Below are positions 1-64,000 of a DNA stretch of 64,000 nucleotides, piece after piece. Origin of the DNA: Acidobacteriota bacterium (GTDB lineage Bacteria > Acidobacteriota > Vicinamibacteria > Vicinamibacterales > UBA8438). The notes beneath the pieces were generated by a model. The model searched no databases and was not told where the DNA came from. It saw nothing but the letters and a program-made list of their open reading frames with translations. The position numbers and the translations under genes were made by a program. Numbering within the stretch: the stretch's first letter is position 1; each line of letters starts with the position of its first letter. The stretch lies in NCBI GenBank assembly GCA_021296515.1, contig JAGWAH010000004.1, forward strand, positions 1 to 64,000, in the 5' to 3' direction.

Positions 1-2
1 CC

Positions 3-785
3 CTGTCGATGCGGTTCACCTACGACAACTCGGCCGACAATCCGCGCAATCCCAACGATCCGCCCCTGCGCGTGCGAGCCGGCAATCGATCGTCGGACGA
101 GATGGCGCACCTGCAGCTCCAGGTCCGCCCCCGGCGCGCCGCCGATCTGGTGCTGCTGCGCGAGTCGCTCTACCGGCATGCGATCCGCCGCAACCCGGCG
201 AACCCGTGGTCGTACTACGAGCTCGGAAACGCGTTGCTGGAGCAGGATCGCCTGGACGAGGCGGCACGGCAGTACCTGGCGGGGCTCGCGGCCGATCCGA
301 CGCACGTGCCGTCGCGCACCAGCCTCGGCGCGGTCCGTGAGCGGCAGGGGCGGCTGGACGAGGCGGCGGCGGAATTCCGGATCGTGGTGGAGCTGGATCC
401 CGGCTACGCCGACGGACACTTCAACCTGGGCAGCGTGCGGCTCGCCCAGGGCCGGCTGGAGGACGCCGCCGGCCATCTCCGCGAGGCGCTCGCGCTGGAG
501 CCCGGCCACGCGGCGGCGCACACGAACCTGGGGTACGCGCTGCGCGAGCTCGGCCGTCTCGACGAGGCGGTGACCCACCACCGCGAGGCCCTGCGGCTGC
601 GGCCCGGATCGGCCGAGGCCCACAACAACCTGGGCAGCGCCCTGGCGATGGGCGGCTTTCTGGACGAGGCGATCGACCAGTTCCAGCGCGCGCTGCGCGT
701 GCAGCCCGACCACGTCCCGGCTCGCCAGAACCTGGAGCTGGCCCGCGAGATTGCGGCCGAGCTGGAGCGGGCCGGACTGCGCTGA
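3..785 (+). CDS. TPR-repeat protein, C-terminal part (cut by window edge)
   Basis: The reading frame is open to the left edge, so this is the C-terminal part of a longer protein; the first Met, at position 9, is probably internal. The first 40 visible residues (motif YDNSADNPRNPNDPP) look like the tail of a larger catalytic or cupredoxin-like domain seen in acidobacterial proteins with C-terminal repeats (inference). From about residue 58 to the end run six tetratricopeptide repeats with typical A-x-x-x-L-x-x-x-G and D-EA-A spacing, a protein-protein interaction scaffold. It ends with a stop at 783-785, about 75 bases before a palindrome. Without the N-terminus the function cannot be set. Confidence 0.8.
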   Translation: MSMRFTYDNSADNPRNPNDPPLRVRAGNRSSDEMAHLQLQVRPRRAADLVLLRESLYRHAIRRNPANPWSYYELGNALLEQDRLDEAARQYLAGLAADPTHVPSRTSLGAVRERQGRLDEAAAEFRIVVELDPGYADGHFNLGSVRLAQGRLEDAAGHLREALALEPGHAAAHTNLGYALRELGRLDEAVTHHREALRLRPGSAEAHNNLGSALAMGGFLDEAIDQFQRALRVQPDHVPARQNLELAREIAAELERAGLR

Positions 786-861
786 GCGAGCAGGCTTCCC
801 CCGCCCAGCCCGGAACCGGTCGCCTTGCGGATCCGCCTTGCCGCACAGCCGGGCCTCGCCG

Positions 862-892
862 GGAGTCTGCACCGTTCCACGGCGCGGACTCC
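862..892. repeat. Dispersed imperfect palindrome, copy 1
   Basis: An inverted repeat whose left arm reads GGAGTCTGCACCG and right arm CGGCGCGGACTCC, with a TTCCA loop. Its right edge overlaps the TAG stop of the minus-strand cytochrome gene (892-894), and it lies 76 bases past the TPR gene, so it sits between two convergent 3' ends. Related copies are at 1436-1470, 12947-12967 (half), 31341-31376 and 48238-48273. Confidence 0.7.
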
Positions 893-1317
893 TACTCGAT
901 GCGGATGGGATCGCCCGGGCTCGCGAGCTCGATCGCGAGCTCGTCCTCCCCGGCCGGATAGTCGTTGGACTGGAGGATGAACGCGATGACGTCGTTCAAC
1001 TGCCGCGCCGTCAGGCGGCCCGGCGCGTCCTGCGGCATCGTCGCGTTCGTGAAGTCGGCGAACTCCCACAGCGTCGCGCCGCTCCACCCGCCGATGAAGC
1101 CGGAGCCCTTCAGGCCGGGCGCCATTTCTCCGCCGAACAGGTCGGCAGCGTGGCAGGCGGCGCACTGCTCGCGGTACGCCGTGCGGCCGCGGGTCGCCTG
1201 CTGGTCCGTGTAGACGCCGTCGTTGACGGTGCGGTCCTGCGCCGCCGCCGGAACCGACAGCCCCGCAACGACGACCGCCGCCGCACAAAGGACGAAAGCA
1301 AACCGACGTGTGATCAT
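892..1317 (-). CDS. Periplasmic class I cytochrome c
   Basis: A 141-residue exported monohaem cytochrome for periplasmic electron transfer. Residues 1-27 are a signal peptide (basic MITRR, hydrophobic core, AAAQ cleavage site). The haem-binding CAACH motif is at 52-56, and Met94 in NATMPQD is the likely distal ligand. The start at 1317 is chosen because GAGG lies a few bases upstream and the signal peptide begins there; ten more in-frame codons upstream look like non-coding. The nearest relatives are small soluble cytochromes that accept electrons from PQQ or molybdenum dehydrogenases. The partner is not identifiable here, although a PQQ dehydrogenase lies far away at 48.9-51.0 kb. Confidence 0.85.
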   Translation of the reverse strand: MITRRFAFVLCAAAVVVAGLSVPAAAQDRTVNDGVYTDQQATRGRTAYREQCAACHAADLFGGEMAPGLKGSGFIGGWSGATLWEFADFTNATMPQDAPGRLTARQLNDVIAFILQSNDYPAGEDELAIELASPGDPIRIE

Positions 1318-1435
1318 GTCCTCAACTCCCGGCGCCCATTCTCTCATATTCGCCGTGACCCGGAGGTCGCGCCGGGCCGACCTAGCCCGACAATCGTCGC
1401 CGCCGGCTCCGATTGCTGCCCAACCGAGCCTGACT

Positions 1436-1470
1436 AGCAGTCTACGCCGTTTCTACGGCGCAGACTCCTA
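1436..1470. repeat. Dispersed imperfect palindrome, copy 2
   Basis: Right arm CGGCGCAGACTCCT pairs with left arm AGCAGTCTACGCCG (two mismatches) around a TTTCTA loop. It contains the stop codon and the last eight or so codons of the minus-strand methyltransferase, so the end of that protein is encoded by the repeat itself. It belongs to the same family as 862-892, 31341-31376 and 48238-48273. Confidence 0.75.
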
Positions 1471-2491
1471 GCGCTTTTCGGCGAGCACGTCGAAATCCCG
1501 GCCGAGGGGCGTCGAGCCGCTTCACGAGATGGCGGTAATAGTAGTAGGGACGCCAGGCGCGGATGCGCCGCCGGCACGCGGCGATCTCCGCGTCGATCCG
1601 GGCCGCCTGCTCTTCACGCCGCTCCGGCGCGAGCCCTGCGCCGCCGGTCTTTGCGGTTCCCGCGCCGGCCGTCGGATCCGTGCGCCGCATCGCGCGTGTT
1701 CCATCCCTCCAGCCGGGAACCGCGCCGAGCGCGCGCAGACCCCGGCGTATGCCGATGGAGCGGACGCTCAGCACGCGGAACCCGACGTCCTCGAACAGCC
1801 GCAGGAGCTGCGCCCGCGAGAAGAACGACAGATGCCCCTGATCGAGAACCGGCACGTCGCCGGGCGCCAGCCGCGCCGCGGCGCGTTGCAGCGGGCGCAC
1901 GTCGGCCTCTCCGTTCGGGGTGACGACGCGCAGCCGGGCGCCCGGCCGCATGATCCGCCGGGTCTCCTCCAGGTGCCGGCGCGGGTGCGTCACGTGCTCC
2001 AGCAGGTCCTTCTGCAGCACGTAGTCGAAAGCCGCCGCCGGCAGGCCGGCCTCCTCCAGCGTGCCCCGGTGCACCCTGGCGTCGAACCGGTCGCGGGCGT
2101 ACCAGGCGCCGAACTTCGAGATCTCGACGCCTTCCACCTCCCAACGGGTGATGGGCATCAGCGCTGCGAGCAGGAAACCGAGGGCGCTGCCGACCTCGAG
2201 GAAGCGACCCGCCGGGCGGAGCCGCCGCAGTTCGCGGGCGAGAAAGAACGCGTCGCGATCGTACCGTTGCCGCTGGCGGGCGTACCCCGCGAAGCCGTGC
2301 GTCGCGGTCGAATCGAAGTAGTCGGCGCCGTACAGGACGTCGAGCGCGGCCGGCGAGAGCCGCGGGCGTATCTGCCGCACCCCGCAGCCGCCGCACCGAT
2401 GCAGCCAGACCGGACCGACGCCGGGCAGGCCGGCCTCCACGAGCGGACTCATGCGGCCGGCCGCGCCGCAGATATCGCAAGGATCCACCAT
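1442..2491 (-). CDS. SAM-dependent methyltransferase with N-terminal zinc ribbon
   Basis: A 349-residue class I methyltransferase. The N-terminus has a zinc-ribbon pattern (C5-x2-C8 and C33-x2-C36), as in many sugar or O-antigen methyltransferases. The SAM-binding motif I FLEVGSALGF lies at about 97-106, and LQKDLLEHVTHP near 165 matches the post-II motif of Methyltransf_23-type enzymes. A basic C-terminal region (residues about 290-349) follows. The last residues are encoded within a dispersed palindrome. The start at 2491 gives the cysteine pair right after the initiator Met. It is divergent from hemL with only nine bases between starts, so both promoters must lie inside neighbouring coding sequence. 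The substrate is unknown; a nucleotide-sugar or lipid-linked glycan is a guess from the family. Confidence 0.8.
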   Translation of the reverse strand: MVDPCDICGAAGRMSPLVEAGLPGVGPVWLHRCGGCGVRQIRPRLSPAALDVLYGADYFDSTATHGFAGYARQRQRYDRDAFFLARELRRLRPAGRFLEVGSALGFLLAALMPITRWEVEGVEISKFGAWYARDRFDARVHRGTLEEAGLPAAAFDYVLQKDLLEHVTHPRRHLEETRRIMRPGARLRVVTPNGEADVRPLQRAAARLAPGDVPVLDQGHLSFFSRAQLLRLFEDVGFRVLSVRSIGIRRGLRALGAVPGWRDGTRAMRRTDPTAGAGTAKTGGAGLAPERREEQAARIDAEIAACRRRIRAWRPYYYYRHLVKRLDAPRPGFRRARRKALGVCAVETA

Positions 2492-2500
2492 GCCGGGGGC

Positions 2501-3814
2501 ATGATATCTTTCGCTTCGCCGATGCCGCAGTCCGAATCTTCCCGCTTGTTCAACCGCGCGCGCCGGGTCCTGCCCGGCGGCGTCAACAGCCCCGTGCGCG
2601 CCTTCGGCGCGGTCGGCGGCCGGCCCCCTTTCATCGAGCGGGCGCGGGGCGCACGCCTGCACGACGTCGACGGGCGCAGCTACGTCGACTACGTGATGTC
2701 CTGGGGTCCGCTCATCCACGGGCACGCCCCGCCCGATTTGACGCGCGCGTTGCGGGCCGCGGCGGGCCGCGGAACCAGCTTCGGTGCGCCGACCGCAAGG
2801 GAGGTCGAGCTGGCCCGGCTCGTGTGCCGGCTCGTGCCCTCCATCGAGCGGGTGCGCTTCGTCAACTCGGGCACCGAGGCGACGATGAGCGCCGTCCGCG
2901 TCGCCCGCGCTGCCACCGGCCGCGACCGCATCGTGAAGTTCGCCGGCTGCTACCACGGCCACGGGGACGCCTTCCTGGTGCAGGCGGGTTCCGGGGCGAC
3001 CACGCTCGGTGTCCCGACCAGCCCCGGCGTCGCCCGCGCCACGGCCGCCGACACGCTGATCGCGACCTACAACGACATCGAATCCGTCGACCGCCTCTGC
3101 TCCGCCCACCGCGACGCCATCGCCGCCGTCATCGTCGAGCCGATTGCCGGCAACATGGGGGTGGTGCCGCCGGCTCCCGGCTTCCTCGACGGGCTGCGCG
3201 GCCTGTGCGATCGGAACGGCAGCGTGTTGATCTTCGACGAGGTCATCTCGGGCTTTCGCGCCTCGAAGGGTGGCGCGCAGGCGGTCTACGGGGTGACGCC
3301 GGACCTGACCTGCCTCGGCAAGATCATCGGAGGCGGCCTGCCGGTGGGCGCCTACGGCGGCCGGGCCGACCTGATGGAGCGCGTCTCCCCCGCCGGGCCC
3401 GTCTATCAGGCCGGGACCCTGTCGGGGAATCCGCTGGCGATGACGGCCGGCATCTGGGCGCTGTCGAAGCTGTCGGCGCTGCTGTACCGCAGGCTGGACA
3501 AGCTTGGGGGCCGTCTGGCGAACGGGCTGCGGGACGCCGCCCGCGAGGCCGGGGTGCCCCTCACCGTCAACGCCGCCGGCTCGGTGCTCACCCCTTTCTT
3601 CAGCGCCGGACCGGTTACGGACTACGCCTCGGCGACCGCGGCCGACACCGACGCGTACGCCGCGTTCTTCCGCGCCATGCTCGAGCGGGGCGTCTACCCG
3701 CCGCCCTCGCAGTTCGAGGGCTGGTTCCTCTCGGACGCCCACACCGAGCGCGACGTCGATCGCACGGTGCGGGCGGCCCGCCAGGCGCTCGCCGACGTCC
3801 GGCCGGCCGCGTAG
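2501..3814 (+). CDS. hemL: Glutamate-1-semialdehyde 2,1-aminomutase
   Basis: This PLP enzyme converts glutamate-1-semialdehyde to 5-aminolevulinate, the C5 route into haem. The protein has 437 residues, normal for the family. N-terminal LPGGVNSPVRAF is diagnostic, NSGTEATM binds the PLP phosphate, and Lys274 in CLGKIIGGG is the Schiff-base lysine. The ATG at 2501 has a weak GGGGG upstream; the second ATG at 2522 (MPQSES) aligns better with typical family starts and lies 11 bases after TATCTT, so a leaderless start there is possible. ispG follows 22 bases downstream across a small hairpin. The haem supply fits the c-type cytochromes in the window. Confidence 0.95.
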   Translation: MISFASPMPQSESSRLFNRARRVLPGGVNSPVRAFGAVGGRPPFIERARGARLHDVDGRSYVDYVMSWGPLIHGHAPPDLTRALRAAAGRGTSFGAPTAREVELARLVCRLVPSIERVRFVNSGTEATMSAVRVARAATGRDRIVKFAGCYHGHGDAFLVQAGSGATTLGVPTSPGVARATAADTLIATYNDIESVDRLCSAHRDAIAAVIVEPIAGNMGVVPPAPGFLDGLRGLCDRNGSVLIFDEVISGFRASKGGAQAVYGVTPDLTCLGKIIGGGLPVGAYGGRADLMERVSPAGPVYQAGTLSGNPLAMTAGIWALSKLSALLYRRLDKLGGRLANGLRDAAREAGVPLTVNAAGSVLTPFFSAGPVTDYASATAADTDAYAAFFRAMLERGVYPPPSQFEGWFLSDAHTERDVDRTVRAARQALADVRPAA

Positions 3815-3829
3815 CCGGCACTGCCGGCT
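3813..3829 (+). other. Small hairpin between hemL and ispG
   Basis: A perfect seven-base-pair stem (AGCCGGC / GCCGGCT) with an ACT loop begins in the hemL stop codon and ends eight bases before the ispG ATG. Only two T residues follow, so it is a poor intrinsic terminator. It could instead affect ispG translation or hemL mRNA stability. Confidence 0.4.
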
Positions 3830-3836
3830 TGGTATC

Positions 3837-5090
3837 ATGCGCGCAGTGACGACCGAGATTCGCCTGCATCGCACGACGGCGGTGCCGGTCGGCGGCGTGC
3901 AGATCGGCGGCGGCGCGCCGGTGGCGGTGCAGTCGATGACCCTGACCGATACCGCCGACGCCGCGGCGACCGCGGCGCAGTGCATCGAGCTGGCCGGCGC
4001 GGGGTCGGAGCTGGTGCGCGTCACCGTCAACCAGGAGCACGCGGCGCGCGCCGTGCCCGAGATCAAGAAGCGCATGGTGGACGCCGGCTGCACGGCGCCG
4101 CTCATCGGCGACTTCCACTACAACGGCCATCTGCTGCTGACCCGCCACCCGGCGTGCGCGGCGGCGCTCGACAAGTACCGCATCAATCCGGGCAACGTCG
4201 GGACGGGCCGGCGCCGCGACGAGCAGTTCTCCACCATCTGCGCGGTGGCCCGCGACCACGGCAAGCCCGTCCGCATCGGCGTCAACGGCGGCTCCCTGAA
4301 CCAGGAGCTCGTCATGGCGAAGATGCAGGACAACACCGAACGCGAGCTGGGCAGGACGTCGGAGGAGATCATCAACGAGTGCATGGTGCTCTCCGCCCTC
4401 GAATCGACCGCGCTGGCCCTCGACAGCGGCTTGCGCGAAAGCCAGATCATCATCTCGGCCAAGGTGTCCCGGCCCCGCGATCTCGTCGCTGTCTACCGCG
4501 CGCTGGCCGCGCAGACGTCGCAGCCACTGCACCTCGGACTGACCGAGGCGGGGATGGGCGTGAAAGGACTCGTGTGGTCGGCGTCGGCGATGGGCATCCT
4601 GCTGAACCAGGGGATCGGCGACACGATCCGGGTCTCGCTGACGCCGCGCCCGAACGGCGACCGGCGCGAGGAGGTCTACGCCGCGTGCGAGCTGCTGCAG
4701 GCGCTCGGACTGCGGTCGTTCGCCCCGAGCATCACCGCCTGCCCCGGCTGCGGTCGGACCACCAGCACGACGTTCCAGGAGCTGGCGGAGCGCATCCAGG
4801 GATACGTGCGCGGGATGATGCCGGCCTGGAAGACGGACTACGAAGGCGTCGAGGAGATGACCGTGGCGGTCATGGGCTGCGTCGTCAACGGCCCGGGCGA
4901 ATCGAAGGCGGCCAATATCGGGATCAGCCTGCCGGGGACGGGCGAGGAGCCGACCTGCCCGGTCTACGTGGACGGCCGCCACGCGACGACGCTGCGCGGC
5001 TCGTACGACGAGCTCTCCGAGGCGTTCCGCCGCCTGATAGACGACTACGTCGAGGAGAAGTACGCCCGCAGGCCGGTGGCGTCACCGTAG
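3837..5090 (+). CDS. ispG: 4-hydroxy-3-methylbut-2-enyl diphosphate synthase (IspG/GcpE)
   Basis: This [4Fe-4S] enzyme converts MEcPP to HMBPP in the non-mevalonate isoprenoid pathway. The length is 417 residues, the usual bacterial size. The N-terminal TIM barrel has VQSMT and RVTVNQEHAA; the cluster ligands are C302, C305 (CPGCG) and C348 (GCVVNGPGE), with Glu355 completing the set. A GTG at 3846 would give the common family start TTEIR and lies seven bases after TATCAT, so a shorter, leaderless version (414 residues) is a real alternative. Its pathway partner dxr is at 9.3-10.5 kb and the downstream user uppS at 11.3-12.1 kb. Confidence 0.95.
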   Translation: MRAVTTEIRLHRTTAVPVGGVQIGGGAPVAVQSMTLTDTADAAATAAQCIELAGAGSELVRVTVNQEHAARAVPEIKKRMVDAGCTAPLIGDFHYNGHLLLTRHPACAAALDKYRINPGNVGTGRRRDEQFSTICAVARDHGKPVRIGVNGGSLNQELVMAKMQDNTERELGRTSEEIINECMVLSALESTALALDSGLRESQIIISAKVSRPRDLVAVYRALAAQTSQPLHLGLTEAGMGVKGLVWSASAMGILLNQGIGDTIRVSLTPRPNGDRREEVYAACELLQALGLRSFAPSITACPGCGRTTSTTFQELAERIQGYVRGMMPAWKTDYEGVEEMTVAVMGCVVNGPGESKAANIGISLPGTGEEPTCPVYVDGRHATTLRGSYDELSEAFRRLIDDYVEEKYARRPVASP

Positions 5091-5184
5091 GCGCATCGGC
5101 CGCCGGGCCTCGCTCCACGGCCCCGGGGCGATGCAGCTCGTCGCCACCCTCCGACTGCGACCGCAATCCGACCAGCGCACCCCC

Positions 5185-6078
5185 ATGCCGCCCGCGAGCC
5201 CCATCCGCCTCATCGCCATCGACATCGACGGCACGCTGCTCGACGGCCGCGGCGCGTTGCCGCCGCGCAACCGCCGGGCCGTCCACCGGGCCATCGAACA
5301 GGGGATCCGGGTCGTGCTGGTGACCGGCCGCGCCTTCCATCACGCCCGGCCGATCGCCGAGGAGCTCGCACCGGAGCATGCGCCGGACGCGCTTGCCCTC
5401 ATCGTCAGCAACGGCGCGTTGACCAAGCGGGCGGACGGAACCACCGTGGACCGGCGCCTCGTGCCGCGCGACACGGCGCGCGCCATCGTGGAGGCGATGC
5501 GCCCGCGCCATCAGGGGGTCGCGATCCTCTTCGACCGGCCCGACGCGCGGCAGTACGTCTACGAGCGCATCGACTGGAGCCATCCCCAGCGGGGCTGGTA
5601 CTACGAACGGAACCGCGCGTTCATGACCCGCGTCGAGCCGATAGAGGCGGCGCTCACGGAAGATCCGGTCCAGGTGGCGTTCACCGGCGGCGTGGAGCAG
5701 ATGCGGGCGCTGGCCGCCGAGGTGCGTGCCCTGCGGCAGGCGGCGGAGGTCACCATCACCCTGACGGAGTACGCGGAGCGCGACTTCTCCCTGCTCGACC
5801 TGATCGCCGGAGGCTGGTCCAAGGGCGCGGCTCTGCGGGAACATGCACACCGCCTCGAGCTCGAGAGCTCCGGGGTCATGGCGGTCGGCGACAATCTGAA
5901 CGACCGCGAGATGCTCGAGTTCGCCGGCCGGCCCGTGGTGATGGGCAACGCGGTGGAACCGCTCAAGCGTCTCGGTTGGCCCATCACCGCAACGCATGAC
6001 GAATGCGGCCTCGCGGATGCGATAGAAGCTATCGTCGACGGTGGATCGGGCGCCCGCGGTCGAACTCCACCGGTGTGA
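5185..6078 (+). CDS. Cof-type HAD-superfamily phosphatase
   Basis: A 297-residue HAD hydrolase with the C2B cap typical of the Cof/YidA group, which dephosphorylates sugar phosphates, FMN or similar small molecules. The nucleophile motif DIDGT is at 13-17, the threonine/serine motif VTGR near 50, a lysine in GGWSKGAAL near 215 and the acidic motif GDNLND near 235. The ATG at 5185 places the nucleophile at the family's usual distance from the N-terminus but lacks a ribosome site; an ATG at 5131 with GGGGCG upstream would add 18 residues. The substrate cannot be told. It converges with the small coiled-coil gene at 6127. Confidence 0.85.
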   Translation: MPPASPIRLIAIDIDGTLLDGRGALPPRNRRAVHRAIEQGIRVVLVTGRAFHHARPIAEELAPEHAPDALALIVSNGALTKRADGTTVDRRLVPRDTARAIVEAMRPRHQGVAILFDRPDARQYVYERIDWSHPQRGWYYERNRAFMTRVEPIEAALTEDPVQVAFTGGVEQMRALAAEVRALRQAAEVTITLTEYAERDFSLLDLIAGGWSKGAALREHAHRLELESSGVMAVGDNLNDREMLEFAGRPVVMGNAVEPLKRLGWPITATHDECGLADAIEAIVDGGSGARGRTPPV

Positions 6079-6126
6079 TCCACGGTGTCATCGTGATCTC
6101 GCCGGCAGCCTGCGGACTTGGTTCCG

Positions 6127-6414
6127 TCATGGGAAGAACACGAGCTTGATCAGCAAGCCGAGGATGGCCGGCCCGTACCCGAACTTCAGCAACTTCATAT
6201 CGGCCTTCAGGTCGGCGATTGCCACCTTCAGGGCCTTCAGGTCATTATCGACCCGACCGATCTCAGTCTGCATGCGGTTGACGTCACGTTCGAGGTCGAG
6301 CTTGGTCACCAAGTCTTCACGCCCGGCTATGGCACCCGCGGCGGCCTTGGCGAGGTCTTCCTGGACGTTGGCCGCGCGGAACGCGTCATAGACCTCGGTG
6401 ACGATCTGGCTCAC
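6127..6414 (-). CDS. Small coiled-coil protein with C-terminal membrane anchor
   Basis: A 95-residue protein: an N-terminal helical part (MSQIVTEVYDAFRAANV), a basic/acidic heptad region at about 35-75 (LDLERDVNRMQTEIGRVDNDL) predicted to form a coiled coil, and a hydrophobic C-terminal stretch (about 77-95, GPAILGLLIKLVFF) that looks like a tail anchor. The arrangement matches the DUF1640/CCDC90-like or Bdr-like small proteins common in bacteria, function unknown. It lies 11 bases downstream of the MATE gene on the same strand and is probably cotranscribed. No catalytic residues are visible. Confidence 0.7.
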   Translation of the reverse strand: MSQIVTEVYDAFRAANVQEDLAKAAAGAIAGREDLVTKLDLERDVNRMQTEIGRVDNDLKALKVAIADLKADMKLLKFGYGPAILGLLIKLVFFP

Positions 6415-6425
6415 GTGTTCCTCGT

Positions 6426-7895
6426 TTAGCTGCGATCATGCGTCGAGATCATGGTACCACGGCCCCGCAGGTCGTACAGGCGGGGTGAAGCAGGGTCGCC
6501 CGCGAGCGCCGCAGGCAATGCCCGCTCCCGAACCCACCAGATCGCAAGCAGGAGGCTGCCGACCACCACGACGCCGGCCGAAACCCCGACCCAGAGCCCG
6601 ATGACGCCCCAGCCGACCACGAAGCAGAGCAAGTAGCCGACCGGCAACCCGAGCATCCAGTAACCGGCCAGGTTCAGGAACATGGGGGTCCGCGTGTCCC
6701 CCAGGCCGCGCAACGTGCCGGTGGCCACGCCCTGCAGACCGTCGAAGATCTGGAACAGCGCGACCACCACGATCAGCGTGAGGCCCACCCCGACCACCTG
6801 CCCGTCGGTGGTGAAGATCCCGAGGATCGCGCGCGGCGCGATCAGGAACGCCGCCGCCGCGGACGCCATGAAGCCGGCGCCGAGCGCGATGGCGGTCCAG
6901 CCCGCCGCCGATGCGCCCGCCGCGTCGCGCCGGCCGACCGCGTGCCCGACGCGAACGGCGCCGGCCGACGCGATGCCGAGCGGCACCATGTAGCTCAGAC
7001 CGGCGAGATTGATGACGATCTGGTGCGCAGCGAGCGTCGACGGTTCGAGCCGCGCCGCAAGCATCGTCACCGCCGCAAACGCGCCGTACTCGAGCATCGC
7101 CTGGGTCGCCGCGGGCCACCCGAGCCCCAGAATCCGCCGCAGCCCGGCGATGCGCACCCCGGCAACCAGCGTCCAGAGCCGCACGTCCCGGCGGGAGACG
7201 GCAACGGCCAGAACGACCACCATGTAGGCGCGGGAGATGCACGTGGCCCAGCCCGCGCCGTCCACGCCCAGGGCCGGTGCGCCCAGGTTGCCGAAGATCA
7301 GGATCCAGTTGGCGGCGGCGTTGACGACATTGGCGGTGACCAAGGCAACCATGATCGGCCGGACCACCGACACCGCCTGCAGGTAGCGCCGAAACGCCGC
7401 GTACAGCAGCAGCAGCGGCAGGCTCCAGGCGACGATGGAGAAATAGGGACGCACCAGCGACAGAACGCCCGGATCGAAACCCCAGACATCGAGGCGGCTC
7501 CCGGCGATCAGGGCGAGCAGGCCGAGCGGCGCGGTCAGGAACAGCGCCAGGAAGACCCCGTGCCGCAGCCAGGCGTCACAGGCCGCCCGGTTGCCGGCGC
7601 CGAACGCCTGCGACACCAGCGTGTCGAGGCCGAGCAGCAGTCCCATGCCGAAGACGCTGAGGGCCAGGAACAGTGCGCTGCCGACGCCGACCGCGCCGAT
7701 CGCCTCGGGTCCGAGCCGGCCGACCATGGCGATGTCGACGATCTGCATCGCCACCCAGCCGACCTCGGCAATCACGACCGGGGCCGCGAGCGACACGGTC
7801 GGACGCATCTCCCGCCGGAGCTTCGAGAACAGGGACCTCGGCATGACCTGGAGCAGCGCGGAAACGGCCGGCATCCTCGGCGGAGACGGACGCAA
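6426..7895 (-). CDS. MATE-family multidrug/Na+ antiporter
   Basis: An inner-membrane efflux protein of about 480 residues with twelve predicted transmembrane helices in two homologous halves, as in NorM/DinF-type MATE transporters that export cationic drugs in exchange for Na+ or H+. Family marks include TLVSQAFGAGNR in the first half, NAAANWILIFG near the centre and GVATGTLRGLGDTRTPM in the second half. The start is uncertain: Met at 7895, 7874 and 7844 are all in frame, and the hydrophobic region starts after RREMRPTVSLA, so 7844 (MPRSLFSKL) is plausible. Substrates cannot be predicted. A small anchored coiled-coil protein follows in the same transcript. Confidence 0.9.
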   Translation of the reverse strand: MRPSPPRMPAVSALLQVMPRSLFSKLRREMRPTVSLAAPVVIAEVGWVAMQIVDIAMVGRLGPEAIGAVGVGSALFLALSVFGMGLLLGLDTLVSQAFGAGNRAACDAWLRHGVFLALFLTAPLGLLALIAGSRLDVWGFDPGVLSLVRPYFSIVAWSLPLLLLYAAFRRYLQAVSVVRPIMVALVTANVVNAAANWILIFGNLGAPALGVDGAGWATCISRAYMVVVLAVAVSRRDVRLWTLVAGVRIAGLRRILGLGWPAATQAMLEYGAFAAVTMLAARLEPSTLAAHQIVINLAGLSYMVPLGIASAGAVRVGHAVGRRDAAGASAAGWTAIALGAGFMASAAAAFLIAPRAILGIFTTDGQVVGVGLTLIVVVALFQIFDGLQGVATGTLRGLGDTRTPMFLNLAGYWMLGLPVGYLLCFVVGWGVIGLWVGVSAGVVVVGSLLLAIWWVRERALPAALAGDPASPRLYDLRGRGTMISTHDRS

Positions 7896-7978
7896 GAGAT
7901 GCTGTCGACGAAGGTTGCTGGCGAAAACCGGAGACGGGCGGGATCACGGACCGGCTGGCGGGCGGCTCACGCCGGCGG

Positions 7979-9298
7979 TCAGCGCCAGGGCATCAGCCCT
8001 TCGATCCACTGGATGCGCGTCAAGTCGTTGTAGATCACCGTGACCATCAACATCATCAGGACGACGAAGCCGGCGAGCAGCATGCGCTCCTTGACACGCA
8101 TGCTGAAGTCGCGCCGCGCCACGCCCTCCATGCCCATGATGAAGATGTGGCCCCCGTCGAGGACCGGGATCGGCAGCAGGTTCAGGATGCCGAGGTTGAG
8201 CGAGATCATGGCCATCAGACTGAAGAGCTGCACCCAACCCACCTGGGCGGCGCTGCCGGACAGTTGGGCGATGCCGACCGGACCGACGAGCTGCCGCGGC
8301 GAGGTCTCCGCGGTCAGCAGCCCCCAGAGAGTCTGGAAGATCAATCCGGACCACTCGTAGTTCCGCTCCAGACTCATTCCGAACGCCTCGATGAAGCCCG
8401 GCTCGACGATCCGCGTTTCGAACGGCGCGACCGTCATGCCGGTCAGTCCGATGTCGCCGCGCAACGCCGGCGTGACGCGAACTTCGAGAGGCTCGCCGGC
8501 ACGACGAACGGTGAGGGTCAATGGAACGTCGGGACTGGCGTTGATGCGCGCGATCAGCTCGGCATGGTCGACGCTCTCGCCGTCCACCGCTTCGATGACG
8601 TCGCGCGCCCGGAGCCCGGCCCGGTCCGCCGGCTCGTTCGGCATGACCTGCACGACCTGCGGGTGCACCGCCGGCCCGATGCCGAGATCGCCCATCTCGA
8701 AGCTGGTCTGGGCGTCCGGGGTCACCTGCAGGGTCCGCTCCCGCCCCTCCACACCCCGCACCACGATGGGGATCTCCCGCTCCGCGCGGGGCAGAACCTC
8801 CATGAACAGGGCGTTCCAGGTGTCGACCGCGCGGCCCGCGACGCTCACGATCCGCTCGCCGGAGGCGATACCGGCGCGCGCGGCGGGAGAATCCTCCACC
8901 ACGCGTCCGACAACGGGCGGCTCCACTTCGTACGCGGGCTCCTCGGCCCCCTGATAGAGCACGAGCCACATGACGAGCACGGCGAGGACGAGATTCATCG
9001 CCGGCCCCATGATGAGCACCAGGAAGCGCTCCCACTTGGTCTTCGACATGAACTCGTCGGGGGCGCCGCTGCGGTTCTCCTCCCCGTGCTCGCCGGCCAT
9101 CTTCACGTAGCCGCCGAGGGGTATCGCGCTGACGCAGTACTCGGTGTCTCCGCGCGTGGCCTTGAGGATCTTCGGCCCGAACCCGAGCGAGAACGTCAGG
9201 ACCCGGACGCCGAGCCGGCGGGCCATCAGAAAGTGCCCCAGCTCGTGCACGAAGACGAGCACGCCGAGAACGAAAAGGAAGGCAAGCAGGGTGGTCAA
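7979..9298 (-). CDS. rseP: RIP site-2 zinc metalloprotease RseP
   Basis: A 439-residue intramembrane protease that cleaves membrane-bound anti-sigma factors or signal-peptide remnants. The zinc site HELGH is at 18-22 in the first transmembrane helix; the third ligand region NLLPIPVLDGG is at 373-383. Two PDZ-like domains occupy the periplasmic part (about 120-300), with GIASGERIVSVAGR and GLRARDVIEAVDG as carboxylate-binding loops. It is the last gene of the truA-uppS-cdsA-dxr-rseP run, an order kept in many bacteria. There are 36 bases between dxr and rseP. The anti-sigma target is not in the window. Confidence 0.95.
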   Translation of the reverse strand: MTTLLAFLFVLGVLVFVHELGHFLMARRLGVRVLTFSLGFGPKILKATRGDTEYCVSAIPLGGYVKMAGEHGEENRSGAPDEFMSKTKWERFLVLIMGPAMNLVLAVLVMWLVLYQGAEEPAYEVEPPVVGRVVEDSPAARAGIASGERIVSVAGRAVDTWNALFMEVLPRAEREIPIVVRGVEGRERTLQVTPDAQTSFEMGDLGIGPAVHPQVVQVMPNEPADRAGLRARDVIEAVDGESVDHAELIARINASPDVPLTLTVRRAGEPLEVRVTPALRGDIGLTGMTVAPFETRIVEPGFIEAFGMSLERNYEWSGLIFQTLWGLLTAETSPRQLVGPVGIAQLSGSAAQVGWVQLFSLMAMISLNLGILNLLPIPVLDGGHIFIMGMEGVARRDFSMRVKERMLLAGFVVLMMLMVTVIYNDLTRIQWIEGLMPWR

Positions 9299-9334
9299 GG
9301 TTCGGTCACCCGATCTGTACGCGTTTCTACGATT

Positions 9335-10498
9335 CTACCCGCCAGCGACCGACGACGAAAAGCGCCGCGCCCAGGCGTCCAGCTCGCGAACCTCGGCCAA
9401 CGCCGACGGCTCGGTCGGCGCGCGCCCCGCCGCGGCGTCGAGAGTGGTCTCGATCACGTGCGGAATGGCGGTGAACGGGAGCCGGCGCTCGAGGAACGCC
9501 GCCACCGCCACCTCGTTCGCCGCGTTGAGAACGGCCGGAAGCGACGTCCCGGCACGCAGCGCGTGGTAGGCCAGCCCGAGACACGGAAAGCGGTCGGTGT
9601 CGGGAGGCTGGAAGTCGAGAGGTCCGCAAGCGGCCAGATCGAGCGCGGGCAGCGGCGCAGGCCAGCGCTCCGGGTGCGAAAAAGCGTACTGGATGGGCAG
9701 ACGCATGTCGGTGACGCCGAGCTGCGCGATCACCGATCCGTCGCGGAGCTCCACCAGCGAATGCACGACCGATTGCGGATGGACCACGACGTCGATGCGA
9801 TCGGGCGGCGCGTCGAAGAGCCAGCGGGCCTCGATCACCTCGAGCCCCTTGTTCATCAGCGTCGCGGAGTCGATCGTGATCTTCGGTCCCATCGACCACG
9901 TCGGATGGCGCAGGGCGTCCTCGGGCGTCACCGCCGCCAGATCCGCGGCGGATCGGTCCCGGAACGGGCCGCCCGACGCGGTCAGGATGTAGCGGACCAC
10001 GTCGTCCGGCGCGCGCCCGTCGACGCACTGGTGAATCGCGTTGTGCTCGCTGTCGACCGGGAGAATCGCCACGCCCCGGCGCCGGGCCGCCTCGACCATG
10101 AGCCGGCCAGCCATCACCAGCACTTCCTTGTTGGCCAGGGCCACCGTCTTGCCCGCCTCGATGGCGGCCAGCGTGGCGCCGAGCGCCGCGGTCCCGGACG
10201 AAGCACAGAGCACGAGATCCGCACGCGGATGCGTGGCGACCCGCACGAGCCCGTCCTCGCCGCTCCCGGCGGCGGCGGCGTCGGACAGCGCTCCGGACGC
10301 CCGCAGCCGTTCCAGCGCCTCGCCGTCGGCCAGGGCCACCACAGCGGGCCGCAGGCCGGCGACCTGCTCGGCGAACCGCTCCACGTTCCGCCCGGCAGCC
10401 AGGCCGACGACCTCGAGACGCGCGGGATGCGCCGCGACGACCGAGAGCGCACTGCGGCCGATGGAGCCGGTCGAGCCGAGGATCGCGATCCGCTTCAC
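9335..10498 (-). CDS. dxr: 1-deoxy-D-xylulose 5-phosphate reductoisomerase
   Basis: It makes MEP from DXP with NADPH, the committed step of the non-mevalonate pathway (387 residues). The N-terminal Rossmann motif ILGSTGSIG is at 6-14; metal/substrate residues lie in LPVDSEHNAIHQ and ASGGPFRD; MGPKITIDSATLMNKG is the family signature. The GTG start at 10498 overlaps the cdsA stop as GTGA, showing translational coupling. The companion enzyme ispG is at 3.8-5.1 kb. Confidence 0.96.
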   Translation of the reverse strand: MKRIAILGSTGSIGRSALSVVAAHPARLEVVGLAAGRNVERFAEQVAGLRPAVVALADGEALERLRASGALSDAAAAGSGEDGLVRVATHPRADLVLCASSGTAALGATLAAIEAGKTVALANKEVLVMAGRLMVEAARRRGVAILPVDSEHNAIHQCVDGRAPDDVVRYILTASGGPFRDRSAADLAAVTPEDALRHPTWSMGPKITIDSATLMNKGLEVIEARWLFDAPPDRIDVVVHPQSVVHSLVELRDGSVIAQLGVTDMRLPIQYAFSHPERWPAPLPALDLAACGPLDFQPPDTDRFPCLGLAYHALRAGTSLPAVLNAANEVAVAAFLERRLPFTAIPHVIETTLDAAAGRAPTEPSALAEVRELDAWARRFSSSVAGG

Positions 10499-11285
10499 GG
10501 CAGGCGCCCCTCCGCGAAGTTCACCACGGTGTAGTAAACCGGCGCGGCGAACAGCAGCGCATCTATGCGGTCGAGCACGCCGCCGTGCCCCGGAATGAGG
10601 GCCGAGGAGTCCTTGACCCCGGACGACCGCTTCAGGTGCGACTCGAACAGATCGCCGGCCATGCCCGCCGCCCCGAGGGTCATGCCGAGGACGACGCGGG
10701 CGGGAGCATCCAGGCCGGGCAACCACCACGCCCCGGCGCAGGCCAGCGTCAGCGCGGCGGCGACGAAGCCGCATACAGCCCCCTCGACCGTCTTGCCGGG
10801 GCTCACCGCGGGCGCGAGCCGTCTGCTTCCGAACCGGCGCCCGCCATAGTACTGCAACGTGTCGCTCGCGACGATCGTCGCAATCAGCAACAGCACGACT
10901 TCGCGGCCCGCTTCCACCAACAGCGCCGCGATCGCGCCGATGGGCAGCCCCAGATAGAGCAGGGGGAATGCCGCGGCCCCGGCGGCGGCCAGCGCTCCCT
11001 CGCGGCGGGTCTCGGCGAGCGCCGCCACCGCGATCAGCAGCCCGCCGGCCATTGCGACGATCACGAGCGCGCCGGGAGCCAGGACGACCGCCCCCGCAGT
11101 CGCGAGCGTCGCCACGCCGCTGGGGACCGTGGGAAACGGCGTCCCCGCGGACCGCGCCAGGCCGACGTACTCCACGAACGCGAGCAGCAGCACGCAGCCG
11201 GCCAGCACGACCGCGGCGGCCGGCGGAAGGAACCAGATGCCGCCCACGACGAGGGCGCCCAGCGCGACGCCGCTGAGAACTCTGG

Positions 11286-11289
<4 letters not shown>
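10495..11289 (-). CDS. cdsA: Phosphatidate cytidylyltransferase
   Basis: An integral membrane enzyme (264 residues, about seven or eight helices) that makes CDP-diacylglycerol from phosphatidate and CTP. The C-terminal signature is complete: SPGKTVEGAVCGF, then GDLFESHLKRSSGVKDSS and GHGGVLDRIDALLF, containing the acidic metal ligands. The GTG start at 11289 overlaps the uppS stop (GTGA), and its own stop overlaps the dxr start the same way. Upstream the N-terminus is hydrophobic from residue 8, so no longer start is needed. Confidence 0.95.
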
Positions 11290-12080
<791 letters not shown>

Positions 12081-12097
12081 TCTCTCCCTATGATAAA

Positions 12098-12865
12098 TCA
12101 GTAGTCGACGGCGACCAGGAACAGTCCGTGCGGCGGCGCCGTCGGCCCGGCGCGCTCCCGCGCCCGCGACGCCAGGATCGCTTGGACCTGTGTCGCCGGG
12201 ACGCGGCCGGATCCGACAGCAACGAGCGTGCCGACCATGATCCGTACCATGTGCCTGAGGAATCCGTCTCCGACGACCTCTATCGTCAATCCCGGCGCCG
12301 CAGCCGGCGGCGGCACACCGAAGACGACGTCTGCGGGCTCGACGGACACCGACCGTACGGTCCGTACCGACGATGCCACCTCCGTCCCCGCGGCCTGGAA
12401 CGCCGCGAAGTCGTGACGCCCTCCGAACGCCGCCGCGGCGGCACGCATGGCGTCGACGTCGAGCGCGTGCCTGAAGTGCCAAGCGTAGCGCCGGCCGAAC
12501 GGGCTCGCGACGGCCCCGGAGGCCAGATTGTACCGGTAGGTCTTGCGGCGCGCCGCGTAGCGCGCGTGGAAGTCGGCGGCCGCCACCTCGGCCCCGAGCA
12601 CGCGAATGTCGGGGGGGAGCTTCGCGTTGACCGCGCGGACGAGGGCGCACGTTTCGATCCCGTGCGCAAGCTGCACGCCGGCCACCTGCCCGAGAGCGTG
12701 CACGCCGGCGTCGGTACGTCCCGCACCGACGGCGATCACGACCCGCCCCTCGATCTCCGCGAGCGCCCGTTCCACCTCCCCCTGGATGGATCGTCCCCGC
12801 GCCTGGCGCTGCCAGCCTACGTAGTCGGTCCCGTCGTAGGCGAGAGTGAGCTTGATGGTGCGCAT
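12098..12865 (-). CDS. truA: tRNA pseudouridine(38-40) synthase
   Basis: It modifies uridines 38-40 in the anticodon arm of tRNAs. The length is 255 residues. The catalytic Asp52 lies in GAGRTDAGVHALGQ; RRKTYRYNL and FLRHMVRIMVGTLVAVG are conserved. The ATG at 12865 is supported by the canonical start MRTIKLTLAYDGT. A TATACT box lies at 12883-12888 on this strand, giving a very short leader. It heads the operon that continues into uppS, cdsA, dxr and rseP. Confidence 0.95.
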   Translation of the reverse strand: MRTIKLTLAYDGTDYVGWQRQARGRSIQGEVERALAEIEGRVVIAVGAGRTDAGVHALGQVAGVQLAHGIETCALVRAVNAKLPPDIRVLGAEVAAADFHARYAARRKTYRYNLASGAVASPFGRRYAWHFRHALDVDAMRAAAAAFGGRHDFAAFQAAGTEVASSVRTVRSVSVEPADVVFGVPPPAAAPGLTIEVVGDGFLRHMVRIMVGTLVAVGSGRVPATQVQAILASRARERAGPTAPPHGLFLVAVDY

Positions 12866-12882
12866 CGCTGGCGCGCGAGCAG

Positions 12883-12888
12883 AGTATA
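12883..12888 (-). promoter_or_regulatory. Putative -10 box of the truA-rseP operon
   Basis: TATACT read on the minus strand, 17 bases upstream of the truA ATG, so transcription would start roughly ten bases before the gene. No clear -35 hexamer is seen. The same hexamer precedes pyrK and the methyltransferase at 47422-48207. Confidence 0.4.
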
Positions 12889-12946
12889 CAGAGGCGCTTC
12901 GATGGCGGCGCCAGACCCGTCGCGAAGCTCTGTGTCACAGCGTTGC

Positions 12947-12967
12947 GTTCTGCGGCGCAGACTCCTA
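12947..12967. repeat. Half copy of the dispersed palindrome
   Basis: The run GTTCTGCGGCGCAGACTCC matches the loop and right arm of the repeat at 862, 1436 and 31341 with one change, but the left arm is not recognisable. It lies between the divergent truA and glycosyltransferase genes, 18 bases before the latter's start. Confidence 0.5.
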
Positions 12968-12984
12968 CACTCGGGCCTGTTCCG

Positions 12985-13749
12985 ATGCCCCGCCTCTCGG
13001 TGGTCGTGATTACGAGAAACGAAGCCGGCAACATTCGTGCCGCGCTCCGATCGGTCCGCTGGGCCGACGAGCTGGTGGTGGTCGATTCCGGGAGCACCGA
13101 CGACACCATGCGCATCGCGCGCGAGATCGCCGACCGCGTCACCGCGCACGAGTGGGCCGGCTACGGTGCGCAGAAGAACCATGCGACCGGGCTTGCAGCG
13201 CACGACTGGGTTCTGTCGCTCGACGCCGACGAACGCGTCTCGCCGTCTCTCGCGCGCGAGATTCAGGCGCTGCTGCGCCACGAGCCGGCTGCGCGCGGGT
13301 ACCGCATTCCGCGCGTGACGCGCTATCTCGGCCGGTGGATCCGTTCCACCGACTGGCATCCCGACCTCCAGTTGCGCCTCTACGACCGCCGCACCGCCCG
13401 CTGGAACGATCGGCTGGTGCACGAGTCGGTCGCCGTCGACGGTCTCGTGGACCGGTTGCAGGGAGAGCTGGAGCACCACGCGTACCGCGACGTCTCCCAC
13501 CACCTGCAGACCATCGACCACTACACCACGCTAGCGGCCCGCCAGATGCACCGCGACGGGCGCCGCGCCGGATGGGTGGATCTGGCCGCCCGCCCCCTCG
13601 CCGCATTCGTGCGCAACTACGTCGTCCGGCGCGGCGTGCGCGACGGCATGCACGGATTGATCATCTCGATCCTGAACGCCGGCTACGTGTTCCTCAAGTT
13701 CGTGAAGCTGTGGGAGCGTCAGCGCGGCGGCGGGAGCGATCGCGACTGA
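12985..13749 (+). CDS. Family 2 glycosyltransferase (WaaE/KdtX-like)
   Basis: A 254-residue GT-A fold enzyme that probably adds a sugar to the lipopolysaccharide core or a related glycolipid. N-terminal LSVVVITRNEAGNI binds the nucleotide, VVVDSGSTDDT is the first acidic motif, and YGAQKNHATGLAAHDWVLSL followed by DADERVS carries the DxD. The QKN motif and compact size match the KdtX/WaaE group. A long C-terminal hydrophobic/basic segment may sit on the inner face of the membrane. The start at 12985 is used; an earlier in-frame Met at 12943 would lie inside the palindrome remnant. It is followed by a second glycosyltransferase 29 bases on. Confidence 0.88.
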   Translation: MPRLSVVVITRNEAGNIRAALRSVRWADELVVVDSGSTDDTMRIAREIADRVTAHEWAGYGAQKNHATGLAAHDWVLSLDADERVSPSLAREIQALLRHEPAARGYRIPRVTRYLGRWIRSTDWHPDLQLRLYDRRTARWNDRLVHESVAVDGLVDRLQGELEHHAYRDVSHHLQTIDHYTTLAARQMHRDGRRAGWVDLAARPLAAFVRNYVVRRGVRDGMHGLIISILNAGYVFLKFVKLWERQRGGGSDRD

Positions 13750-13778
13750 CCGCCGGCGAACCGGAAACGCGACCAGCG

Positions 13779-14915
13779 ATGTTCTCCCTGCACGTCGACA
13801 CGGCCCGCACGTGGCGCGGCGGACAGCACCAGGCGCTGCTGACGGTGCGCGGCCTGCGCCGGCGAGGCGAGCGCGCCGCTCTGGCCGCCCAGCCGCGGGG
13901 CGAGCTGTTCCGGCGCGCGGCGGAGGGCGGCGATCTGCACGCACTCGCGCCGCGCGGGGATCTGGACCTCCACGCCGCCTGGAGACTCTCACGACTGGTC
14001 CGCGACCTCGCGCCGGACGTGATCCATGCCCACGACGCCCACGCGATCGCCGTCGCGGCACTCGCCCGGACGCTGGCGGGGCGGCGCGCGGTGCCGCCCC
14101 TGATCGCCTCCCGGCGCGTCGACTTCCACGTCCGCGGCAACGCCTTCTCCCGCTGGAAGTACCGCCAGGTGGACCGCTTCATCTGTGCGTCCTCCGCCAT
14201 CCGGGACATGCTGGCCGCCGACGGCGTGCCGGCAACGCGGACCACCCTGGTCCACGAGGGGATCGACATCGATCGGATCGAACGGGCGCCCCGCCTCGAT
14301 CTTCACCGCGAGTTCGATCTGCCTCCGGGCTGTCCGGTCGCGGGCAACGTCGCCGCCCTCGTGCCGCACAAGGGCCAGCGCCATCTGGTCGACGCCGCGG
14401 CGCAGCTCGTTCGCGAGATCCCCGACGCGCGGGTCCTGATCGTCGGCGCCGGGGAGCTCGCGGGCGCGCTGGCGCGTCAGATCCGGCGCCTGCGCCTGGA
14501 AGGCCGCGTGATTCTCACCGGGTTCCGGTCCGACGTGCCGTCCGTGCTGAAGGGACTCGATCTCTTCGTCATGAGCTCGGTCACCGAGGGACTCGGCACT
14601 TCCGTCCTGGACGCGATGGCGGCCGGCCTGGCCGTGGTCGGCACCCGCGCCGGAGGCATCCCCGAGAGTGTCGTGGAGGGCGAAACGGGACTGCTCGCGC
14701 CGCCGGGCGACGCCCCGGCGATGGCGCGGGCCATGGCCTGCCTGCTGCGCAACACCGTCGAGCGGCGGGCATTCGGTGCAGCCGGGCACCGGCGCGCCCG
14801 TGCCGCGTTCAGCGCGGAGCGGATGGTCGGCGAGACCGCGGCGGTCTACGCCGCGGTGGCGGAGGTCAGCGCGCCGGCCACGCCAGCGCCGCCGCGCCGG
14901 GCACCGTCTCGTTGA
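13779..14915 (+). CDS. Family 4 (GT-B) glycosyltransferase
   Basis: A 378-residue retaining glycosyltransferase with an N-terminal acceptor domain (HVDTARTWRGGQHQ, glycine loop) and a C-terminal nucleotide-sugar domain. VAALVPHKGQRHLVDAA and GRVILTGFRSDV are typical, and the E-x7-E donor motif lies in SSVTEGLGTSVLDAMAAG. With the adjacent GT2 it likely works on lipopolysaccharide or another surface glycan (context inference). The 3' end overlaps the convergent pyrC gene by 50 bases, an unusually long tail-to-tail overlap. The extreme C-terminus ([13 protein letters not shown]) is Pro/Ala/Arg-rich and probably unstructured. Confidence 0.88.
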   Translation: MFSLHVDTARTWRGGQHQALLTVRGLRRRGERAALAAQPRGELFRRAAEGGDLHALAPRGDLDLHAAWRLSRLVRDLAPDVIHAHDAHAIAVAALARTLAGRRAVPPLIASRRVDFHVRGNAFSRWKYRQVDRFICASSAIRDMLAADGVPATRTTLVHEGIDIDRIERAPRLDLHREFDLPPGCPVAGNVAALVPHKGQRHLVDAAAQLVREIPDARVLIVGAGELAGALARQIRRLRLEGRVILTGFRSDVPSVLKGLDLFVMSSVTEGLGTSVLDAMAAGLAVVGTRAGGIPESVVEGETGLLAPPGDAPAMARAMACLLRNTVERRAFGAAGHRRARAAFSAERMVGETAAVYAAVAEVSAPATPAPPRRAPSR

Positions 14916-16194
14916 TGTAGACGACGCGCCCCCCGACGACGGTGGCGGCCACCGCGCCACGCAGCCGCCAGCCGTCGAAGGGCGTGTTGCGCGCCCTCGA
15001 ACGGAACCGGTCGGCGGCCACCTCCACCTCGGTGTCCGGCGCGAGGATCGTGATGTCGGCGGCTGCTCCAGGCTTCAGCGTCCCGCCCTCGACTCCCAGG
15101 ATCCGCGCCGGGTTCGGGGCGTAGAGCTCGACGAGCCGGCGCATGGAGAGCACGTCGCGATGGACGAGTCGATCCAGCGAAAGCGACACCGCCGTCTCCA
15201 GGCCGATGATGCCGAACGGCGCCCGGTCGAACTCCACCGCCTTCTCGTCGGCGTGATGGGGCGCGTGGTCGGTGGCGATGGCGTCGATGCTGCCGTCCGC
15301 GAGCCCTTCCAGCATCGCGTCGCGGTCCGCAGCGGCGCGCAAGGGCGGGTTCATCTTGAAGTTGGTGTCGTAGCGCAGGTCCTCGTCGGTCAGGATGAAA
15401 TGGTGCGGGGTCACCTCGCACGTCACCGCTATGCCGCGCTCCTTGCCGGAGCGCACGGCGCGCAGCGACTCCCCCGCGCTCATGTGCGCCACGTGGACGG
15501 CCCCGCCGGTCAGCCCGCTCAGGCTGACGTCCCGCTCGACCATGATCGATTCGGTCTCTCCGGGCTGGCCGCGCAGACCGAGGGCGGTCGCGCGATAACC
15601 CTCGTGCACGACGCAGCCGGCCGCCAGCGAAGGCTCCTCGCAGTGGTTGATGACCGGCATCCCGAACATCGACACGTACTCGAGAGCCCGCCGCATGAGG
15701 AGCGCGTCGGCAACCGGATGACCATCGTCGGAGATCCCGACGCAGCCGGCCTCGCGGAGAGCCCGGATCTCGGTCATCCGCTCCCCCTGCGAGCCCACCG
15801 ACACCGCGCCGATCGGATAGACCCTGGCGAGCTCGGCGTCGGCCGCCTTGCGGACGATCTCCTCGGTGACGCCGACATGGTCGTTGACCGGATCGGTGTT
15901 CGGCATGCAGGCGGCCGCCGTGAACCCCCCCGCCACCGCGGAGGCCACGCCGCTCGCGATCGTCTCCTTGTGCTCCTGCCCCGGCTCCCGGAAATGGACG
16001 TGCATGTCGATGAAGCCGGGACAGACGACGAATCCGGGCGGCACCTCCACCGGCGCGGCGCCGTCGAGCGGGAGATCGGCGCCGACCGCCGCCACCCGTC
16101 CCCGCTCGTCTATGCGCACGTCCACCACACCGTTGATTCCCTGCGCCGGGTCGACGACCTGCCCGCCCTTGAGAACGACCGCCTGCATCGTCAT
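14866..16194 (-). CDS. pyrC: Dihydroorotase
   Basis: A zinc amidohydrolase of 442 residues (type I/III, long form) that cyclises carbamoyl aspartate to dihydroorotate. Metal ligands include H65 and H67 in DMHVHFRE, further histidines in INHCEE and VAHMS, and the Asp of IATDHAPHH. The long length and [10 protein letters not shown] signature distinguish it from the short E. coli-type enzyme. The ATG overlaps the pyrB stop (ATGA). It is the last gene of the pyrR-pyrB-pyrC unit. Confidence 0.95.
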
Positions 16195-17186
16195 TCCGCT
16201 CCCTCGTTCGCATCGAATCCGGCCAGCAGATAGAGCACCGCCATCCGCACCGCGACGCCGTTCGCCACCTGCTCGAGAATGACCGACACCGGACCGTCCG
16301 CCACGTCGGAGGCGATCTCGACGCCGCGGTTCATGGGCCCCGGATGCATCACGATGACGTCGGGCCTGGCGCGCCGGAGCCGTTCCGCGGTCAGCCCGAA
16401 GGTGGCGAAGTACTCGCGGCGCGAAGGGAAGAAGTGGCCCTGCATCCGTTCCGCCTGCACGCGCAGCAACATCACCACGTCCGCGTCCTCCAGCGCCCGG
16501 TCGAGCGACGTGGTCGCCCGCACGCCGAAGCGCTCGACGCCGGGCAGCATCAGCGTCCGCGGGCCGCAGATCCAGACGTCGGCTCCGAGAGCGGACAGCA
16601 GCAGCATGTTCGACCGCAGCACCCGGCTGTGCAGGAGGTCGCCGACGATGGCGACCTTGAGTCCCTCGAAGCGGGTCTTGTGCTCGCGGATCGTGAACGC
16701 GTCGAGCAGCGCCTGGGTGGGATGCTCGTGCATGCCGTCGCCCGCGTTGATGACCCGCGCGTCGCACGCGCCGGCCAGCAGGTGGCATGCGCCGGACGCG
16801 GCATGCCGCAGGACGACCATGTCCGGTGCCATCGCCTCGAGCGTCCGTGCCGTATCGACCAGTGTCTCCCCTTTCAGCAGGCTGGACGTACCGCCCGCGA
16901 TGTTGAGGGTGTCGGCACTCAGCCGCTTCTCGGCGATCTCGAAGGAGGTGCGTGTCCGCGTGCTCGGCTCCAGGAACAGGTTCACGACGGTGGCGCCCCG
17001 CAACGTCGGCACCTTCTTGATGCGGCGGGCGCCGACCTCCTTCATCGCTTCGGCCGAGTCGAGGATGAGCAGGATCTCCTCCCGGCTCAGGTCGCCGGCG
17101 CTCAGCAGATGCTTCGACCGCAGTCTAGCCGCCGGCTGCACCTGCCCGCCCGCCGCGGGCTGACGCGCGTCTCGAGCAACGTTCAT
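16191..17186 (-). CDS. pyrB: Aspartate carbamoyltransferase catalytic chain
   Basis: It condenses carbamoyl phosphate with aspartate, the first committed step of pyrimidine synthesis (331 residues). The carbamoyl-phosphate site [11 protein letters not shown] is at 73-83, [11 protein letters not shown] the second signature and [10 protein letters not shown] the aspartate loop. No pyrI regulatory-chain gene is nearby, so control is probably at the RNA level through PyrR. Both ends overlap neighbours by ATGA junctions, binding the three genes into one translationally coupled unit. An N-terminal 20-residue Ala/Gln-rich extension precedes the first conserved helix. Confidence 0.95.
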
Positions 17187-17761
17187 GGCGCGGCTTCCCC
17201 GGCCGCCGGCGCGTGTCCCCCGTGCTCGCCGATCTCGCCAATCACCACCTCGTCGACACCGTCCAGTTCGCTCACCTTCACCTGCACGCTCTGCCGGGCG
17301 GAGGTCGGGACGTTCTTTCCCACGTAGTCGGCCTTGATCGGCAACTCCCGGTGCCCCCGATCGACCACCACCACGAGCTGTATGCTCCGCGGGCGCCCGA
17401 AGTCGATGAGCGCGTCGAGGGCCGCGCGCGTCGTGCGGCCCGTATACAGCACGTCGTCGACGAGCAGGATGCGCCGGTCGTCGATGGAGAAGGGAATCTC
17501 GGTGCTGCGCAGCACGGGCTGCGGCCCTACCGCGTGCCACATCAGATCGTCGCGGTACAGCGTGATGTCGAGCGCGCCGGTCGGCACCTCGCGGCCGGAT
17601 ATCTCCAGCAGGCTGCGCGCCAGCCGCTGTGCGATGGGGACTCCGCGGCGTCGGATACCGACGAGAGCGATGTCACCGACGCGGCGGTTGCGCTCGACGA
17701 TCTCGTGCGCGATGCGCAGCAGAGCGCGGCGAATCCCGCCTTCGTCCATCACCAGCGGCAT
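17183..17761 (-). CDS. pyrR: PyrR bifunctional pyr regulator / uracil phosphoribosyltransferase
   Basis: A 192-residue type I phosphoribosyltransferase that binds pyr mRNA in the presence of UMP and can make UMP from uracil and PRPP. The PRPP loop [18 protein letters not shown] is diagnostic, and [15 protein letters not shown] plus the dimer region RDDLMW match the family. The start at 17761 ([10 protein letters not shown]) fits the family; upstream in-frame codons to 17902 are leader sequence. The leader contains a near match to the PyrR RNA-binding loop. It heads the pyrR-pyrB-pyrC unit. Confidence 0.93.
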
Positions 17762-17971
17762 GGGATCGACCTCCGGACGCCGGACGAGCAGCAGGAAACA
17801 AGGAAGGACCGGCGCGTGGGATCTGCGATTGACACCTCTTTGCGACCTCACCGGGACGCGCTTAAAGAGTCGGCAGGATCGTAGCCCGGTCGTGCCGCTC
17901 ACGCAAGATCGGGCCCCGTGGGCGCGGCACGTCCGGCTCGGGGTTCCGGCACGCTCGGGTATACTCGGCCG
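17762..17971. promoter_or_regulatory. Divergent pyrR/pyrK control region with possible PyrR loop
   Basis: A 210-base region between divergent pyrimidine units. On the minus strand, positions 17846-17857 read GTCCCGGTGAGG, near the PyrR-binding consensus ARUCCNGNGAGGYU but with one extra base between UCC and GAGG. On the plus strand TTGACA is at 17829-17834 without a convincing -10 partner. TATACT at 17960-17965 lies six bases before the pyrK GTG. Confidence 0.4.
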
Positions 17972-18790
17972 GTGGCCTCACCGGTCGATGTCGATGCGCG
18001 CATAGCGGCCAACCACCGCCTCTCCGACGCGTACAACATCCTGGAGATCGAAGCGCCGGCCATCGCGCGGCAGACCCGGCCGGGCCAGTTCGTGATGGTC
18101 AAGCGGGCGCTCGGACGCGAGCCTCTGCTCCGCCGGCCGTTCTCGGTCTTCGAAATCCTGCGCAACGCGCGGGGCGCCGTGACCGGCCTCTCGCTGCTCA
18201 GCAAGCAGGTGGGCGCCGTCACGCGCGATATCTTTCTGGCCGAGCCGGGCGAACGGATCCGCTGCCTCGGACCGCTCGGCACCCCGTTCTCGGTCGTCGG
18301 TCCGCCGGCGCACGCCTGGATGGTGGCCGGCGGTGTCGGACTCGCGCCGTTCGCGACGCTGGCCGAGGCGCTGCATGCGAGCGGCGTCGACACGACGCTG
18401 TTCTACGGCGGACGGTCGAGCGAGGACCTGTACCGCGTCCCGCTCTTCGAGCGCCTCGGCGTACGGGTCGTCCTGACGACCGAGGATGGCACCCGCGGCG
18501 AGGCAGGCCGGGTGACGGCTCCTCTGCAGCGTGAGCTGGCCACGGCCGGGGACCGCCCGGTGATGGTGTACGCCTGCGGGCCGACCCCGATGATGCGCGC
18601 GGTAGCAGGGCTGGCGGCGGGCGCGGACCGCCCGGTGCAAGTCTCGCTGGAGCCGGTCATGGGATGCGGACTCGGCGGCTGCTACAGTTGCGTGGTGCGG
18701 ATCCTCGACGGCGGCGCGCGTTTCGTCCGGGCCTGCCTGGAAGGACCGGTCTTCGAGGGAAACCGGGTCTCGTGGGCCGACCTGACCTGA
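17972..18790 (+). CDS. pyrK: Dihydroorotate dehydrogenase electron-transfer subunit
   Basis: A ferredoxin-reductase-type subunit (272 residues) with FAD, NAD-binding and [2Fe-2S] parts that passes electrons from dihydroorotate dehydrogenase 1B to NAD. RPFSVFEI binds FAD, MVAGGVGLAPF the nucleotide, VYACGPTPMMRA is conserved, and GCGLGGCYSCVVR with a fourth Cys in RACLEGPVF holds the iron-sulfur cluster. The GTG at 17972 lies at the expected transcription start of a TATACT box, suggesting a leaderless message. The gene overlaps pyrD by 19 bases. Confidence 0.92.
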   Translation: MASPVDVDARIAANHRLSDAYNILEIEAPAIARQTRPGQFVMVKRALGREPLLRRPFSVFEILRNARGAVTGLSLLSKQVGAVTRDIFLAEPGERIRCLGPLGTPFSVVGPPAHAWMVAGGVGLAPFATLAEALHASGVDTTLFYGGRSSEDLYRVPLFERLGVRVVLTTEDGTRGEAGRVTAPLQRELATAGDRPVMVYACGPTPMMRAVAGLAAGADRPVQVSLEPVMGCGLGGCYSCVVRILDGGARFVRACLEGPVFEGNRVSWADLT

Positions 18791-19719
18791 GCGTCGACAT
18801 CGCCGGCCTGCGACTGGCGAACCCACTCATCGCCGCGAGCGGCTGCTTCGGCTACGGCGTCGAGTACGCCGATCTCGTGGATCTGGCGGCGCTCGGGGCC
18901 GTCGCGGTCAAGGGACTGTTCCTCGAGGCGCGCGAGGGGCACGCTCCACCCCGCATCGTCGAGACACCGAGCGGCATGCTCAACGCGATCGGGCTGCAAG
19001 GCATCGGCGTGCGGACCTTCGTGGCGGAGAAGCTGCCCGAGCTGAAGGCGCGGCGCGCCGTCGTCATCGTCAACATCTGCGGCTCGACGGTCGAGGAGTA
19101 CGCCGAGGTCGCCCGGATTCTGTCCGACGCGGACGGCGTTGCGGCCATCGAAATCAACATCTCCTGCCCCAACATCGACGAGGGGGGCCATACCTTCGGC
19201 TGCAGCCTGACCGGCGTGCACGACGTGGTGCGCGCGGTGCGCGCGGCGACGACGCTGCCGATCTTTCCCAAGCTGACGCCGAACGTGACCGACGTCGCCG
19301 CGATCGCGGTCGCCGCCGAGGAAGCCGGCGCCGATGCCGTCTCGCTCGTCAACACCTTTCTCGCGATGGCGATCGACGTGGAGACGCGGCGCCCGCGGCT
19401 GTCCAACGTCGTCGGCGGCCTGAGCGGTCCGGCCATCCGCCCCATCGCCGTGCGCATGGTGTACGAGTGCCGCGCCGCCGTGCGCATCCCGATCATCGGT
19501 ATGGGGGGCATCGCCTCCGCGCGCGACGTGCTCGAGTTCCTGATTGCCGGAGCCGACGCCGTGCAGGTGGGCACTGCGAACTTCGAGGATCCGGGCATCT
19601 GGCCGAAGCTCCTCGCAGGCGTGACCGACTATCTGGAGCGCCACGGCCACGCCGCGGTCGGCGAGGTCGTCGGCACGGTCGACCTCTCCGCGCGGGAAAC
19701 CGCGTGGATCAGCTCGTAA
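18772..19719 (+). CDS. pyrD: Dihydroorotate dehydrogenase, class 1B
   Basis: A 315-residue FMN barrel that oxidises dihydroorotate to orotate together with PyrK. The catalytic cysteine is in EINISCPNID, which, with the adjacent pyrK, marks the NAD-linked 1B class. NPLIAASGCFGYG, SLVNTFLAMAID and PIIGMGGIASARD are FMN/substrate motifs. The start is a GTG at 18772 inside pyrK; no ATG fits the conserved N-terminus. Cytosolic, in contrast to the quinone-linked class 2 enzymes of most Proteobacteria. Confidence 0.94.
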   Translation: MGRPDLSVDIAGLRLANPLIAASGCFGYGVEYADLVDLAALGAVAVKGLFLEAREGHAPPRIVETPSGMLNAIGLQGIGVRTFVAEKLPELKARRAVVIVNICGSTVEEYAEVARILSDADGVAAIEINISCPNIDEGGHTFGCSLTGVHDVVRAVRAATTLPIFPKLTPNVTDVAAIAVAAEEAGADAVSLVNTFLAMAIDVETRRPRLSNVVGGLSGPAIRPIAVRMVYECRAAVRIPIIGMGGIASARDVLEFLIAGADAVQVGTANFEDPGIWPKLLAGVTDYLERHGHAAVGEVVGTVDLSARETAWISS

Positions 19720-19730
19720 GAGAAGGCGCC

Positions 19731-19988
19731 ATGCTGCGACTCACGCTCTACACACGGCCGGGCTGCCACCTGTGCGACGCCATGAAGAGCGTGGTCGACG
19801 CAATCGCACGGAACGAGCCGGTCACGCTGCGTCAGGTCGACATCACCGGGAACGGCGACCTCGAGCGCCGCTTCGGGGTCGAGATCCCGGTGCTGGTGCA
19901 CGACGGGGAAGTGATCGCGCGCGTCAGGACGACGCGCGCGGCACTCCTCAAGTCGCTACGGAAAACCGACCGCCGGCGAGCTACTTGA
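19731..19988 (+). CDS. Glutaredoxin-like protein (DUF836 type)
   Basis: An 85-residue thioredoxin-fold protein with the redox motif C12-H-L-C15 in TRPGCHLC, the cis-proline in EIPVL and a C-terminal helix. The CxLC centre and small size match the DUF836/glutaredoxin family of unknown partner. AGAAGG is present just before the ATG. It follows pyrD by 11 bases and may be cotranscribed. Its last eight bases overlap the convergent pal gene. Confidence 0.82.
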   Translation: MLRLTLYTRPGCHLCDAMKSVVDAIARNEPVTLRQVDITGNGDLERRFGVEIPVLVHDGEVIARVRTTRAALLKSLRKTDRRRAT

Positions 19989-20550
19989 CGATGACGACGA
20001 AGTGCCCACGCCGGTTGCGCGACCAGCAACCCTCGTGTTCCTCCATGCAGAAGGGCGACTCCTCGCCGCGGCTCACCGCCGTAATCCGACTCGCGTCGAT
20101 TCCCAGCGAAACCAGGTAGTCACGGACCGCGGCCGCCCGCGAATCACCGAGCGCGAGGTTGTACTCGTTGGTGCCCCGCTCGTCGCAGTGCCCCTCGACG
20201 CGCACGCGGGTCGAAGGCCAGCGCCGCATCCACTCGGCGTTCTGCTGCAGAGTGGTCTGCCCGGCGGGCAGAATCTCCGACTCGTCGTAGTTGAAGAACA
20301 CGGGCAGCAAAGGCGCCGTGGCGTTCAACTCGTCCAGCGTCATCCGCATGAAGAGCTCCTCCTCCGTAGGCGGCGGTGGCGGCGGAGGAGGCGGTGGCGG
20401 CGGAGGGGGCGGTGGCGGCGGAGGAGGCTCCGGAGCCGGCGGAGGAGGCGGCGGCGGCTCCGGCGGCGGATTTCCGCCGCAGGCCGCAACCCCGAACACC
20501 ATGACCGCAGTCACGACAACAGCCAGAAGATATCGCCACGCTGATCTCAT
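19981..20550 (-). CDS. pal: Peptidoglycan-associated lipoprotein with long polyproline linker
   Basis: An outer-membrane lipoprotein (189 residues) of the Tol-Pal system. Signal peptide with lipobox VAAC, then an extreme proline linker (3, 7 and finally 20 consecutive prolines), then an OmpA-like domain with VEGHCDERGTNEYN and LGDSRAAAVRDYL that binds diaminopimelate in peptidoglycan. The C-terminal EEHEGCWSRNRRGHF is typical. The start at 20550 is preceded by GGAG ten bases upstream; a GTG five codons earlier is less likely. No tolB, tolQ or tolR is nearby, so pal stands apart from its usual operon. Confidence 0.93.
   Translation of the reverse strand: MRSAWRYLLAVVVTAVMVFGVAACGGNPPPEPPPPPPPAPEPPPPPPPPPPPPPPPPPPPPTEEELFMRMTLDELNATAPLLPVFFNYDESEILPAGQTTLQQNAEWMRRWPSTRVRVEGHCDERGTNEYNLALGDSRAAAVRDYLVSLGIDASRITAVSRGEESPFCMEEHEGCWSRNRRGHFVVIVK
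20368..20427. repeat. 18-base tandem repeat encoding the Pro20 tract of pal
   Basis: Three near-perfect copies of an 18-base unit built from AGG/CGG/TGG triplets (CCT, CCG, CCA on the coding strand) plus two further triplets encode twenty prolines. Such a unit is prone to slippage and to length change between strains. Confidence 0.75.
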
Positions 20551-20660
20551 AATGCGGATCTCCACATTCTGCCGGTTCTCAGCCCGGGCGGATCGTCAGG
20601 ACAACCTCCTCGAACCCACGCATTGCTAGTGGCCGAGCTTACATATCCGGCCAAACCGTG

Positions 20661-20864
20661 TCAATGGAAAGGTTTAGCCTGCTCATCATCGTCCTGCGGC
20701 TGTTCACCGGCCGCGGCGGCCCCGCTCGCACGCCCGATCTGGACCGGCGCGACCGCCGTGACCACGAGATTGGACCCGCATTCCGGGCAACTGATCTCGT
20801 CGTCGCGATCGACGTCGAACTCGTCGACGTCGATATCCGCATCGCACGCGGGGCAGCAGGACAT
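20661..20864 (-). CDS. Small zinc-ribbon protein, LysW-like
   Basis: A 67-residue protein with one four-cysteine zinc ribbon (C4-x2-C7 and C26-x2-C29) separated by a very acidic stretch (DADIDVDEFDVDRDDE). This resembles LysW/ArgW amino-group carrier proteins and other acidic mini zinc ribbons. However, the LysW C-terminal EDWGE-like carrier tail is missing; the tail here is GEQPQDDDEQAKPFH. No lysine or arginine biosynthesis gene is adjacent. The role is unknown. Confidence 0.6.
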   Translation of the reverse strand: MSCCPACDADIDVDEFDVDRDDEISCPECGSNLVVTAVAPVQIGRASGAAAAGEQPQDDDEQAKPFH

Positions 20865-20971
20865 GAACGGTATCGGGGCCGCATTATAGCGAGGAGCGGT
20901 TGAGCGCCGCAAACGCGGCGATGCCGGCGCACACACTGTCCGCGGGCCGGCAGCGACCGATAGATCCTCCG

Positions 20972-21688
20972 ATGGCCGCATCCGCCACGGCGTCCAAGAC
21001 CGTAGTGGTCGCCGATGAGACGCCCGACGTCCGGAATCGTTTCGCGGCGGCGCTCGCGGACGCGGGACATACGGCGATCGGGGTCGGAACCGCGCCGGAG
21101 CTGCTCGCGTGCCTGCAGGCCCGGTCCGATGCCGTCGATCTGGTGGTGCTGAACCTGCGGCTCGTGCCGACCCCGCCGGTGGACCTGATTCGCGCTGTCC
21201 GCAAGTGCGGCGCCTGCCGGTTTCCCATCCTGATCTTCAGCGGCTCCATCACGAACGCGCAGGAAATCCGGCAGCTCGCGGGACTGGGCGTGGCCGGCTA
21301 CGTCAACGAGCACAGCGGCCCCGGCCACATCGTGCCGTCTCTGGCTCCCCACCTGTTCCCGGACAGCTTCAACCGCCGGCTCGGCCCCCGTGTCGCGCTC
21401 GGCATTCCGGTCGCCTGCCGGTTCGACGGCACCGTCACCGCGGCCCACACCGTGGACCTCGGCAAGGGGGGGCTCGGCGTGTGGACCACGAATCCGCTTC
21501 CCTCCGGCGCGCCGGTCCACGTGCGGTTCCGACTGCCGGCCACGAAACGCGCAGTCGAAGCACACTCGCGCGTGGTCTGGAGCGACCGGCGCCGCGGAAT
21601 GGGGCTCCGCTTCGAGCAGGTCCGTTCCGCGGATCAGGCGGCGATCGACGAGTTCGTGGACCGGCACGCCGTGGGAGCCGAGCCGTGA
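20972..21688 (+). CDS. Degenerate receiver + PilZ domain protein
   Basis: A 238-residue two-domain signalling protein. Residues about 8-130 have a response-regulator fold: TVVVADETPDV keeps the first acidic pair, but the phospho-acceptor position in LVVLNLRL is Asn and the conserved Lys region reads YVNEHS, so phosphorylation is unlikely. Residues about 140-235 form a PilZ domain (RRLGPRVALGIPVACRF, then DLGKGGLGVW, and MGLRFEQV), a c-di-GMP-binding module. Its R-x3-R motif is not fully clear. Probably a cytosolic c-di-GMP effector. An earlier in-frame start at 20900 is possible. Confidence 0.75.
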   Translation: MAASATASKTVVVADETPDVRNRFAAALADAGHTAIGVGTAPELLACLQARSDAVDLVVLNLRLVPTPPVDLIRAVRKCGACRFPILIFSGSITNAQEIRQLAGLGVAGYVNEHSGPGHIVPSLAPHLFPDSFNRRLGPRVALGIPVACRFDGTVTAAHTVDLGKGGLGVWTTNPLPSGAPVHVRFRLPATKRAVEAHSRVVWSDRRRGMGLRFEQVRSADQAAIDEFVDRHAVGAEP

Positions 21689-21710
21689 CCGCGCCGGGTA
21701 CGGCAGGCGG

Positions 21711-21740
21711 TTGACACCCTTTCCCCCTGCTGATTACCAT
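21711..21740 (+). promoter_or_regulatory. Putative sigma-70-like promoter for the ABC operon
   Basis: TTGACA at 21711-21716 and TACCAT at 21735-21740 with an 18-base spacer, in the gap between the PilZ gene and the transporter operon. The start codon is at 21837, so the leader would be about 90 bases. Confidence 0.45.
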
Positions 21741-21793
21741 CTTCATCTGGAGACTGGTTGAGATCCGTCCGGCCGCGTTCCGGCCACCAGAAG

Positions 21794-21814
21794 CGCCGGG
21801 AGCTCCTCCCGGCG
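21794..21814 (+). promoter_or_regulatory. Perfect hairpin in the ABC operon leader
   Basis: A nine-base-pair stem (CGCCGGGAG / CTCCCGGCG) with a CTC loop, ending ten bases before the AGGAG ribosome site (21825-21829). The position between promoter and ribosome site suggests an effect on translation or RNA stability; no T run follows, so it is not a standard terminator. Confidence 0.5.
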
Positions 21815-21836
21815 AGTCCGATTCAGGAGTTGCGCA

Positions 21837-22847
21837 GTGATTGAAGTGCAGCATGTCACGAAGCGCTACGGTCCGGTGGCTGCTGTCGACGACGTGAGCT
21901 TCCGGGTCGAAGCGGGGCAGATCCTCGGCTTCCTCGGCCCCAACGGCGCGGGGAAGACCACGACGATGCGCGTGCTCACCGGCTATCTGCCGCCGACCGA
22001 GGGCACCGCGACGATCGCCGGGTTCGACGTGCTCGAGGAGCCGATCGAGGTCAAGCGGCGTACCGGCTATCTGCCCGAGTCGCCGCCGCTGTACCCCGAT
22101 ATGACGGTGCGGGAGTACCTGACCTTCATCGCCCGGATCAACCGTCTGCCCGCAGCCGAACGCCCCTCGCGCATCGACCGGGTGATGGAGCGCACGAGCG
22201 TGGGCGACGTGGCCGACCGCCACTGCAGCAAGCTGTCGAAGGGCTACCGGCAGCGCGTGGGCCTGGCCCAGGCCATCCTGCACAACCCGGACGTGTTGAT
22301 CCTGGACGAGCCGACAGCGGGTCTGGACCCGAAGCAGATCATCGAGACCCGCGAGCTGATCAAGGAGCTCGCCGGCGACCACACGATCATTCTGAGCACG
22401 CACATCCTGCCCGAGGTGGCGCAGACCTGCGAGCGGGTGGTGATCATCAACAAGGGCCGCGTGGTCGCCGAGGACTCGCCGGACAACCTCACCGGGAGGC
22501 TGCACGGGGCGGTCACCATCCAGCTTCAGGTCGACACCCTCGGCGCGGATCCGACCGGCACGCTGCAGGCCGTGCCGGGGGTTGCGTCCGTGAACGTGGG
22601 CGAACCCGGAAGCGACGGCCGGACCGTCGAGGTGCAGAGCGCCCAGGACGTGGACGTTCGCCGGGACATCGCCAACGCGGTCGTCTCGAACGGATGGGGC
22701 CTGCTGGAGATGCGCCGGGCGCGGCTGAGTCTCGAAGAGATATTCCTGCAGTTGACGACCGCCGAAGACGAAGCCGGGGAAGAGACAAGCGCGCCGGACG
22801 AAGAGACCGAAGAGCCGGCCCCGGCCACGGAGAGCGCCGATGAGTAA
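21837..22847 (+). CDS. ABC transporter ATPase (GldA-like)
   Basis: A 336-residue ATP-binding subunit. Walker A GPNGAGKT is at 34-41, the signature LSKGYRQRVGLAQ near 135, Walker B VLILDEPTAGLD near 155 and the H-loop STHILPE near 190. A C-terminal regulatory domain follows, ending in a very acidic tail (EDEAGEETSAPDEETEEP). With the next two genes it matches the gliding-associated GldA-GldF-GldG type system also found in non-gliding phyla. The GTG start at 21837 has AGGAG at seven bases. It overlaps the permease gene by eight bases. Confidence 0.9.
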   Translation: MIEVQHVTKRYGPVAAVDDVSFRVEAGQILGFLGPNGAGKTTTMRVLTGYLPPTEGTATIAGFDVLEEPIEVKRRTGYLPESPPLYPDMTVREYLTFIARINRLPAAERPSRIDRVMERTSVGDVADRHCSKLSKGYRQRVGLAQAILHNPDVLILDEPTAGLDPKQIIETRELIKELAGDHTIILSTHILPEVAQTCERVVIINKGRVVAEDSPDNLTGRLHGAVTIQLQVDTLGADPTGTLQAVPGVASVNVGEPGSDGRTVEVQSAQDVDVRRDIANAVVSNGWGLLEMRRARLSLEEIFLQLTTAEDEAGEETSAPDEETEEPAPATESADE

Positions 22848-23610
22848 CATCCTCGCCATCGCCCACCGGGAGCTGCGCTCCTACTTCGTCTCGCCGATCG
22901 CCTATGTCGTGGTCGGCCTGTTCGCCCTGCTCTACGGCTACTTCTACGTCGCCAGCCTCGCCTTCATGGTGCAGTTCAGCTCGCAGGCCGGGATGTTCGG
23001 CGGCGGGCCGCAGACCGTCAACGTCAACGAGTTCATGATCCGGCCGCTCCTCTCGAACACCGCGATCATCCTGCTGTTCATCCTGCCGTTCCTGACCGCT
23101 CGCGCCTATGCCGAGGAGAAGCGCTCCGGCACCATCGAGCTGCTGCTGACGTCGCCGCTGAGCGACATGGAGATCATCCTCGGCAAGTTCTTCGGGGCGT
23201 TCGCCCTCTTCCTCCTGATGCTGGCGGTCACCGCGGTGCACATGGGCATCCTGTTCTGGTACGGCGAGCCGGAGCTCGGCTCGATCCTGACCGGCTACCT
23301 CGGGCTGGCGCTGATGGGCGGCTCGTTCATCGCCCTCGGACTGCTGGTGTCGAGCGCGACGCGCAACCAGGTGGTGGCGGGCGTCGGCACGTTCTCGCTG
23401 CTGCTGCTTTTCTGGGTCCTGAGCTGGATGTCCGACTCCGCGGGGCCGACGGCGGGGGCCATTCTGTCGTATCTGTCCATCCTGGAGCACTTCGACGACT
23501 TCTCGAAGGGGGTCATCGACACCGCGCACGTGACCTATTACCTCAGCTTCATCGCCTTCGGCCTGTTCCTGACGGCGAAGTCGGTCGACAGCGAAAGGTG
23601 GCGAGGGTAA
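22840..23610 (+). CDS. ABC-2 type permease (GldF-like)
   Basis: A 256-residue inner-membrane protein with six predicted helices. The N-terminus (MSNILAIAHRELRSYFVSP) is the typical cytosolic amphipathic start, followed by SPIAYVVVGLFAL. The segment LPFLTARAYAEEKRSGTIELLLTSP is the coupling helix signature of ABC-2/GldF permeases. It pairs with the ATPase upstream and the GldG-like protein downstream. The transported substrate is unknown for this group. Confidence 0.9.
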   Translation: MSNILAIAHRELRSYFVSPIAYVVVGLFALLYGYFYVASLAFMVQFSSQAGMFGGGPQTVNVNEFMIRPLLSNTAIILLFILPFLTARAYAEEKRSGTIELLLTSPLSDMEIILGKFFGAFALFLLMLAVTAVHMGILFWYGEPELGSILTGYLGLALMGGSFIALGLLVSSATRNQVVAGVGTFSLLLLFWVLSWMSDSAGPTAGAILSYLSILEHFDDFSKGVIDTAHVTYYLSFIAFGLFLTAKSVDSERWRG

Positions 23611-23615
23611 GAGCG

Positions 23616-25256
23616 ATGGCGAACAGGATCTTGCAGGGACTGGGATGGACCGGCGTCGCGGTCGTGTTCGCGGCGCTGGTGGTCCGCTTCACGCTCCCGG
23701 ATCGACAGGAGCTCTGGTGGTGGCTCGCCGTGACGGGTCTGGCGATGGTCGCGGTGCATACGCTCAGCCAGTGGCGCGACATCCTCGCCTTCTTCAGCCG
23801 GCGGCAGGCGCGCGAGGGGGTGATGGCGATGTCCGGGGTGGCGCTGGCCCTCGGTATCCTCGTCGCCGCCAACTACATCCTCTCGCGGCAGAACGTCCGC
23901 TGGGATCTGACCGCCGCGCAGCAGTACTCGCTGTCCGATCAGACGCGGCGAGTGCTCGAGGAGCTCGACGCGCCGATCTCCGTGCTCGTCTTCGCGCGGG
24001 AGGCGGAGTTCCCGGGGTTCCGCGACCGGCTCGACGAGTACGCCTACGTCTCCTCGCAGGTGAACGTGGAGTACATCGACGTCGACCGGAGCCCGGTCCG
24101 CGCACGCCAGTACGAGGTGCAGGCCTACGGAACCATCGTCTTCGAGTACGAGGGCCGCGTCGAGCGCACGACGTCCAACAGCGAGCAGGAGCTGACCAAC
24201 GCGCTGATCAAGGCGGTGGAGGGCGAGGAGCGCACCGTCTACTTCGTGCAGGGCCACGGCGAGCGCGATCCCGAGGGCGACGATCGCGACGGCTACCGCG
24301 CGGTGCGCGACGCGCTCGGACGCGACAACTTCCGGGTCGAGACCGTGGTCCTGGCGCAGACCGGCGAGGTGCCGGCCGACGCCACGGTGATGGTCGTCGC
24401 GGGCCCGTCGACGGACCTGCTGCCGGCCGAGGCCGATCTGCTGCGCGACTACCTGGAGGGCGGCGGCAAGCTGCTGCTCATGCTGGACCCCCCCGACACG
24501 GAAGACGACCCGCCGCAGGTCAACCTGATCGCGCTGGCCGGCGAGTGGGGCATCGAGCTCGGTACGGACGTCGTGGTCGACGCCAGCGGCGTCGGGCAGT
24601 TGCTCGGGACGGACGCCTCGGTGCCGGTCGCGGCCACCTACCCCCCGCACGCCATCACCGACGACTTCAACCTGTTGACCGCCTTTCCGCTCGCCCGCTC
24701 CGTCCGGCCGGCGACCGGCGGCGTGTCGGGCCGGACCGGCGTGGTCGTCGTCGAGACCGGCGCCCGGAGCTGGGCGGAGGCCGACCTGAGCCAGCTCGCG
24801 ACCGGCGAGGTCACCCTGGACGAGGACGCGGGCGACGTGCCCGGACCGGTGCCCATCGCGACGGTCGTGTCGCAGACCATCGACGAACCGGAAGCCGCGC
24901 CAGACGACGAGGACGGCGAAGAGGACGCAGACGGAACGGCCGACAGCAGCGCCGGCGATATGGACGCGGACGACGACGAGCCCCCGCTGGAGGCGCGCCT
25001 CGCCGTCTTCGGCGACTCGGACTTCGCCTCGAACAGCGCGGTAGGGATTCAGGGCAACCGCGATCTGGCCCTCAATACCATCAACTGGCTGGCCCAGCAG
25101 GAGAACCTCATCGCCATCCGGCCGCGCGAGCCCGAGGATCGCCGGATCACGCTGACGGCCGACCAGCAAGCGCGCGTCTACTGGCTCTCTCTGCTGCTCC
25201 TGCCGGGGTTCATCGCCGGCGCCGGGATCTACACCTGGTGGGGCCGGCGGGGGTAG
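23616..25256 (+). CDS. GldG-like ABC auxiliary membrane protein
   Basis: A 546-residue protein with three N-terminal transmembrane helices, a large extracytoplasmic domain and a C-terminal helix (WLSLLLLPGFIAGAGIYTWW). The periplasmic part carries the GldG/ABC_transp_aux motifs (YSLSDQTRRVLEELDAPISV, VYFVQGHGERDPEG, GGGKLLLMLDPP and FGDSDFASN). An acidic insertion (about 430-465, DDEDGEEDADGT) is unusual. The ATG at 23616 is preferred over a GTG at 23598 because GAGGG lies upstream. It is in one operon with the ATPase, permease and DUF4340 gene. Confidence 0.85.
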   Translation: MANRILQGLGWTGVAVVFAALVVRFTLPDRQELWWWLAVTGLAMVAVHTLSQWRDILAFFSRRQAREGVMAMSGVALALGILVAANYILSRQNVRWDLTAAQQYSLSDQTRRVLEELDAPISVLVFAREAEFPGFRDRLDEYAYVSSQVNVEYIDVDRSPVRARQYEVQAYGTIVFEYEGRVERTTSNSEQELTNALIKAVEGEERTVYFVQGHGERDPEGDDRDGYRAVRDALGRDNFRVETVVLAQTGEVPADATVMVVAGPSTDLLPAEADLLRDYLEGGGKLLLMLDPPDTEDDPPQVNLIALAGEWGIELGTDVVVDASGVGQLLGTDASVPVAATYPPHAITDDFNLLTAFPLARSVRPATGGVSGRTGVVVVETGARSWAEADLSQLATGEVTLDEDAGDVPGPVPIATVVSQTIDEPEAAPDDEDGEEDADGTADSSAGDMDADDDEPPLEARLAVFGDSDFASNSAVGIQGNRDLALNTINWLAQQENLIAIRPREPEDRRITLTADQQARVYWLSLLLLPGFIAGAGIYTWWGRRG

Positions 25257-25261
25257 CGGCC

Positions 25262-26644
25262 ATGAGACGCTTGCGCTCGACGCTCGTCCTGCTGGCGCTC
25301 TTCCTCGCGATCGGCGGCTACGCCTGGTTCGTCGAACGCGAACGGCCGCCGGCGTCGGAGGCGGACGCCAACGAACGGGCGTTCGACGTGGCGGCCGGCC
25401 GGATCACCGACCTCACGGTGAGCGCGGCGAACGGCGACGTCACGGTGCTGAGCCGCACGGAGAACGAAATCGACTGGGAGGTCACTGCACCCGTCGAGAC
25501 GGAGGCGGACGACAACGCGGCGACCGCCATCGCCACCACCCTGGCCGCGCTCGAGATCCGGCGGGTGGTCGAGGACGAGGCCGCGGACCTGGCGCCGTTC
25601 GGACTGGCCGAGCCGCCCGTGAGCGTCACGTTCGCGACCCCCGACGGCGACCCGACCACCCTGTCCGTCGGAGACGAGTCGCCGACCGGCGGAGAGCACT
25701 ACGCGGCCGTCGGCAGCCGGGTGATCCTCGTCGCCGGCTTCGTCGAGTCGACGCTCAACCGGACCACGTTCGAGTTGCGCGACCGGTCCATCCTGGAGTT
25801 CACCGGTCCCGACGTGACGAGTCTCGCCGTCGAGCAGGGCGACGAGACGCTGCGCTTCGCGAAGGCGGACGGCGACTGGCGCGTCGTCGAACCCCTCGAC
25901 GCGCGGGCGGACTTCGGGCTGGTCGAAGCGATGGTCGGCCGGCTCGGCTCCGGCGAGATGGTCGCCATCGAGTCGGAGTCGGCGGCCGATGGCGCGCTGG
26001 AGCCCTTCGGGCTCACCGAACCCCGACTCAGCGCGACGGTCGAGGTGGGCGGCGAGAGCCACACCCTGCTGGTCGGCGACGAGAACCCGGAAACGACTGT
26101 CTACGCCCGCGACGCGGCGCGCGAGCTGATCTTCACCATAGACGCCGCGCTGGTCGACGACCTGGCGCGCGGCGCGGACGCCTATCGCCAGAAGGACCTG
26201 TTCGACTTCCGCCCGTTCAACGCGAACACGCTGACCGTGGTGCGCGGCGGGCGGACGATCCGCTTCGAGAAGGGCGAGGCCGCCGAGGACGAGGCCGCGG
26301 AGGGCGAGGCGGGCGCCGCCGAGGAGGTATGGCGCCGGATCGAGCCGGAGCCGGCGGATGTCGAGCGCCCGGAGATGGACGCCCTGCTGCGGGCGCTGTC
26401 GGATCTGCGCGCGGATTCCTTCGTCGAGAGCCGCGGCGGAACCGGGCTCGACGCGCCGCTGGCCACGATCACCGCGACGTTCGGCGACGACGGTGAGGAA
26501 GAACGCGTGCTCATCGGCCGGTCCGGGGACGCGACCTACGGCCTGCACGGCGACGAACCCGGCGCCGCCGTGGTCGACACCGCAGCCGTCGACGACGCCC
26601 TCGAAGCGCTGGACGCGCTCGACCCCGGCGCCTCGACGGACTGA
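25262..26644 (+). CDS. DUF4340 domain protein
   Basis: A 460-residue protein with one N-terminal anchor (LRSTLVLLALFLAIGGYAWFV) and an extracytoplasmic region made of repeated beta-rich modules (DWEVTAPVETEADD, GDWRVVEPLDARADF, EVWRRIEPEPADVE) with the DUF4340 pattern W-x-(I/V)-x-x-P-x-x-x-x-A-D. An acidic insert (EAAEDEAAEGEAGAAEE) lies in the third module. DUF4340 genes regularly follow GldG-like genes, so it probably works as the last component of this transporter. It starts five bases after the gldG-like stop. Function unknown. Confidence 0.85.
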   Translation: MRRLRSTLVLLALFLAIGGYAWFVERERPPASEADANERAFDVAAGRITDLTVSAANGDVTVLSRTENEIDWEVTAPVETEADDNAATAIATTLAALEIRRVVEDEAADLAPFGLAEPPVSVTFATPDGDPTTLSVGDESPTGGEHYAAVGSRVILVAGFVESTLNRTTFELRDRSILEFTGPDVTSLAVEQGDETLRFAKADGDWRVVEPLDARADFGLVEAMVGRLGSGEMVAIESESAADGALEPFGLTEPRLSATVEVGGESHTLLVGDENPETTVYARDAARELIFTIDAALVDDLARGADAYRQKDLFDFRPFNANTLTVVRGGRTIRFEKGEAAEDEAAEGEAGAAEEVWRRIEPEPADVERPEMDALLRALSDLRADSFVESRGGTGLDAPLATITATFGDDGEEERVLIGRSGDATYGLHGDEPGAAVVDTAAVDDALEALDALDPGASTD

Positions 26645-26749
26645 CCGCCCTTCGCGATTGTCGGGCCGGTGTCCCGCCAAGAAAAGATCCGCGGCCCCCC
26701 GGTGACTCCGCATCTTCCAGCCGATAGATGGTGCGAGGCTTCCCTCGCC

Positions 26750-28435
26750 ATGAGGACATTCCGTAGCGCACCGATTCTGCTCGCCGTCGTGGTGTCCGGC
26801 TGCGTGGCGCGCGCCGGCGCGCCGGTTTCCTTTCCGGGCGCCACCGCTCCGGTCGAGACCGAGGACCGCCCCGCGGAGACTGCGCCGGCAGTCACCGCAG
26901 CGGCACCCGTGGTCGAGTCCACCACCGCGGGGGACGCCGACCGGCGAGTACCGCCTCCCCCCTCGGCCGCGAATCGCTTGCGCGCACCCGAGGAGCCGGC
27001 TCCGGCCCGCGGCGTGCATCGTCGGGGTGATCCCCGCCTGACCCGACATCTCGATCGGCTACTCGACGCGAGCGGGGTCGGGCCCGCGGTCTGGGGTGTG
27101 GAGGTCCGGGCGCTCAACAGGAACGAGCGCCTCTATGCCCGCAATCCCGACGTGCTGCTGACGCCCGCCTCGACGATGAAGCTCGTCACCCTCGCGGCCA
27201 CCGCGGAGCGGCTCGGCTGGGACGACCGCTTCGAGACCGCGCTGCTCACCGCCGCCCCGATCCGCAATGGGACGCTGCAGGGCGATCTCGTGGTGCGCGG
27301 CGCCGGCGATCCGACGATCAACGCCTCTGGCACACGGAACGTCTTCGCCGGCTGGGCCGACGAGTTGGGGAGCCTCGGCGTGCGCCGCATCGCCGGGCGC
27401 ATCATCGGCGACGACGACGTCCTCGACGACGGCGCCCTCGAGACCCCCGGCTTCGGGAGCGGGTGGGCCTGGGACGACTTTGCACGCGGATTCGCGGCCC
27501 CGGCGGGAGCGCTGCAGCACCGCGGGAACGTGGTCGAGGTGGTCGTCGAGCCGGGCAGCGCCGCCGGCCGACCCGCGCGCGCACGTTTCCGGCACCCTGG
27601 ATCCGACCTGATCCTGCGCAACGACGTCATCACCGTGCGCGCCGATCAGACGGCGGACATCCGGCTGCGGCGGTTGCCCGGGCGACCCTCGCTGGTCGTA
27701 GCCGGCCGGATCCCGGAGGGTGCCTCCCCGATCGTGCAGACCGCCGCGGTCGGCAACCCGACCCTCTTCTTCGTGCAGGCGTTCAAGAACACCCTGGAGC
27801 GGAGTGGCATCGCAGTGGACGGCGCGGCGGTCGACATCGACTCGCTGGCGGCCGGGGACAGGGCGCCCGCCCTGCTGGGCCTGCGCCCGCTCCTCCGCCA
27901 CCGGTCGGAACCGCTCTCCACGATCGGCGCCGACATGCTGAAGCAGAGCAGGAACCTCTACGCCGAGTCGCTGGTGCGCCACCTCGGTGTCGCCTCGGGC
28001 TCGACCGCCCGGGCGGGACGCTCGGTGGTGAGCGCGGTACTGAACGACTGGGGCATCGACGGGCGAGGCGCGGTGGTCGCGGACGGGTCGGGGCTGTCGC
28101 GCTACACCTACCTGACGGCGGGCACGCTGGTGGAGGTCTTGGCCAGGCTCTACGAGAATCCGGATCACCGCGCGCGGGTCATGGCGGCGCTGCCCGTCGC
28201 CGGACGGGACGGGACGCTGCGAGGGCGGCTGGTCGGAACCGCGGCCGAGGGGATCGCCCGCGCCAAGACCGGCTCGATGAGCCGCGTGCGCGCGTTGGCG
28301 GGATACGTCGAGAGCGCCGGCGGCGAGCCGCTGGCCTTCGCGATCCTGGCCAACAACTTCAGCGCACCGGCCGCCGAGGTGACCCGCGTCATCGACCAGG
28401 CGGTGGCCGTGCTCGCGTCGTTCTCACGCCGGTAA
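26750..28435 (+). CDS. dacB: D-Ala-D-Ala carboxypeptidase/endopeptidase, PBP4 type, lipoprotein
   Basis: A class C penicillin-binding protein (peptidase S13, 561 residues) that trims or cleaves peptidoglycan cross-links. The active site is complete: S141-TMK144 in TPASTMKLV, S400-R-N402 in KQSRNLYAE, and K506-T-G508. The N-terminus has a lipobox VSGC at 15-18, so it is probably anchored as a lipoprotein, followed by a Thr/Ala/Pro-rich linker of about 70 residues. The start at 26750 places the signal correctly; the upstream in-frame Met at 26669 gives an unlikely extension. It follows the DUF4340 gene by 105 bases. Confidence 0.9.
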   Translation: MRTFRSAPILLAVVVSGCVARAGAPVSFPGATAPVETEDRPAETAPAVTAAAPVVESTTAGDADRRVPPPPSAANRLRAPEEPAPARGVHRRGDPRLTRHLDRLLDASGVGPAVWGVEVRALNRNERLYARNPDVLLTPASTMKLVTLAATAERLGWDDRFETALLTAAPIRNGTLQGDLVVRGAGDPTINASGTRNVFAGWADELGSLGVRRIAGRIIGDDDVLDDGALETPGFGSGWAWDDFARGFAAPAGALQHRGNVVEVVVEPGSAAGRPARARFRHPGSDLILRNDVITVRADQTADIRLRRLPGRPSLVVAGRIPEGASPIVQTAAVGNPTLFFVQAFKNTLERSGIAVDGAAVDIDSLAAGDRAPALLGLRPLLRHRSEPLSTIGADMLKQSRNLYAESLVRHLGVASGSTARAGRSVVSAVLNDWGIDGRGAVVADGSGLSRYTYLTAGTLVEVLARLYENPDHRARVMAALPVAGRDGTLRGRLVGTAAEGIARAKTGSMSRVRALAGYVESAGGEPLAFAILANNFSAPAAEVTRVIDQAVAVLASFSRR

Positions 28436-28468
28436 TCATCCCGGCGACCCGGCCCACATGGTCGCCGA

Positions 28469-29164
28469 TCAGCGGAGGTCCAGCGGGTCGACGAGACCCG
28501 CATCGGCAAAGCCGCGGGCACGCAGCCGGCAACTGTCGCAACGGCGGCACGGGGCGCCGGCCGGCGCCGGGTCGTAGCAACTGAGGGTGATGCCGTAGTC
28601 GAGACCCACAGCCTGCCCCCGGCGGATGATATCGGCCTTCGTCATGGCGAGAAGCGGGGCGTGGATTCGGAACCGGCCGCCTTCGACCCCGGCCTTCGTG
28701 GCCAACGCCGCGAGCCGCTCGAAGGCGGCGATGTACTCCGGCCGGCAGTCGGGGTAGCCCGAGTAGTCCACGGCGTTGACGCCGATGACGAGGGCGCCCG
28801 CACCCAGCACCTCGGCCCATGCGAGCGCGAGCGACAGCAGGACGGTGTTGCGGGCCGGCACGTAGGTCGGCGGAATCCCGTCCCCGTCCAGTTCCCGGTC
28901 CTTGGGTACGGCGCCGTCCCCGGTCAGCGCCGACCCGCCCAGCGCGGCGAGGTCGACCGACAACTCCTGATGGCGCTCGACTCCGAGGGCGGCGGCGACC
29001 CGCCGCGCAGCGGCCATCTCCTGCGCGTGGACCTGCCCGTAGCGCACGGTGAGCGCGAAGAGGGCATGCCCCTCCGCCCGGACGAGGGCAGCGGCCGTGT
29101 AGGAGTCGAGCCCGCCGCTCAGCAGGACGACGGCGCGCTCGGCCGGGTGCGATGCGTCAGCCAT
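28469..29164 (-). CDS. queC: 7-cyano-7-deazaguanine synthase
   Basis: QueC makes preQ0 from 7-carboxy-7-deazaguanine with ATP and ammonia, for queuosine in tRNA. The length is 231 residues. The PP-loop SGGLDS is at 16-21; the C-terminal zinc site comes from LSCYDP, then [22 protein letters not shown] is the family signature. It overlaps the upstream transporter gene by eight bases. queD and queE are not in the window; queA is at 42.2 kb. Confidence 0.95.
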
Positions 29165-29855
29165 CGGTCGGCGCGAGGGAGAACGGCGTGAAGGAGGTCT
29201 CGCGGTCGTACACGTCGACCTCCTCGGCCGCCTTCAGCCGGTTCACCAGCAGATAGGTCAGCGGCGTGGCGGCCACTTCGTAGAAGACCTTGAACAGGTA
29301 GCCGGACCAGATCGCGGTGAAGAGCACGGAGGCGGGCAGGAGGCCGCCGAAGGCGGTGACGGTGAAGAGCACGGTGTCCACACCCTGGCCCACCACCGTC
29401 GAGCCGATGGTGCGCATCCACAGACGCTTCCCGTCGGTGGCGACCTTGAGCTTGGCCAAGACGAAGGAGTTGGCGAACTCGCCGGCCCAGTAGCCGAGGA
29501 TGGAGGCCACGACCACGCGGGGCACGAGGCCGAGCGCGGATGCGAAGGCCTCCTGCAGCTCCCACCCAGGAGCCGGCGGCAGGGCGACCACGAGGCCGAG
29601 GAACGCCGCCATCAGCGCGTTGGCGCCGAACCCCACCCAGATGATTTGCCGCGTCCGCGCGTAGCCGTAGACCTCGGTCAGCACGTCGCCGAAGACGTAG
29701 GTGACCGGGAACAGCAGAATGCCCCCGGCGAAGACGAACGGGCCCAGCAGGATCAGCTTCTGCGCGGCGATGTTCGAGATCAGCAGCGTCGCCACGAACG
29801 CCGAGCCGACGAACGCGAAGTACCGGTGCCCGGGAGGTGTGCCGCGCCCAGCCAT
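29157..29855 (-). CDS. yhhQ: Queuosine precursor transporter (YhhQ family)
   Basis: An integral membrane protein (232 residues, about six helices) of the YhhQ/VUT family that imports queuosine precursors such as preQ0 or preQ1. Family marks are [29 protein letters not shown], and [17 protein letters not shown] with [13 protein letters not shown]. The start at 29855 ([13 protein letters not shown]) is used; upstream codons to 29924 overlap the 79-residue gene. It directly follows the microcompartment operon and precedes queC, so the same transcript may carry both. Confidence 0.88.
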
Positions 29856-29860
29856 GGTGT

Positions 29861-30100
29861 CTAGTGACCGTGCGACTGGCAGTAGCCACAGCCGGTGCAT
29901 TCGACGGACGGCTCGATCACGCAACGGCCATCCGGAGGATCGTCCGGCAGCGCCGCACGAACGAAACGACCATGAGCGGGATCATCCGCCAGGACCGCCG
30001 AGTCCGGCCGCGGTTCGGCCGCCCGAGGCGGGGAACGGCGCTCGTCCAGATGCCGGCGGATGGCGGCCTCGACCGCGCCACGCACGTCCGGCCGCGTCAT
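29861..30100 (-). CDS. Small Cys/His-cluster protein of the microcompartment operon
   Basis: A 79-residue protein with no recognised domain. The N-terminus (DVRGAVEAAIRRHLDE, residues 5-20) forms a strongly amphipathic helix like microcompartment encapsulation peptides. A Pro-rich linker follows. The C-terminus holds C60, C68, C71, C74, H77 and H79 (CTGCGYCQSHGH), fit for a metal or iron-sulfur site. Its ATG overlaps the stop of the first BMC-P gene (ATGA), so it is translated with the shell genes. A lumen-targeted metalloprotein or redox factor is an inference only. Confidence 0.7.
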   Translation of the reverse strand: MTRPDVRGAVEAAIRRHLDERRSPPRAAEPRPDSAVLADDPAHGRFVRAALPDDPPDGRCVIEPSVECTGCGYCQSHGH

Positions 30101-30420
30101 GGCGTCCCCCCGGATGGCGCGGCATCCACCCGCGCGGCCAACGGCTCGTCGTCGAAGCAGTCCACCCGGTCGACGATCCCTACTATCGCCATATCGGCGG
30201 GCGCGGCGGGCCGGCGAATGGCGGCCACGGCGGCGCGCCCCTCCTGAACCACCAGCACGCGATCGCCGACGCCGGCCTGCGCCGCGTCCACTGCCAGCAG
30301 CGGCGCCCCGCTCGCTCTACCCTCAGCATCGACCGGCTGGACGAGCAACAGCTTCGCCCCGAGCAGCTTCTCGTGCTTCTGGGTCGCCACGACGGTCCCG
30401 GTCACGCGCGCCAACTGCAT
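30097..30420 (-). CDS. BMC-P shell vertex protein (EutN/CcmL), copy A
   Basis: A 107-residue EutN/CcmL-family pentamer that caps the vertices of a bacterial microcompartment. The start MQLARVTGTVVATQKHEKL, the LLLVQPVD strand, GVGDRVLVVQEGRAA and AIVGIVDRVD are conserved. The C-terminal tail (DCFDDEPLAARVDAAPSGG) is longer than in the other two copies. Lies 14 bases after copy B. Confidence 0.93.
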   Translation of the reverse strand: MQLARVTGTVVATQKHEKLLGAKLLLVQPVDAEGRASGAPLLAVDAAQAGVGDRVLVVQEGRAAVAAIRRPAAPADMAIVGIVDRVDCFDDEPLAARVDAAPSGGTP

Positions 30421-30434
30421 GAATACGGCTGCGG

Positions 30435-30716
30435 TCAGGGTGACGTCTCGGGCTCCACCGTCCAGTGATCGACGATGCCGACCACGTTGGCGTCGGTCGC
30501 CACCAGATCCGGCAGGAACGGAAACGACGCCTCGCGTCCGCGTACGAAGAACACCGTCTCCCCGGTGCCGGCGCCCGCCGAGTCGACCGCCACGAGCGGC
30601 CGGCCGGACGCAGCACCCGCCGGCGTCATCGGCTGCAGGACGAGTAGCTTCTGGCCCTGCAGGCTGCGGTCCTTCATCGTCGAGACGACGTCTCCGATGA
30701 CACGGGCCAGTTGCAT
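30435..30716 (-). CDS. BMC-P shell vertex protein (EutN/CcmL), copy B
   Basis: A 93-residue EutN/CcmL-family protein. It keeps MQLARVIGDVVSTMKD, KLLVLQPMTPAG, GTGETVFFVRGREA and ANVVGIVDHW. The loop before the last strand (SFPFLPDLVATD) differs from copies A and C, pointing to a diverged role rather than a recent duplicate. Thirty-eight bases separate it from copy C. Confidence 0.93.
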   Translation of the reverse strand: MQLARVIGDVVSTMKDRSLQGQKLLVLQPMTPAGAASGRPLVAVDSAGAGTGETVFFVRGREASFPFLPDLVATDANVVGIVDHWTVEPETSP

Positions 30717-30754
30717 GGTCGACAGATTCCCCGCCGCCGGTGGCGTCGACGGAC

Positions 30755-31033
30755 TCAGCTCCCGCCCGCGCTCACCTCGACGGAGTCGACTATACCGACG
30801 ATGGCTGCGTCGACCGGCGTGTCCTTCAGGTCCCCGGCCATCCTGGCGGAGCTGCCGCTGACGACGAGCACGGTCTCACCCGCGCCCGAATCGACCGTGT
30901 CCACCGCCACGATATGGTTGCCGCGCGGGGCGCCGTCGGGCTCCATCGGCTGCACCAGCAGCAGCTTGTTGCTGACGAGACGCTCGTCCTTGCGCGTCGC
31001 CACCACCGTCCCGACGACCTTGGCCAGGATCAA
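30755..31033 (-). CDS. BMC-P shell vertex protein (EutN/CcmL), copy C
   Basis: A 92-residue EutN/CcmL-family protein that follows the BMC-H gene by three bases. ILAKVVGTVVATRKDERL, KLLLVQPMEPDG, GAGETVLVVSGSSAR and AIVGIVDSVEV are present. The start appears to be TTG at 31033 with no clear ribosome site, so translation may depend on coupling to the BMC-H gene. Three BMC-P paralogues are typical of the planctomycete/verrucomicrobial fucose-rhamnose type of microcompartment. Confidence 0.93.
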   Translation of the reverse strand: MILAKVVGTVVATRKDERLVSNKLLLVQPMEPDGAPRGNHIVAVDTVDSGAGETVLVVSGSSARMAGDLKDTPVDAAIVGIVDSVEVSAGGS

Positions 31034-31036
31034 GAC

Positions 31037-31321
31037 TTACACGCCTGCCTTGCCGATCGGGAGGGCGTCCTCCAGATTGGCATGCGGTCTCGGTATCACG
31101 TGCACGGACACGAGCTCGCCGACCCGGCGCGCGGCTGCGGCGCCGGCGTCCGTCGCGGCCTTGACCGCCGCCACGTCGCCGCGAACGATCGCCGTCACGT
31201 AGCCGGCGCCGATCTTCTCCCAGCCTACCAGCGTGACCTTGGCGGCCTTGACCATCGCATCGGCCGCCTCGATCATCGCCACGAGACCCTTGGTCTCGAC
31301 CAGCCCCAACGCTTCACCCAT
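31037..31321 (-). CDS. BMC-H hexameric shell protein
   Basis: A 94-residue single-domain BMC (PduA/CcmK-type) that tiles the facets of a microcompartment. It starts [20 protein letters not shown], has [22 protein letters not shown] around the pore region and ends [17 protein letters not shown], all typical. It is the only facet protein visible here, so other shell genes, if any, must lie elsewhere. GAGGACAAC lies just upstream of the ATG. Confidence 0.95.
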
Positions 31322-31340
31322 GTTGTCCTCCGCGCCTGCC

Positions 31341-31376
31341 CGGGAGTCTGCCGCCGTTCTACGGCGCAGGCTCCCG
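31341..31376. repeat. Dispersed imperfect palindrome, copy 3
   Basis: Arms CGGGAGTCTGCCGCCG and CGGCGCAGGCTCCCG around a TTCTA loop. It contains the stop codon and final codons of the aldolase gene and ends 20 bases before the BMC-H start. The position between aldolase and shell genes could set their relative expression. Confidence 0.75.
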
Positions 31377-32243
31377 GTCGCGCAGACGGTTGACGGCGTC
31401 TTCGACGATGGCCGTCAGTTCGCGGTATGTTAAACGAATCTCCGTTTCCCCGTGCGCCGGCGGCGCCGCGGCTCCGGGAACGGCCGGCACATCGTCCACG
31501 AGCCGGGCGCCCGGTGCGGACGGCGCCTCGAGCGTCTGGCACGCGGCGTCGCCGCCGGCGACGATGCCGTCGCTCCCTTCGGGGCAGATCGGGGCGGGGG
31601 CGGCGATACCGTACGTGCCCCGCAACTCCTGCAGACGGTTGACCTCCTCGCGCGACAGCAGACGCTCGCGGCCCAGGATGCGGGCCACCACGCTGATGCG
31701 CGCGAAGTGCTCGATGGTCTCCATCTTGTAATAGGCGGGCAGCAACCCGTCGGCCACCGTGATGGCGCCGTGGTTGGCCAGCAGGAGACCGTCGTGAGCC
31801 GCGATGTGCCTGTCCACCGCGTCGGCCAGCTCCTGCGTCGACGGGGTCCCGTACTCGGCGATGGGGATGCTGCCCAGCGTGGTCACGACCTCGGCCAGCA
31901 CGGCGCGATCGAGCGGGATGCCGGCCACCGCGAAGCCCGTGGCGACGGGAGGGTGGGCGTGAACGACGGCCGTGACGTCGGCCCGGCGGCGGTACACGGC
32001 GAGGTGCATCGGCAGTTCCGAAGACGGGTCCCGCTCGCCGGCCAGCTTGCGCCCTGCGTAGTCCGTGATCACCAGCATGTCGGGGGTCATGAAGCCCTTC
32101 GACACGCTCTTCGGGGTGGTCAGCAGGCGCTCGGCGTCGAGGCGTACGCTGATATTGCCGTCGTTCGAGGCGACGTAGGCACGCTGGTGCAGGCGGCGGC
32201 CGATCTCGACGATGTCGGCGCGCCTGGTTTCTTCCGCGGTCAT
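31359..32243 (-). CDS. Class II aldolase with C-terminal microcompartment-targeting helix
   Basis: A 294-residue zinc aldolase of the FucA/RhaD/adducin family, which splits fuculose- or rhamnulose-1-phosphate into DHAP and lactaldehyde. The catalytic acid is E76; zinc ligands are H95, H97 (VVHAHPP) and H158 (LLANHGA). After the catalytic domain (about residue 225) comes an Ala/Pro-rich linker and then an amphipathic helix (residues about 268-287, [19 protein letters not shown]), the usual form of an encapsulation peptide. It leads the shell operon. Lactaldehyde would be the toxic intermediate, but no aldehyde dehydrogenase is encoded nearby. The last codons lie in a dispersed palindrome. Confidence 0.88.
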
Positions 32244-32268
32244 GGAATCCGTTCAGCGTCGTCTCGCG

Positions 32269-32520
32269 TCAAGCCGTCTTCACGAACGACCGCTGACATT
32301 CCTTCGAACAGAAATAGTGCGTCATCCCGCCCGCACGAGTCCTGATGGCGCGCGACGGCTCGACGTAGGTGCCGCACACCGGATCCCGCACGAGGGCCAC
32401 TCCGCGCTTCGCGCCGCGCGGCGGTGGAGCAGTTGCCCCGGAGACCGCACCCGCGACGAACTTCCAGATCAGGCGGATGATCAGCGCCGCGAACAGCAGA
32501 CGGAGCAGGATCCACCCCAT
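32269..32520 (-). CDS. Membrane-anchored YHS/TRASH-like domain protein
   Basis: An 83-residue protein: a transmembrane helix (MGWILLRLLFAALIIRLIW), a short basic linker and a YHS-type metal-binding module, with Cys in RDPVCGTYVEP and two more in HYFCSKECQRSF. YHS domains bind metals and often accompany copper or heavy-metal handling proteins. It lies 25 bases upstream of the aldolase gene and 40 bases after glmM on the same strand. Its own substrate is unknown. Confidence 0.75.
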   Translation of the reverse strand: MGWILLRLLFAALIIRLIWKFVAGAVSGATAPPPRGAKRGVALVRDPVCGTYVEPSRAIRTRAGGMTHYFCSKECQRSFVKTA

Positions 32521-32560
32521 GACTCGACCCGAATCCCGGCGATGATACCCCCGGGCCGGC

Positions 32561-33895
32561 TCACGCGAGCTCCCGCCGCGCGCAGGCGGCGACGCCCTCC
32601 GCCAGCCTCTGCACGACACCCCGCTCCCGGCCCTCGATCATCACACGCAGCACGGGCTCGGTTCCCGAATAGCGTACCAGCACGCGACCGGCGCCGGCGA
32701 GTCGCGCCTCTGCGGATCGGATGGCCTTCCCGATCGCAGGCACCTCCCCGAGATTCGGCTTGCGCGCCACGGGTACGCTCAGCAGCGCCTGGGGCAGGAT
32801 GCACAGGTCGCTCATCAGATCCGCGAGGTCGCACCCGGTCTCGGCAACGATCCGCAGCACGGACAGCGCCGTGCCGAGCCCGTCTCCGGTCGGCAGCAGA
32901 TCCGAGAAGATGACATGCCCCGACTGCTCGCCTCCGAGACAGACGCCGCGCCGCTCCATTTCCGCGCGTACGTGGGCATCGCCTACCGGGCACCGGTGGA
33001 GCGCGATCCCGTACTCGCCCAGCGCCGCCTCCAGCCCGAAGTTGCTCATGACCGTCGCCACGACGCCGCCGGCCGCCAGGCGCCCCGCGCGATGCAGATG
33101 CCGGGCCGCCACGAAGAGCACGCCGTCGCCGTCCACGATACGGCCGCGGCCGTCCACCAGGATGACCCGATCGCCGTCGCCATCGAACGCAAAGCCGAGC
33201 CGGCACCGGTGCTCGAGCACGGCCGCACGCAGCCTCTCCGGATGCGTCGAACCGCTGTTCTCGTTGATGTTCCGGCCATCCGGCGACGCGTGCAACTCGA
33301 CGACGGGAACACCCAGCCGTTCCAGCACCCGGGACGCGACGCCGCTGGTCGCGCCGTGGGCGCAGTCGATGGCGATCGGCAGGCCCGCGACGTCCGCACC
33401 CTCCACGATGCCGAGCAGGTGATCGACGTAGGCTTGCAGCAGATTCGCCGTGTCGAGAGGGGGCCCGGGATCGGCCGGCGCCGTGCCCGCCGCCCGGGCG
33501 CTTGCGACTCGTGCCTCGATGCGGCCCTCCAGCTCGACCGAGGCCTTCGCGCCGCTGGCCAGCAGGATCTTGATCCCGTTGTCCGGATGCCGATTGTGGG
33601 ATGCGGAGACGGCGACGCCGGCATCGAACCCGTGACGCGCCGTGATGACCGCGACCCCCGGCGTGGGCACGACCCCGATGCCTACCGGCAGCCCGCCGCG
33701 CGCCCGCACCCCGGAAGCGAACCATCGCTCGACCCAGGTACCCGAGTCCCTGGTGTCGCGCCCGCAGGCGATGCGGGGCGCACCGCCCAGCTCCTCCGCC
33801 AGAGCCGCGCCGAGACAGGCGATAGTGACTCCGTCGAGTGGAGGCGTACCCGGTACGCCGCGCACGCCATCGGTGCCGAAGAGGACGCTCGACAT
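32561..33895 (-). CDS. glmM: Phosphoglucosamine mutase
   Basis: It interconverts glucosamine-6-phosphate and glucosamine-1-phosphate on the way to UDP-GlcNAc (444 residues). The phosphoserine is S99 in VSASHNRHPDNGIK; the Mg2+ loop is DGDGDR; GGEQSGH and RYSGTEPVLRVM are the substrate motifs. The start at 33895 (MSSVLFGTDGVRG) matches the family. It is placed after cdaA-cdaR, an order common in Firmicutes, where c-di-AMP synthesis and wall-precursor supply are linked through a CdaA-GlmM contact. Confidence 0.96.
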   Translation of the reverse strand: MSSVLFGTDGVRGVPGTPPLDGVTIACLGAALAEELGGAPRIACGRDTRDSGTWVERWFASGVRARGGLPVGIGVVPTPGVAVITARHGFDAGVAVSASHNRHPDNGIKILLASGAKASVELEGRIEARVASARAAGTAPADPGPPLDTANLLQAYVDHLLGIVEGADVAGLPIAIDCAHGATSGVASRVLERLGVPVVELHASPDGRNINENSGSTHPERLRAAVLEHRCRLGFAFDGDGDRVILVDGRGRIVDGDGVLFVAARHLHRAGRLAAGGVVATVMSNFGLEAALGEYGIALHRCPVGDAHVRAEMERRGVCLGGEQSGHVIFSDLLPTGDGLGTALSVLRIVAETGCDLADLMSDLCILPQALLSVPVARKPNLGEVPAIGKAIRSAEARLAGAGRVLVRYSGTEPVLRVMIEGRERGVVQRLAEGVAACARRELA

Positions 33896-33943
33896 GAGAT
33901 CCGCAACGTTCGGGAAGGTCACCCGCGGCCCGGCCACGGGCAG

Positions 33944-34855
33944 TCAGCGCACGCTGACGGTCACCCGCGACGGGTCGATACGCGTCACGCCGACAGCGGG
34001 GCTCGACTCCACGGTGACGGGGAGATTGTAGCGGCCGGGCTGGAGCCCCGCAACGTCGACGAACGCCTCGACCGCCGCGTCGTCGAGGGCCTGCACCCGG
34101 TCTCGCGGACCCAGCACGTCGACCCGCACCACCGCGGGCTCGATCGAGACCGTCCGACGGCTCTCTCCCTCGCGCACCTGCACCGCGGGCAGCGTCCGCT
34201 CGAGCGGCGCGGGCACGATCTCCACCGTCACCACGGCCGTCCCCGGCGTCCGGAGCCTGACCACGGGATCCGCTACGCCAACGGTGACCGTCGCCTGTAC
34301 CCGGCCGGAGGCCCCTTCGATCGAAACGGGCTCGGTCAGCGCCTCGGTCACACCGGCCAGCCGGCCCGCCGGCCCCACCACCTCGAAGGTGGCCGGCAAC
34401 GCGTTGAGGCCTCCGATGGCGAATCCTTCGGCCGGGCGGCCCTCGATATCCGGCACCACCCTGACCACTCGCGGTGCGCCGGCAGGCTCGAGCGACACCG
34501 CGATCGTGGCCGGCACGACCTGCACGACCTCGACACCGAACGGAACGCGGACACGACCCGCGAACATGTCGAACAGGCGCCGACCGGAACGCTCCCCGGC
34601 CAGGTCGATCGCGGCGACGACGTCGCCGCGCTGCAAACCGCTCACGATTCTGGACGCGCCACGCACACGCACACTGACCGTATCCGGCGGATCGCCTCCC
34701 ACATGCAGGAGCGGAGGCACGTTCTCGAAACCGAGCGGCACGTCGATGCCGCGCTCGACGACCGGCTGTCCCGCCACCTGGAGCCAGAACGCAACGGCAA
34801 GAGCGAACGCCAGCAGCTTGAGACCGAGATCTCGCACGCTTGCCTGCCGCAGCAT
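33944..34855 (-). CDS. cdaR: YbbR-domain regulator of diadenylate cyclase
   Basis: A 303-residue protein with one N-terminal membrane helix (LGLKLLAFALAVAFWLQVAG) and YbbR repeats outside the cytoplasm (GIDVPLGFENVPP, VRVVPDIEGRPAEGF, TVEIVPAPLERTLP). In Bacillus and Listeria CdaR modulates the cyclase CdaA. Its ATG overlaps the cdaA stop by one base (TGATG), fitting a matched pair. Confidence 0.9.
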   Translation of the reverse strand: MLRQASVRDLGLKLLAFALAVAFWLQVAGQPVVERGIDVPLGFENVPPLLHVGGDPPDTVSVRVRGASRIVSGLQRGDVVAAIDLAGERSGRRLFDMFAGRVRVPFGVEVVQVVPATIAVSLEPAGAPRVVRVVPDIEGRPAEGFAIGGLNALPATFEVVGPAGRLAGVTEALTEPVSIEGASGRVQATVTVGVADPVVRLRTPGTAVVTVEIVPAPLERTLPAVQVREGESRRTVSIEPAVVRVDVLGPRDRVQALDDAAVEAFVDVAGLQPGRYNLPVTVESSPAVGVTRIDPSRVTVSVR

Positions 34856-35658
34856 CAGAATTCGCCCGCCGCCGGACGGCCCCGGCGAGCCGGCCGCACG
34901 AGCGCCTCGAGTCTGGCCGTCAGGCGGCCGGCGTCGAGGTCGCGCTCGATCTGGCCATCGACCGCCAGAGACACCGCGCCGGTCTCCTCGGACACCACGA
35001 GCGCGACGGCGTCCGATTCCTCCGTCAACCCGATCGCGGCGCGGTGGCGCGTTCCGAGCTCCGTGCTCTGGGGGCTGACGGTCAGGGGCAGAAAGCAGGC
35101 GGCGGCCGCGATTCGCTCGTCCTGAATGACGACGGCACCGTCGTGCAGCGGTGATTCCGTCTGGAAAATGCTGACCAGCAGATCGTAGGTCACCCGCGAG
35201 TCCAGCGGAATGCCGCTGTCGACGTAGTTCCGAAGGCCGATCGCCCGTTCGATGGCGATGAGCGCCCCGACCTTGCGGCTGGCCAGCAGTCCTGCCGCGG
35301 TGACGACCTCCTCGACGGCTTCGTCCGTGGTCGCGCGACGCGTCAGGTAGCGAAACGCGGGAGCGCGGCCGAGCCTCGACAACCCCCGGCGTATATCGGC
35401 TTGAAACAGCACGATGGCCGCGAACACGATGTACCCGAACATGTCCCCGATGATCCAGTGCACCGTCCGGAGCATGGCGAGCTCGGACGCGTAGTAGAGC
35501 CCGACGAGAAGGACGCCGCCGAAGACCACCTGCGCCGCGCGAGTGTGCCGGATCAGCGTGAGGAGCTCATAGAAGAGGAACGTGACCACGGCGATGTCCA
35601 GCACGTCGCGCCAACCGACGCGAATGCCCAGCACGCCGCCGATGGCATCGAACACCAT
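34855..35658 (-). CDS. cdaA: Diadenylate cyclase CdaA
   Basis: It makes c-di-AMP from two ATP. The 267-residue protein has three N-terminal membrane helices (about 20-90) and a DAC domain with the catalytic DGA at 173-175 (LHDGAVVI) and RHR at 204-206 (GTRHRAAIG). c-di-AMP usually controls potassium uptake, osmotic balance and wall strength; no c-di-AMP phosphodiesterase is seen here. It is translated just after folP (three-base gap) and coupled to cdaR. Confidence 0.95.
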   Translation of the reverse strand: MVFDAIGGVLGIRVGWRDVLDIAVVTFLFYELLTLIRHTRAAQVVFGGVLLVGLYYASELAMLRTVHWIIGDMFGYIVFAAIVLFQADIRRGLSRLGRAPAFRYLTRRATTDEAVEEVVTAAGLLASRKVGALIAIERAIGLRNYVDSGIPLDSRVTYDLLVSIFQTESPLHDGAVVIQDERIAAAACFLPLTVSPQSTELGTRHRAAIGLTEESDAVALVVSEETGAVSLAVDGQIERDLDAGRLTARLEALVRPARRGRPAAGEF

Positions 35659-35661
35659 CCT

Positions 35662-36582
35662 TCAGTTTTCCTGCCTCGGCGCATGCGGCGCGGCTCGCTC
35701 CGAATGGTCGCCCGCCGCGGTGAGGGCGGCCATGCGTATCGCGTCCGCCACCCGGATCACGTCGCCGTGCGCGTCCACGCGGTGCGCGCGGACGATGTGC
35801 GCGCCGAGCCACACCGCGGCGGCAACGGCGGCCGCGGTCCCCCATTCCCGATCCCCCGGCGGGCGTTTCCCGAGTGCCGCAGTCAGGAACGACTTGCGGG
35901 ACGGCCCGACGAGGATCGGGCGGTCCAGGCACCGCAGCGATGGCAACGCCGCGAGCGCGGCCCACGTCGCGTCCGCCCTCTTCGCGAATCCGAGGCCCGG
36001 GTCGACCACGATCTGCTCGCGCGGCAACCCGGCCGAGACCGCCCGGTCGACGAGCGCCCCCAGCTCGGCGGCGACCTCGCGGCCGACGTCGCGATAACGG
36101 GCGTGCCGGTACATCTCACGTGAGCCGCCGCGATTGTGCATGAGCACCAGCGGTGCGCCGGCGGCGGCCGCCACGCTCGCCAGCACCGTCCCCGAAGCGA
36201 GTCCGGAGACATCGTTGATCATCGCCGCGCCATGATCCAGCGCGGCTTCGGCAACCTCGACCTTGTACGTGTCGACGGAAATCGGCGCGCGCACCCGCCC
36301 GGCGAGCCGATCCAGCACCGGCAGGACCCGCCGCATCTCTTCCTGGACGGGCACGGGCTCCGCGCCCGGCCGGGTCGATTCACCGCCGATGTCGAGCAGG
36401 TCCGCCCCGGCATCGTCGAGCGCCATGGCCCGCTCCGCCGCATGCGCGGGGTCCAGAAACTCCCCGCCGTCCGCGAACGAGTCCGGCGTGACGTTGACGA
36501 TGCCCATCACCAGCGTGCGCGCCCCCATCACCAGAGTGCGGCCCCCCGGCAGCGAGAGCGTGTGCGGCGTCCGTGGGGTCAT
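35662..36582 (-). CDS. folP: Dihydropteroate synthase with internal tandem duplication
   Basis: It joins p-aminobenzoate and the pterin diphosphate in folate synthesis (306 residues). GIVNVTPDSFADGG, DIGGESTRPGAEPV, INDVSG, and DPGLGFAKR with GPSRKSFL are the conserved loops. The N-terminus reads RTLVMGARTLVMG: a 21-base tandem duplication repeats the strand leading into the barrel. The start at 36582 (MTPRTPH) is preferred over a Met 12 codons earlier. Next gene in the tilS-ftsH-folP-cdaA-cdaR-glmM order. Confidence 0.93.
   Translation of the reverse strand: MTPRTPHTLSLPGGRTLVMGARTLVMGIVNVTPDSFADGGEFLDPAHAAERAMALDDAGADLLDIGGESTRPGAEPVPVQEEMRRVLPVLDRLAGRVRAPISVDTYKVEVAEAALDHGAAMINDVSGLASGTVLASVAAAAGAPLVLMHNRGGSREMYRHARYRDVGREVAAELGALVDRAVSAGLPREQIVVDPGLGFAKRADATWAALAALPSLRCLDRPILVGPSRKSFLTAALGKRPPGDREWGTAAAVAAAVWLGAHIVRAHRVDAHGDVIRVADAIRMAALTAAGDHSERAAPHAPRQEN
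36499..36540. repeat. 21-base tandem duplication in folP
   Basis: Two adjacent 21-base copies that both encode RTLVMG plus one residue, with only a few base differences, at the start of the barrel strand of dihydropteroate synthase. The change adds seven residues before the pterin-binding site. Confidence 0.7.
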
Positions 36583-36655
36583 GCTCGTTCCGAAGCAACC
36601 GACAGCTCCGGCCGCCAACGGCGCCGGGCGTGACGGCCGGACGGGATTCGAACCC

Positions 36656-38577
<1,922 letters not shown>

Positions 38578-38581
<4 letters not shown>

Positions 38582-40035
38582 ACGGAACCTCCCGTCTTCA
38601 CGATCTTCAAGATTATCACGCCTTCGTCCGAGCCGATCATTCTCGCTCCCTCCCCCAACCCGTGCTCCGCGACCCACACGATCCCGAGCCGGTCGTCCAC
38701 CACCAGTGGAACGGTTGCGCGCCGGTCGCGGGGGACCTTGCGATCCACGAAGAAGTCCTGCAGCTTCTTCCTGCGCCCGCCGAGCCCGAGCGGCCGGAAC
38801 ACGTCGCCGGGACGCCAGCTCCGCACCATCAACGGCGACGTGATCCGCGCCGCCGGCAGCGCTGCGACGTCACCGCGGGCGGCGAGTCGCGCGGGCCGTT
38901 CGCCCCGCTCGGCCACGATGCGCACACCGGCGGCGGCGATCTCCACCTCGCCGGGCACCGCCAGCGGGTACTCGTAGCGCTCGGCGCCGGCAGCGGGCGC
39001 CGGCCGCCCCCACCGGCGCGTGAAGCCCAGCAACGTTCCTCGCCGCTCGACCCGGCAGCCGGGGAAATCCGCCGCAACGGGCGCCGTCCCATCCGCTTCC
39101 GCCAGCCGCCGCAGGCGCTCCACGTGATCGAAGCCGACCCGCCGGCCGCCGGCCCGCTCCAGGACCTGCAGGGCGACCCGCCGAGCCAGCGCCGGGTGGG
39201 CCGCCGCCAGCCGCGCCGCGTCGATCTCGAAGCGCCCCCCTGCGAACTCTCCCCCCGCGTCGAGGGGCCCCTCCCTGTATTGGACGATCTCGGCCGCCGC
39301 CGCGTTCGCCGCCTGATCCAGCCAGTCGGCGTCGTCGCGCGCAATCGACGCATCGCGGGCCAGCACATCGGTGACGGCCGCGGAGAAGTGCTCGGCGAGG
39401 AACGGTATCAGCCTGCGCCGCACGCGATTGCGCAGGATGCGCTCGTCGCGGTTGCTCGGATCCTCGCGATGTGGCAGGCCGCGCAGGCGCAGGTAGTCGC
39501 GGAGCTCCTCCCGACGGCAGTCCAGCAGGGGACGCACGACGCCGCCGATGCGGGGTCGGATGCCGCCCAGTCCGGCCGGCCCGGCGCCGCGGATCAGCCG
39601 CAACAGCACCGTCTCGGCCTGATCGTCGCGGGTGTGTCCGGTGGCCACGAGATCGGCCCGCCCCTCCCGCACGGCGCGCGCGAACCACTCGTAGCGAACC
39701 CGGTGTCCCGCCGCCTCGATGGAGATCCGCTCCGCACGCGCGCGTGCGGCCACGTCGACGCGCTCGACGGTGACGGGGACCCCGAGCGTTGCGGCGACGT
39801 CGCGGCAGAACGCCTCGTCCTCGTCGGACACCGCCCCCCGCAACCGGTGGTTGACGTGCAGCAGTCCGGCAACCGACCAGCTCGCAACGGGCGCCAGCTC
39901 GCACAGGAGGGCGCCGAGCGCCACCGAGTCGCCGCCGCCGGAGCAGGCCACCAGCACGCGCGCGCCCGTTGGAAGGAGCGCCTCGCGCTCGAGGGACTGC
40001 CGGACGCGGTGCGCGAGTGGTGACACCGGCCTCAC
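38578..40035 (-). CDS. tilS: tRNA(Ile)-lysidine synthase
   Basis: It attaches lysine to cytidine 34 of tRNA-Ile(CAU), so that AUA is read. The protein has 485 residues; the PP-loop motif SGGGDS is at 32-37, [10 protein letters not shown] and [17 protein letters not shown] follow, and the C-terminal TilS domains end in [23 protein letters not shown]. The start is a GTG at 40035, with a second in-frame GTG three codons on. A tRNA with CAU anticodon, a possible substrate, lies 2 kb upstream on the same strand. Confidence 0.95.
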
Positions 40036-40048
40036 TCCAGCCGCCGGC

Positions 40049-40702
40049 TCAGATGCCGGCGAGATCCCTTACTCCGTCCCGAAACACCCGGAAACTCGGC
40101 GACCGGTTCCGGTTCATGTCCATGTGCGGCGCGATTTGCCCGGCCCACTCGCACTTCGCCTTGCCCGCTGTCGGGTATCCGCCACGCTGAAGATGCACAG
40201 ATCCGCCGGGATGAACGGCATCCGCGAGGACCTCCCATGTACCGCAGATGCTGTCCTGCCTGTAGCCATGGAGAACGGTGTCCGTCGCGTTGGGATAGGC
40301 AGCCTTCACCGCGCGACGATCGCCCAACAGCCACGCCTCACCTTCCTCGATTGCTATCCTGAACAGTGTTCTCGGACGCGGATCGCACCCGTGCAGCACC
40401 CGGAGCAACTCCTGCTTGAATGTCCGACAATCCCGGTCGTCCAAGTCGACAACGACAACGACGCAGCCGAGCCGCGGCTGAAGACTTCGCCCGTATCCAC
40501 GCAGAAGTCGCGGCAACTGTTTGAGCAGGAGTCGTTTTCTCGGATCCGTTGCCGCATGAAGATTCTTGGGTATCCGGCCGATGCCCTTGTACGCGTGCAT
40601 TCTCCAGGAATGATCCGCGCCATTCGTACCGAGAATCTTTTCCAGCACGACATCCAGCGCGATGCTGCCAGACTGGTCCTCCACCAACACTTCAAAGTGC
40701 AT
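40049..40702 (-). CDS. DUF4276-like (TOPRIM-related) protein, ATPase partner
   Basis: A 217-residue protein resembling DUF4276/RloB-type families, which have a TOPRIM-like fold. An N-terminal glutamate (FEVLVEDQSG) and an acidic motif (VVVVVDLDDRDC, about 83-94) sit where the catalytic acids of TOPRIM nucleases occur; a third acidic group EEGEAWLLGD follows. It starts three bases after the ATPase stop. Base composition is visibly less GC-rich than flanking genes, a sign of transfer. Two-gene ATPase + TOPRIM-like sets (PARIS, OLD-like, AbiL-like) act against phage; that role here is inference. Confidence 0.7.
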   Translation of the reverse strand: MHFEVLVEDQSGSIALDVVLEKILGTNGADHSWRMHAYKGIGRIPKNLHAATDPRKRLLLKQLPRLLRGYGRSLQPRLGCVVVVVDLDDRDCRTFKQELLRVLHGCDPRPRTLFRIAIEEGEAWLLGDRRAVKAAYPNATDTVLHGYRQDSICGTWEVLADAVHPGGSVHLQRGGYPTAGKAKCEWAGQIAPHMDMNRNRSPSFRVFRDGVRDLAGI

Positions 40703-40705
40703 CCG

Positions 40706-42001
40706 CTATTTCCGATCCAGATACTCGCTGTACCAAAGACCGCCGAGTGGCAGCCCCTCCTCGACCATGGCTCTGACGACGTCGTTGTCGCTGGCTCGGG
40801 AAACCTTTGCAAAGCCATCTGCCCGTTTCTCCAGAATCCAGGTTTCATCCGGCTTTAGCGCGTCGACAAAATACGGCTGGTGTGTCGTAACGAAGACCTG
40901 CGGGGCGTTCTTTCCAGCCGTGGCGTGCGCGCGAAGCTCCTCGGCCAGCACCTCCAGCAACTTGTGATAGAGTCCGTTCTCGGGTTCCTCGATGCAGATG
41001 AACGGCGGGGGCTGTGGATCTGCAAGCATGATCAGGTAGGCAAAGACCTTCAATGTGCCGTCGGACATCTGTTGTGCGTAGAAGGGATCTCGAAATCCCT
41101 TGTCGTTGAAACGAAGCAGCAGTCGTCCGTCCGGACTTCGCTCGGTATCGATCCGGTCGATGCCTGGGATTCGGCCGGCAATACGCGTCAAGATGTCTTT
41201 GAATCGGTCGGGCTGTTCGCGCTCCATGAACTCCACGACGTTGCCAAGGTTGTCACCGTCCACGTTCAGATGCTTCTGCGGCCCTGCGAGCGGCAAACTC
41301 CTCGCCGCGTGCGGGGTGAAGTAGCTCAAGTACCACCCTTCAACGAACTGCCGAAAGGACGATATTCTGGGGTGTTGCTTCAACGCCCCGAGAGTCGCGA
41401 TGCCGAGCTTGCGCCTGTCCTGCAACTCAACTATCTCGGTCTCCGCGCTCTCTTCCCCGGGCACTCCTCTTTCGAGCCGATCAATCAGCGACTCGAGTTC
41501 AGAAACGCTCTCATGAGTCTCGTCGAACCGTCGGCCCTGGGCCTCGCCCTTCCAGGCCAAGCCTCTGCCATCGTGCATCATCAGGAACGAAAAGGGCCGT
41601 CCGTGGCTCTGCCCCTTGCGGCGCTGGCGAAGGCGTTCACGAGAGACGTACGGCCGTCCCGAATCATCCAGGTCGATCTCCAGCTCGTACGTGATGGGAC
41701 GGGCTCTCGCTTCTTGTCTGTAGTAGAGCTCAAATCGGATCGATTCGTCACTCGCTTGGGAGCGAATCCGCTGGAACCCGCCGCGTCCCCGCGTGTCGCA
41801 CGCCTCCTCGACGCCCACCTTCAGGCAGTCGGCAAGAAAACCGAAGGCGTCGAACAACGAGCTCTTGCCCACCCCGTTCTTCCCGATCACGACGGACATC
41901 GGCGTCAAGGGCTGGACGCGCTGCGTGTTCCACAGCTTGCCGAGCGTCAGGTTCTTCAGTACCCGGTAGTTCGCGATCCGGATACCCTCGATCTTCGCCA
42001 T
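40706..42001 (-). CDS. AAA (SMC/RecF-like) ATPase, putative defence module
   Basis: A 431-residue ABC-like ATPase of the AAA_21 type. N-terminal IEGIRIANYRVLKNL, Walker A GKNGVGKS at 40-47, then a long middle region, MSDGTLKVFAYLIML as the signature, Walker B FICIEEPENGLYHKL and TTHQPYFVDAL. This is the layout of ATPases in RloA, AbiLi and PARIS AriA. It reads into the DUF4276-like gene. Its start is 80 bases downstream of tRNA(CAU), a usual landing site for mobile DNA, and its GC content is lower than in neighbours. Confidence 0.8.
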   Translation of the reverse strand: MAKIEGIRIANYRVLKNLTLGKLWNTQRVQPLTPMSVVIGKNGVGKSSLFDAFGFLADCLKVGVEEACDTRGRGGFQRIRSQASDESIRFELYYRQEARARPITYELEIDLDDSGRPYVSRERLRQRRKGQSHGRPFSFLMMHDGRGLAWKGEAQGRRFDETHESVSELESLIDRLERGVPGEESAETEIVELQDRRKLGIATLGALKQHPRISSFRQFVEGWYLSYFTPHAARSLPLAGPQKHLNVDGDNLGNVVEFMEREQPDRFKDILTRIAGRIPGIDRIDTERSPDGRLLLRFNDKGFRDPFYAQQMSDGTLKVFAYLIMLADPQPPPFICIEEPENGLYHKLLEVLAEELRAHATAGKNAPQVFVTTHQPYFVDALKPDETWILEKRADGFAKVSRASDNDVVRAMVEEGLPLGGLWYSEYLDRK

Positions 42002-42081
42002 GGCTTCGGTTCCTCGCGTCGAACGGCTGCCCGCCTGGCCCGAAATCGCCCGCGGGGCCGGACCGGGGCGAGGGAAGGAGG

Positions 42082-42158
42082 TGGTGCCGGTGCAGGGACT
42101 TGAACCCCGGACCTAGCGGATATGAGCCGCTTGCTCTAACCATCTGAGCTACACCGGC
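42082..42158 (-). tRNA. tRNA with CAU anticodon (Met, or Ile2)
   Basis: A complete 77-base cloverleaf with encoded CCA: seven-base acceptor stem GCCGGTG / CACCGGC, D-arm with AGCTCAGATGGTTAGAGC, anticodon stem AGCGG / CCGCT around loop CTCATAT (anticodon CAT), five-base variable loop and T-arm with TTCAAGT. The acceptor starts with a paired G, so it is not the initiator. CAU tRNAs are either elongator Met or the lysidine-modified Ile2; the choice needs comparison with the other CAU tRNAs of the genome. Confidence 0.93.
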
Positions 42159-42210
42159 CAGCGCCACGGGCATCGCCCGGGCGGGTCTGCGCGGGTCGGC
42201 CCGGCCGACC

Positions 42211-43254
42211 CTACAGGATCAGCATCGCGTCGCCGTAGCTGTAGAACCGGTAGCGCCGCTCCACCGCGTCGCGGTACGCGGCCAGGATCGCCTCGCGGCC
42301 GGCGAACGCACAGACCAGCAGCAGGAGCGACGAGCGGGGCAGATGGAAGTTGGTGAGCAGACCGCCGACCACCTGGAAGTCGAAATCGCCATGGATGTAG
42401 AGGTCGGTCTCGCCGGCCTCCGGTGCGAGGCGGCCGCCGTGGGCGCGGGCGACAGCCTCCAGCGTACGGGTGGTGGTGGTGCCGACGGCGACGACCCGGC
42501 GTCCTTCGTCCAGAGCGCGATTGACCGCCGCCGCCGTCGACGCCGGTACGGTGTAGCGCTCGGCCGCAACGCGATGGGCCTCCACCTCCTCGGTCCGCAC
42601 CGGCTCGAACGTGCCGTAGCCGACGTGCAGGGTGATCGCATGCCGCTCGACGCCCCGCGCACGGAGCCGGTCGAGCAGCGCCGGTGTGAAGTGCAGTCCG
42701 GCGGTCGGCGCCGCCACCGAGCCGCGCGCCGCCGCGTAGACGGTCTGGTAGCGTTCCACGTCGATTGCCCGATCCGCCCGCCGGATGTAGGGCGGCAACG
42801 GAACATGCCCGATAGCGTCGATGGCGGCGTCGACGGCGCCGCCATCCGCAGCCAGGCGGACCGTGCGCCGCCCATGGTAGTGACGGTCGAGCACCTCCAG
42901 GTCCAGGCGGCGTCCGCCGCCCTCGAACACCGCGCGGGAGCCGACCTTCAGCTTCTGTCCCGGGTGGACGAGGGCATCCCAGCGGTCACCGCCGATCCTT
43001 CCCAGCAACAGGCACTCGACGGCGCCCCCGCTCGGCTCGCGGCGCCCGAGCAGCCGCGCCGGCACCACGCGCGTGTCGTTGACGACGAGGACGTCGCCCG
43101 GCGCCAGCAGCGCCGCGAGGTCGGAGACTCGCTGGTGCGAACGCGCTCCCGTCCCACGATCGAGACGCATCAGGCGGGCCGCGTCGCGCACCGGCGCCGC
43201 CTCCTGTGCGATCAGCGCGGCGGGCAGCTCGTAGTCGAAGTCCGACAGGCGCAT
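42211..43254 (-). CDS. queA: S-adenosylmethionine:tRNA ribosyltransferase-isomerase
   Basis: It moves the ribosyl part of SAM onto preQ1 in tRNA, making epoxyqueuosine (347 residues). MRLSDFDYELPAALIAQ, NDTRVVPARL, AAPTAGLHFTPALL and VGYGTFEPV are signatures, and the C-terminus ends FYSYGDAMLIL as usual. There is no clear ribosome site before the ATG at 43254. With queC and yhhQ at 28.5-29.9 kb it shows that the cell makes queuosine. Confidence 0.96.
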   Translation of the reverse strand: MRLSDFDYELPAALIAQEAAPVRDAARLMRLDRGTGARSHQRVSDLAALLAPGDVLVVNDTRVVPARLLGRREPSGGAVECLLLGRIGGDRWDALVHPGQKLKVGSRAVFEGGGRRLDLEVLDRHYHGRRTVRLAADGGAVDAAIDAIGHVPLPPYIRRADRAIDVERYQTVYAAARGSVAAPTAGLHFTPALLDRLRARGVERHAITLHVGYGTFEPVRTEEVEAHRVAAERYTVPASTAAAVNRALDEGRRVVAVGTTTTRTLEAVARAHGGRLAPEAGETDLYIHGDFDFQVVGGLLTNFHLPRSSLLLLVCAFAGREAILAAYRDAVERRYRFYSYGDAMLIL

Positions 43255-43271
43255 GGGAGGGCCGGGCGTCC

Positions 43272-44303
43272 TCAGCCCGCCCAGCGCAGCAGCACGGCGC
43301 CGACGGTGAAGCCGGCCCCGACCGATGCCAGCAGCACCCGCGCCCCCTTGGGCAGGCGGCCTTCCCGCCGCGCATCGGCGAGCGCGAGCGGAATCGTCGC
43401 GGCGGTGGTGTTCCCGAACCGCTCGATGTTGACGATCACCTTGTCGCGGTCGACACCCAGGTGCTCCGCGGCGCTCATGATGATCCGCCGGTTCGCCTGG
43501 TGCGAGACGAACAGATCGACGTCGCCCGCATCGAGCCCGTTCGCCTCGAGCACCCGCCGGCAGATCTCGGACATCTTGCGGACCGCGAACTTGAACACCG
43601 CGGGACCGTCCTGATGCACGTAGTGGAGGCGTGCATCGACCGTCTCGCGGGTGGCCGGCCGCAGGCTGCCGCCCGCCGGCATGCACAGCGCCGGGCCGCC
43701 GCTGCCGTCGATCTCGTGCGCGAAGTCGATGATCCCCGGCTCGCCGTCCGCGGCCGGCGACACGACCACCGCCCCGGCGCCGTCGCCGAACAGCACGCAG
43801 GTGGCGCGATCCTGGAAGTCGATGATCGACGACATCACGTCGGCGCCGATGACGAGCGCGTGGTCGTGGGCGCCGCTGGCCACCATCTGGGCGCCCGTCG
43901 TCAGCGCGAAGGTGAACCCGGAGCAGGCGGCCCCGAGGTCGAAGCCCCAGGCGTTGGTGGCGCCGATCTTGTGCTGCACGAGGCACGCCGTGCTGGGAAA
44001 GAACATGTCGGGCGTGGTCGTCGCCACGACGATGAAGCCGATCTGCTCGGGGCTCACCCCCGCCTCCGCCAGCGCGGCAATCGCCGCCTCCTTGCCGAGG
44101 TCCGACGACGCGACGCCCTCGTCGACCACGTGCCGCTCGCGGATGCCGGTGCGCTTCAGAATCCAGGCATCGGTCGTGTCGACCAGCCTCTCGAGGTCGG
44201 CGTTCGTGAGCACGCGCGGCGGCACATAGGTGCCGAGCGACGTGACCTTGACACGCCGCCGCGCGCCGCCTCCGTCGAATCGCCCACCGGTTCCGTTCGC
44301 CAC
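43272..44303 (-). CDS. fabH: 3-oxoacyl-ACP synthase III
   Basis: It starts fatty-acid chains by condensing acetyl-CoA (or branched acyl-CoA) with malonyl-ACP. The length is 343 residues. The catalytic triad is Cys in LGAACSGF, His in SHQANRRI and Asn in [17 protein letters not shown] and the C-terminal [16 protein letters not shown] are conserved. The first 17 residues ([14 protein letters not shown]) are not conserved; a GTG at 44252 ([12 protein letters not shown]) may be the true start. It lies between ruvB and queA on the same strand, away from other fab genes. Confidence 0.94.
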
Positions 44304-44355
44304 TCGCTTCGTCCTTGTCTCCGGCAGCCGCTGCCGGTGATGCCCGCCCGCGGCA

Positions 44356-45375
44356 CTACAGCAGCCGGGGGTGCCGCTCCGGGCTCGCCAACCCGAAGTA
44401 GTCGTAGGCGCGGGCCGTCGCCATGCGCCCGCGCGGCGTCCGGTCGAGAAAGCCGGCCTGAATCAGGTACGGCTCGTAGATGTCCTCGATCGCGTCCTTC
44501 TCTTCGCTGATGGCGGCGGCGAGGCTGTTGAGCCCGACCGGTCCGCCCCCGAACTTGTCGATGATGGCGTGCAGCAGCCGCCGGTCCGCCTCGTCGAAGC
44601 CCTGCTCGTCGACTTCCAGCAGGGTCAGCGCGTTGCGCGCGACCTCCAGCGTGATGGCGCCGTCGGCGCGCACCTCGGCGTAGTCGCGCACGCGCCGCAG
44701 CAGCCGGTTGGCGACGCGTGGCGTCCCGCGCGAGCGGCGGGCGATCTCCGCCGTCGCCGCCGCATCGATGGGTACCCCGAGAATGCGCCCCGAGCGCGTC
44801 ACGATCTCCACCAGGTCGCGCTCGGCATAGAAGTCGAGCCGGTGCACGATCCCGAACCGGGCCCGCAGCGGCGACGTCAGCAGCCCCGCGCGGGTCGTGG
44901 CGCCTATCAGCGTGAACCGCTGGAGGGGGACCTTCACCGAGCGGGCGCTCGGCCCCTGCCCGATGACGATGTCGAGCTCGTAGTCCTCCATCGCGGGATA
45001 GAGGATCTCCTCGATGGCGGGGCTCATGCGGTGGATCTCGTCGATGAACAGCACTTCCCGCGCCTTCAGGTTCGTCAGGATCGCCGCGAGATCGCCCGGC
45101 TTCTCCAGCACCGGGCCGGCCGTGCCCCGCACCGGCACGCGCAGCTCGTTGCCGATGACGTGGGCCAGCGTCGTCTTGCCGAGTCCGGGCGGCCCGTAGA
45201 GCAGCACGTGGTCGAGCGCCTCGCCGCGGTTGCGCGTCGCGGTGACGGCGACGGTGAGGTTCTCGCGCACGCGGTCCTGGCCGATGTAGTCGTCGAGGGA
45301 ACGCGGGCGGAGACCGGCCTCGTACTGGGCGTCCTCCTCCGCCCGCACCGTGCTCAGAACGTGATCGGCAGTCAC
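44356..45375 (-). CDS. ruvB: Holliday junction branch migration helicase RuvB
   Basis: An AAA+ motor of 339 residues that drives branch migration with Ruv[16 protein letters not shown], Walker A GPPGLGKT, Walker [28 protein letters not shown] and the C-terminal winged helix ([20 protein letters not shown]) are all standard. Sixty-one bases separate it from ruvA. Confidence 0.97.
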
Positions 45376-45436
45376 CGCCCGACCATTCTATGCGCCGGAC
45401 GGACGCCGCGGCCGGCCGGCCGGTCCGGGGACCGGG

Positions 45437-46042
45437 TCATCCGGCCAGCTCCCGGAGGGCCTGCCGGAGCGCCGCCTCGAAATCCCCGGGGCTGCGCTTC
45501 AGGGCCGCTTCGACGGCGCGTTCCGCGGGCTGCCGTTGATAGCCGAGGTTCAGGAGCGCCGAGATCACGTCGCCCCGCAGATCGCGTCCGCCAGCCTCCG
45601 CCGTACCGTCCGCCGCGCCCTCCACGCCGGCCGCGGCGCCGGCCGGCAGCTTGTCCTTCAACTCCAGCGTAATCCGCTCGGCCGTCTTGCGCCCGACGCC
45701 CGGAATGCCGGTCAGGCGCGCGACATCCGCGGTGCGGACGGCCTGCACCAGCGCCGGCGGCTCGATGCCGGACAGCACGGCGAGAGCAAGCCGCGGCCCG
45801 ACGCCGTTGACGCCGATCAGCCGCTCGAACAGGTCGAGCTCGAGACGGGTGGCGAATCCGAACAGCGAGAGCGCCTCCTCGCGAACGTGCGTGTGGATGC
45901 GCAACGCCACCTCCGCCCCCCGATCCCCGACCGCGTAGTAGGTGGACAGCGGGACCTGGACGTCGTAGCCGACGCCGCCGACATCGACCACGATGCGGCC
46001 CGGCCGCTTCTCCGCAAGCGCACCTCGCAGGGTGGCAATCAT
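45437..46042 (-). CDS. ruvA: Holliday junction DNA-binding protein RuvA
   Basis: A 201-residue protein that tetramerises on the four-way junction. N-terminal OB fold (MIATLRGALAEKRPG), two helix-hairpin-helix motifs (IGVNGVGPRLALAVLSG and IPGVGRKTAERITLEL), a flexible Ala/Gly linker and the C-terminal RuvB-binding domain (DVISALLNLGYQ). It starts 14 bases after ruvC. Confidence 0.96.
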   Translation of the reverse strand: MIATLRGALAEKRPGRIVVDVGGVGYDVQVPLSTYYAVGDRGAEVALRIHTHVREEALSLFGFATRLELDLFERLIGVNGVGPRLALAVLSGIEPPALVQAVRTADVARLTGIPGVGRKTAERITLELKDKLPAGAAAGVEGAADGTAEAGGRDLRGDVISALLNLGYQRQPAERAVEAALKRSPGDFEAALRQALRELAG

Positions 46043-46056
46043 GGTCGCCGCTACCG

Positions 46057-46611
46057 TCAGCGCGCTGCGCCGGGTGGACGGTACTGCCGCCAGGAACGAG
46101 GTCTCCCACCGGGTGCCGCCGGTGGACCATCCACTGCGCCCGGCCGGATCGAGTGTGCATGGCAGACCGCGACGGCAAGCGCATCCGTGACGTCGAGGCG
46201 CGACGGCGGCGGCTCCAGCCCGAGGAGCAGGCCCACCATCTGCTGCACCTGCTGCTTCTCCGCCCGCCCGTAGCCGACCACCGCCCGCTTCACCTCGGCC
46301 GGCGCGTACTCGACCACGGGCAGCCCCGCCTCGGAGGCGGCCAGCATGACGACCCCGCGCACATGGCCCAGCTTCAGCGCGCTGCGCGCGTTCCGGGCGT
46401 AGAACAGGTCCTCGATGGCGACCGTCTCGGGGCGATGCTCGGCGATCAGCGCCGCCAGACCGTCGTGGATGGTGCGCAGCTTCTCGGGAAAGGCGCTCTG
46501 GGCCGGCGGGCTCAACGCTCCGCAGGCGAGGATGCGGTGACGACCGCCCGAGGTGTCGATGCAACCGTACCCCGTGTGTGCGGAACCGGGGTCGACCCCG
46601 AAGATTCTCAC
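46057..46611 (-). CDS. ruvC: Holliday junction resolvase RuvC
   Basis: The junction-cutting nuclease, 184 residues. Catalytic acids: D7 in FGVDPGS, the Glu in AIEDLFYARN, and the Asp pair in RLDVTDALAVAVCH. The start is GTG at 46611, overlapping the yebC stop as GTGA. The C-terminal 30 residues (Pro/Arg-rich) are not conserved. The order yebC-ruvC-ruvA-ruvB is common in bacteria. Confidence 0.95.
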   Translation of the reverse strand: MRIFGVDPGSAHTGYGCIDTSGGRHRILACGALSPPAQSAFPEKLRTIHDGLAALIAEHRPETVAIEDLFYARNARSALKLGHVRGVVMLAASEAGLPVVEYAPAEVKRAVVGYGRAEKQQVQQMVGLLLGLEPPPSRLDVTDALAVAVCHAHSIRPGAVDGPPAAPGGRPRSWRQYRPPGAAR

Positions 46612-47345
46612 GCGAGAGAAGCCTCGATCTCCTTGGCGTCGATGTCGAAGTTCGACCAGAGGTGCTGGACGTCGTCCTGATCCTCGAGCACGTCCATCAG
46701 CTTGATCATCTGCTGGGCGGCCTTGCCCTCGACCTTGACCAGATTCTGCGGCAGCATCGCGATCTGCACCGAGATCGGCGAGGCGCCGGCCGCTACGACC
46801 GCCTCGCGGACAGCCTCGAAGGCATCCGGACTGCTGATGATCTCCCAGTTGTCGCCGTCCTCGCGGAAGTCGTCGGCGCCGGCGTCGATGGCCGCGCTCA
46901 TCAGCGTCTCCTCGTCCACGCTGCCCTGCTCCACGACGATGTGGCCGCGCTTCTCGAACATCCACGCCACCGAGTTGGTGGTGCCGAGGTTGCCGTTGTG
47001 CTTCGACAGCAGGTGGCGGATCTCGCCGACGGCGCGGTTGGTGTTGTCGGTCAGGCACTGGATGAGGAGCGCCGCGCCGCCCGGCCCGTAGGCCTCGTAG
47101 GTGACCTCCTCGTACGTGACGCCCGGCTCCTCGCCGGTCCCGCGCCGGATGGCGCGCTTGATGTTGTCGGCCGGCATGTTGGCGGCCTTGGCGTCGGCGA
47201 TCACGGTGCGCAGGCGCGGGTTCATCGACGGGTCGCCGCCTCCGTCGCGCGCGGCCACCGTCAGTTCCTTGATGATGCGGGTGAAGAGCTTGCCGCGCCG
47301 CGCGTCCGCCACGCCTTTCTTTGGAATGTCCGGACATGGCCCCAT
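46608..47345 (-). CDS. yebC: YebC/PmpR family protein with damaged 5' end
   Basis: YebC proteins act as ribosome-associated factors that relieve polyproline stalling and were earlier called transcription regulators. From KKGVADARRGKLFTRII onwards the protein is complete (about 235 residues, ending KEIEASLA). The conserved start MSGHSK is present at 47337 but in another frame: the following W-x-x-I-K-H-K codons are missing and the frame shifts, consistent with a deletion of about 20 bases. An alternative ATG at 47345 with GGAGG ten bases upstream would restore the frame but give the N-terminus MGPCPDIPKK. A real lesion or an assembly error are both possible. Confidence 0.85.
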   Translation of the reverse strand: MGPCPDIPKKGVADARRGKLFTRIIKELTVAARDGGGDPSMNPRLRTVIADAKAANMPADNIKRAIRRGTGEEPGVTYEEVTYEAYGPGGAALLIQCLTDNTNRAVGEIRHLLSKHNGNLGTTNSVAWMFEKRGHIVVEQGSVDEETLMSAAIDAGADDFREDGDNWEIISSPDAFEAVREAVVAAGASPISVQIAMLPQNLVKVEGKAAQQMIKLMDVLEDQDDVQHLWSNFDIDAKEIEASLA

Positions 47346-47421
47346 TATCGCAAAACCTCCGGTCACGGAAAACCACCCGCGGGGTCCGTTCGACCGTTCG
47401 GGAACAGGGCGGCCGGCGGAG

Positions 47422-48207
47422 TCAGATCCGGCGCGCGACGATGATCCAGACCTGGGCGTCGGGCGACCACTCCTCGCCCGCGTAGTCGCCGAGGACCGCG
47501 TCGACGCGGAAGCCCGCCTGCTCGAGCCGCTCGGCAACCTGCGGCACCGTCAACGTGCGGAAGGCGAGCGAGAAGCGGTGCACGGTGCGCCGGCTACCGT
47601 GCCACTCCACGAACTCCTGGTCGAAGACGGTCAGCGCGTGCTCGCGCACTTGGCGCACCGATTCGATCAGCGTGACGCGACGACCGCCGCTCGCCGGCCC
47701 GCGCAGCCCCACCCGGCGGTGATACTCCTGCCAGCGCGGCAGCTCCGGAACGAGGTCGATGCCGAGCGTTCCGCCCCGCGGCAGCACGCCGGCCACCGCC
47801 TCGAGCGTCGCGGCCAGGTCCGCGTCCGACAGCAGCGACTGCAACATGCCGTAGGGCGCCATCACCAGCCGGCAGCGCCAGCGGCGGCGAAACGGCAGGG
47901 CGCGAATGTCGCCGCGCACGATCGCCGACTTCGCGGTCAGGCGGGCCCGGCGGAGACGCGACCGCAGCCGGCGCAGCATCGGGGCGGAGCGGTCGATCCC
48001 GACGAAGCGGGGCGCCACGCGCGCCACCGGCACCGACAGGCGGCCGGTCCCGCAACCGAGCTCAAGCACCGGGCCGTCCGCCCGGCGCGCCAGGTCCGTC
48101 CAGAACCGGACGTCGCGGCGGCCTATCGTGCGCCGGTTCTCCCAGTCGTAGAACGGGGCGTAGACGTCCCAGCCCTGCCAGCCGGCGGCGCCGCTGTCGG
48201 AGGTCAT
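47422..48207 (-). CDS. Class I SAM-dependent methyltransferase
   Basis: A 261-residue methyltransferase of the Methyltransf_25/11 type. YAPFYDWENRRT precedes motif I VLELGCGTGRLSVPVA, then VGIDRSAPMLRRLR (acidic end of strand 2) and GDIRALPF. The C-terminal half has the beta-rich lid seen in YjhP-like or small-molecule methyltransferases. The ATG at 48207 lies 14 bases after TATACT on this strand; the dispersed palindrome at 48238 sits just upstream. Substrate unknown. Confidence 0.8.
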   Translation of the reverse strand: MTSDSGAAGWQGWDVYAPFYDWENRRTIGRRDVRFWTDLARRADGPVLELGCGTGRLSVPVARVAPRFVGIDRSAPMLRRLRSRLRRARLTAKSAIVRGDIRALPFRRRWRCRLVMAPYGMLQSLLSDADLAATLEAVAGVLPRGGTLGIDLVPELPRWQEYHRRVGLRGPASGGRRVTLIESVRQVREHALTVFDQEFVEWHGSRRTVHRFSLAFRTLTVPQVAERLEQAGFRVDAVLGDYAGEEWSPDAQVWIIVARRI

Positions 48208-48221
48208 CGCGGGCGACCCGT

Positions 48222-48227
48222 AGTATA
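48222..48227 (-). promoter_or_regulatory. Putative -10 box of the 47422-48207 methyltransferase
   Basis: TATACT on the minus strand, 14 bases before the ATG, giving a leader of under ten bases. Eleven bases further upstream begins a dispersed palindrome copy, which would cover the -35 region. Confidence 0.4.
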
Positions 48228-48237
48228 AGAACAGGTC

Positions 48238-48273
48238 GGAGTTTGCGCCGCAGGAGTCGCGCCCGCAAACTCC
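48238..48273. repeat. Dispersed imperfect palindrome, copy 4
   Basis: Perfect ten-base arms GGAGTTTGCG and CGCAAACTCC around a 16-base GC-rich centre that itself contains GGAGTC. The sequence has drifted from the other copies (TTTGCG for TCTGCG) on both arms together, i.e. compensatory change. It lies between divergent genes. Confidence 0.7.
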
Positions 48274-48396
48274 CAGGGTCGCGCTCGCGGCCAGAGGAAA
48301 CGGACGATGGTGCTGCTGGTTCGCAATCGGGTGGAGGACGTCGAGCGGTGGAAGCGCGTCCTTCCTCGAGGCGTTCCCGCCGTAATATGGGACCGC

Positions 48397-48930
48397 ATGT
48401 CGCTCATCCCCGCCTGGGCGCCGAACCTGCATCCGCTGGTCGTGCACTTTCCGATCGCGCTGCTGTCTGCGGCAGGCGCCGTCGATCTGGCGGGCCTCCT
48501 GGCGCCGGATCGGAGACCGCTGCGGGACACGGCGACTTGGCTGTACGTCGGGGGCGCGGCAACCGCCGTGTTCACGTACTTCACGGGGTACACCGCGGCG
48601 CAGGCGGCAGCGTTCTCTCCGGAGGTCGGGTCGCTCGTGGACGCGCACGCCGACTGGGCGTTCACGGCGACGTGGCTCTTCGCGTTCTTCGCGTCGCTGC
48701 GGCTCGCGATGTCGTACATTCTCCGGCCGCGGCGGGCACTGCAGATCGGCGCCTTCGCGATTGCGCTGGCCGGACTCGGCGCGCTGGCGCAGACCACGCT
48801 GCTCGGGGCGCGGCTGGTCTTCGAGCAGGGACTCGGGGTGCAGGCGGTGGCCGTCGCGGAATCGGCGGAACGAATGGAAAGAACGCCGGCGCAGCCGGTG
48901 GAAAGAGCGGAAAGAGAGGATCCGGAATGA
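48397..48930 (+). CDS. DUF2231-like membrane protein
   Basis: A 177-residue protein with four predicted helices. It starts with NLHPLVVHFPIALLSAAGAVDL, the HP-x2-VHFPIAL motif typical of DUF2231, and has further His/Asp in DAHADWAF. DUF2231 proteins occur beside cytochromes and dehydrogenases and may take part in membrane electron transfer. The start at 48397 is used; in-frame codons from 48307 are not conserved in look. The stop overlaps the PQQ dehydrogenase ATG (ATGA), so the two are translated together. Confidence 0.78.
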   Translation: MSLIPAWAPNLHPLVVHFPIALLSAAGAVDLAGLLAPDRRPLRDTATWLYVGGAATAVFTYFTGYTAAQAAAFSPEVGSLVDAHADWAFTATWLFAFFASLRLAMSYILRPRRALQIGAFAIALAGLGALAQTTLLGARLVFEQGLGVQAVAVAESAERMERTPAQPVERAEREDPE

Positions 48931-51037
48931 GGTCGCTGCTGACTACTTCGTTCGTCGTGCTGGTTACGTCGTTCGTCACGGCGGCCGGGGCCGGCAACGC
49001 CTTTGCCCAGGAACAGACGTCGGAGGGGCCGTGGCAGACCTACGGCACCGAGAACGGCGAATGGCGCAGCTACGCCGGCGACAGCTCGACCAGATCGACG
49101 CCGGCAACTTCAGCGACCTGGAGATTGCCTGGGAGTGGACGTCGATCGACAACTTCGTCAGCCGCAGCACACCCGGCGGCGGCGAGTGGTCGGCCCCGCT
49201 CGACGTGATCGTCGATTCGCTGGTCGAGGAGACTCCGAACCTCTACCGCAGCAGCCAGCCGCCGAACCCGTCGCGCCTGCAGGTGACGCCGCTGATGATC
49301 GACGGCGTGCTCTACTTCAACACGCCGCTGTCGCAGGGGGTCGCGGTGGACGCGACGACCGGCGAGACGCTGTGGATCTTCAATCCGAAGAGCTACGAGG
49401 AGGGGACCCCGTCGATGAGCGGCCCCTGGACGCAGCGCGGCGTCGCCTACTGGACGGACGGCGCAGGGGACGAGCGCATCTTCTGGGGCACCGGCAACGG
49501 CTACGTGGTCTGCGTGCAGGCAAAGACCGGGCAACCCTGCCCCGACTTCGGCCCCGACGGCAGCGGCATGGTCGACGCGATGGTCGGCATCCCGCGCGTC
49601 GAGCGCGAGGCGCGCGATTACCTCAACGCCCTGCTCTACTCCATCAACTCGCCGCCGATCGTCGTGCGCGACAAGGTGATCCACGGCTCGCAGATCGCCG
49701 ACCGGCGCATCACGCGGGAAGCGCCTCCCGGCTGGGTCCGTGCCTGGGACGTCCGCACCGGCGAGCACGCCTGGGACTTCCACACCGTGCCCAACAGCGC
49801 CGACGAGTTCGGCGTCGACACCTGGCTGAACGATTCGTGGCGCTACTCCGGCAACGCCAACGTCTGGTCGATGCTGGCCGGCGACAACGAGCTGGGTTAC
49901 GTCTACCTGCCGACCGGCACCACCACGAACGACTACTACGGGGCCGACCGGCCGGGCGACAACCTCTTCTCGGAAACCATCATCGCCGTCGACGTGGAGA
50001 CGGGCCAGCGGATGTGGCACTTCCAGGCGGTGCACCACGGGCTGTGGGACTACGACTTCCCCACCCACCCGAACCTGGTCGACGTGGTGGTCGACGGGCG
50101 GCCCGTCAAGGCGCTGGTGCAGGTGAGCAAGCAGGCGTTCGTCTACGCCTTCGACCGGGTGACCGGGGAGCCGATCTGGCCCATCGAGGAGCGGCCGGTG
50201 CCGCAGGCGACGAACATGCCGGGCGAGGTCCCGTCGCCGACGCAGCCGTTCCCGACGAAGCCGGCCCCGTTCGACTACCAGGGGGTCACCATCGACGACC
50301 TGGTCGACTTCACGCCCGAGCTGCGCGAGATGGCCATCGAGGTCGTGAGCAACTACCAGATCGGACCGCTGTTCACGCCGCCCGGACGGCCCATCAACGG
50401 CGGCACGCAGGGCACGCTGATGCGCCCGCCGGACTTCGGCGCGGCCGGCTGGGCCGGCGCCGCGGTGGACCCCGAGACCGGGATGCTCTACATCCCGTCG
50501 CGCAACATCGCCGTCGCCATCCCGCTCTACACGCCCGACCCGGACCTCGGCGCCACCATGCTCTACACGCACGGCGCCCCCGAGGAGCGGCGGCTGCGCC
50601 AGATCCGGCAGGGCCAGTCCTACCAGGCGCGGATGCCGCAGGGACTGCCGCTTCTCAAGCCGCCCTACTCTCGGATTACCGCCATCGACATGAACACCGG
50701 CGAGCACGCCTGGATGGTGCCCCTCGGCAATGGGGACCGCATCCGCAACCACCCGCGGCTGCGCCACCTGAACCTGCCGCCCCTGGGCGACGGCACCATC
50801 GGGGGTCCGCTGCTGACGAAGACCCTGCTGATCAGCACCGTGCCGACCGCCGGCAGCCAGGGCGGGCCCGGTCTCGTGGCCTGGGACAAGCAGACGGGCG
50901 AGATTCGCGGCGCGGTCGACCTGCCCGCCGGCACCATCGGCACGCCGATGACCTACCTGGTCGACGGGCGGCAGTACATCGCGGTCAGCATCGGGGGCGG
51001 CCCGCGGGTCGTGGCCTTCGCGCTGCCGGCGGACTGA
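48927..51037 (+). pseudogene. PQQ-dependent dehydrogenase, frameshifted near its 5' end
   Basis: A periplasmic quinoprotein alcohol or sugar dehydrogenase with an eight-bladed propeller (about 700 residues). Signal peptide (LLTTSFVVLVTSFVTAAGAG...AFAQ), then WQTYGTENGEWRSYAGD in frame 1. At 49083-49085 the frame breaks; LDQIDAGNFSDLEIAWEW and the whole remaining enzyme continue in another frame to 51037. The missing segment (family S-T-K-Y-S-P) suggests a 22-base deletion. Blade motifs such as TGETLWIFNPKSY, WDYDFPTHPNLVDV, FGAAGWAGAAVDPETGMLY and GGPLLTKTLLI are intact. No adjacent disulfide Cys-Cys and no C-terminal haem are seen. The gene is broken as read, unless the deletion is an assembly error. 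Confidence 0.82.
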
Positions 51038-51056
51038 TGGGGCGGACCGAGATTCG

Positions 51057-52736
51057 ATGAACGTCACCAGGCTGCGCCTCGAGAACTTCAAGCGCTTCAC
51101 CGACCTCACCATCGACCTGTCGTCGTGCGCCGGCGCACCGAAGCTGGTGCTGCTGATCGGGGCGAACGGCAGCGGCAAGTCGTCGGTGTTCGACGCGTTC
51201 GAGTATCTGTCCGCGCAGCACAAGGGCGATGCGGCGCCACCTTCGACGCGTTTTTCCGAGGCTTTCTCCGATGCGTTCTATAAGGGTGAGGCGTACGACA
51301 AGTTCTTGAGCTACCTCAAGAAGGACCCGGCCGCAGAGATGTCGGCGGCCTGCGCGTTCGGGGGAGGCTTCGAAGTCCGCCGGTCCAACGGCTCGAGCCC
51401 GACCACGTCACCGACCGGGTGGGACGTGAAGTCGGCGTTCTACGGCCGGAGCTCGTTGCGAACGGTCCCCGAGCTTCGCGCCACGCCCCAATCCGTGGAC
51501 GTGGGGGCCGACCCCGACCGCCCGCGGCGGTTCATCGAGTTCGACACGCGTTTCGATGCCGACGTCGCGCGGATCACGGAGGACCTGCTACGTGATTTTT
51601 GGGGTAAGGACTTCGCCTCCGACGCGATAAAGGCTCGCTTCGTCGAGCCCATCAACGACGCCCTCGCCAGAGTGTTCGGCAACGGTTCCGCCACGGCCCT
51701 GCGGTTGACGCAGATGATCCCGGCGTTGGGTAAGAGGCCCGCCGATATCCGCTTCCGGAAAGGGCAATCGGAGGTCCACTACGACCTGCTCAGCAGCGGC
51801 GAGAAGGAAGTGTTCAACATCCTCCTCAACCTGTTCACCCGCCGCGAGCACTTCCCGAACGCCATCTACTTCATCGACGAGCTCGACGTGCATCTGCGCA
51901 CGCGGCTTCAGCACGCGCTGATCCGGGAAGTGGTCGAGCACTGGATTCCGGACTACTCGCAGCTCTGGACGGCCAGCCACTCGCTCGGCTTCATCGAGTA
52001 CGCCAGCGACGCTGCGGATGCGGCCATCATCGACTTCGACGACCTCGACTTCGACCGCCCGCAGGTGCTGGCGCCGGCGCCGAAATCCCCCGCCATCTTC
52101 GACATCGCGGTGCCCAGGGACTCCGCGTTGAAGGTCTTCCCCAACCAGACGCTGGTCGTCTGCGAGAACCAGGACGCGCTGCTCTACAACGCGATCCAGC
52201 TCCCCGGCCTGTTGTTCGTCGGCGCCAGGGACAAGAACGCCGTCGGGCTGCAGATCAGGACGAACGACGAGTTCCGCGGCCTGATGGATCGCGACTTCCT
52301 CGGGTCGGACGAAATCGAGGAACTGCGCCGCGAGCAGCCGAACCTCTTCGTGCTCGGGTACTACTCCCTCGAGAGCTACGCCTACCATCCCCTGAACCTG
52401 GCGGAGGTGTCGCCGCCCGGATTCGACGAAACGGAATATCGGGGTCTGCTCCAGGCGCGCATGGTGGAAGTTCGTGACCGCCTGCTGATGAACCTGGAAC
52501 GGAGCCGCAACGGCTACGAGGTCCTCAAGACGCTTCCCAGGGAGACGAAGGCGCGTGCGATGGAGGAGATCGCGAAGGCGACGGCGTCCGACGATTTCGA
52601 GACCTTCTACCCGTTCCTCGACATGAAGAATCAGCGCCCCGGCGACTATCTGGGACCGTTCAACCTGCAGCGCCTCGATCTCGCCCGCACCGCCTGGATG
52701 CGGGACACCATCGCCGCCGTCCTCGGCGCCGCGTAG
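51057..52736 (+). CDS. ATPase fused to a TOPRIM/DUF4435-like domain (OLD/PARIS-like)
   Basis: A 559-residue single-chain protein. The N-terminal SMC/RecF-like ATPase has LRLENFKRFTDL, Walker A GANGSGKS at 35-42, a signature-like DLLSSGEKEVFNILLNLF near 245, Walker B AIYFIDELDVHL near 270 and WTASHSLGFIEYA. After residue 360 comes a domain with an acidic group LVVCENQDALLY (E370, D373), then GLMDRDFLG (D411, D413) and YYSLESYAYHPLNL, the pattern of DUF4435/TOPRIM nucleases. This resembles OLD nucleases or a fused PARIS AriA-AriB. It starts 19 bases after the dehydrogenase gene and is followed by toxin-antitoxin remnants. Confidence 0.75.
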   Translation: MNVTRLRLENFKRFTDLTIDLSSCAGAPKLVLLIGANGSGKSSVFDAFEYLSAQHKGDAAPPSTRFSEAFSDAFYKGEAYDKFLSYLKKDPAAEMSAACAFGGGFEVRRSNGSSPTTSPTGWDVKSAFYGRSSLRTVPELRATPQSVDVGADPDRPRRFIEFDTRFDADVARITEDLLRDFWGKDFASDAIKARFVEPINDALARVFGNGSATALRLTQMIPALGKRPADIRFRKGQSEVHYDLLSSGEKEVFNILLNLFTRREHFPNAIYFIDELDVHLRTRLQHALIREVVEHWIPDYSQLWTASHSLGFIEYASDAADAAIIDFDDLDFDRPQVLAPAPKSPAIFDIAVPRDSALKVFPNQTLVVCENQDALLYNAIQLPGLLFVGARDKNAVGLQIRTNDEFRGLMDRDFLGSDEIEELRREQPNLFVLGYYSLESYAYHPLNLAEVSPPGFDETEYRGLLQARMVEVRDRLLMNLERSRNGYEVLKTLPRETKARAMEEIAKATASDDFETFYPFLDMKNQRPGDYLGPFNLQRLDLARTAWMRDTIAAVLGAA

Positions 52737-52837
52737 CCTGTCGGCTGACCGCGACCGGAGGCGTCCACCCTCTCGAACGCTCGCGACAGCTTCGAAGGCT
52801 TCGCGGCACAGGAACGCAGACGGTACGAGGCGGAAGC

Positions 52838-53095
52838 ATGAAGCAGGAATACGATTTCAGCAGCGGGAAACGGGGCGCTCCCGTCGGCACGTCGCGGGGC
52901 AAAGACCCGGACCACTTCACCAACGACAGCGAGTACACCCGGGATCTGATTCGGCGCGATCGGGAGCGGAGCACCGCGTTCGAGGCGCTCCAGGCCGCTG
53001 TGCAGGAAGGTCTCGACAGCGGCCCGAGCGACAAGACGGTGCCGTCCATCATGAAAGAAGTCGAGGCACGGCTGCGCAGCGATGGGCGCCTATAG
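52838..53095 (+). CDS. ParD-like antitoxin
   Basis: An 85-residue protein with the helix SEYTRDLIRRDRERSTAFEALQ, close to the C-terminal toxin-binding helices of ParD/CopG-type antitoxins, followed by LDSGPSDKTVPSIMKEVEARL. The N-terminus (MKQEYDFSSGKRG) does not look like a full ribbon-helix-helix strand, so the DNA-binding part may be altered. It overlaps by 14 bases a short ParE-like fragment. The toxin being broken suggests that the pair is decaying. Confidence 0.7.
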   Translation: MKQEYDFSSGKRGAPVGTSRGKDPDHFTNDSEYTRDLIRRDRERSTAFEALQAAVQEGLDSGPSDKTVPSIMKEVEARLRSDGRL

Positions 53096-53201
53096 ACTCT
53101 CGCGGAAGGCAGCCGCCGACGTCGAGGGCATCTATACCTACACCGGCGTCGCGTCGGCGCAAGCTACCGATTCTGCGCCAGCTCAGGTTTCCGGTTGGTA
53201 G
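53082..53201 (+). pseudogene. ParE toxin fragment
   Basis: Only 39 codons: the N-terminus YRLSRKAAADVEGIYTYT matches the first helix of ParE/RelE-fold toxins, but the normal continuation (F-G-x-x-Q-A, the catalytic-like beta sheet and the arginines) is missing and a stop comes at 53199. Downstream sequence shows no clear remainder in any frame. Its ATG overlaps the antitoxin gene in the usual TA manner. Confidence 0.65.
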
Positions 53202-53327
53202 ACTTGGGTCAGGGCAGCCCTCGATGTCGCCCTGCTTCGATTCGACCGTGTGGCGGTCGCCTTGCTCGCGTTGGGTCCCGACGTGTCCGGTGAGATGACG
53301 GCAAACCGGGGAGAGCGGAGGACGAAA

Positions 53328-53987
53328 ATGCCCCTGATTCCAGTCCTGGCGGCGGCGTCAATCCTGTCGATTTCGGTGCCCGCGGCGGCGCAGGAATGGA
53401 CCGAGTTCGCGAGTCTCGAAGATCGCTTCACGTGCAATTTTCCGGGTCAGCCCGACGTGACGGAGACGACCTGGCTGTCGGAGTTCGGGGCGGAGCTGCC
53501 GGCGCGCGTCTATGCCGCCGAGGTCGGCCCGAGCCGTTACACGGTGACGGTGGCCGACTACAACCACGCCGAGAGGATACTCGTGGAGAAGGCCGGCAAC
53601 TGCCCTCCGGGCGCGGAGAGATGCAGCGGGGGCGGGCTCACCGGCGAGGGGTACTGGCGGCACGACGTGCGAGGCGCCCTCATCTATGCGACCTGGACGT
53701 TTCTGCAGCGGGACGCCCGGGTCACGCACCTGGGCTACAACTTCACGGATCTCGTCGAAGGACACCAGTTGCATCTGACCAACGACGCCGACCGATCCCG
53801 TACGTTCGTGTCGATCTACATGCACGAGAACAAGCTCTACGTCCTGGAGGGCAACGTCCCTGCGGGCTACCCGGAGCCGGCGCTCTTTCAGCAGTCCCTG
53901 GGATGGCTCGACGAGGACGGCATGCGGCTTCGCTATCAGGCGATCTACTCCAACGGATTCCCGGCCCCGCCCCCCGTCGACTACTGA
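53328..53987 (+). CDS. Exported protein of unknown function
   Basis: A 219-residue secreted protein: signal peptide MPLIPVLAAASILSISVPAAAQ, then a beta-rich domain with FTCNFPGQPDVTETTW, ARVYAAEVGPSRYTVTVADY and a C-terminal FQQSLGWLDEDG. Four cysteines are visible (one in FTCNF, one in GNCPPG, one in ERCSGG and the signal has none after cleavage), so disulfides are possible. GGAGG lies seven bases before the ATG. The layout (exported, VTVADYNHAE, FVSIYMHENKLYVLEGNVP) recalls the many small periplasmic proteins of Acidobacteria with no known role. The 3' end overlaps the convergent zinc protein gene by seven bases. Confidence 0.7.
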   Translation: MPLIPVLAAASILSISVPAAAQEWTEFASLEDRFTCNFPGQPDVTETTWLSEFGAELPARVYAAEVGPSRYTVTVADYNHAERILVEKAGNCPPGAERCSGGGLTGEGYWRHDVRGALIYATWTFLQRDARVTHLGYNFTDLVEGHQLHLTNDADRSRTFVSIYMHENKLYVLEGNVPAGYPEPALFQQSLGWLDEDGMRLRYQAIYSNGFPAPPPVDY

Positions 53988-54292
53988 CGCGCGCTCGGAC
54001 CGGACCCTGCCCGAGTCTCCCGCCACAGTCGCAGCGCCGCCGGGAAGTCGCCGGCCGCCAGGGCGGTAAGCGCGAGCGCGGTCAGGGATTCGGGAGACCG
54101 GTGGAGGGCGCAGGCGCGGCCGGCGTGGGCGCGCGCCGCGGCGCGGGCGCCGCGATCGAGCGCGGCGACCGCCTGCCGCCGGTGGCGGGCCGCGGCCCGT
54201 TCAATCGCCAGCACCTGGCCGAGGTCGGTCCGGCAGCGGTGGCAGGACGGCCCCCCGGCATGCCGGGCGCCGCAGGTCGGACAGCGTTCCAC
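53981..54292 (-). CDS. Small zinc-ribbon protein at the end of the Hsp70 operon
   Basis: A 103-residue protein with a rubredoxin-like knuckle pair C4-x2-C7 (CPTCG) and C17-x2-C20 (CHRC), followed by an Ala/Arg-rich helical region (about 28-103) that may form a TPR-like helix pair (LTALALTALAAGDFPAALRLWRE). The start is taken as GTG at 54292 with GGAG upstream; no ATG is available. Codons between it and the DnaK stop (54316) are read through in another frame. Expected to be cotranscribed with the Hsp70 gene. A DnaJ-like zinc finger role is a guess. Confidence 0.6.
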   Translation of the reverse strand: MERCPTCGARHAGGPSCHRCRTDLGQVLAIERAAARHRRQAVAALDRGARAAARAHAGRACALHRSPESLTALALTALAAGDFPAALRLWRETRAGSGPSARQ

Positions 54293-54315
54293 GTCCGCTA
54301 TCTCCAGGTAGTCCG

Positions 54316-56139
54316 CTATTCCAGGTAGAAGAGGATCTCGTCGAGCTCGCGCCGGAGCTCGCCCGCCCGCTCGGCCGCGCCCTCCTTGAGCGCGTCCCGG
54401 AGATCCTCCATCAGGTCGATCATCTCTTCCCGATCCTCGGCCGGCGCGGCCTCGAGCGCCTGCTCGGCCCGCGCCAGGGTCTCCCCGGCCTCCCGGGCCA
54501 CGTCCGGGGGAACCGCGGCCGGCGCCGGGGACGGTTCCACGCCGCCGGCGGCCTCCCCGGCGGGCTCTGCGCCCCCCTCGGCCCCATCGCCCGCCTCGCC
54601 CCAGAGCGCGGAGACGCGTTCGCGCGCCTCGCCGAGCGCCTCGGCGCCGGTGCGCCCGATGGCGTTCTCGACGACGCCGCGGATTTCCCGGCCGGTCGCC
54701 CGTTCCCGCGCGTGGACGTGCAGCAGCCCGTCGAGATCCAGGCTGTAGGTGACGAGCAGGCCCCGGTCGCGGGCGCCCTCGCGCTGGTTCAGGCCGCCGA
54801 ACAGGAAGGTGCCGATCTCCACGTTCTTCAGGGCGTCCGGATCCTCCCCCTGATAGACCTTGATCTCCGCTTCTTCCTGGTCCTCGAACAGGGTGAAGAA
54901 CACGTCCGTCCGGATCGCCGGCAGCTTGCTGTTGCGCCGGATGAGCGGCACGAACTCGTGGGCGTACGGCCTGCCGTAGAGCTCTCCCTCCACCCTGGTG
55001 CCGAAGGTGTAGGGGGTGATGTCGACCAGCACGGCCTGCGTGTCCTGCCCCATCTCGAGCCCCGCCTGCACGCCGGCCCCGAGCGCGACGCACATGTCCG
55101 GGTCGACCTCGCCGTGCGGCTCCTGCCCCAGCCGCTCCGTGAGGACGGCGGCAATGCGCGGAATGCGGGTGGAACCGCCCACCAGCAGCACGCGGTCGAG
55201 CTCGCTCGGCCGCATGCCGGCGTCCTGCAGCGCGGTGGTCACGGCCTGGAGGGAACGGTCGAGAAACGGCTCGAGGTCGCGTTCGAAGTCGGCGCGGGTC
55301 AGCTCGCAGGCGAGATGCCTGGCCTCGCCGTCCACCGTGGCAACGTGGTCCTCCTCGACGCGCACGTAGGGTTGATCCGACAGTTCGATCTTGGCCCGTT
55401 CGGCGGACCGCCGCAGCCGCGCCTGCAGCAGGCGGTCGTCACGGGCGTTCTCGATCCCCAGCTCCTGCTCGACGTGCGCGTTCAGGCGTTCGAGGACGAG
55501 CGCGTCGAAGTCGTCGCCGCCGAGCTGGTTGTCGCCGGCGGTGGCCAGGACCTCGACCACGCCCTGTTCGATGCGCACCACCGAGACGTCGAAGGTCCCG
55601 CCGCCCAGATCGTAGACGAGAAGGGTGCGGCTCCCCGCAGCGCCGCTCTCGTAGCTGAGCGCCGCGGCCGTCGGTTCGTTGATGATCCGCACGACGGTCA
55701 GGCCGGCGATCTCCCCGGCTTCGCGCGTCGCCTGCCGCTGCGCGTCGGTGAAGTAGGCGGGGACGGTGATGACCGCCTTGCCCACGTCCCGGCCGAGGGC
55801 GCGGGCCGCCCGCTCCTTGAGCGCCTTGAGGACGAAGGCCGAGATCTCCTGCGGGGTGTAGGCCTCCTTGCCCATCCGCACCTGCGTCCCGGAACCCATG
55901 AGGCGCTTGATGGAGAGCACGGTCCGCTCGGGGGCGGCCGCGGCCTGGTTGCGGGCCTGCCGTCCGACGACGACGGCGCCGTGGTCGTCGAGGCCCACAC
56001 ACGACGGCAGGATGGCTTCTCCGCCCTCCTCCACGATCGAGGGCTTCCCGCCGGCGATGATCGCCACCTCCGAGTTCGTGGTGCCCAGATCGATGCCGAT
56101 GATGGTGTCGTCGTCCGCCGCCCTGGTTTCCGCCGGCAT
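54316..56139 (-). CDS. DnaK-type Hsp70 chaperone, operon-specific paralogue
   Basis: A 607-residue Hsp70. The nucleotide domain has GIDLGTTNS at 15-23, [27 protein letters not shown] and [12 protein letters not shown]; the substrate domain has [16 protein letters not shown] and [19 protein letters not shown]. The lid is short and preceded by an acidic/Pro/Ala linker ([17 protein letters not shown]), and there is no EEVD-like end. The linker, divergent lid and private operon indicate a paralogue beside the housekeeping DnaK. GAGGAGGG lies upstream of the ATG at 56139, which overlaps the GrpE-like stop by one base. Confidence 0.9.
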
Positions 56140-56807
56140 CAGCCCTCCTCGCGACGTCGGTTGACCGCGACGTCGGCAAGACGCAGCACGTCGTCGCGCC
56201 GCACGAATCCGCTCCGCAACTCCTCGATCACCACGCCGTCCCCGATCCGGTCGACGCGGCGCGCCTCCACCGCATGCATGACCCGGCCGTCGAAGGGTCG
56301 TCCCACGGTCTGCACGGGCTGCACGTCGAACCGGGACAGCATCCTGTCGAAACGACCGAGCGCCAGCTCGTAGCCTTCCACGACGCCGGCGGCGCCCCGC
56401 GGCGGGCGCCCGAACAGACGCGGCCGATCCCGCAGCCGGACCGCCGCGTCGCGGCCCCGGACCAGGGCGTCGCGCACCTCCAGGGTCTCCAGCAGGCAAC
56501 GGTCCTCGGCGGTTCGGGACACGCGCCGCTCCAGCGCGGCCAGCGTCTCGGCGCCGCGCTCCTCGCGGCGGGCGGCGGCATCGTAGCGCTCCGCCGCGGC
56601 CGCCAGCTCCCGGCCCGCCCTGGCCTGCTCCCGGTTCTGCAGGCGGATCTCCTGCCGCAACGCGGCGAACTCGGCGAACAGATCGCGCAGGTCGCAGTCG
56701 GCCGCGGCCGGTTCTCCCGGGTCCGCGGTTTCTTCGCCTGCCGCGTCGAGCCACTGCCGGAAGTCGTCGAGCGCGCGCTGCTTCCAGTCGCCGTCCGGTT
56801 CACGCAT
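56139..56807 (-). CDS. GrpE-like nucleotide exchange factor
   Basis: A 222-residue protein with an N-terminal acidic region, a long coiled coil (about 45-115, [18 protein letters not shown] onward) and a C-terminal beta domain with [37 protein letters not shown] and LADVAVNRR, the pattern of GrpE. Similarity to GrpE is clear in the C-terminus and in the overall plan, weak elsewhere. It overlaps the J-like gene by eight bases and the dnaK-like gene by one (TGATG), so the three chaperone parts are translationally coupled. Confidence 0.78.
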
Positions 56808-57105
56808 CCAGCTTCCCTTCCGCCGCCAGGAGCGCCTGCAGGCCGGGCGTCTCGCGGCGCGCCGGACGAGCCTTCACCAGCGCATCGAGCGCCAGCTCGA
56901 AGTCGCCGTAGACGGCCATCCCCAGCAGCGCCGTCTTCACGCGCGCACGGTCGTCCTTCAGGGCTTCGTACGCCGCGGTGACCTGCTGGAAGCGTTCCGG
57001 ATCCTCGCCCGGCCGGTGCGCCCGCACCAGTTCCAGGTAGCGCCGGCGGATTACCTCCCCGGTCGCCGACGGGGACAGCCCCAGCACGAGATAGTGGACG
57101 AGCAT
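56800..57105 (-). CDS. J-domain-like protein with degenerate HPD motif
   Basis: A 101-residue protein whose first 55 residues fit a J domain: HYLVLGLSPSATGEVIRRRY as helices I-II, then AHRPGEDPERFQQVTAAYEAL as the loop and helix III. The invariant His-Pro-Asp that stimulates Hsp70 ATPase reads H30-R31-P32-G, so the catalytic triad is lost or shifted. The C-terminal 45 residues form helices (TALLGMAVYGDFELALDALV). No zinc finger or client domain is present. A J-like adaptor or pseudo-J protein is likely. Confidence 0.7.
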   Translation of the reverse strand: MLVHYLVLGLSPSATGEVIRRRYLELVRAHRPGEDPERFQQVTAAYEALKDDRARVKTALLGMAVYGDFELALDALVKARPARRETPGLQALLAAEGKLDA

Positions 57106-57119
57106 GGTCCTGTTCCTGG

Positions 57120-59903
57120 TCAGCGGCGCCGTTTCTTTTCCTTGCCCCTGCGCGCGAACAACAGCGCATGCAGTTCCGGCGTCAACCTGTCACGCAGCCC
57201 GGCCGTCTGGCAGTCGCGCGCCAGCCGGTCCAGCTCTCGCCGCGCCGCCGGGTCGGCCCGCAGATTGCCGGCGAGCTCCCGCAACAGGGGCGGCGGCTCG
57301 CCGCGCAGTCGGCAGTCGTCGATCAATTCGTCGAGGCGGTCCAGATCGTCGTATATCTCCCGATCGAACAACATCGCCTGTTGCGCCGCGCCCGGCGGCG
57401 CAACAGGCGCCTCCTCGGTCAATGCCCGCCGGAAGCGTTCGACCAGCGCCGGATCGCCGGGGTCCGGCGGGAACGGCTGCAACACGGCCGGTCCGCGCGG
57501 CGCACCCGCGGCCTTGAACTGTTCCGCGAGCGCAGCCAGAAAAGCCTCCACCGCCGCCGGCGGCGGTCCCGGGCCGAGCGGCCCCGGTCCCTCGTCCAGG
57601 GGTTCGAAATCGAACGTCTGCAGCGCGTGGCGCAGCGGTTCCTCCGTGTGCCGGGCGAGCCTCGCGGCGGCCGATCGCAGCCGATCGCGGGTGGCGGGGT
57701 CCACCTTCTTCAGTACGTCCCGGAAACGCCGGGCATCGTGGTCGCTGCCTTCCTCGTAGCGGATCACGGCCAGATAGAAGAGCAGCAGCGGATCGCGGCG
57801 GGGTTTCCTGATGCCGCGCAGCCGGCGTTCGATCTCGACGCGAACCTCGTGCTGTCCGTCGCAGTCCAGCAGGACGTCGAGGACGGCGGGCAGGCGTTCT
57901 CCATCCACGCGTTCGAGGAGCGCGGGCCACCAGCGCCTGAACGTCGCCGCGACGCGCCGATCGTCGTAGAGGAGGTCGAGCTCGGCGGGCAGCGGCTCGA
58001 GAACCTGGACGATCTCGTCCGGCGCGCACTCGCCGGCGAGCGAGATCCCGTCGGCCAGCAGGCGCCGCACGGCTTCGGCCATCTCCGGTCTGACGTTCCT
58101 CACGTCGTTGTTGTCGTACAGGTCCCGGAGGAGCAGCGCGAGCATCCGAAGCTGCGCACCCGGCGGCAGACCCTCCAGATGGCGGGCGACCGTCGCGGAG
58201 GTGTCCGCGTCGCCCGACACGACCTCCAGCAGCAGCCATTTCGCCGGCAGGACGGATTCGATCACCCGGCGCCCGAGTTTCCCGGCGCGCTCCAGGTCCC
58301 GCACCGCCAGCGCGAACCGACCCTTCCTACGGCTCTGCTCGGCGGACTTGAGGAAACCGACGGCCTGCAGATCCAGGAGCCGATCGTCGTGGGGAGCGCG
58401 CCGGCGGGCCTCCTCCAGCGCGCCCTCGGCCTGGCGGTACGCGTTCCGCGCATAGTGCAGGGTGGCCAGCTCCAGCCAGGGGGTCGAATCGTCGGGAAAG
58501 CGGTCCGCCATGTCCTGCAGGACACGCTGGACCCTCCGTTTGCCGGCGCTCTGTCCCCGCAGCAGATCGAGCAGAAAGAGGTACCCGTCGCGATTGTCTG
58601 GGTCGGCCTCCAGACTCGCCAGCATCAGCTCGACGAAGACCATCCCGGGGTCCTCTACGGGCCGGCCCAGCAGCGCGGTCAGATCCGGCTCCATCTCGGG
58701 AGGCAGGAAGTCCGGATGCATGGCCGCCCGACCCGTGCGCGCCAGCGCCTCCAGCACGCACGCCCGTGCGAGGGCCCGATCCTGCTCCCGCGGAAACTCC
58801 ACCGCCAGCACGTCGAAGAGAGCGACGGCCGGCACCGGATTCCACGCTGCAGGCACCACCTGCTGCCTCGCAAGGAGAATGCGGGCCGCGACGCCGATCA
58901 CCCGATCGGCGGGCAGCAGCCGCCGCGACAGACGCTCTATCGCGCCGCCGGGGAGCAGATCCCGAAGGGTGGCCAGTCCGGCGATCTCCAGCAGGTCGAT
59001 CCGGGCCCGCGCCGGGTCCTCGGGGTAGAGGGCGTCGGCCAGACGCTCGATTGCCGTCCCCGCCGCCCGCACGTTGCCGTTGTGGAGCGCCCGCTTCAAT
59101 TCGCCGGCGAGGGCCGCCAGGCGCCCGTTCCCGTCCTTCGGCGCCACGGGGCGGCCGTTGCCGGCGGCGTCGCGGCCCACGAGGCGCCGCCACTCGGCGA
59201 CCGTGCGGGCCAGCGCGAAATCGTCCGGCAGGCGATCGAGGATTCGGCGCAGCCCGTCGTCGTCGCCCGCGCCGAAACAGACCATGGCCCGGCAGAACAG
59301 GCGCCAGGCCGCGAACGGCGAGCGCCGCGGCACCCCCTGCAACAGGCTCTCGGCCCGCGCCCAGTCGCCGGCATCCATCGCGTGGAGTCCTGACCTGACC
59401 GCCGCGGCATCCCGACGCAGCGGGTGGGTCTCGTCGAACACGTCGAGAGCCACCCAGAACCGCTGGACGACCAGCCGGTCCGCCAGCACCCGCTCCACGC
59501 GAGGCAGGGACGTACCGCCGTCCAGGTGGTCCGCGTAGGCCGCCAGCGCGTCCCCGCCGTCCAGGTACCGGACGTACTGGACCCACTCGTCCTCCGACAG
59601 CGCCGGCAGGGACATGGACGCCCGATAGCCGTCGGCGCGGGCGCGCATGGTGGCCGCTTCCCTGTCCATGCCCTTCGCCGCGAGTTGCCGGGCGCGCTGC
59701 ATGGAAGCGCAGAAGGACAGCAGCGGCAGCCCCGCCAGGCTGTCGTCCCGGTCCCGCGCCTGGCGGATCAAATCGAGCGCCTTGCGCCCGTCTCCCCCGG
59801 CGAGAAGCTCCCGCGCCTGATCCAGCAGGCCCCGGGGGGATGCACGGGGGGCGCGCGCCGGCGCCGACCGTTTGCGATTACCGCGTTTGCGCCTGCCGGG
59901 CAC
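57120..59903 (-). CDS. Large helical-repeat (TPR-like) protein, first gene of the Hsp70 operon
   Basis: A 927-residue protein without signal peptide or membrane helices, made almost entirely of short alpha-helices. TPR-like pairs are recognisable at the N-terminus (LLDQARELLAGGDGRKALDL), the middle (LELATLHYARNAYRQAEGAL) and elsewhere. The ends are basic (GRRKRGNRKRSAPAR at the N-terminus, RRGKEKKRRR at the C-terminus), suggesting binding to nucleic acid or another acidic partner. The start is GTG at 59903. It lies 14 bases before the J-like gene on the same strand. No known family is recognised; it is probably the client-recognition or scaffold part of this chaperone system. Confidence 0.75.
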   Translation of the reverse strand: MPGRRKRGNRKRSAPARAPRASPRGLLDQARELLAGGDGRKALDLIRQARDRDDSLAGLPLLSFCASMQRARQLAAKGMDREAATMRARADGYRASMSLPALSEDEWVQYVRYLDGGDALAAYADHLDGGTSLPRVERVLADRLVVQRFWVALDVFDETHPLRRDAAAVRSGLHAMDAGDWARAESLLQGVPRRSPFAAWRLFCRAMVCFGAGDDDGLRRILDRLPDDFALARTVAEWRRLVGRDAAGNGRPVAPKDGNGRLAALAGELKRALHNGNVRAAGTAIERLADALYPEDPARARIDLLEIAGLATLRDLLPGGAIERLSRRLLPADRVIGVAARILLARQQVVPAAWNPVPAVALFDVLAVEFPREQDRALARACVLEALARTGRAAMHPDFLPPEMEPDLTALLGRPVEDPGMVFVELMLASLEADPDNRDGYLFLLDLLRGQSAGKRRVQRVLQDMADRFPDDSTPWLELATLHYARNAYRQAEGALEEARRRAPHDDRLLDLQAVGFLKSAEQSRRKGRFALAVRDLERAGKLGRRVIESVLPAKWLLLEVVSGDADTSATVARHLEGLPPGAQLRMLALLLRDLYDNNDVRNVRPEMAEAVRRLLADGISLAGECAPDEIVQVLEPLPAELDLLYDDRRVAATFRRWWPALLERVDGERLPAVLDVLLDCDGQHEVRVEIERRLRGIRKPRRDPLLLFYLAVIRYEEGSDHDARRFRDVLKKVDPATRDRLRSAAARLARHTEEPLRHALQTFDFEPLDEGPGPLGPGPPPAAVEAFLAALAEQFKAAGAPRGPAVLQPFPPDPGDPALVERFRRALTEEAPVAPPGAAQQAMLFDREIYDDLDRLDELIDDCRLRGEPPPLLRELAGNLRADPAARRELDRLARDCQTAGLRDRLTPELHALLFARRGKEKKRRR

Positions 59904-60041
59904 GTCTGTCGTTCAGTCGCAGGGATTCGAAACGCTTCGACGGCGGCAGGCCGAGGGGCGCGGACCGTCGAGAGCCAGCCGCGGTTGGCGATATCTTATT
60001 TCTCGCGGAACGTCTCGTTCAACTTCCGGAGCACGTCCGAG

Positions 60042-60302
60042 TCACCGGCGGCGATAGACCTCCCGGCGATGAGCGACCCGTACGACGAGGACGACGAGCA
60101 CCTCGTGGAGTATTTCGTAGACGATGCGGTGGTCACCTACGCGAACCCGACGCAGGCCGAGAAGCTCGCCCTTCAGAACACTTCCCCTGAGGGGACGCTC
60201 TCGCAGGTCGTCGATCGCACGGACGATTCGCCGGCGCTCAGGCTCCGGAATGCGAGCGAGTTCCCTGGCGGCGCTCCGCTTGATCCGAACCGAGTAGTTC
60301 AT
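60042..60302 (-). CDS. RelE/ParE-fold toxin
   Basis: An 86-residue type II toxin of the RelE superfamily: MNYSVRIKRSAARELARIP, RRIVRAIDDLRERPLRG, then LRRVRVGDHRIVYEILHEVLVVLVVRVAHRREVY, which carries the basic and tyrosine residues for mRNA cleavage. It starts inside the antitoxin gene (65-base overlap), a common layout. It appears intact. Confidence 0.88.
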   Translation of the reverse strand: MNYSVRIKRSAARELARIPEPERRRIVRAIDDLRERPLRGSVLKGELLGLRRVRVGDHRIVYEILHEVLVVLVVRVAHRREVYRRR

Positions 60303-60483
60303 CCCTGACTCTGTCCCAGTCCAGCACCGGGTCGGCGGGATCGCGCAAGAGATCGTCGAAGTCCTCCAGGTAGCGTTCCACCGCCTGACGGACGATGTCT
60401 GCCCTGCTTCGGTGCAACGCCTTCGCCGCAGCGTCCAGCGCCTCCACAACGTCATCCGGCAGGCGTGCCGTGATCTGACTCAT
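60238..60483 (-). CDS. Ribbon-helix-helix antitoxin
   Basis: An 81-residue CopG/RHH-type antitoxin: MSQITARLPDDVVEALDAAA is the beta strand and first helix, and SRADIVRQAVERYLEDFDDLL the second helix and the start of the toxin-binding tail. A perfect inverted repeat at 60506-60518 overlaps its promoter, so autoregulation is likely. Expression is coupled to the overlapping toxin. Confidence 0.88.
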   Translation of the reverse strand: MSQITARLPDDVVEALDAAAKALHRSRADIVRQAVERYLEDFDDLLRDPADPVLDWDRVRDELLGSDQAERRQGTRSHSGA

Positions 60484-60505
60484 TCCGGCCCCTTGAGTTC
60501 ACATG

Positions 60506-60525
60506 ATGTCATTGACATGATGATA
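60506..60525 (-). promoter_or_regulatory. Operator/promoter of the toxin-antitoxin operon
   Basis: A perfect inverted repeat ATGTCA-T-TGACAT at 60506-60518, extended by a flanking CATGATG on both sides, overlaps a TATCAT -10 box (60520-60525 on this strand). This is the standard arrangement for repression by an RHH antitoxin or its toxin complex. The ATG of the antitoxin follows about 23 bases downstream. Confidence 0.6.
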
Positions 60526-60567
60526 CTCCCATCCGGGCTCGCCCGCATTGGTGCGAGCATGTCCTCA

Positions 60568-61791
60568 TCAGGCTCGGAAGAAGGCGTTGGTTTCCTCAAT
60601 GACGCGATCCTGCATCGCGGGCGTCAGCTCCGGGTAGATCGGTAGCGCGAGCGACCGTAAGGCGGCATCCTCACTGTTCGGAAACGCACCCGCCGGGTGA
60701 TCGAGGTAGTGGAAGCACGGCTGCCGGTGAAGCGGTACCGGGTAGTAGATCATCGTATCGATGCGCCGCACCGCAAGGTGTTGGCGCAGAGCGTCCCGCT
60801 GGTCCGCGACACGAATGACGTACTGGTGGTACGTATGGTGGTCTCGTCCCCAAACGGGCGCGGGCAGCTCTAGGCCCAGAGCCGCCAGATGCTCTTCGTA
60901 GTACGCTGCGCGCTTGCGGCGCCGCGCGTGCCAGCCATCCAGATGCGGCAGCTTCGCAGCGATGATTGCTGCTTGCAGCGTGTCGAGGCGGAAGTTTCCG
61001 CCCACCTCCGGATGCTGGTAGGCGTCGTGTCCGCCGTGGTTGCGCAGCCTGCGTACCCGTTCCGCCAAGTGGGAGTCTCCGGTAACCACCAAGCCTGCAT
61101 CTCCCATGGCCCCCAGGTTCTTGGTCGGATAGAAGGAGAAGCAGGCGAGCGTTCCCATCGTGCCGGCCGGCCGGTCGCCATGGCTGACCCCGCGGCTCAC
61201 TTGACTGCCGCTGGTGCCGCCACGGATGCTGCTGCCGCCCGCACCGCCGCTGGTCCCGACATCACCGCCAACGGGATAGCGTGCGCCCAGCGCCTGCGCC
61301 GCGTCCTCCACGACCGGAATCCCGTATGCCGCGGCCACTGCCAGGATCGGCGCCATGTCGGCGCACTGTCCGAACAGGTGCACGGGCACGATCGCCTTGA
61401 CCCGCGGCCGTCGTTCGACCTCGCGTTCGAACCAGTCGGCCAGGCGCGCGGGGTCCATGTTGAACGTTCGCGGATCGATGTCGACGAAAACCGGAGCGGC
61501 GCCGAGCCGGGCCACCGTCCCGGCGGTGGCGAAGAACGAGTACGGCGTCGTGACGACGAGGTCGCCCGGGCCCACGTCCAGCGCCATGAGCGAGACGAGC
61601 AGCGCGTCCGTGCCGGAGGAGACGCCTATCGCGTGGTCGACGCCGATGTAGTCGGCCATCGCCCGCTCGAAGGACTCGAGCACCGGTCCGCCGACGTAGC
61701 GGCCGGAGGCGACGACGTCGAGCACCGCCCGCTCGATGTCCGGTCGCGTGGTCTCGAGCTGGGCGGCCAGGTCGAGAAACGGGACGCGCAC
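60568..61791 (-). CDS. DegT/DnrJ/EryC1/StrS-family aminotransferase
   Basis: A 407-residue PLP enzyme that usually aminates keto-sugars on nucleotide diphosphates for surface glycans. FLDLAAQ at the start, GVSSGTDAL, TPYSFFATAGT, VVEDAAQALGA and the Schiff-base lysine in SFYPTKNLGAMGDAG are conserved. Between DAAQALGARYP and GTMGTLACF lies a Gly/Ser-rich insertion of about 30 residues that relatives lack. The likely substrate is a UDP- or dTDP-4-keto or 3-keto sugar. The GNAT gene upstream may act in the same pathway (N-acetylation of the amino sugar). Confidence 0.88.
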   Translation of the reverse strand: MRVPFLDLAAQLETTRPDIERAVLDVVASGRYVGGPVLESFERAMADYIGVDHAIGVSSGTDALLVSLMALDVGPGDLVVTTPYSFFATAGTVARLGAAPVFVDIDPRTFNMDPARLADWFEREVERRPRVKAIVPVHLFGQCADMAPILAVAAAYGIPVVEDAAQALGARYPVGGDVGTSGGAGGSSIRGGTSGSQVSRGVSHGDRPAGTMGTLACFSFYPTKNLGAMGDAGLVVTGDSHLAERVRRLRNHGGHDAYQHPEVGGNFRLDTLQAAIIAAKLPHLDGWHARRRKRAAYYEEHLAALGLELPAPVWGRDHHTYHQYVIRVADQRDALRQHLAVRRIDTMIYYPVPLHRQPCFHYLDHPAGAFPNSEDAALRSLALPIYPELTPAMQDRVIEETNAFFRA

Positions 61792-61793
61792 GT

Positions 61794-62276
61794 TCAGAGG
61801 TCCGCGTCGAGGCGCATCGCCATCGGGATGAAGGCGATGCCGTTGACCGCGCGCTCGGGTCCGGTCTGGCGAAAGCCGAGCTTCTCGTAGGCCGGCACGC
61901 CGTAGCGCGACGAGTTGACCGTCACGCGCTCGAGATCCGGGTTCGCTGCGCGGGCGTCCGCGAGCGCCGCGTGCAGCAGGCCCTTGGCGATGCCGCTTTG
62001 CTGGTGCGCCTTATCGACGAAGAGGAGTGCGACGTGGTTGTTCTGGCGGATCTCGATCATGCCGGCCAGGGCGCCGTCGACCGTCGCGACGCGGACGAAG
62101 TGGTCCTCGGCGGTGCGCGACGCGATCGCGTCGGGAGCGGCGAACCTGCGGAACTCCGCGTTGCCTTCGTCGGTCAGCTCCGGACCGATGAACTCGTCGA
62201 ACGACGAGAGGACGAGCGCCGAGACGGCGGCTGCTTCGCCGGGCCGCATGGCGCGATAGCGCACGCCGTCAGTCAC
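61794..62276 (-). CDS. GNAT-family N-acetyltransferase
   Basis: A 160-residue acetyltransferase. The acetyl-CoA loop is in VDKAHQQSGIAKGLLHAAL (Q/R-x-x-G-x-A type), preceded by the strand NNHVALLFV and followed by VTVNSSRYGVPAYEKLGF. It starts with GTG at 62276, overlapping the cytochrome gene by eight bases, and ends two bases before the aminotransferase start. The substrate could be the amino sugar made by the next gene; protein N-acetylation is the alternative. Confidence 0.85.
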   Translation of the reverse strand: MTDGVRYRAMRPGEAAAVSALVLSSFDEFIGPELTDEGNAEFRRFAAPDAIASRTAEDHFVRVATVDGALAGMIEIRQNNHVALLFVDKAHQQSGIAKGLLHAALADARAANPDLERVTVNSSRYGVPAYEKLGFRQTGPERAVNGIAFIPMAMRLDADL

Positions 62277-62745
62277 GGGACAGGCTCTTGATGTAGTTGA
62301 CGAGGTTCCAGATGTCCTCGTCGCGGAGCTGGTTGGCGTAGCCCTGCATGTCGGCGGTCACGCCTTCCTTGATCACCGTGAATATCTCACCGTCGCTCCC
62401 GCCGTGCGTCCAGACGTCGTCGGTGAAGTCGGACGGGATGCCGCCCGCATGCGACATGTCGCCGTCTCCCGCGCCCCGGTTGCCGTGACACTGCCGGCAG
62501 AGGAAGACGTAGCGCTGCCGGCCGGCGACCAGCGATTCGCGGGTCGGCTCGACCGGGTTCTCCAGCGCCTGCGCATCGGCGTGCTGGTGAGCCTCGGCGG
62601 GATGCTCCTGCGCCCCGACCGCGACAGCGGCGATCAGCAGCGCGCCGGCGAGCGCCAAGGCGGCGGCAGCCGGCCCGGCAAGGAAGCGGAACGGTATGCG
62701 GCGGTGGTGCGGCAAGGGGTTCACGTGCTCATTCCTGCGGCGCAT
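62269..62745 (-). CDS. Exported class I cytochrome c
   Basis: A 158-residue monohaem cytochrome with an N-terminal signal or anchor ([25 protein letters not shown]), a His-rich linker ([13 protein letters not shown]) and a haem site CRQCH at 83-87. The distal Met is in [10 protein letters not shown] and the C-terminal helix [14 protein letters not shown] is typical of the cytochrome c oxidase subunit III-associated/CccA type. It overlaps both neighbours (17 and 8 bases). Confidence 0.87.
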
Positions 62746-63241
62746 CGAAGTTCTCCCACATGTACTCGGGAAAGTAGGTGTGCAGATGCATGAAGATCTC
62801 GTGGACCAGGTTCACGGCCCGGTTCACGCCGTAGCCGTGGTGATCCTCGCGGGCGACGACCTCGAGCGACAGGGCGGCCCGCCGGACGAAGCAGCGCACG
62901 TCGGCCCGCTCCGGATCGACGCGGCGGTGGGCCGGCAGCTCGGCCGAGGCGCGCCCCCGGACGAACTTCCGCAAGGCGCTTGCGAGAGCCGACCGCGCCG
63001 GCACGTTCGGAAGCAGATCCCGAAACGCGAGCATACCGGACGCGGGATCGTAGCTCAGCGTGAACGGCGACGGCGCCAGCCAGCGGAACGTGAACTCGTA
63101 GCGCCCGCGGCGGGCCGGCCGCTCGGCCAGCCCCCGGAAGACACCCCGCTCGGCGTACTCCTGCAATCGAGTCCGCACCTCGGCCAGGCCGCCGTGCAGC
63201 GGCCCGCGCCCCTCCGTCCGAACGTCCCGGCCTTCCTCCAC
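62729..63241 (-). CDS. Unknown protein between cytochrome c and thiamine enzyme
   Basis: A 170-residue protein with no domain that I recognise. It is predicted mixed alpha/beta, with [19 protein letters not shown] and [18 protein letters not shown] in the middle and a C-terminal [20 protein letters not shown] rich in His and aromatic residues. No signal peptide or membrane helix is seen. The start is GTG at 63241 (or TTG at 63244) directly after the stop of the thiamine-diphosphate enzyme. Tight packing suggests a shared pathway. Confidence 0.6.
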
Positions 63242-63244
63242 CAA

Positions 63245-64000
63245 CTAATGGTAGTAGGACATCACGCCCGGACCCGGGCGGATACTGGTCGCGCAGCCAG
63301 AACTCCTTCTTGGCCTGCACGTTGACGACGCTGGGACGGCTCTCGTCGAGCGCCACCTGGTAGGCCCGCTCGAGGGCCGGCCGCATCTCGTCGGGCCGCG
63401 TGACGTACTCGCCGTGCGCCCCGAGCGCCTCGCCGAGCTTGTCGTAGCGCAGGTTTTCCTGGAACAGGTGCACCGGGAGCCCGAGCGTGTTGTTGCGCTG
63501 GCCGGTCCACGTGCCCCACGCGTTGTTGTTGTAGACGACGATGACGGCCGGGAAGCGGTACTTGGACAGCGTCTCGACCTCCATCGCGGTATAGCCGAAG
63601 CCGCCGTCGCCAGTAATACCGATCACCGGGTGGCCCTCGAAGCCCGCCTGCGCTCCGACGCCGTGGCGGACGGCCGCCGCGACACCGACGGTGTAGCCGA
63701 TGTCCGGGCCGATCGCCCCGTACTGGTACGCGCCGTTGATGATCTGCGCCGGCCGGTGCGCGCGCAGGTAGCGCCGCGTGTAGCGCGCGATGCCGTAGCC
63801 GCCCTGCAGAATCGTGGTGCGGTCCGCCGGCAGGTCGCCGTGATGCAGGAAGTCGGCCAGCTCCTTGCCGATGACCGCCGGATGGACCGCGTCGGTGTAC
63901 CCCAGCCCGGTCCGGTAGTACTCCTCGTTCTCCGCCTCGAACGCCTCGCGCGCCGCGGCCACCTCGGCCACCCACGCTGCGCGCCGCTGGCGGGGCATCG
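63245..64000 (-). pseudogene. Thiamine-diphosphate enzyme, C-terminal part, frameshifted and cut by window edge
   Basis: The C-terminal TPP-binding domain of an acetolactate synthase/benzoylformate decarboxylase-like enzyme; the N-terminus lies beyond position 64000. The TPP motif [18 protein letters not shown]...YNNNAWG is complete. [18 protein letters not shown] and [17 protein letters not shown] precede it. After [16 protein letters not shown] the expected end PGVMSYYH and a TAG stop at 63245 are in another frame; one extra C around 63273-63275 (plus strand ccc) accounts for it. As read, the frame runs on through the next gene. Substrate unknown; 2-oxo acids or oxalyl-CoA are family options. 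Confidence 0.8.

Follow-up and report, generated by a model that had tools for sequence, protein, structure and literature searches.

The window, which is the whole 64,000-nucleotide stretch of DNA analysed here, carries a gene whose single product couples an ABC-like ATPase to a C-terminal acidic domain, raising the question of whether this is a PARIS system in one chain, an OLD nuclease or something else. We consider it probable that the gene encodes a divergent single-chain PARIS protein (AriAB), a judgement that applies to the whole of our preferred explanation, mechanism included. Its support comes from the identity of the domains, the conserved catalytic residues, clade membership and selection on both domains. 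A single-gene AriAB fusion is in itself already known: Rousset et al. 2022 (PMC9122126), in describing PARIS for the first time, noted that it also occurs in this form, such fusions are mentioned again in PMC10568477 and PMC12409363, and PADLOC holds two AriAB fusion models (PDLC02981 and PDLC02982). The window gene is a divergent, ordinary example; a preliminary description of the locus spoke of a fused or novel variant, and of these the fusion is supported and the novelty is not.

An intact reading frame with an AriA-type ATPase

The gene and its parts are as follows.
51057–52736, + strand: probable ariAB gene (single-chain, fused PARIS); open reading frame, best PADLOC model AriAB PDLC02981 (9e-18)
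51057–52091, + strand: AriA/OLD-like ABC ATPase domain, residues 1–345; Pfam, motif scan, AF2
52092–52133, + strand: junction between ATPase and Toprim, approximately residues 346–359; AF2 pLDDT below 50 at 350–356, 16-sequence alignment
52134–52406, + strand: probable Toprim core of DUF4435/AriB type, residues 360–450; hhalign, PADLOC matches of relatives, AF2 topology
52407–52733, + strand: predicted helical C-terminal extension, residues 451–559; alignment, low-confidence model helices

The frame runs from an ATG start through 559 codons to a TAG stop without internal stops, with exactly the coordinates and length first given for it. It is not a chance frame, since it has full-length relatives from end to end (88, 75, 73 and 64% identity) and low dN/dS values (see below). 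Close homologues, approximately 69–95% identical, come from Acidobacteriota/Vicinamibacterales MAGs, and a further one (L003, 62%) from one Immundisolibacterales MAG, which is gammaproteobacterial. A remoter relative (29% identity) lies on the Zymomonas mobilis plasmid pZMOB01, the sole plasmid found, and others are in viral contigs and in four other Acidobacteriota; a search of a phage collection for relatives found none.

Residues 1–345 match Pfam AAA_15 (3.7e-13; 50.3 bits against a cut-off of 32.1) and AAA_21 (1.1e-12; 49.2 bits against a cut-off of 27), the families of AriA-type ABC ATPases, and the protein matches the PADLOC AriA model at 4.9e-16. By motif scan we find Walker A (GANGSGKS, 35–42), the signature (LSSGEK, 245–250), Walker B (YFIDE, 271–275) and an H-switch (SH, 307–308). 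The best PADLOC model is AriAB for relatives also (L003, 1e-21; L027, 1.8e-29), and in L027 the best AriAB stretch, residues 202–467, spans the ATPase into the Toprim. The ATPase is modelled by AF2 with a pLDDT of mostly 70–93. When the full model was compared by Foldseek with PDB and BFVD, the solved folds nearest to the ATPase were the PtuA proteins of Septu and retrons, followed by the SMC and Rad50 heads. This ranking is as expected for an OLD/PtuA/AriA-type ATPase; since the ATPase dominates it, it is uninformative on the Toprim.

A probable, divergent Toprim domain in the C-terminus

Scanned directly against Pfam, NCBIfam and PADLOC, the window protein and its C-terminus gave no match in the Toprim half. 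When the C-termini of 16 family members were scanned, nine matched PADLOC AriAB (best 9.5e-10), six AriB and two PF14491 DUF4435 (best 7.7e-4). A profile built from the C-termini of 16 relatives aligned to split and fused AriB/DUF4435 sequences with an hhalign probability of 98.5% (E 1.7e-15), the acidic residues falling in register, and a second comparison with a separately built AriB/DUF4435 reference set gave 97.2% (E 3e-11); none of 98 column-shuffled controls exceeded 0.7%, and the reversed profile reached 0.1%. For fusions Rousset et al. applied a combined profile. Judged by a DUF4435 domain above the Pfam cut-off in the same protein, the window C-terminus has no direct match, and the match is strong at the level of the family profile. 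Against single references the alignment was strong with L049, L050 and L046, and with L044, L045, L047 and L048 there was nothing, so the link to AriB runs via its less divergent members. By profile comparison only, then, we assign the C-terminus to the Toprim domains of AriB/DUF4435 type, which bears out the earlier view of an ABC-like ATPase and a DUF4435-like domain in one protein. When only the C-terminus is searched, Pfam and PADLOC overlook the Toprim in some AriAB proteins, and counts of these systems may therefore be too low.

Four acidic residues, E370, D411, D413 and E439, are invariant in the 16-sequence alignment and supply the E, DxD, E pattern of Toprim catalytic residues. The middle motif reads D411-R-D413, and its distance of 28 residues to the final glutamate equals that in the split AriB of L050. 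The preliminary description had listed E370, D373, D411, D413 and a YSLESYAYHP segment: three of these residues are conserved across the fused family, but D373 is not (N in L003), and the segment exists, but its acidic residue E439, the fourth conserved one, had been overlooked. In some Zymomonas-type relatives (L030, L031 and L066) D-L-D replaces D-R-D, so that the middle position of this motif varies.

An AlphaFold model from 15 alignment rows predicts strand 365–369, helix 373–380, strand 385–389, helix 393–402, strand 408–410, helix 417–426, strand 430–432 and helix 438–442, placing E370 just past strand 1 and D411/D413 just past strand 3. This is the strand–helix order of a Toprim domain, predicted with moderate confidence (local values of approximately 54–74). 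The model supersedes an earlier 9-row AF2 model in which the C-terminus was mostly below 50 pLDDT. A sequence search of the PDB for an AriB chain with the C-terminal profiles returned none, or chance matches only.

Beyond the Toprim core, the helical extension is common only to the window subfamily, and within it an FYPFLDMK/RPGDYL block is kept in close relatives. Such an extension, together with the high divergence of the Toprim, would suit a fused AriAB with a nuclease that now acts on something else, be it a different tRNA, another RNA or DNA, and according to PMC12409363 the targets of AriB in the various PARIS systems are not known. The catalytic residues and their spacing are however retained, and we regard a moved target as rather unlikely.

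Selection, gene loss and genomic setting

Pairwise dN/dS between intact copies (Nei–Gojobori; pairs with saturated dS were set aside or are rough) was approximately 0.12–0.41 for the ATPase part and 0.16–0.30 for the C-terminal part. Both ranges lie well below 1, so both domains are under purifying selection.

Immediately upstream is one further gene.
48899–51037, + strand: PQQ-dependent dehydrogenase (Pfam PQQ, 1.3e-175), its stop 19 bp upstream of ariAB

In the window's genus (G000, G001, G002 and G003) ariAB starts approximately 20 bp after the stop of this dehydrogenase. A comparison of flanks covered orthologous dehydrogenases from five further genomes in the family and found no ariAB behind them; broken copies stand behind PQQ dehydrogenase copies in two other genera (G018 and G021). 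The Vicinamibacterales genomes G001–G017 have some 20–36 PQQ-dependent dehydrogenase matches each. The broken ariAB genes of the two genera follow different PQQ copies, and recombination between paralogues might have carried ariAB along. In L002 and L003 ariAB stands alone in unrelated surroundings; for the L003 copy, the other phylum, the 62% identity and the unrelated neighbourhood point to horizontal transfer between phyla.

Remoter cousins occur in type I restriction loci, between hsdS and hsdR (L041) or behind hsdR (L042), which is where a gene guarding restriction would be expected. The Zymomonas plasmid cousin lies approximately 8 kb from hsdR. The window ariAB does not adjoin a restriction system, and a search for HSDR_N in the host assembly (3.3 Mb, 158 contigs, 88% complete) gave no match.

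Downstream of ariAB lie two remnants.
52838–53095, + strand: chimeric antitoxin open reading frame, 85 aa; comparison with sister L001, TIGR02606
53084–53203, + strand: putative start remnant of a ParE-like toxin, approximately 39 codons; read from the sequence, ParE identity by eye

Residues 1–22 of the 85-aa frame derive from BrnA and residues 27–85 from ParD (TIGR02606, 9.5e-9 over residues 27–67). In the sister locus L001 (L001:8056-9337) separate brnA, phd-like and parD genes stand in a row, with the brnA and parD halves approximately 970 bp apart. The frame is the scar of a deletion, of approximately 970 bp relative to L001, in a toxin–antitoxin cluster, and the ORF list holds no full toxin frame after it. 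The decaying toxin–antitoxin pair reported previously is therefore a real remnant but not a simple pair, being a BrnA/ParD chimera followed by the ParE-like fragment. The idea of a small defence patch finds little support, as ariAB stands by itself in most relatives and the toxin–antitoxin genes next to it are broken remnants.

At least four distinct truncations or frameshifts of ariAB were seen in close relatives, though assembly error is possible: L004 lacks residues ~175–231 and is frameshifted, L005/L012 lacks 353–443 and is frameshifted, L013 lacks ~60–105 and everything past 343, and L014/L022 retains only 1–39 and 301–347. This suggests that ariAB, as a defence gene that is costly to keep, is often lost. 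Together with the broken neighbours it could be taken to mean that the window gene is itself decaying, its function lost; but the window copy is intact and keeps all its motifs, and the intact copies have the low dN/dS values given above, making decay highly unlikely.

Placement among AriAB, AriA and OLD proteins

An ATPase tree of 38 proteins, including fused AriAB, split AriA and OLD, places the window protein in a clade of 18 proteins with 99/99 support, all of them fused AriAB. Other fused proteins (L046/L073 and L049) branch elsewhere, among split AriA. Since fused proteins occupy separate positions, fusion may have arisen more than once, although several long branches make this unsure. 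The root split, which sets the OLD proteins apart from the rest, has weak support (70/94).

Least probable of all is that the gene encodes a Class 1 OLD nuclease, an ATPase and an OLD-type Toprim in one chain degrading DNA: the gross architecture is the same, the gene stands alone, Class 1 OLDs are single genes (PMC10568477) and true OLD genes are present in the genomes of several relatives, but the C-terminal profile matches OLD Toprims at only 0.4–28% against 94–98.5% for AriB/DUF4435, PF20469 matches neither the protein nor, at E 1e-6, the genome that carries it, and the window ATPase falls outside the OLD group, albeit across that weak deep split.

How a tethered nuclease might be activated

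In split PARIS, as set out in PMC12409363 and PMC11455837, an AriA hexamer holds AriB, triggers such as Ocr bind AriA, and AriB forms dimers that cleave tRNA-Lys(UUU) by means of a two-metal Toprim site. The accepted scheme is that AriA releases AriB; 2025 work suggests that AriB is activated rather than simply released (PMC12409363). How AriAB fusions operate was raised as unclear in a 2023 review (PMC10568477), and among the PARIS papers searched we found none that characterises a fused AriAB, the work published in Nature in 2024 being covered by way of PMC12409363 and PMC11455837.

By analogy, we infer for the single-chain PARIS protein of the window an oligomer, a phage trigger and a tRNA target. 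Fused AriAB would oligomerise via its ATPase domains, with the Toprim domains held inactive. Binding of a phage protein to the ATPase part (PARIS of E. coli responds to anti-restriction proteins, Ocr among them) would bring about a conformational change that lets the tethered Toprim domains pair. Paired Toprims, with a metal site formed by E370, D411, D413 and E439, would cut host tRNA, leading to a translation stop and abortive infection.

Being tethered, the Toprim could not be freed by dissociation as in split PARIS, and it is only the fusion that suggests activation without release of the nuclease. Inspection of the junction at approximately 346–359 revealed neither a separable linker nor a second start. 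With so short a junction, and nothing to suggest that the two domains are expressed separately, the nuclease would have to become active in place or after proteolysis. Fused AriAB thus bears on whether PARIS is activated by release of AriB or in place, and the compact 559-residue fusion with its short junction offers a clean test case. We also put forward, as a reading less likely than not, that the window protein and its relatives form a separate single-chain PARIS subfamily, with a Toprim below the detection of domain libraries, activated in place within an oligomer and possibly acting on another RNA target.

Comparison with known systems

The nearest solved fold for the ATPase part is PtuA of Septu and retrons, yet PtuA partners a separate HNH protein, PtuB, whereas the window protein has a fused Toprim; we saw no PtuB homologue beside ariAB and reject membership of Septu. 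Gabija GajA was likewise rejected, as there is no adjacent UvrD-like GajB and the neighbours are the PQQ dehydrogenase, the toxin–antitoxin remnants and a DnaK-like gene. Class 1 OLD and GajA resemble the window protein in joining an ABC ATPase to a Toprim, but differ in their Toprim family (PF20469), their separate group in the ATPase tree and their DNA substrates; the missing PF20469 match and the low hhalign values led us to reject Class 1 OLD.

Two-gene PARIS (AriA and AriB of E. coli B185), whose structures are described in PMC11455837 and whose mechanism is described in PMC12409363, has a homologous ATPase and Toprim, and E370 of the window protein probably corresponds to the catalytic glutamate E26 of E. 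coli AriB, a position deduced from the conserved motif. Here, however, the system is one polypeptide and its nuclease is not releasable by dissociation. The closest likeness is to the AriAB fusions (PDLC02981/PDLC02982; PMC9122126), which share the order of an AriA-like ATPase followed by a DUF4435 Toprim and the same conserved acidic residues. From these the window protein differs in a C-terminus too divergent for a Pfam or PADLOC match on its own, in its shorter length (559 aa against model lengths of 570 and 694) and in the helical C-terminal extension that its subfamily alone possesses.
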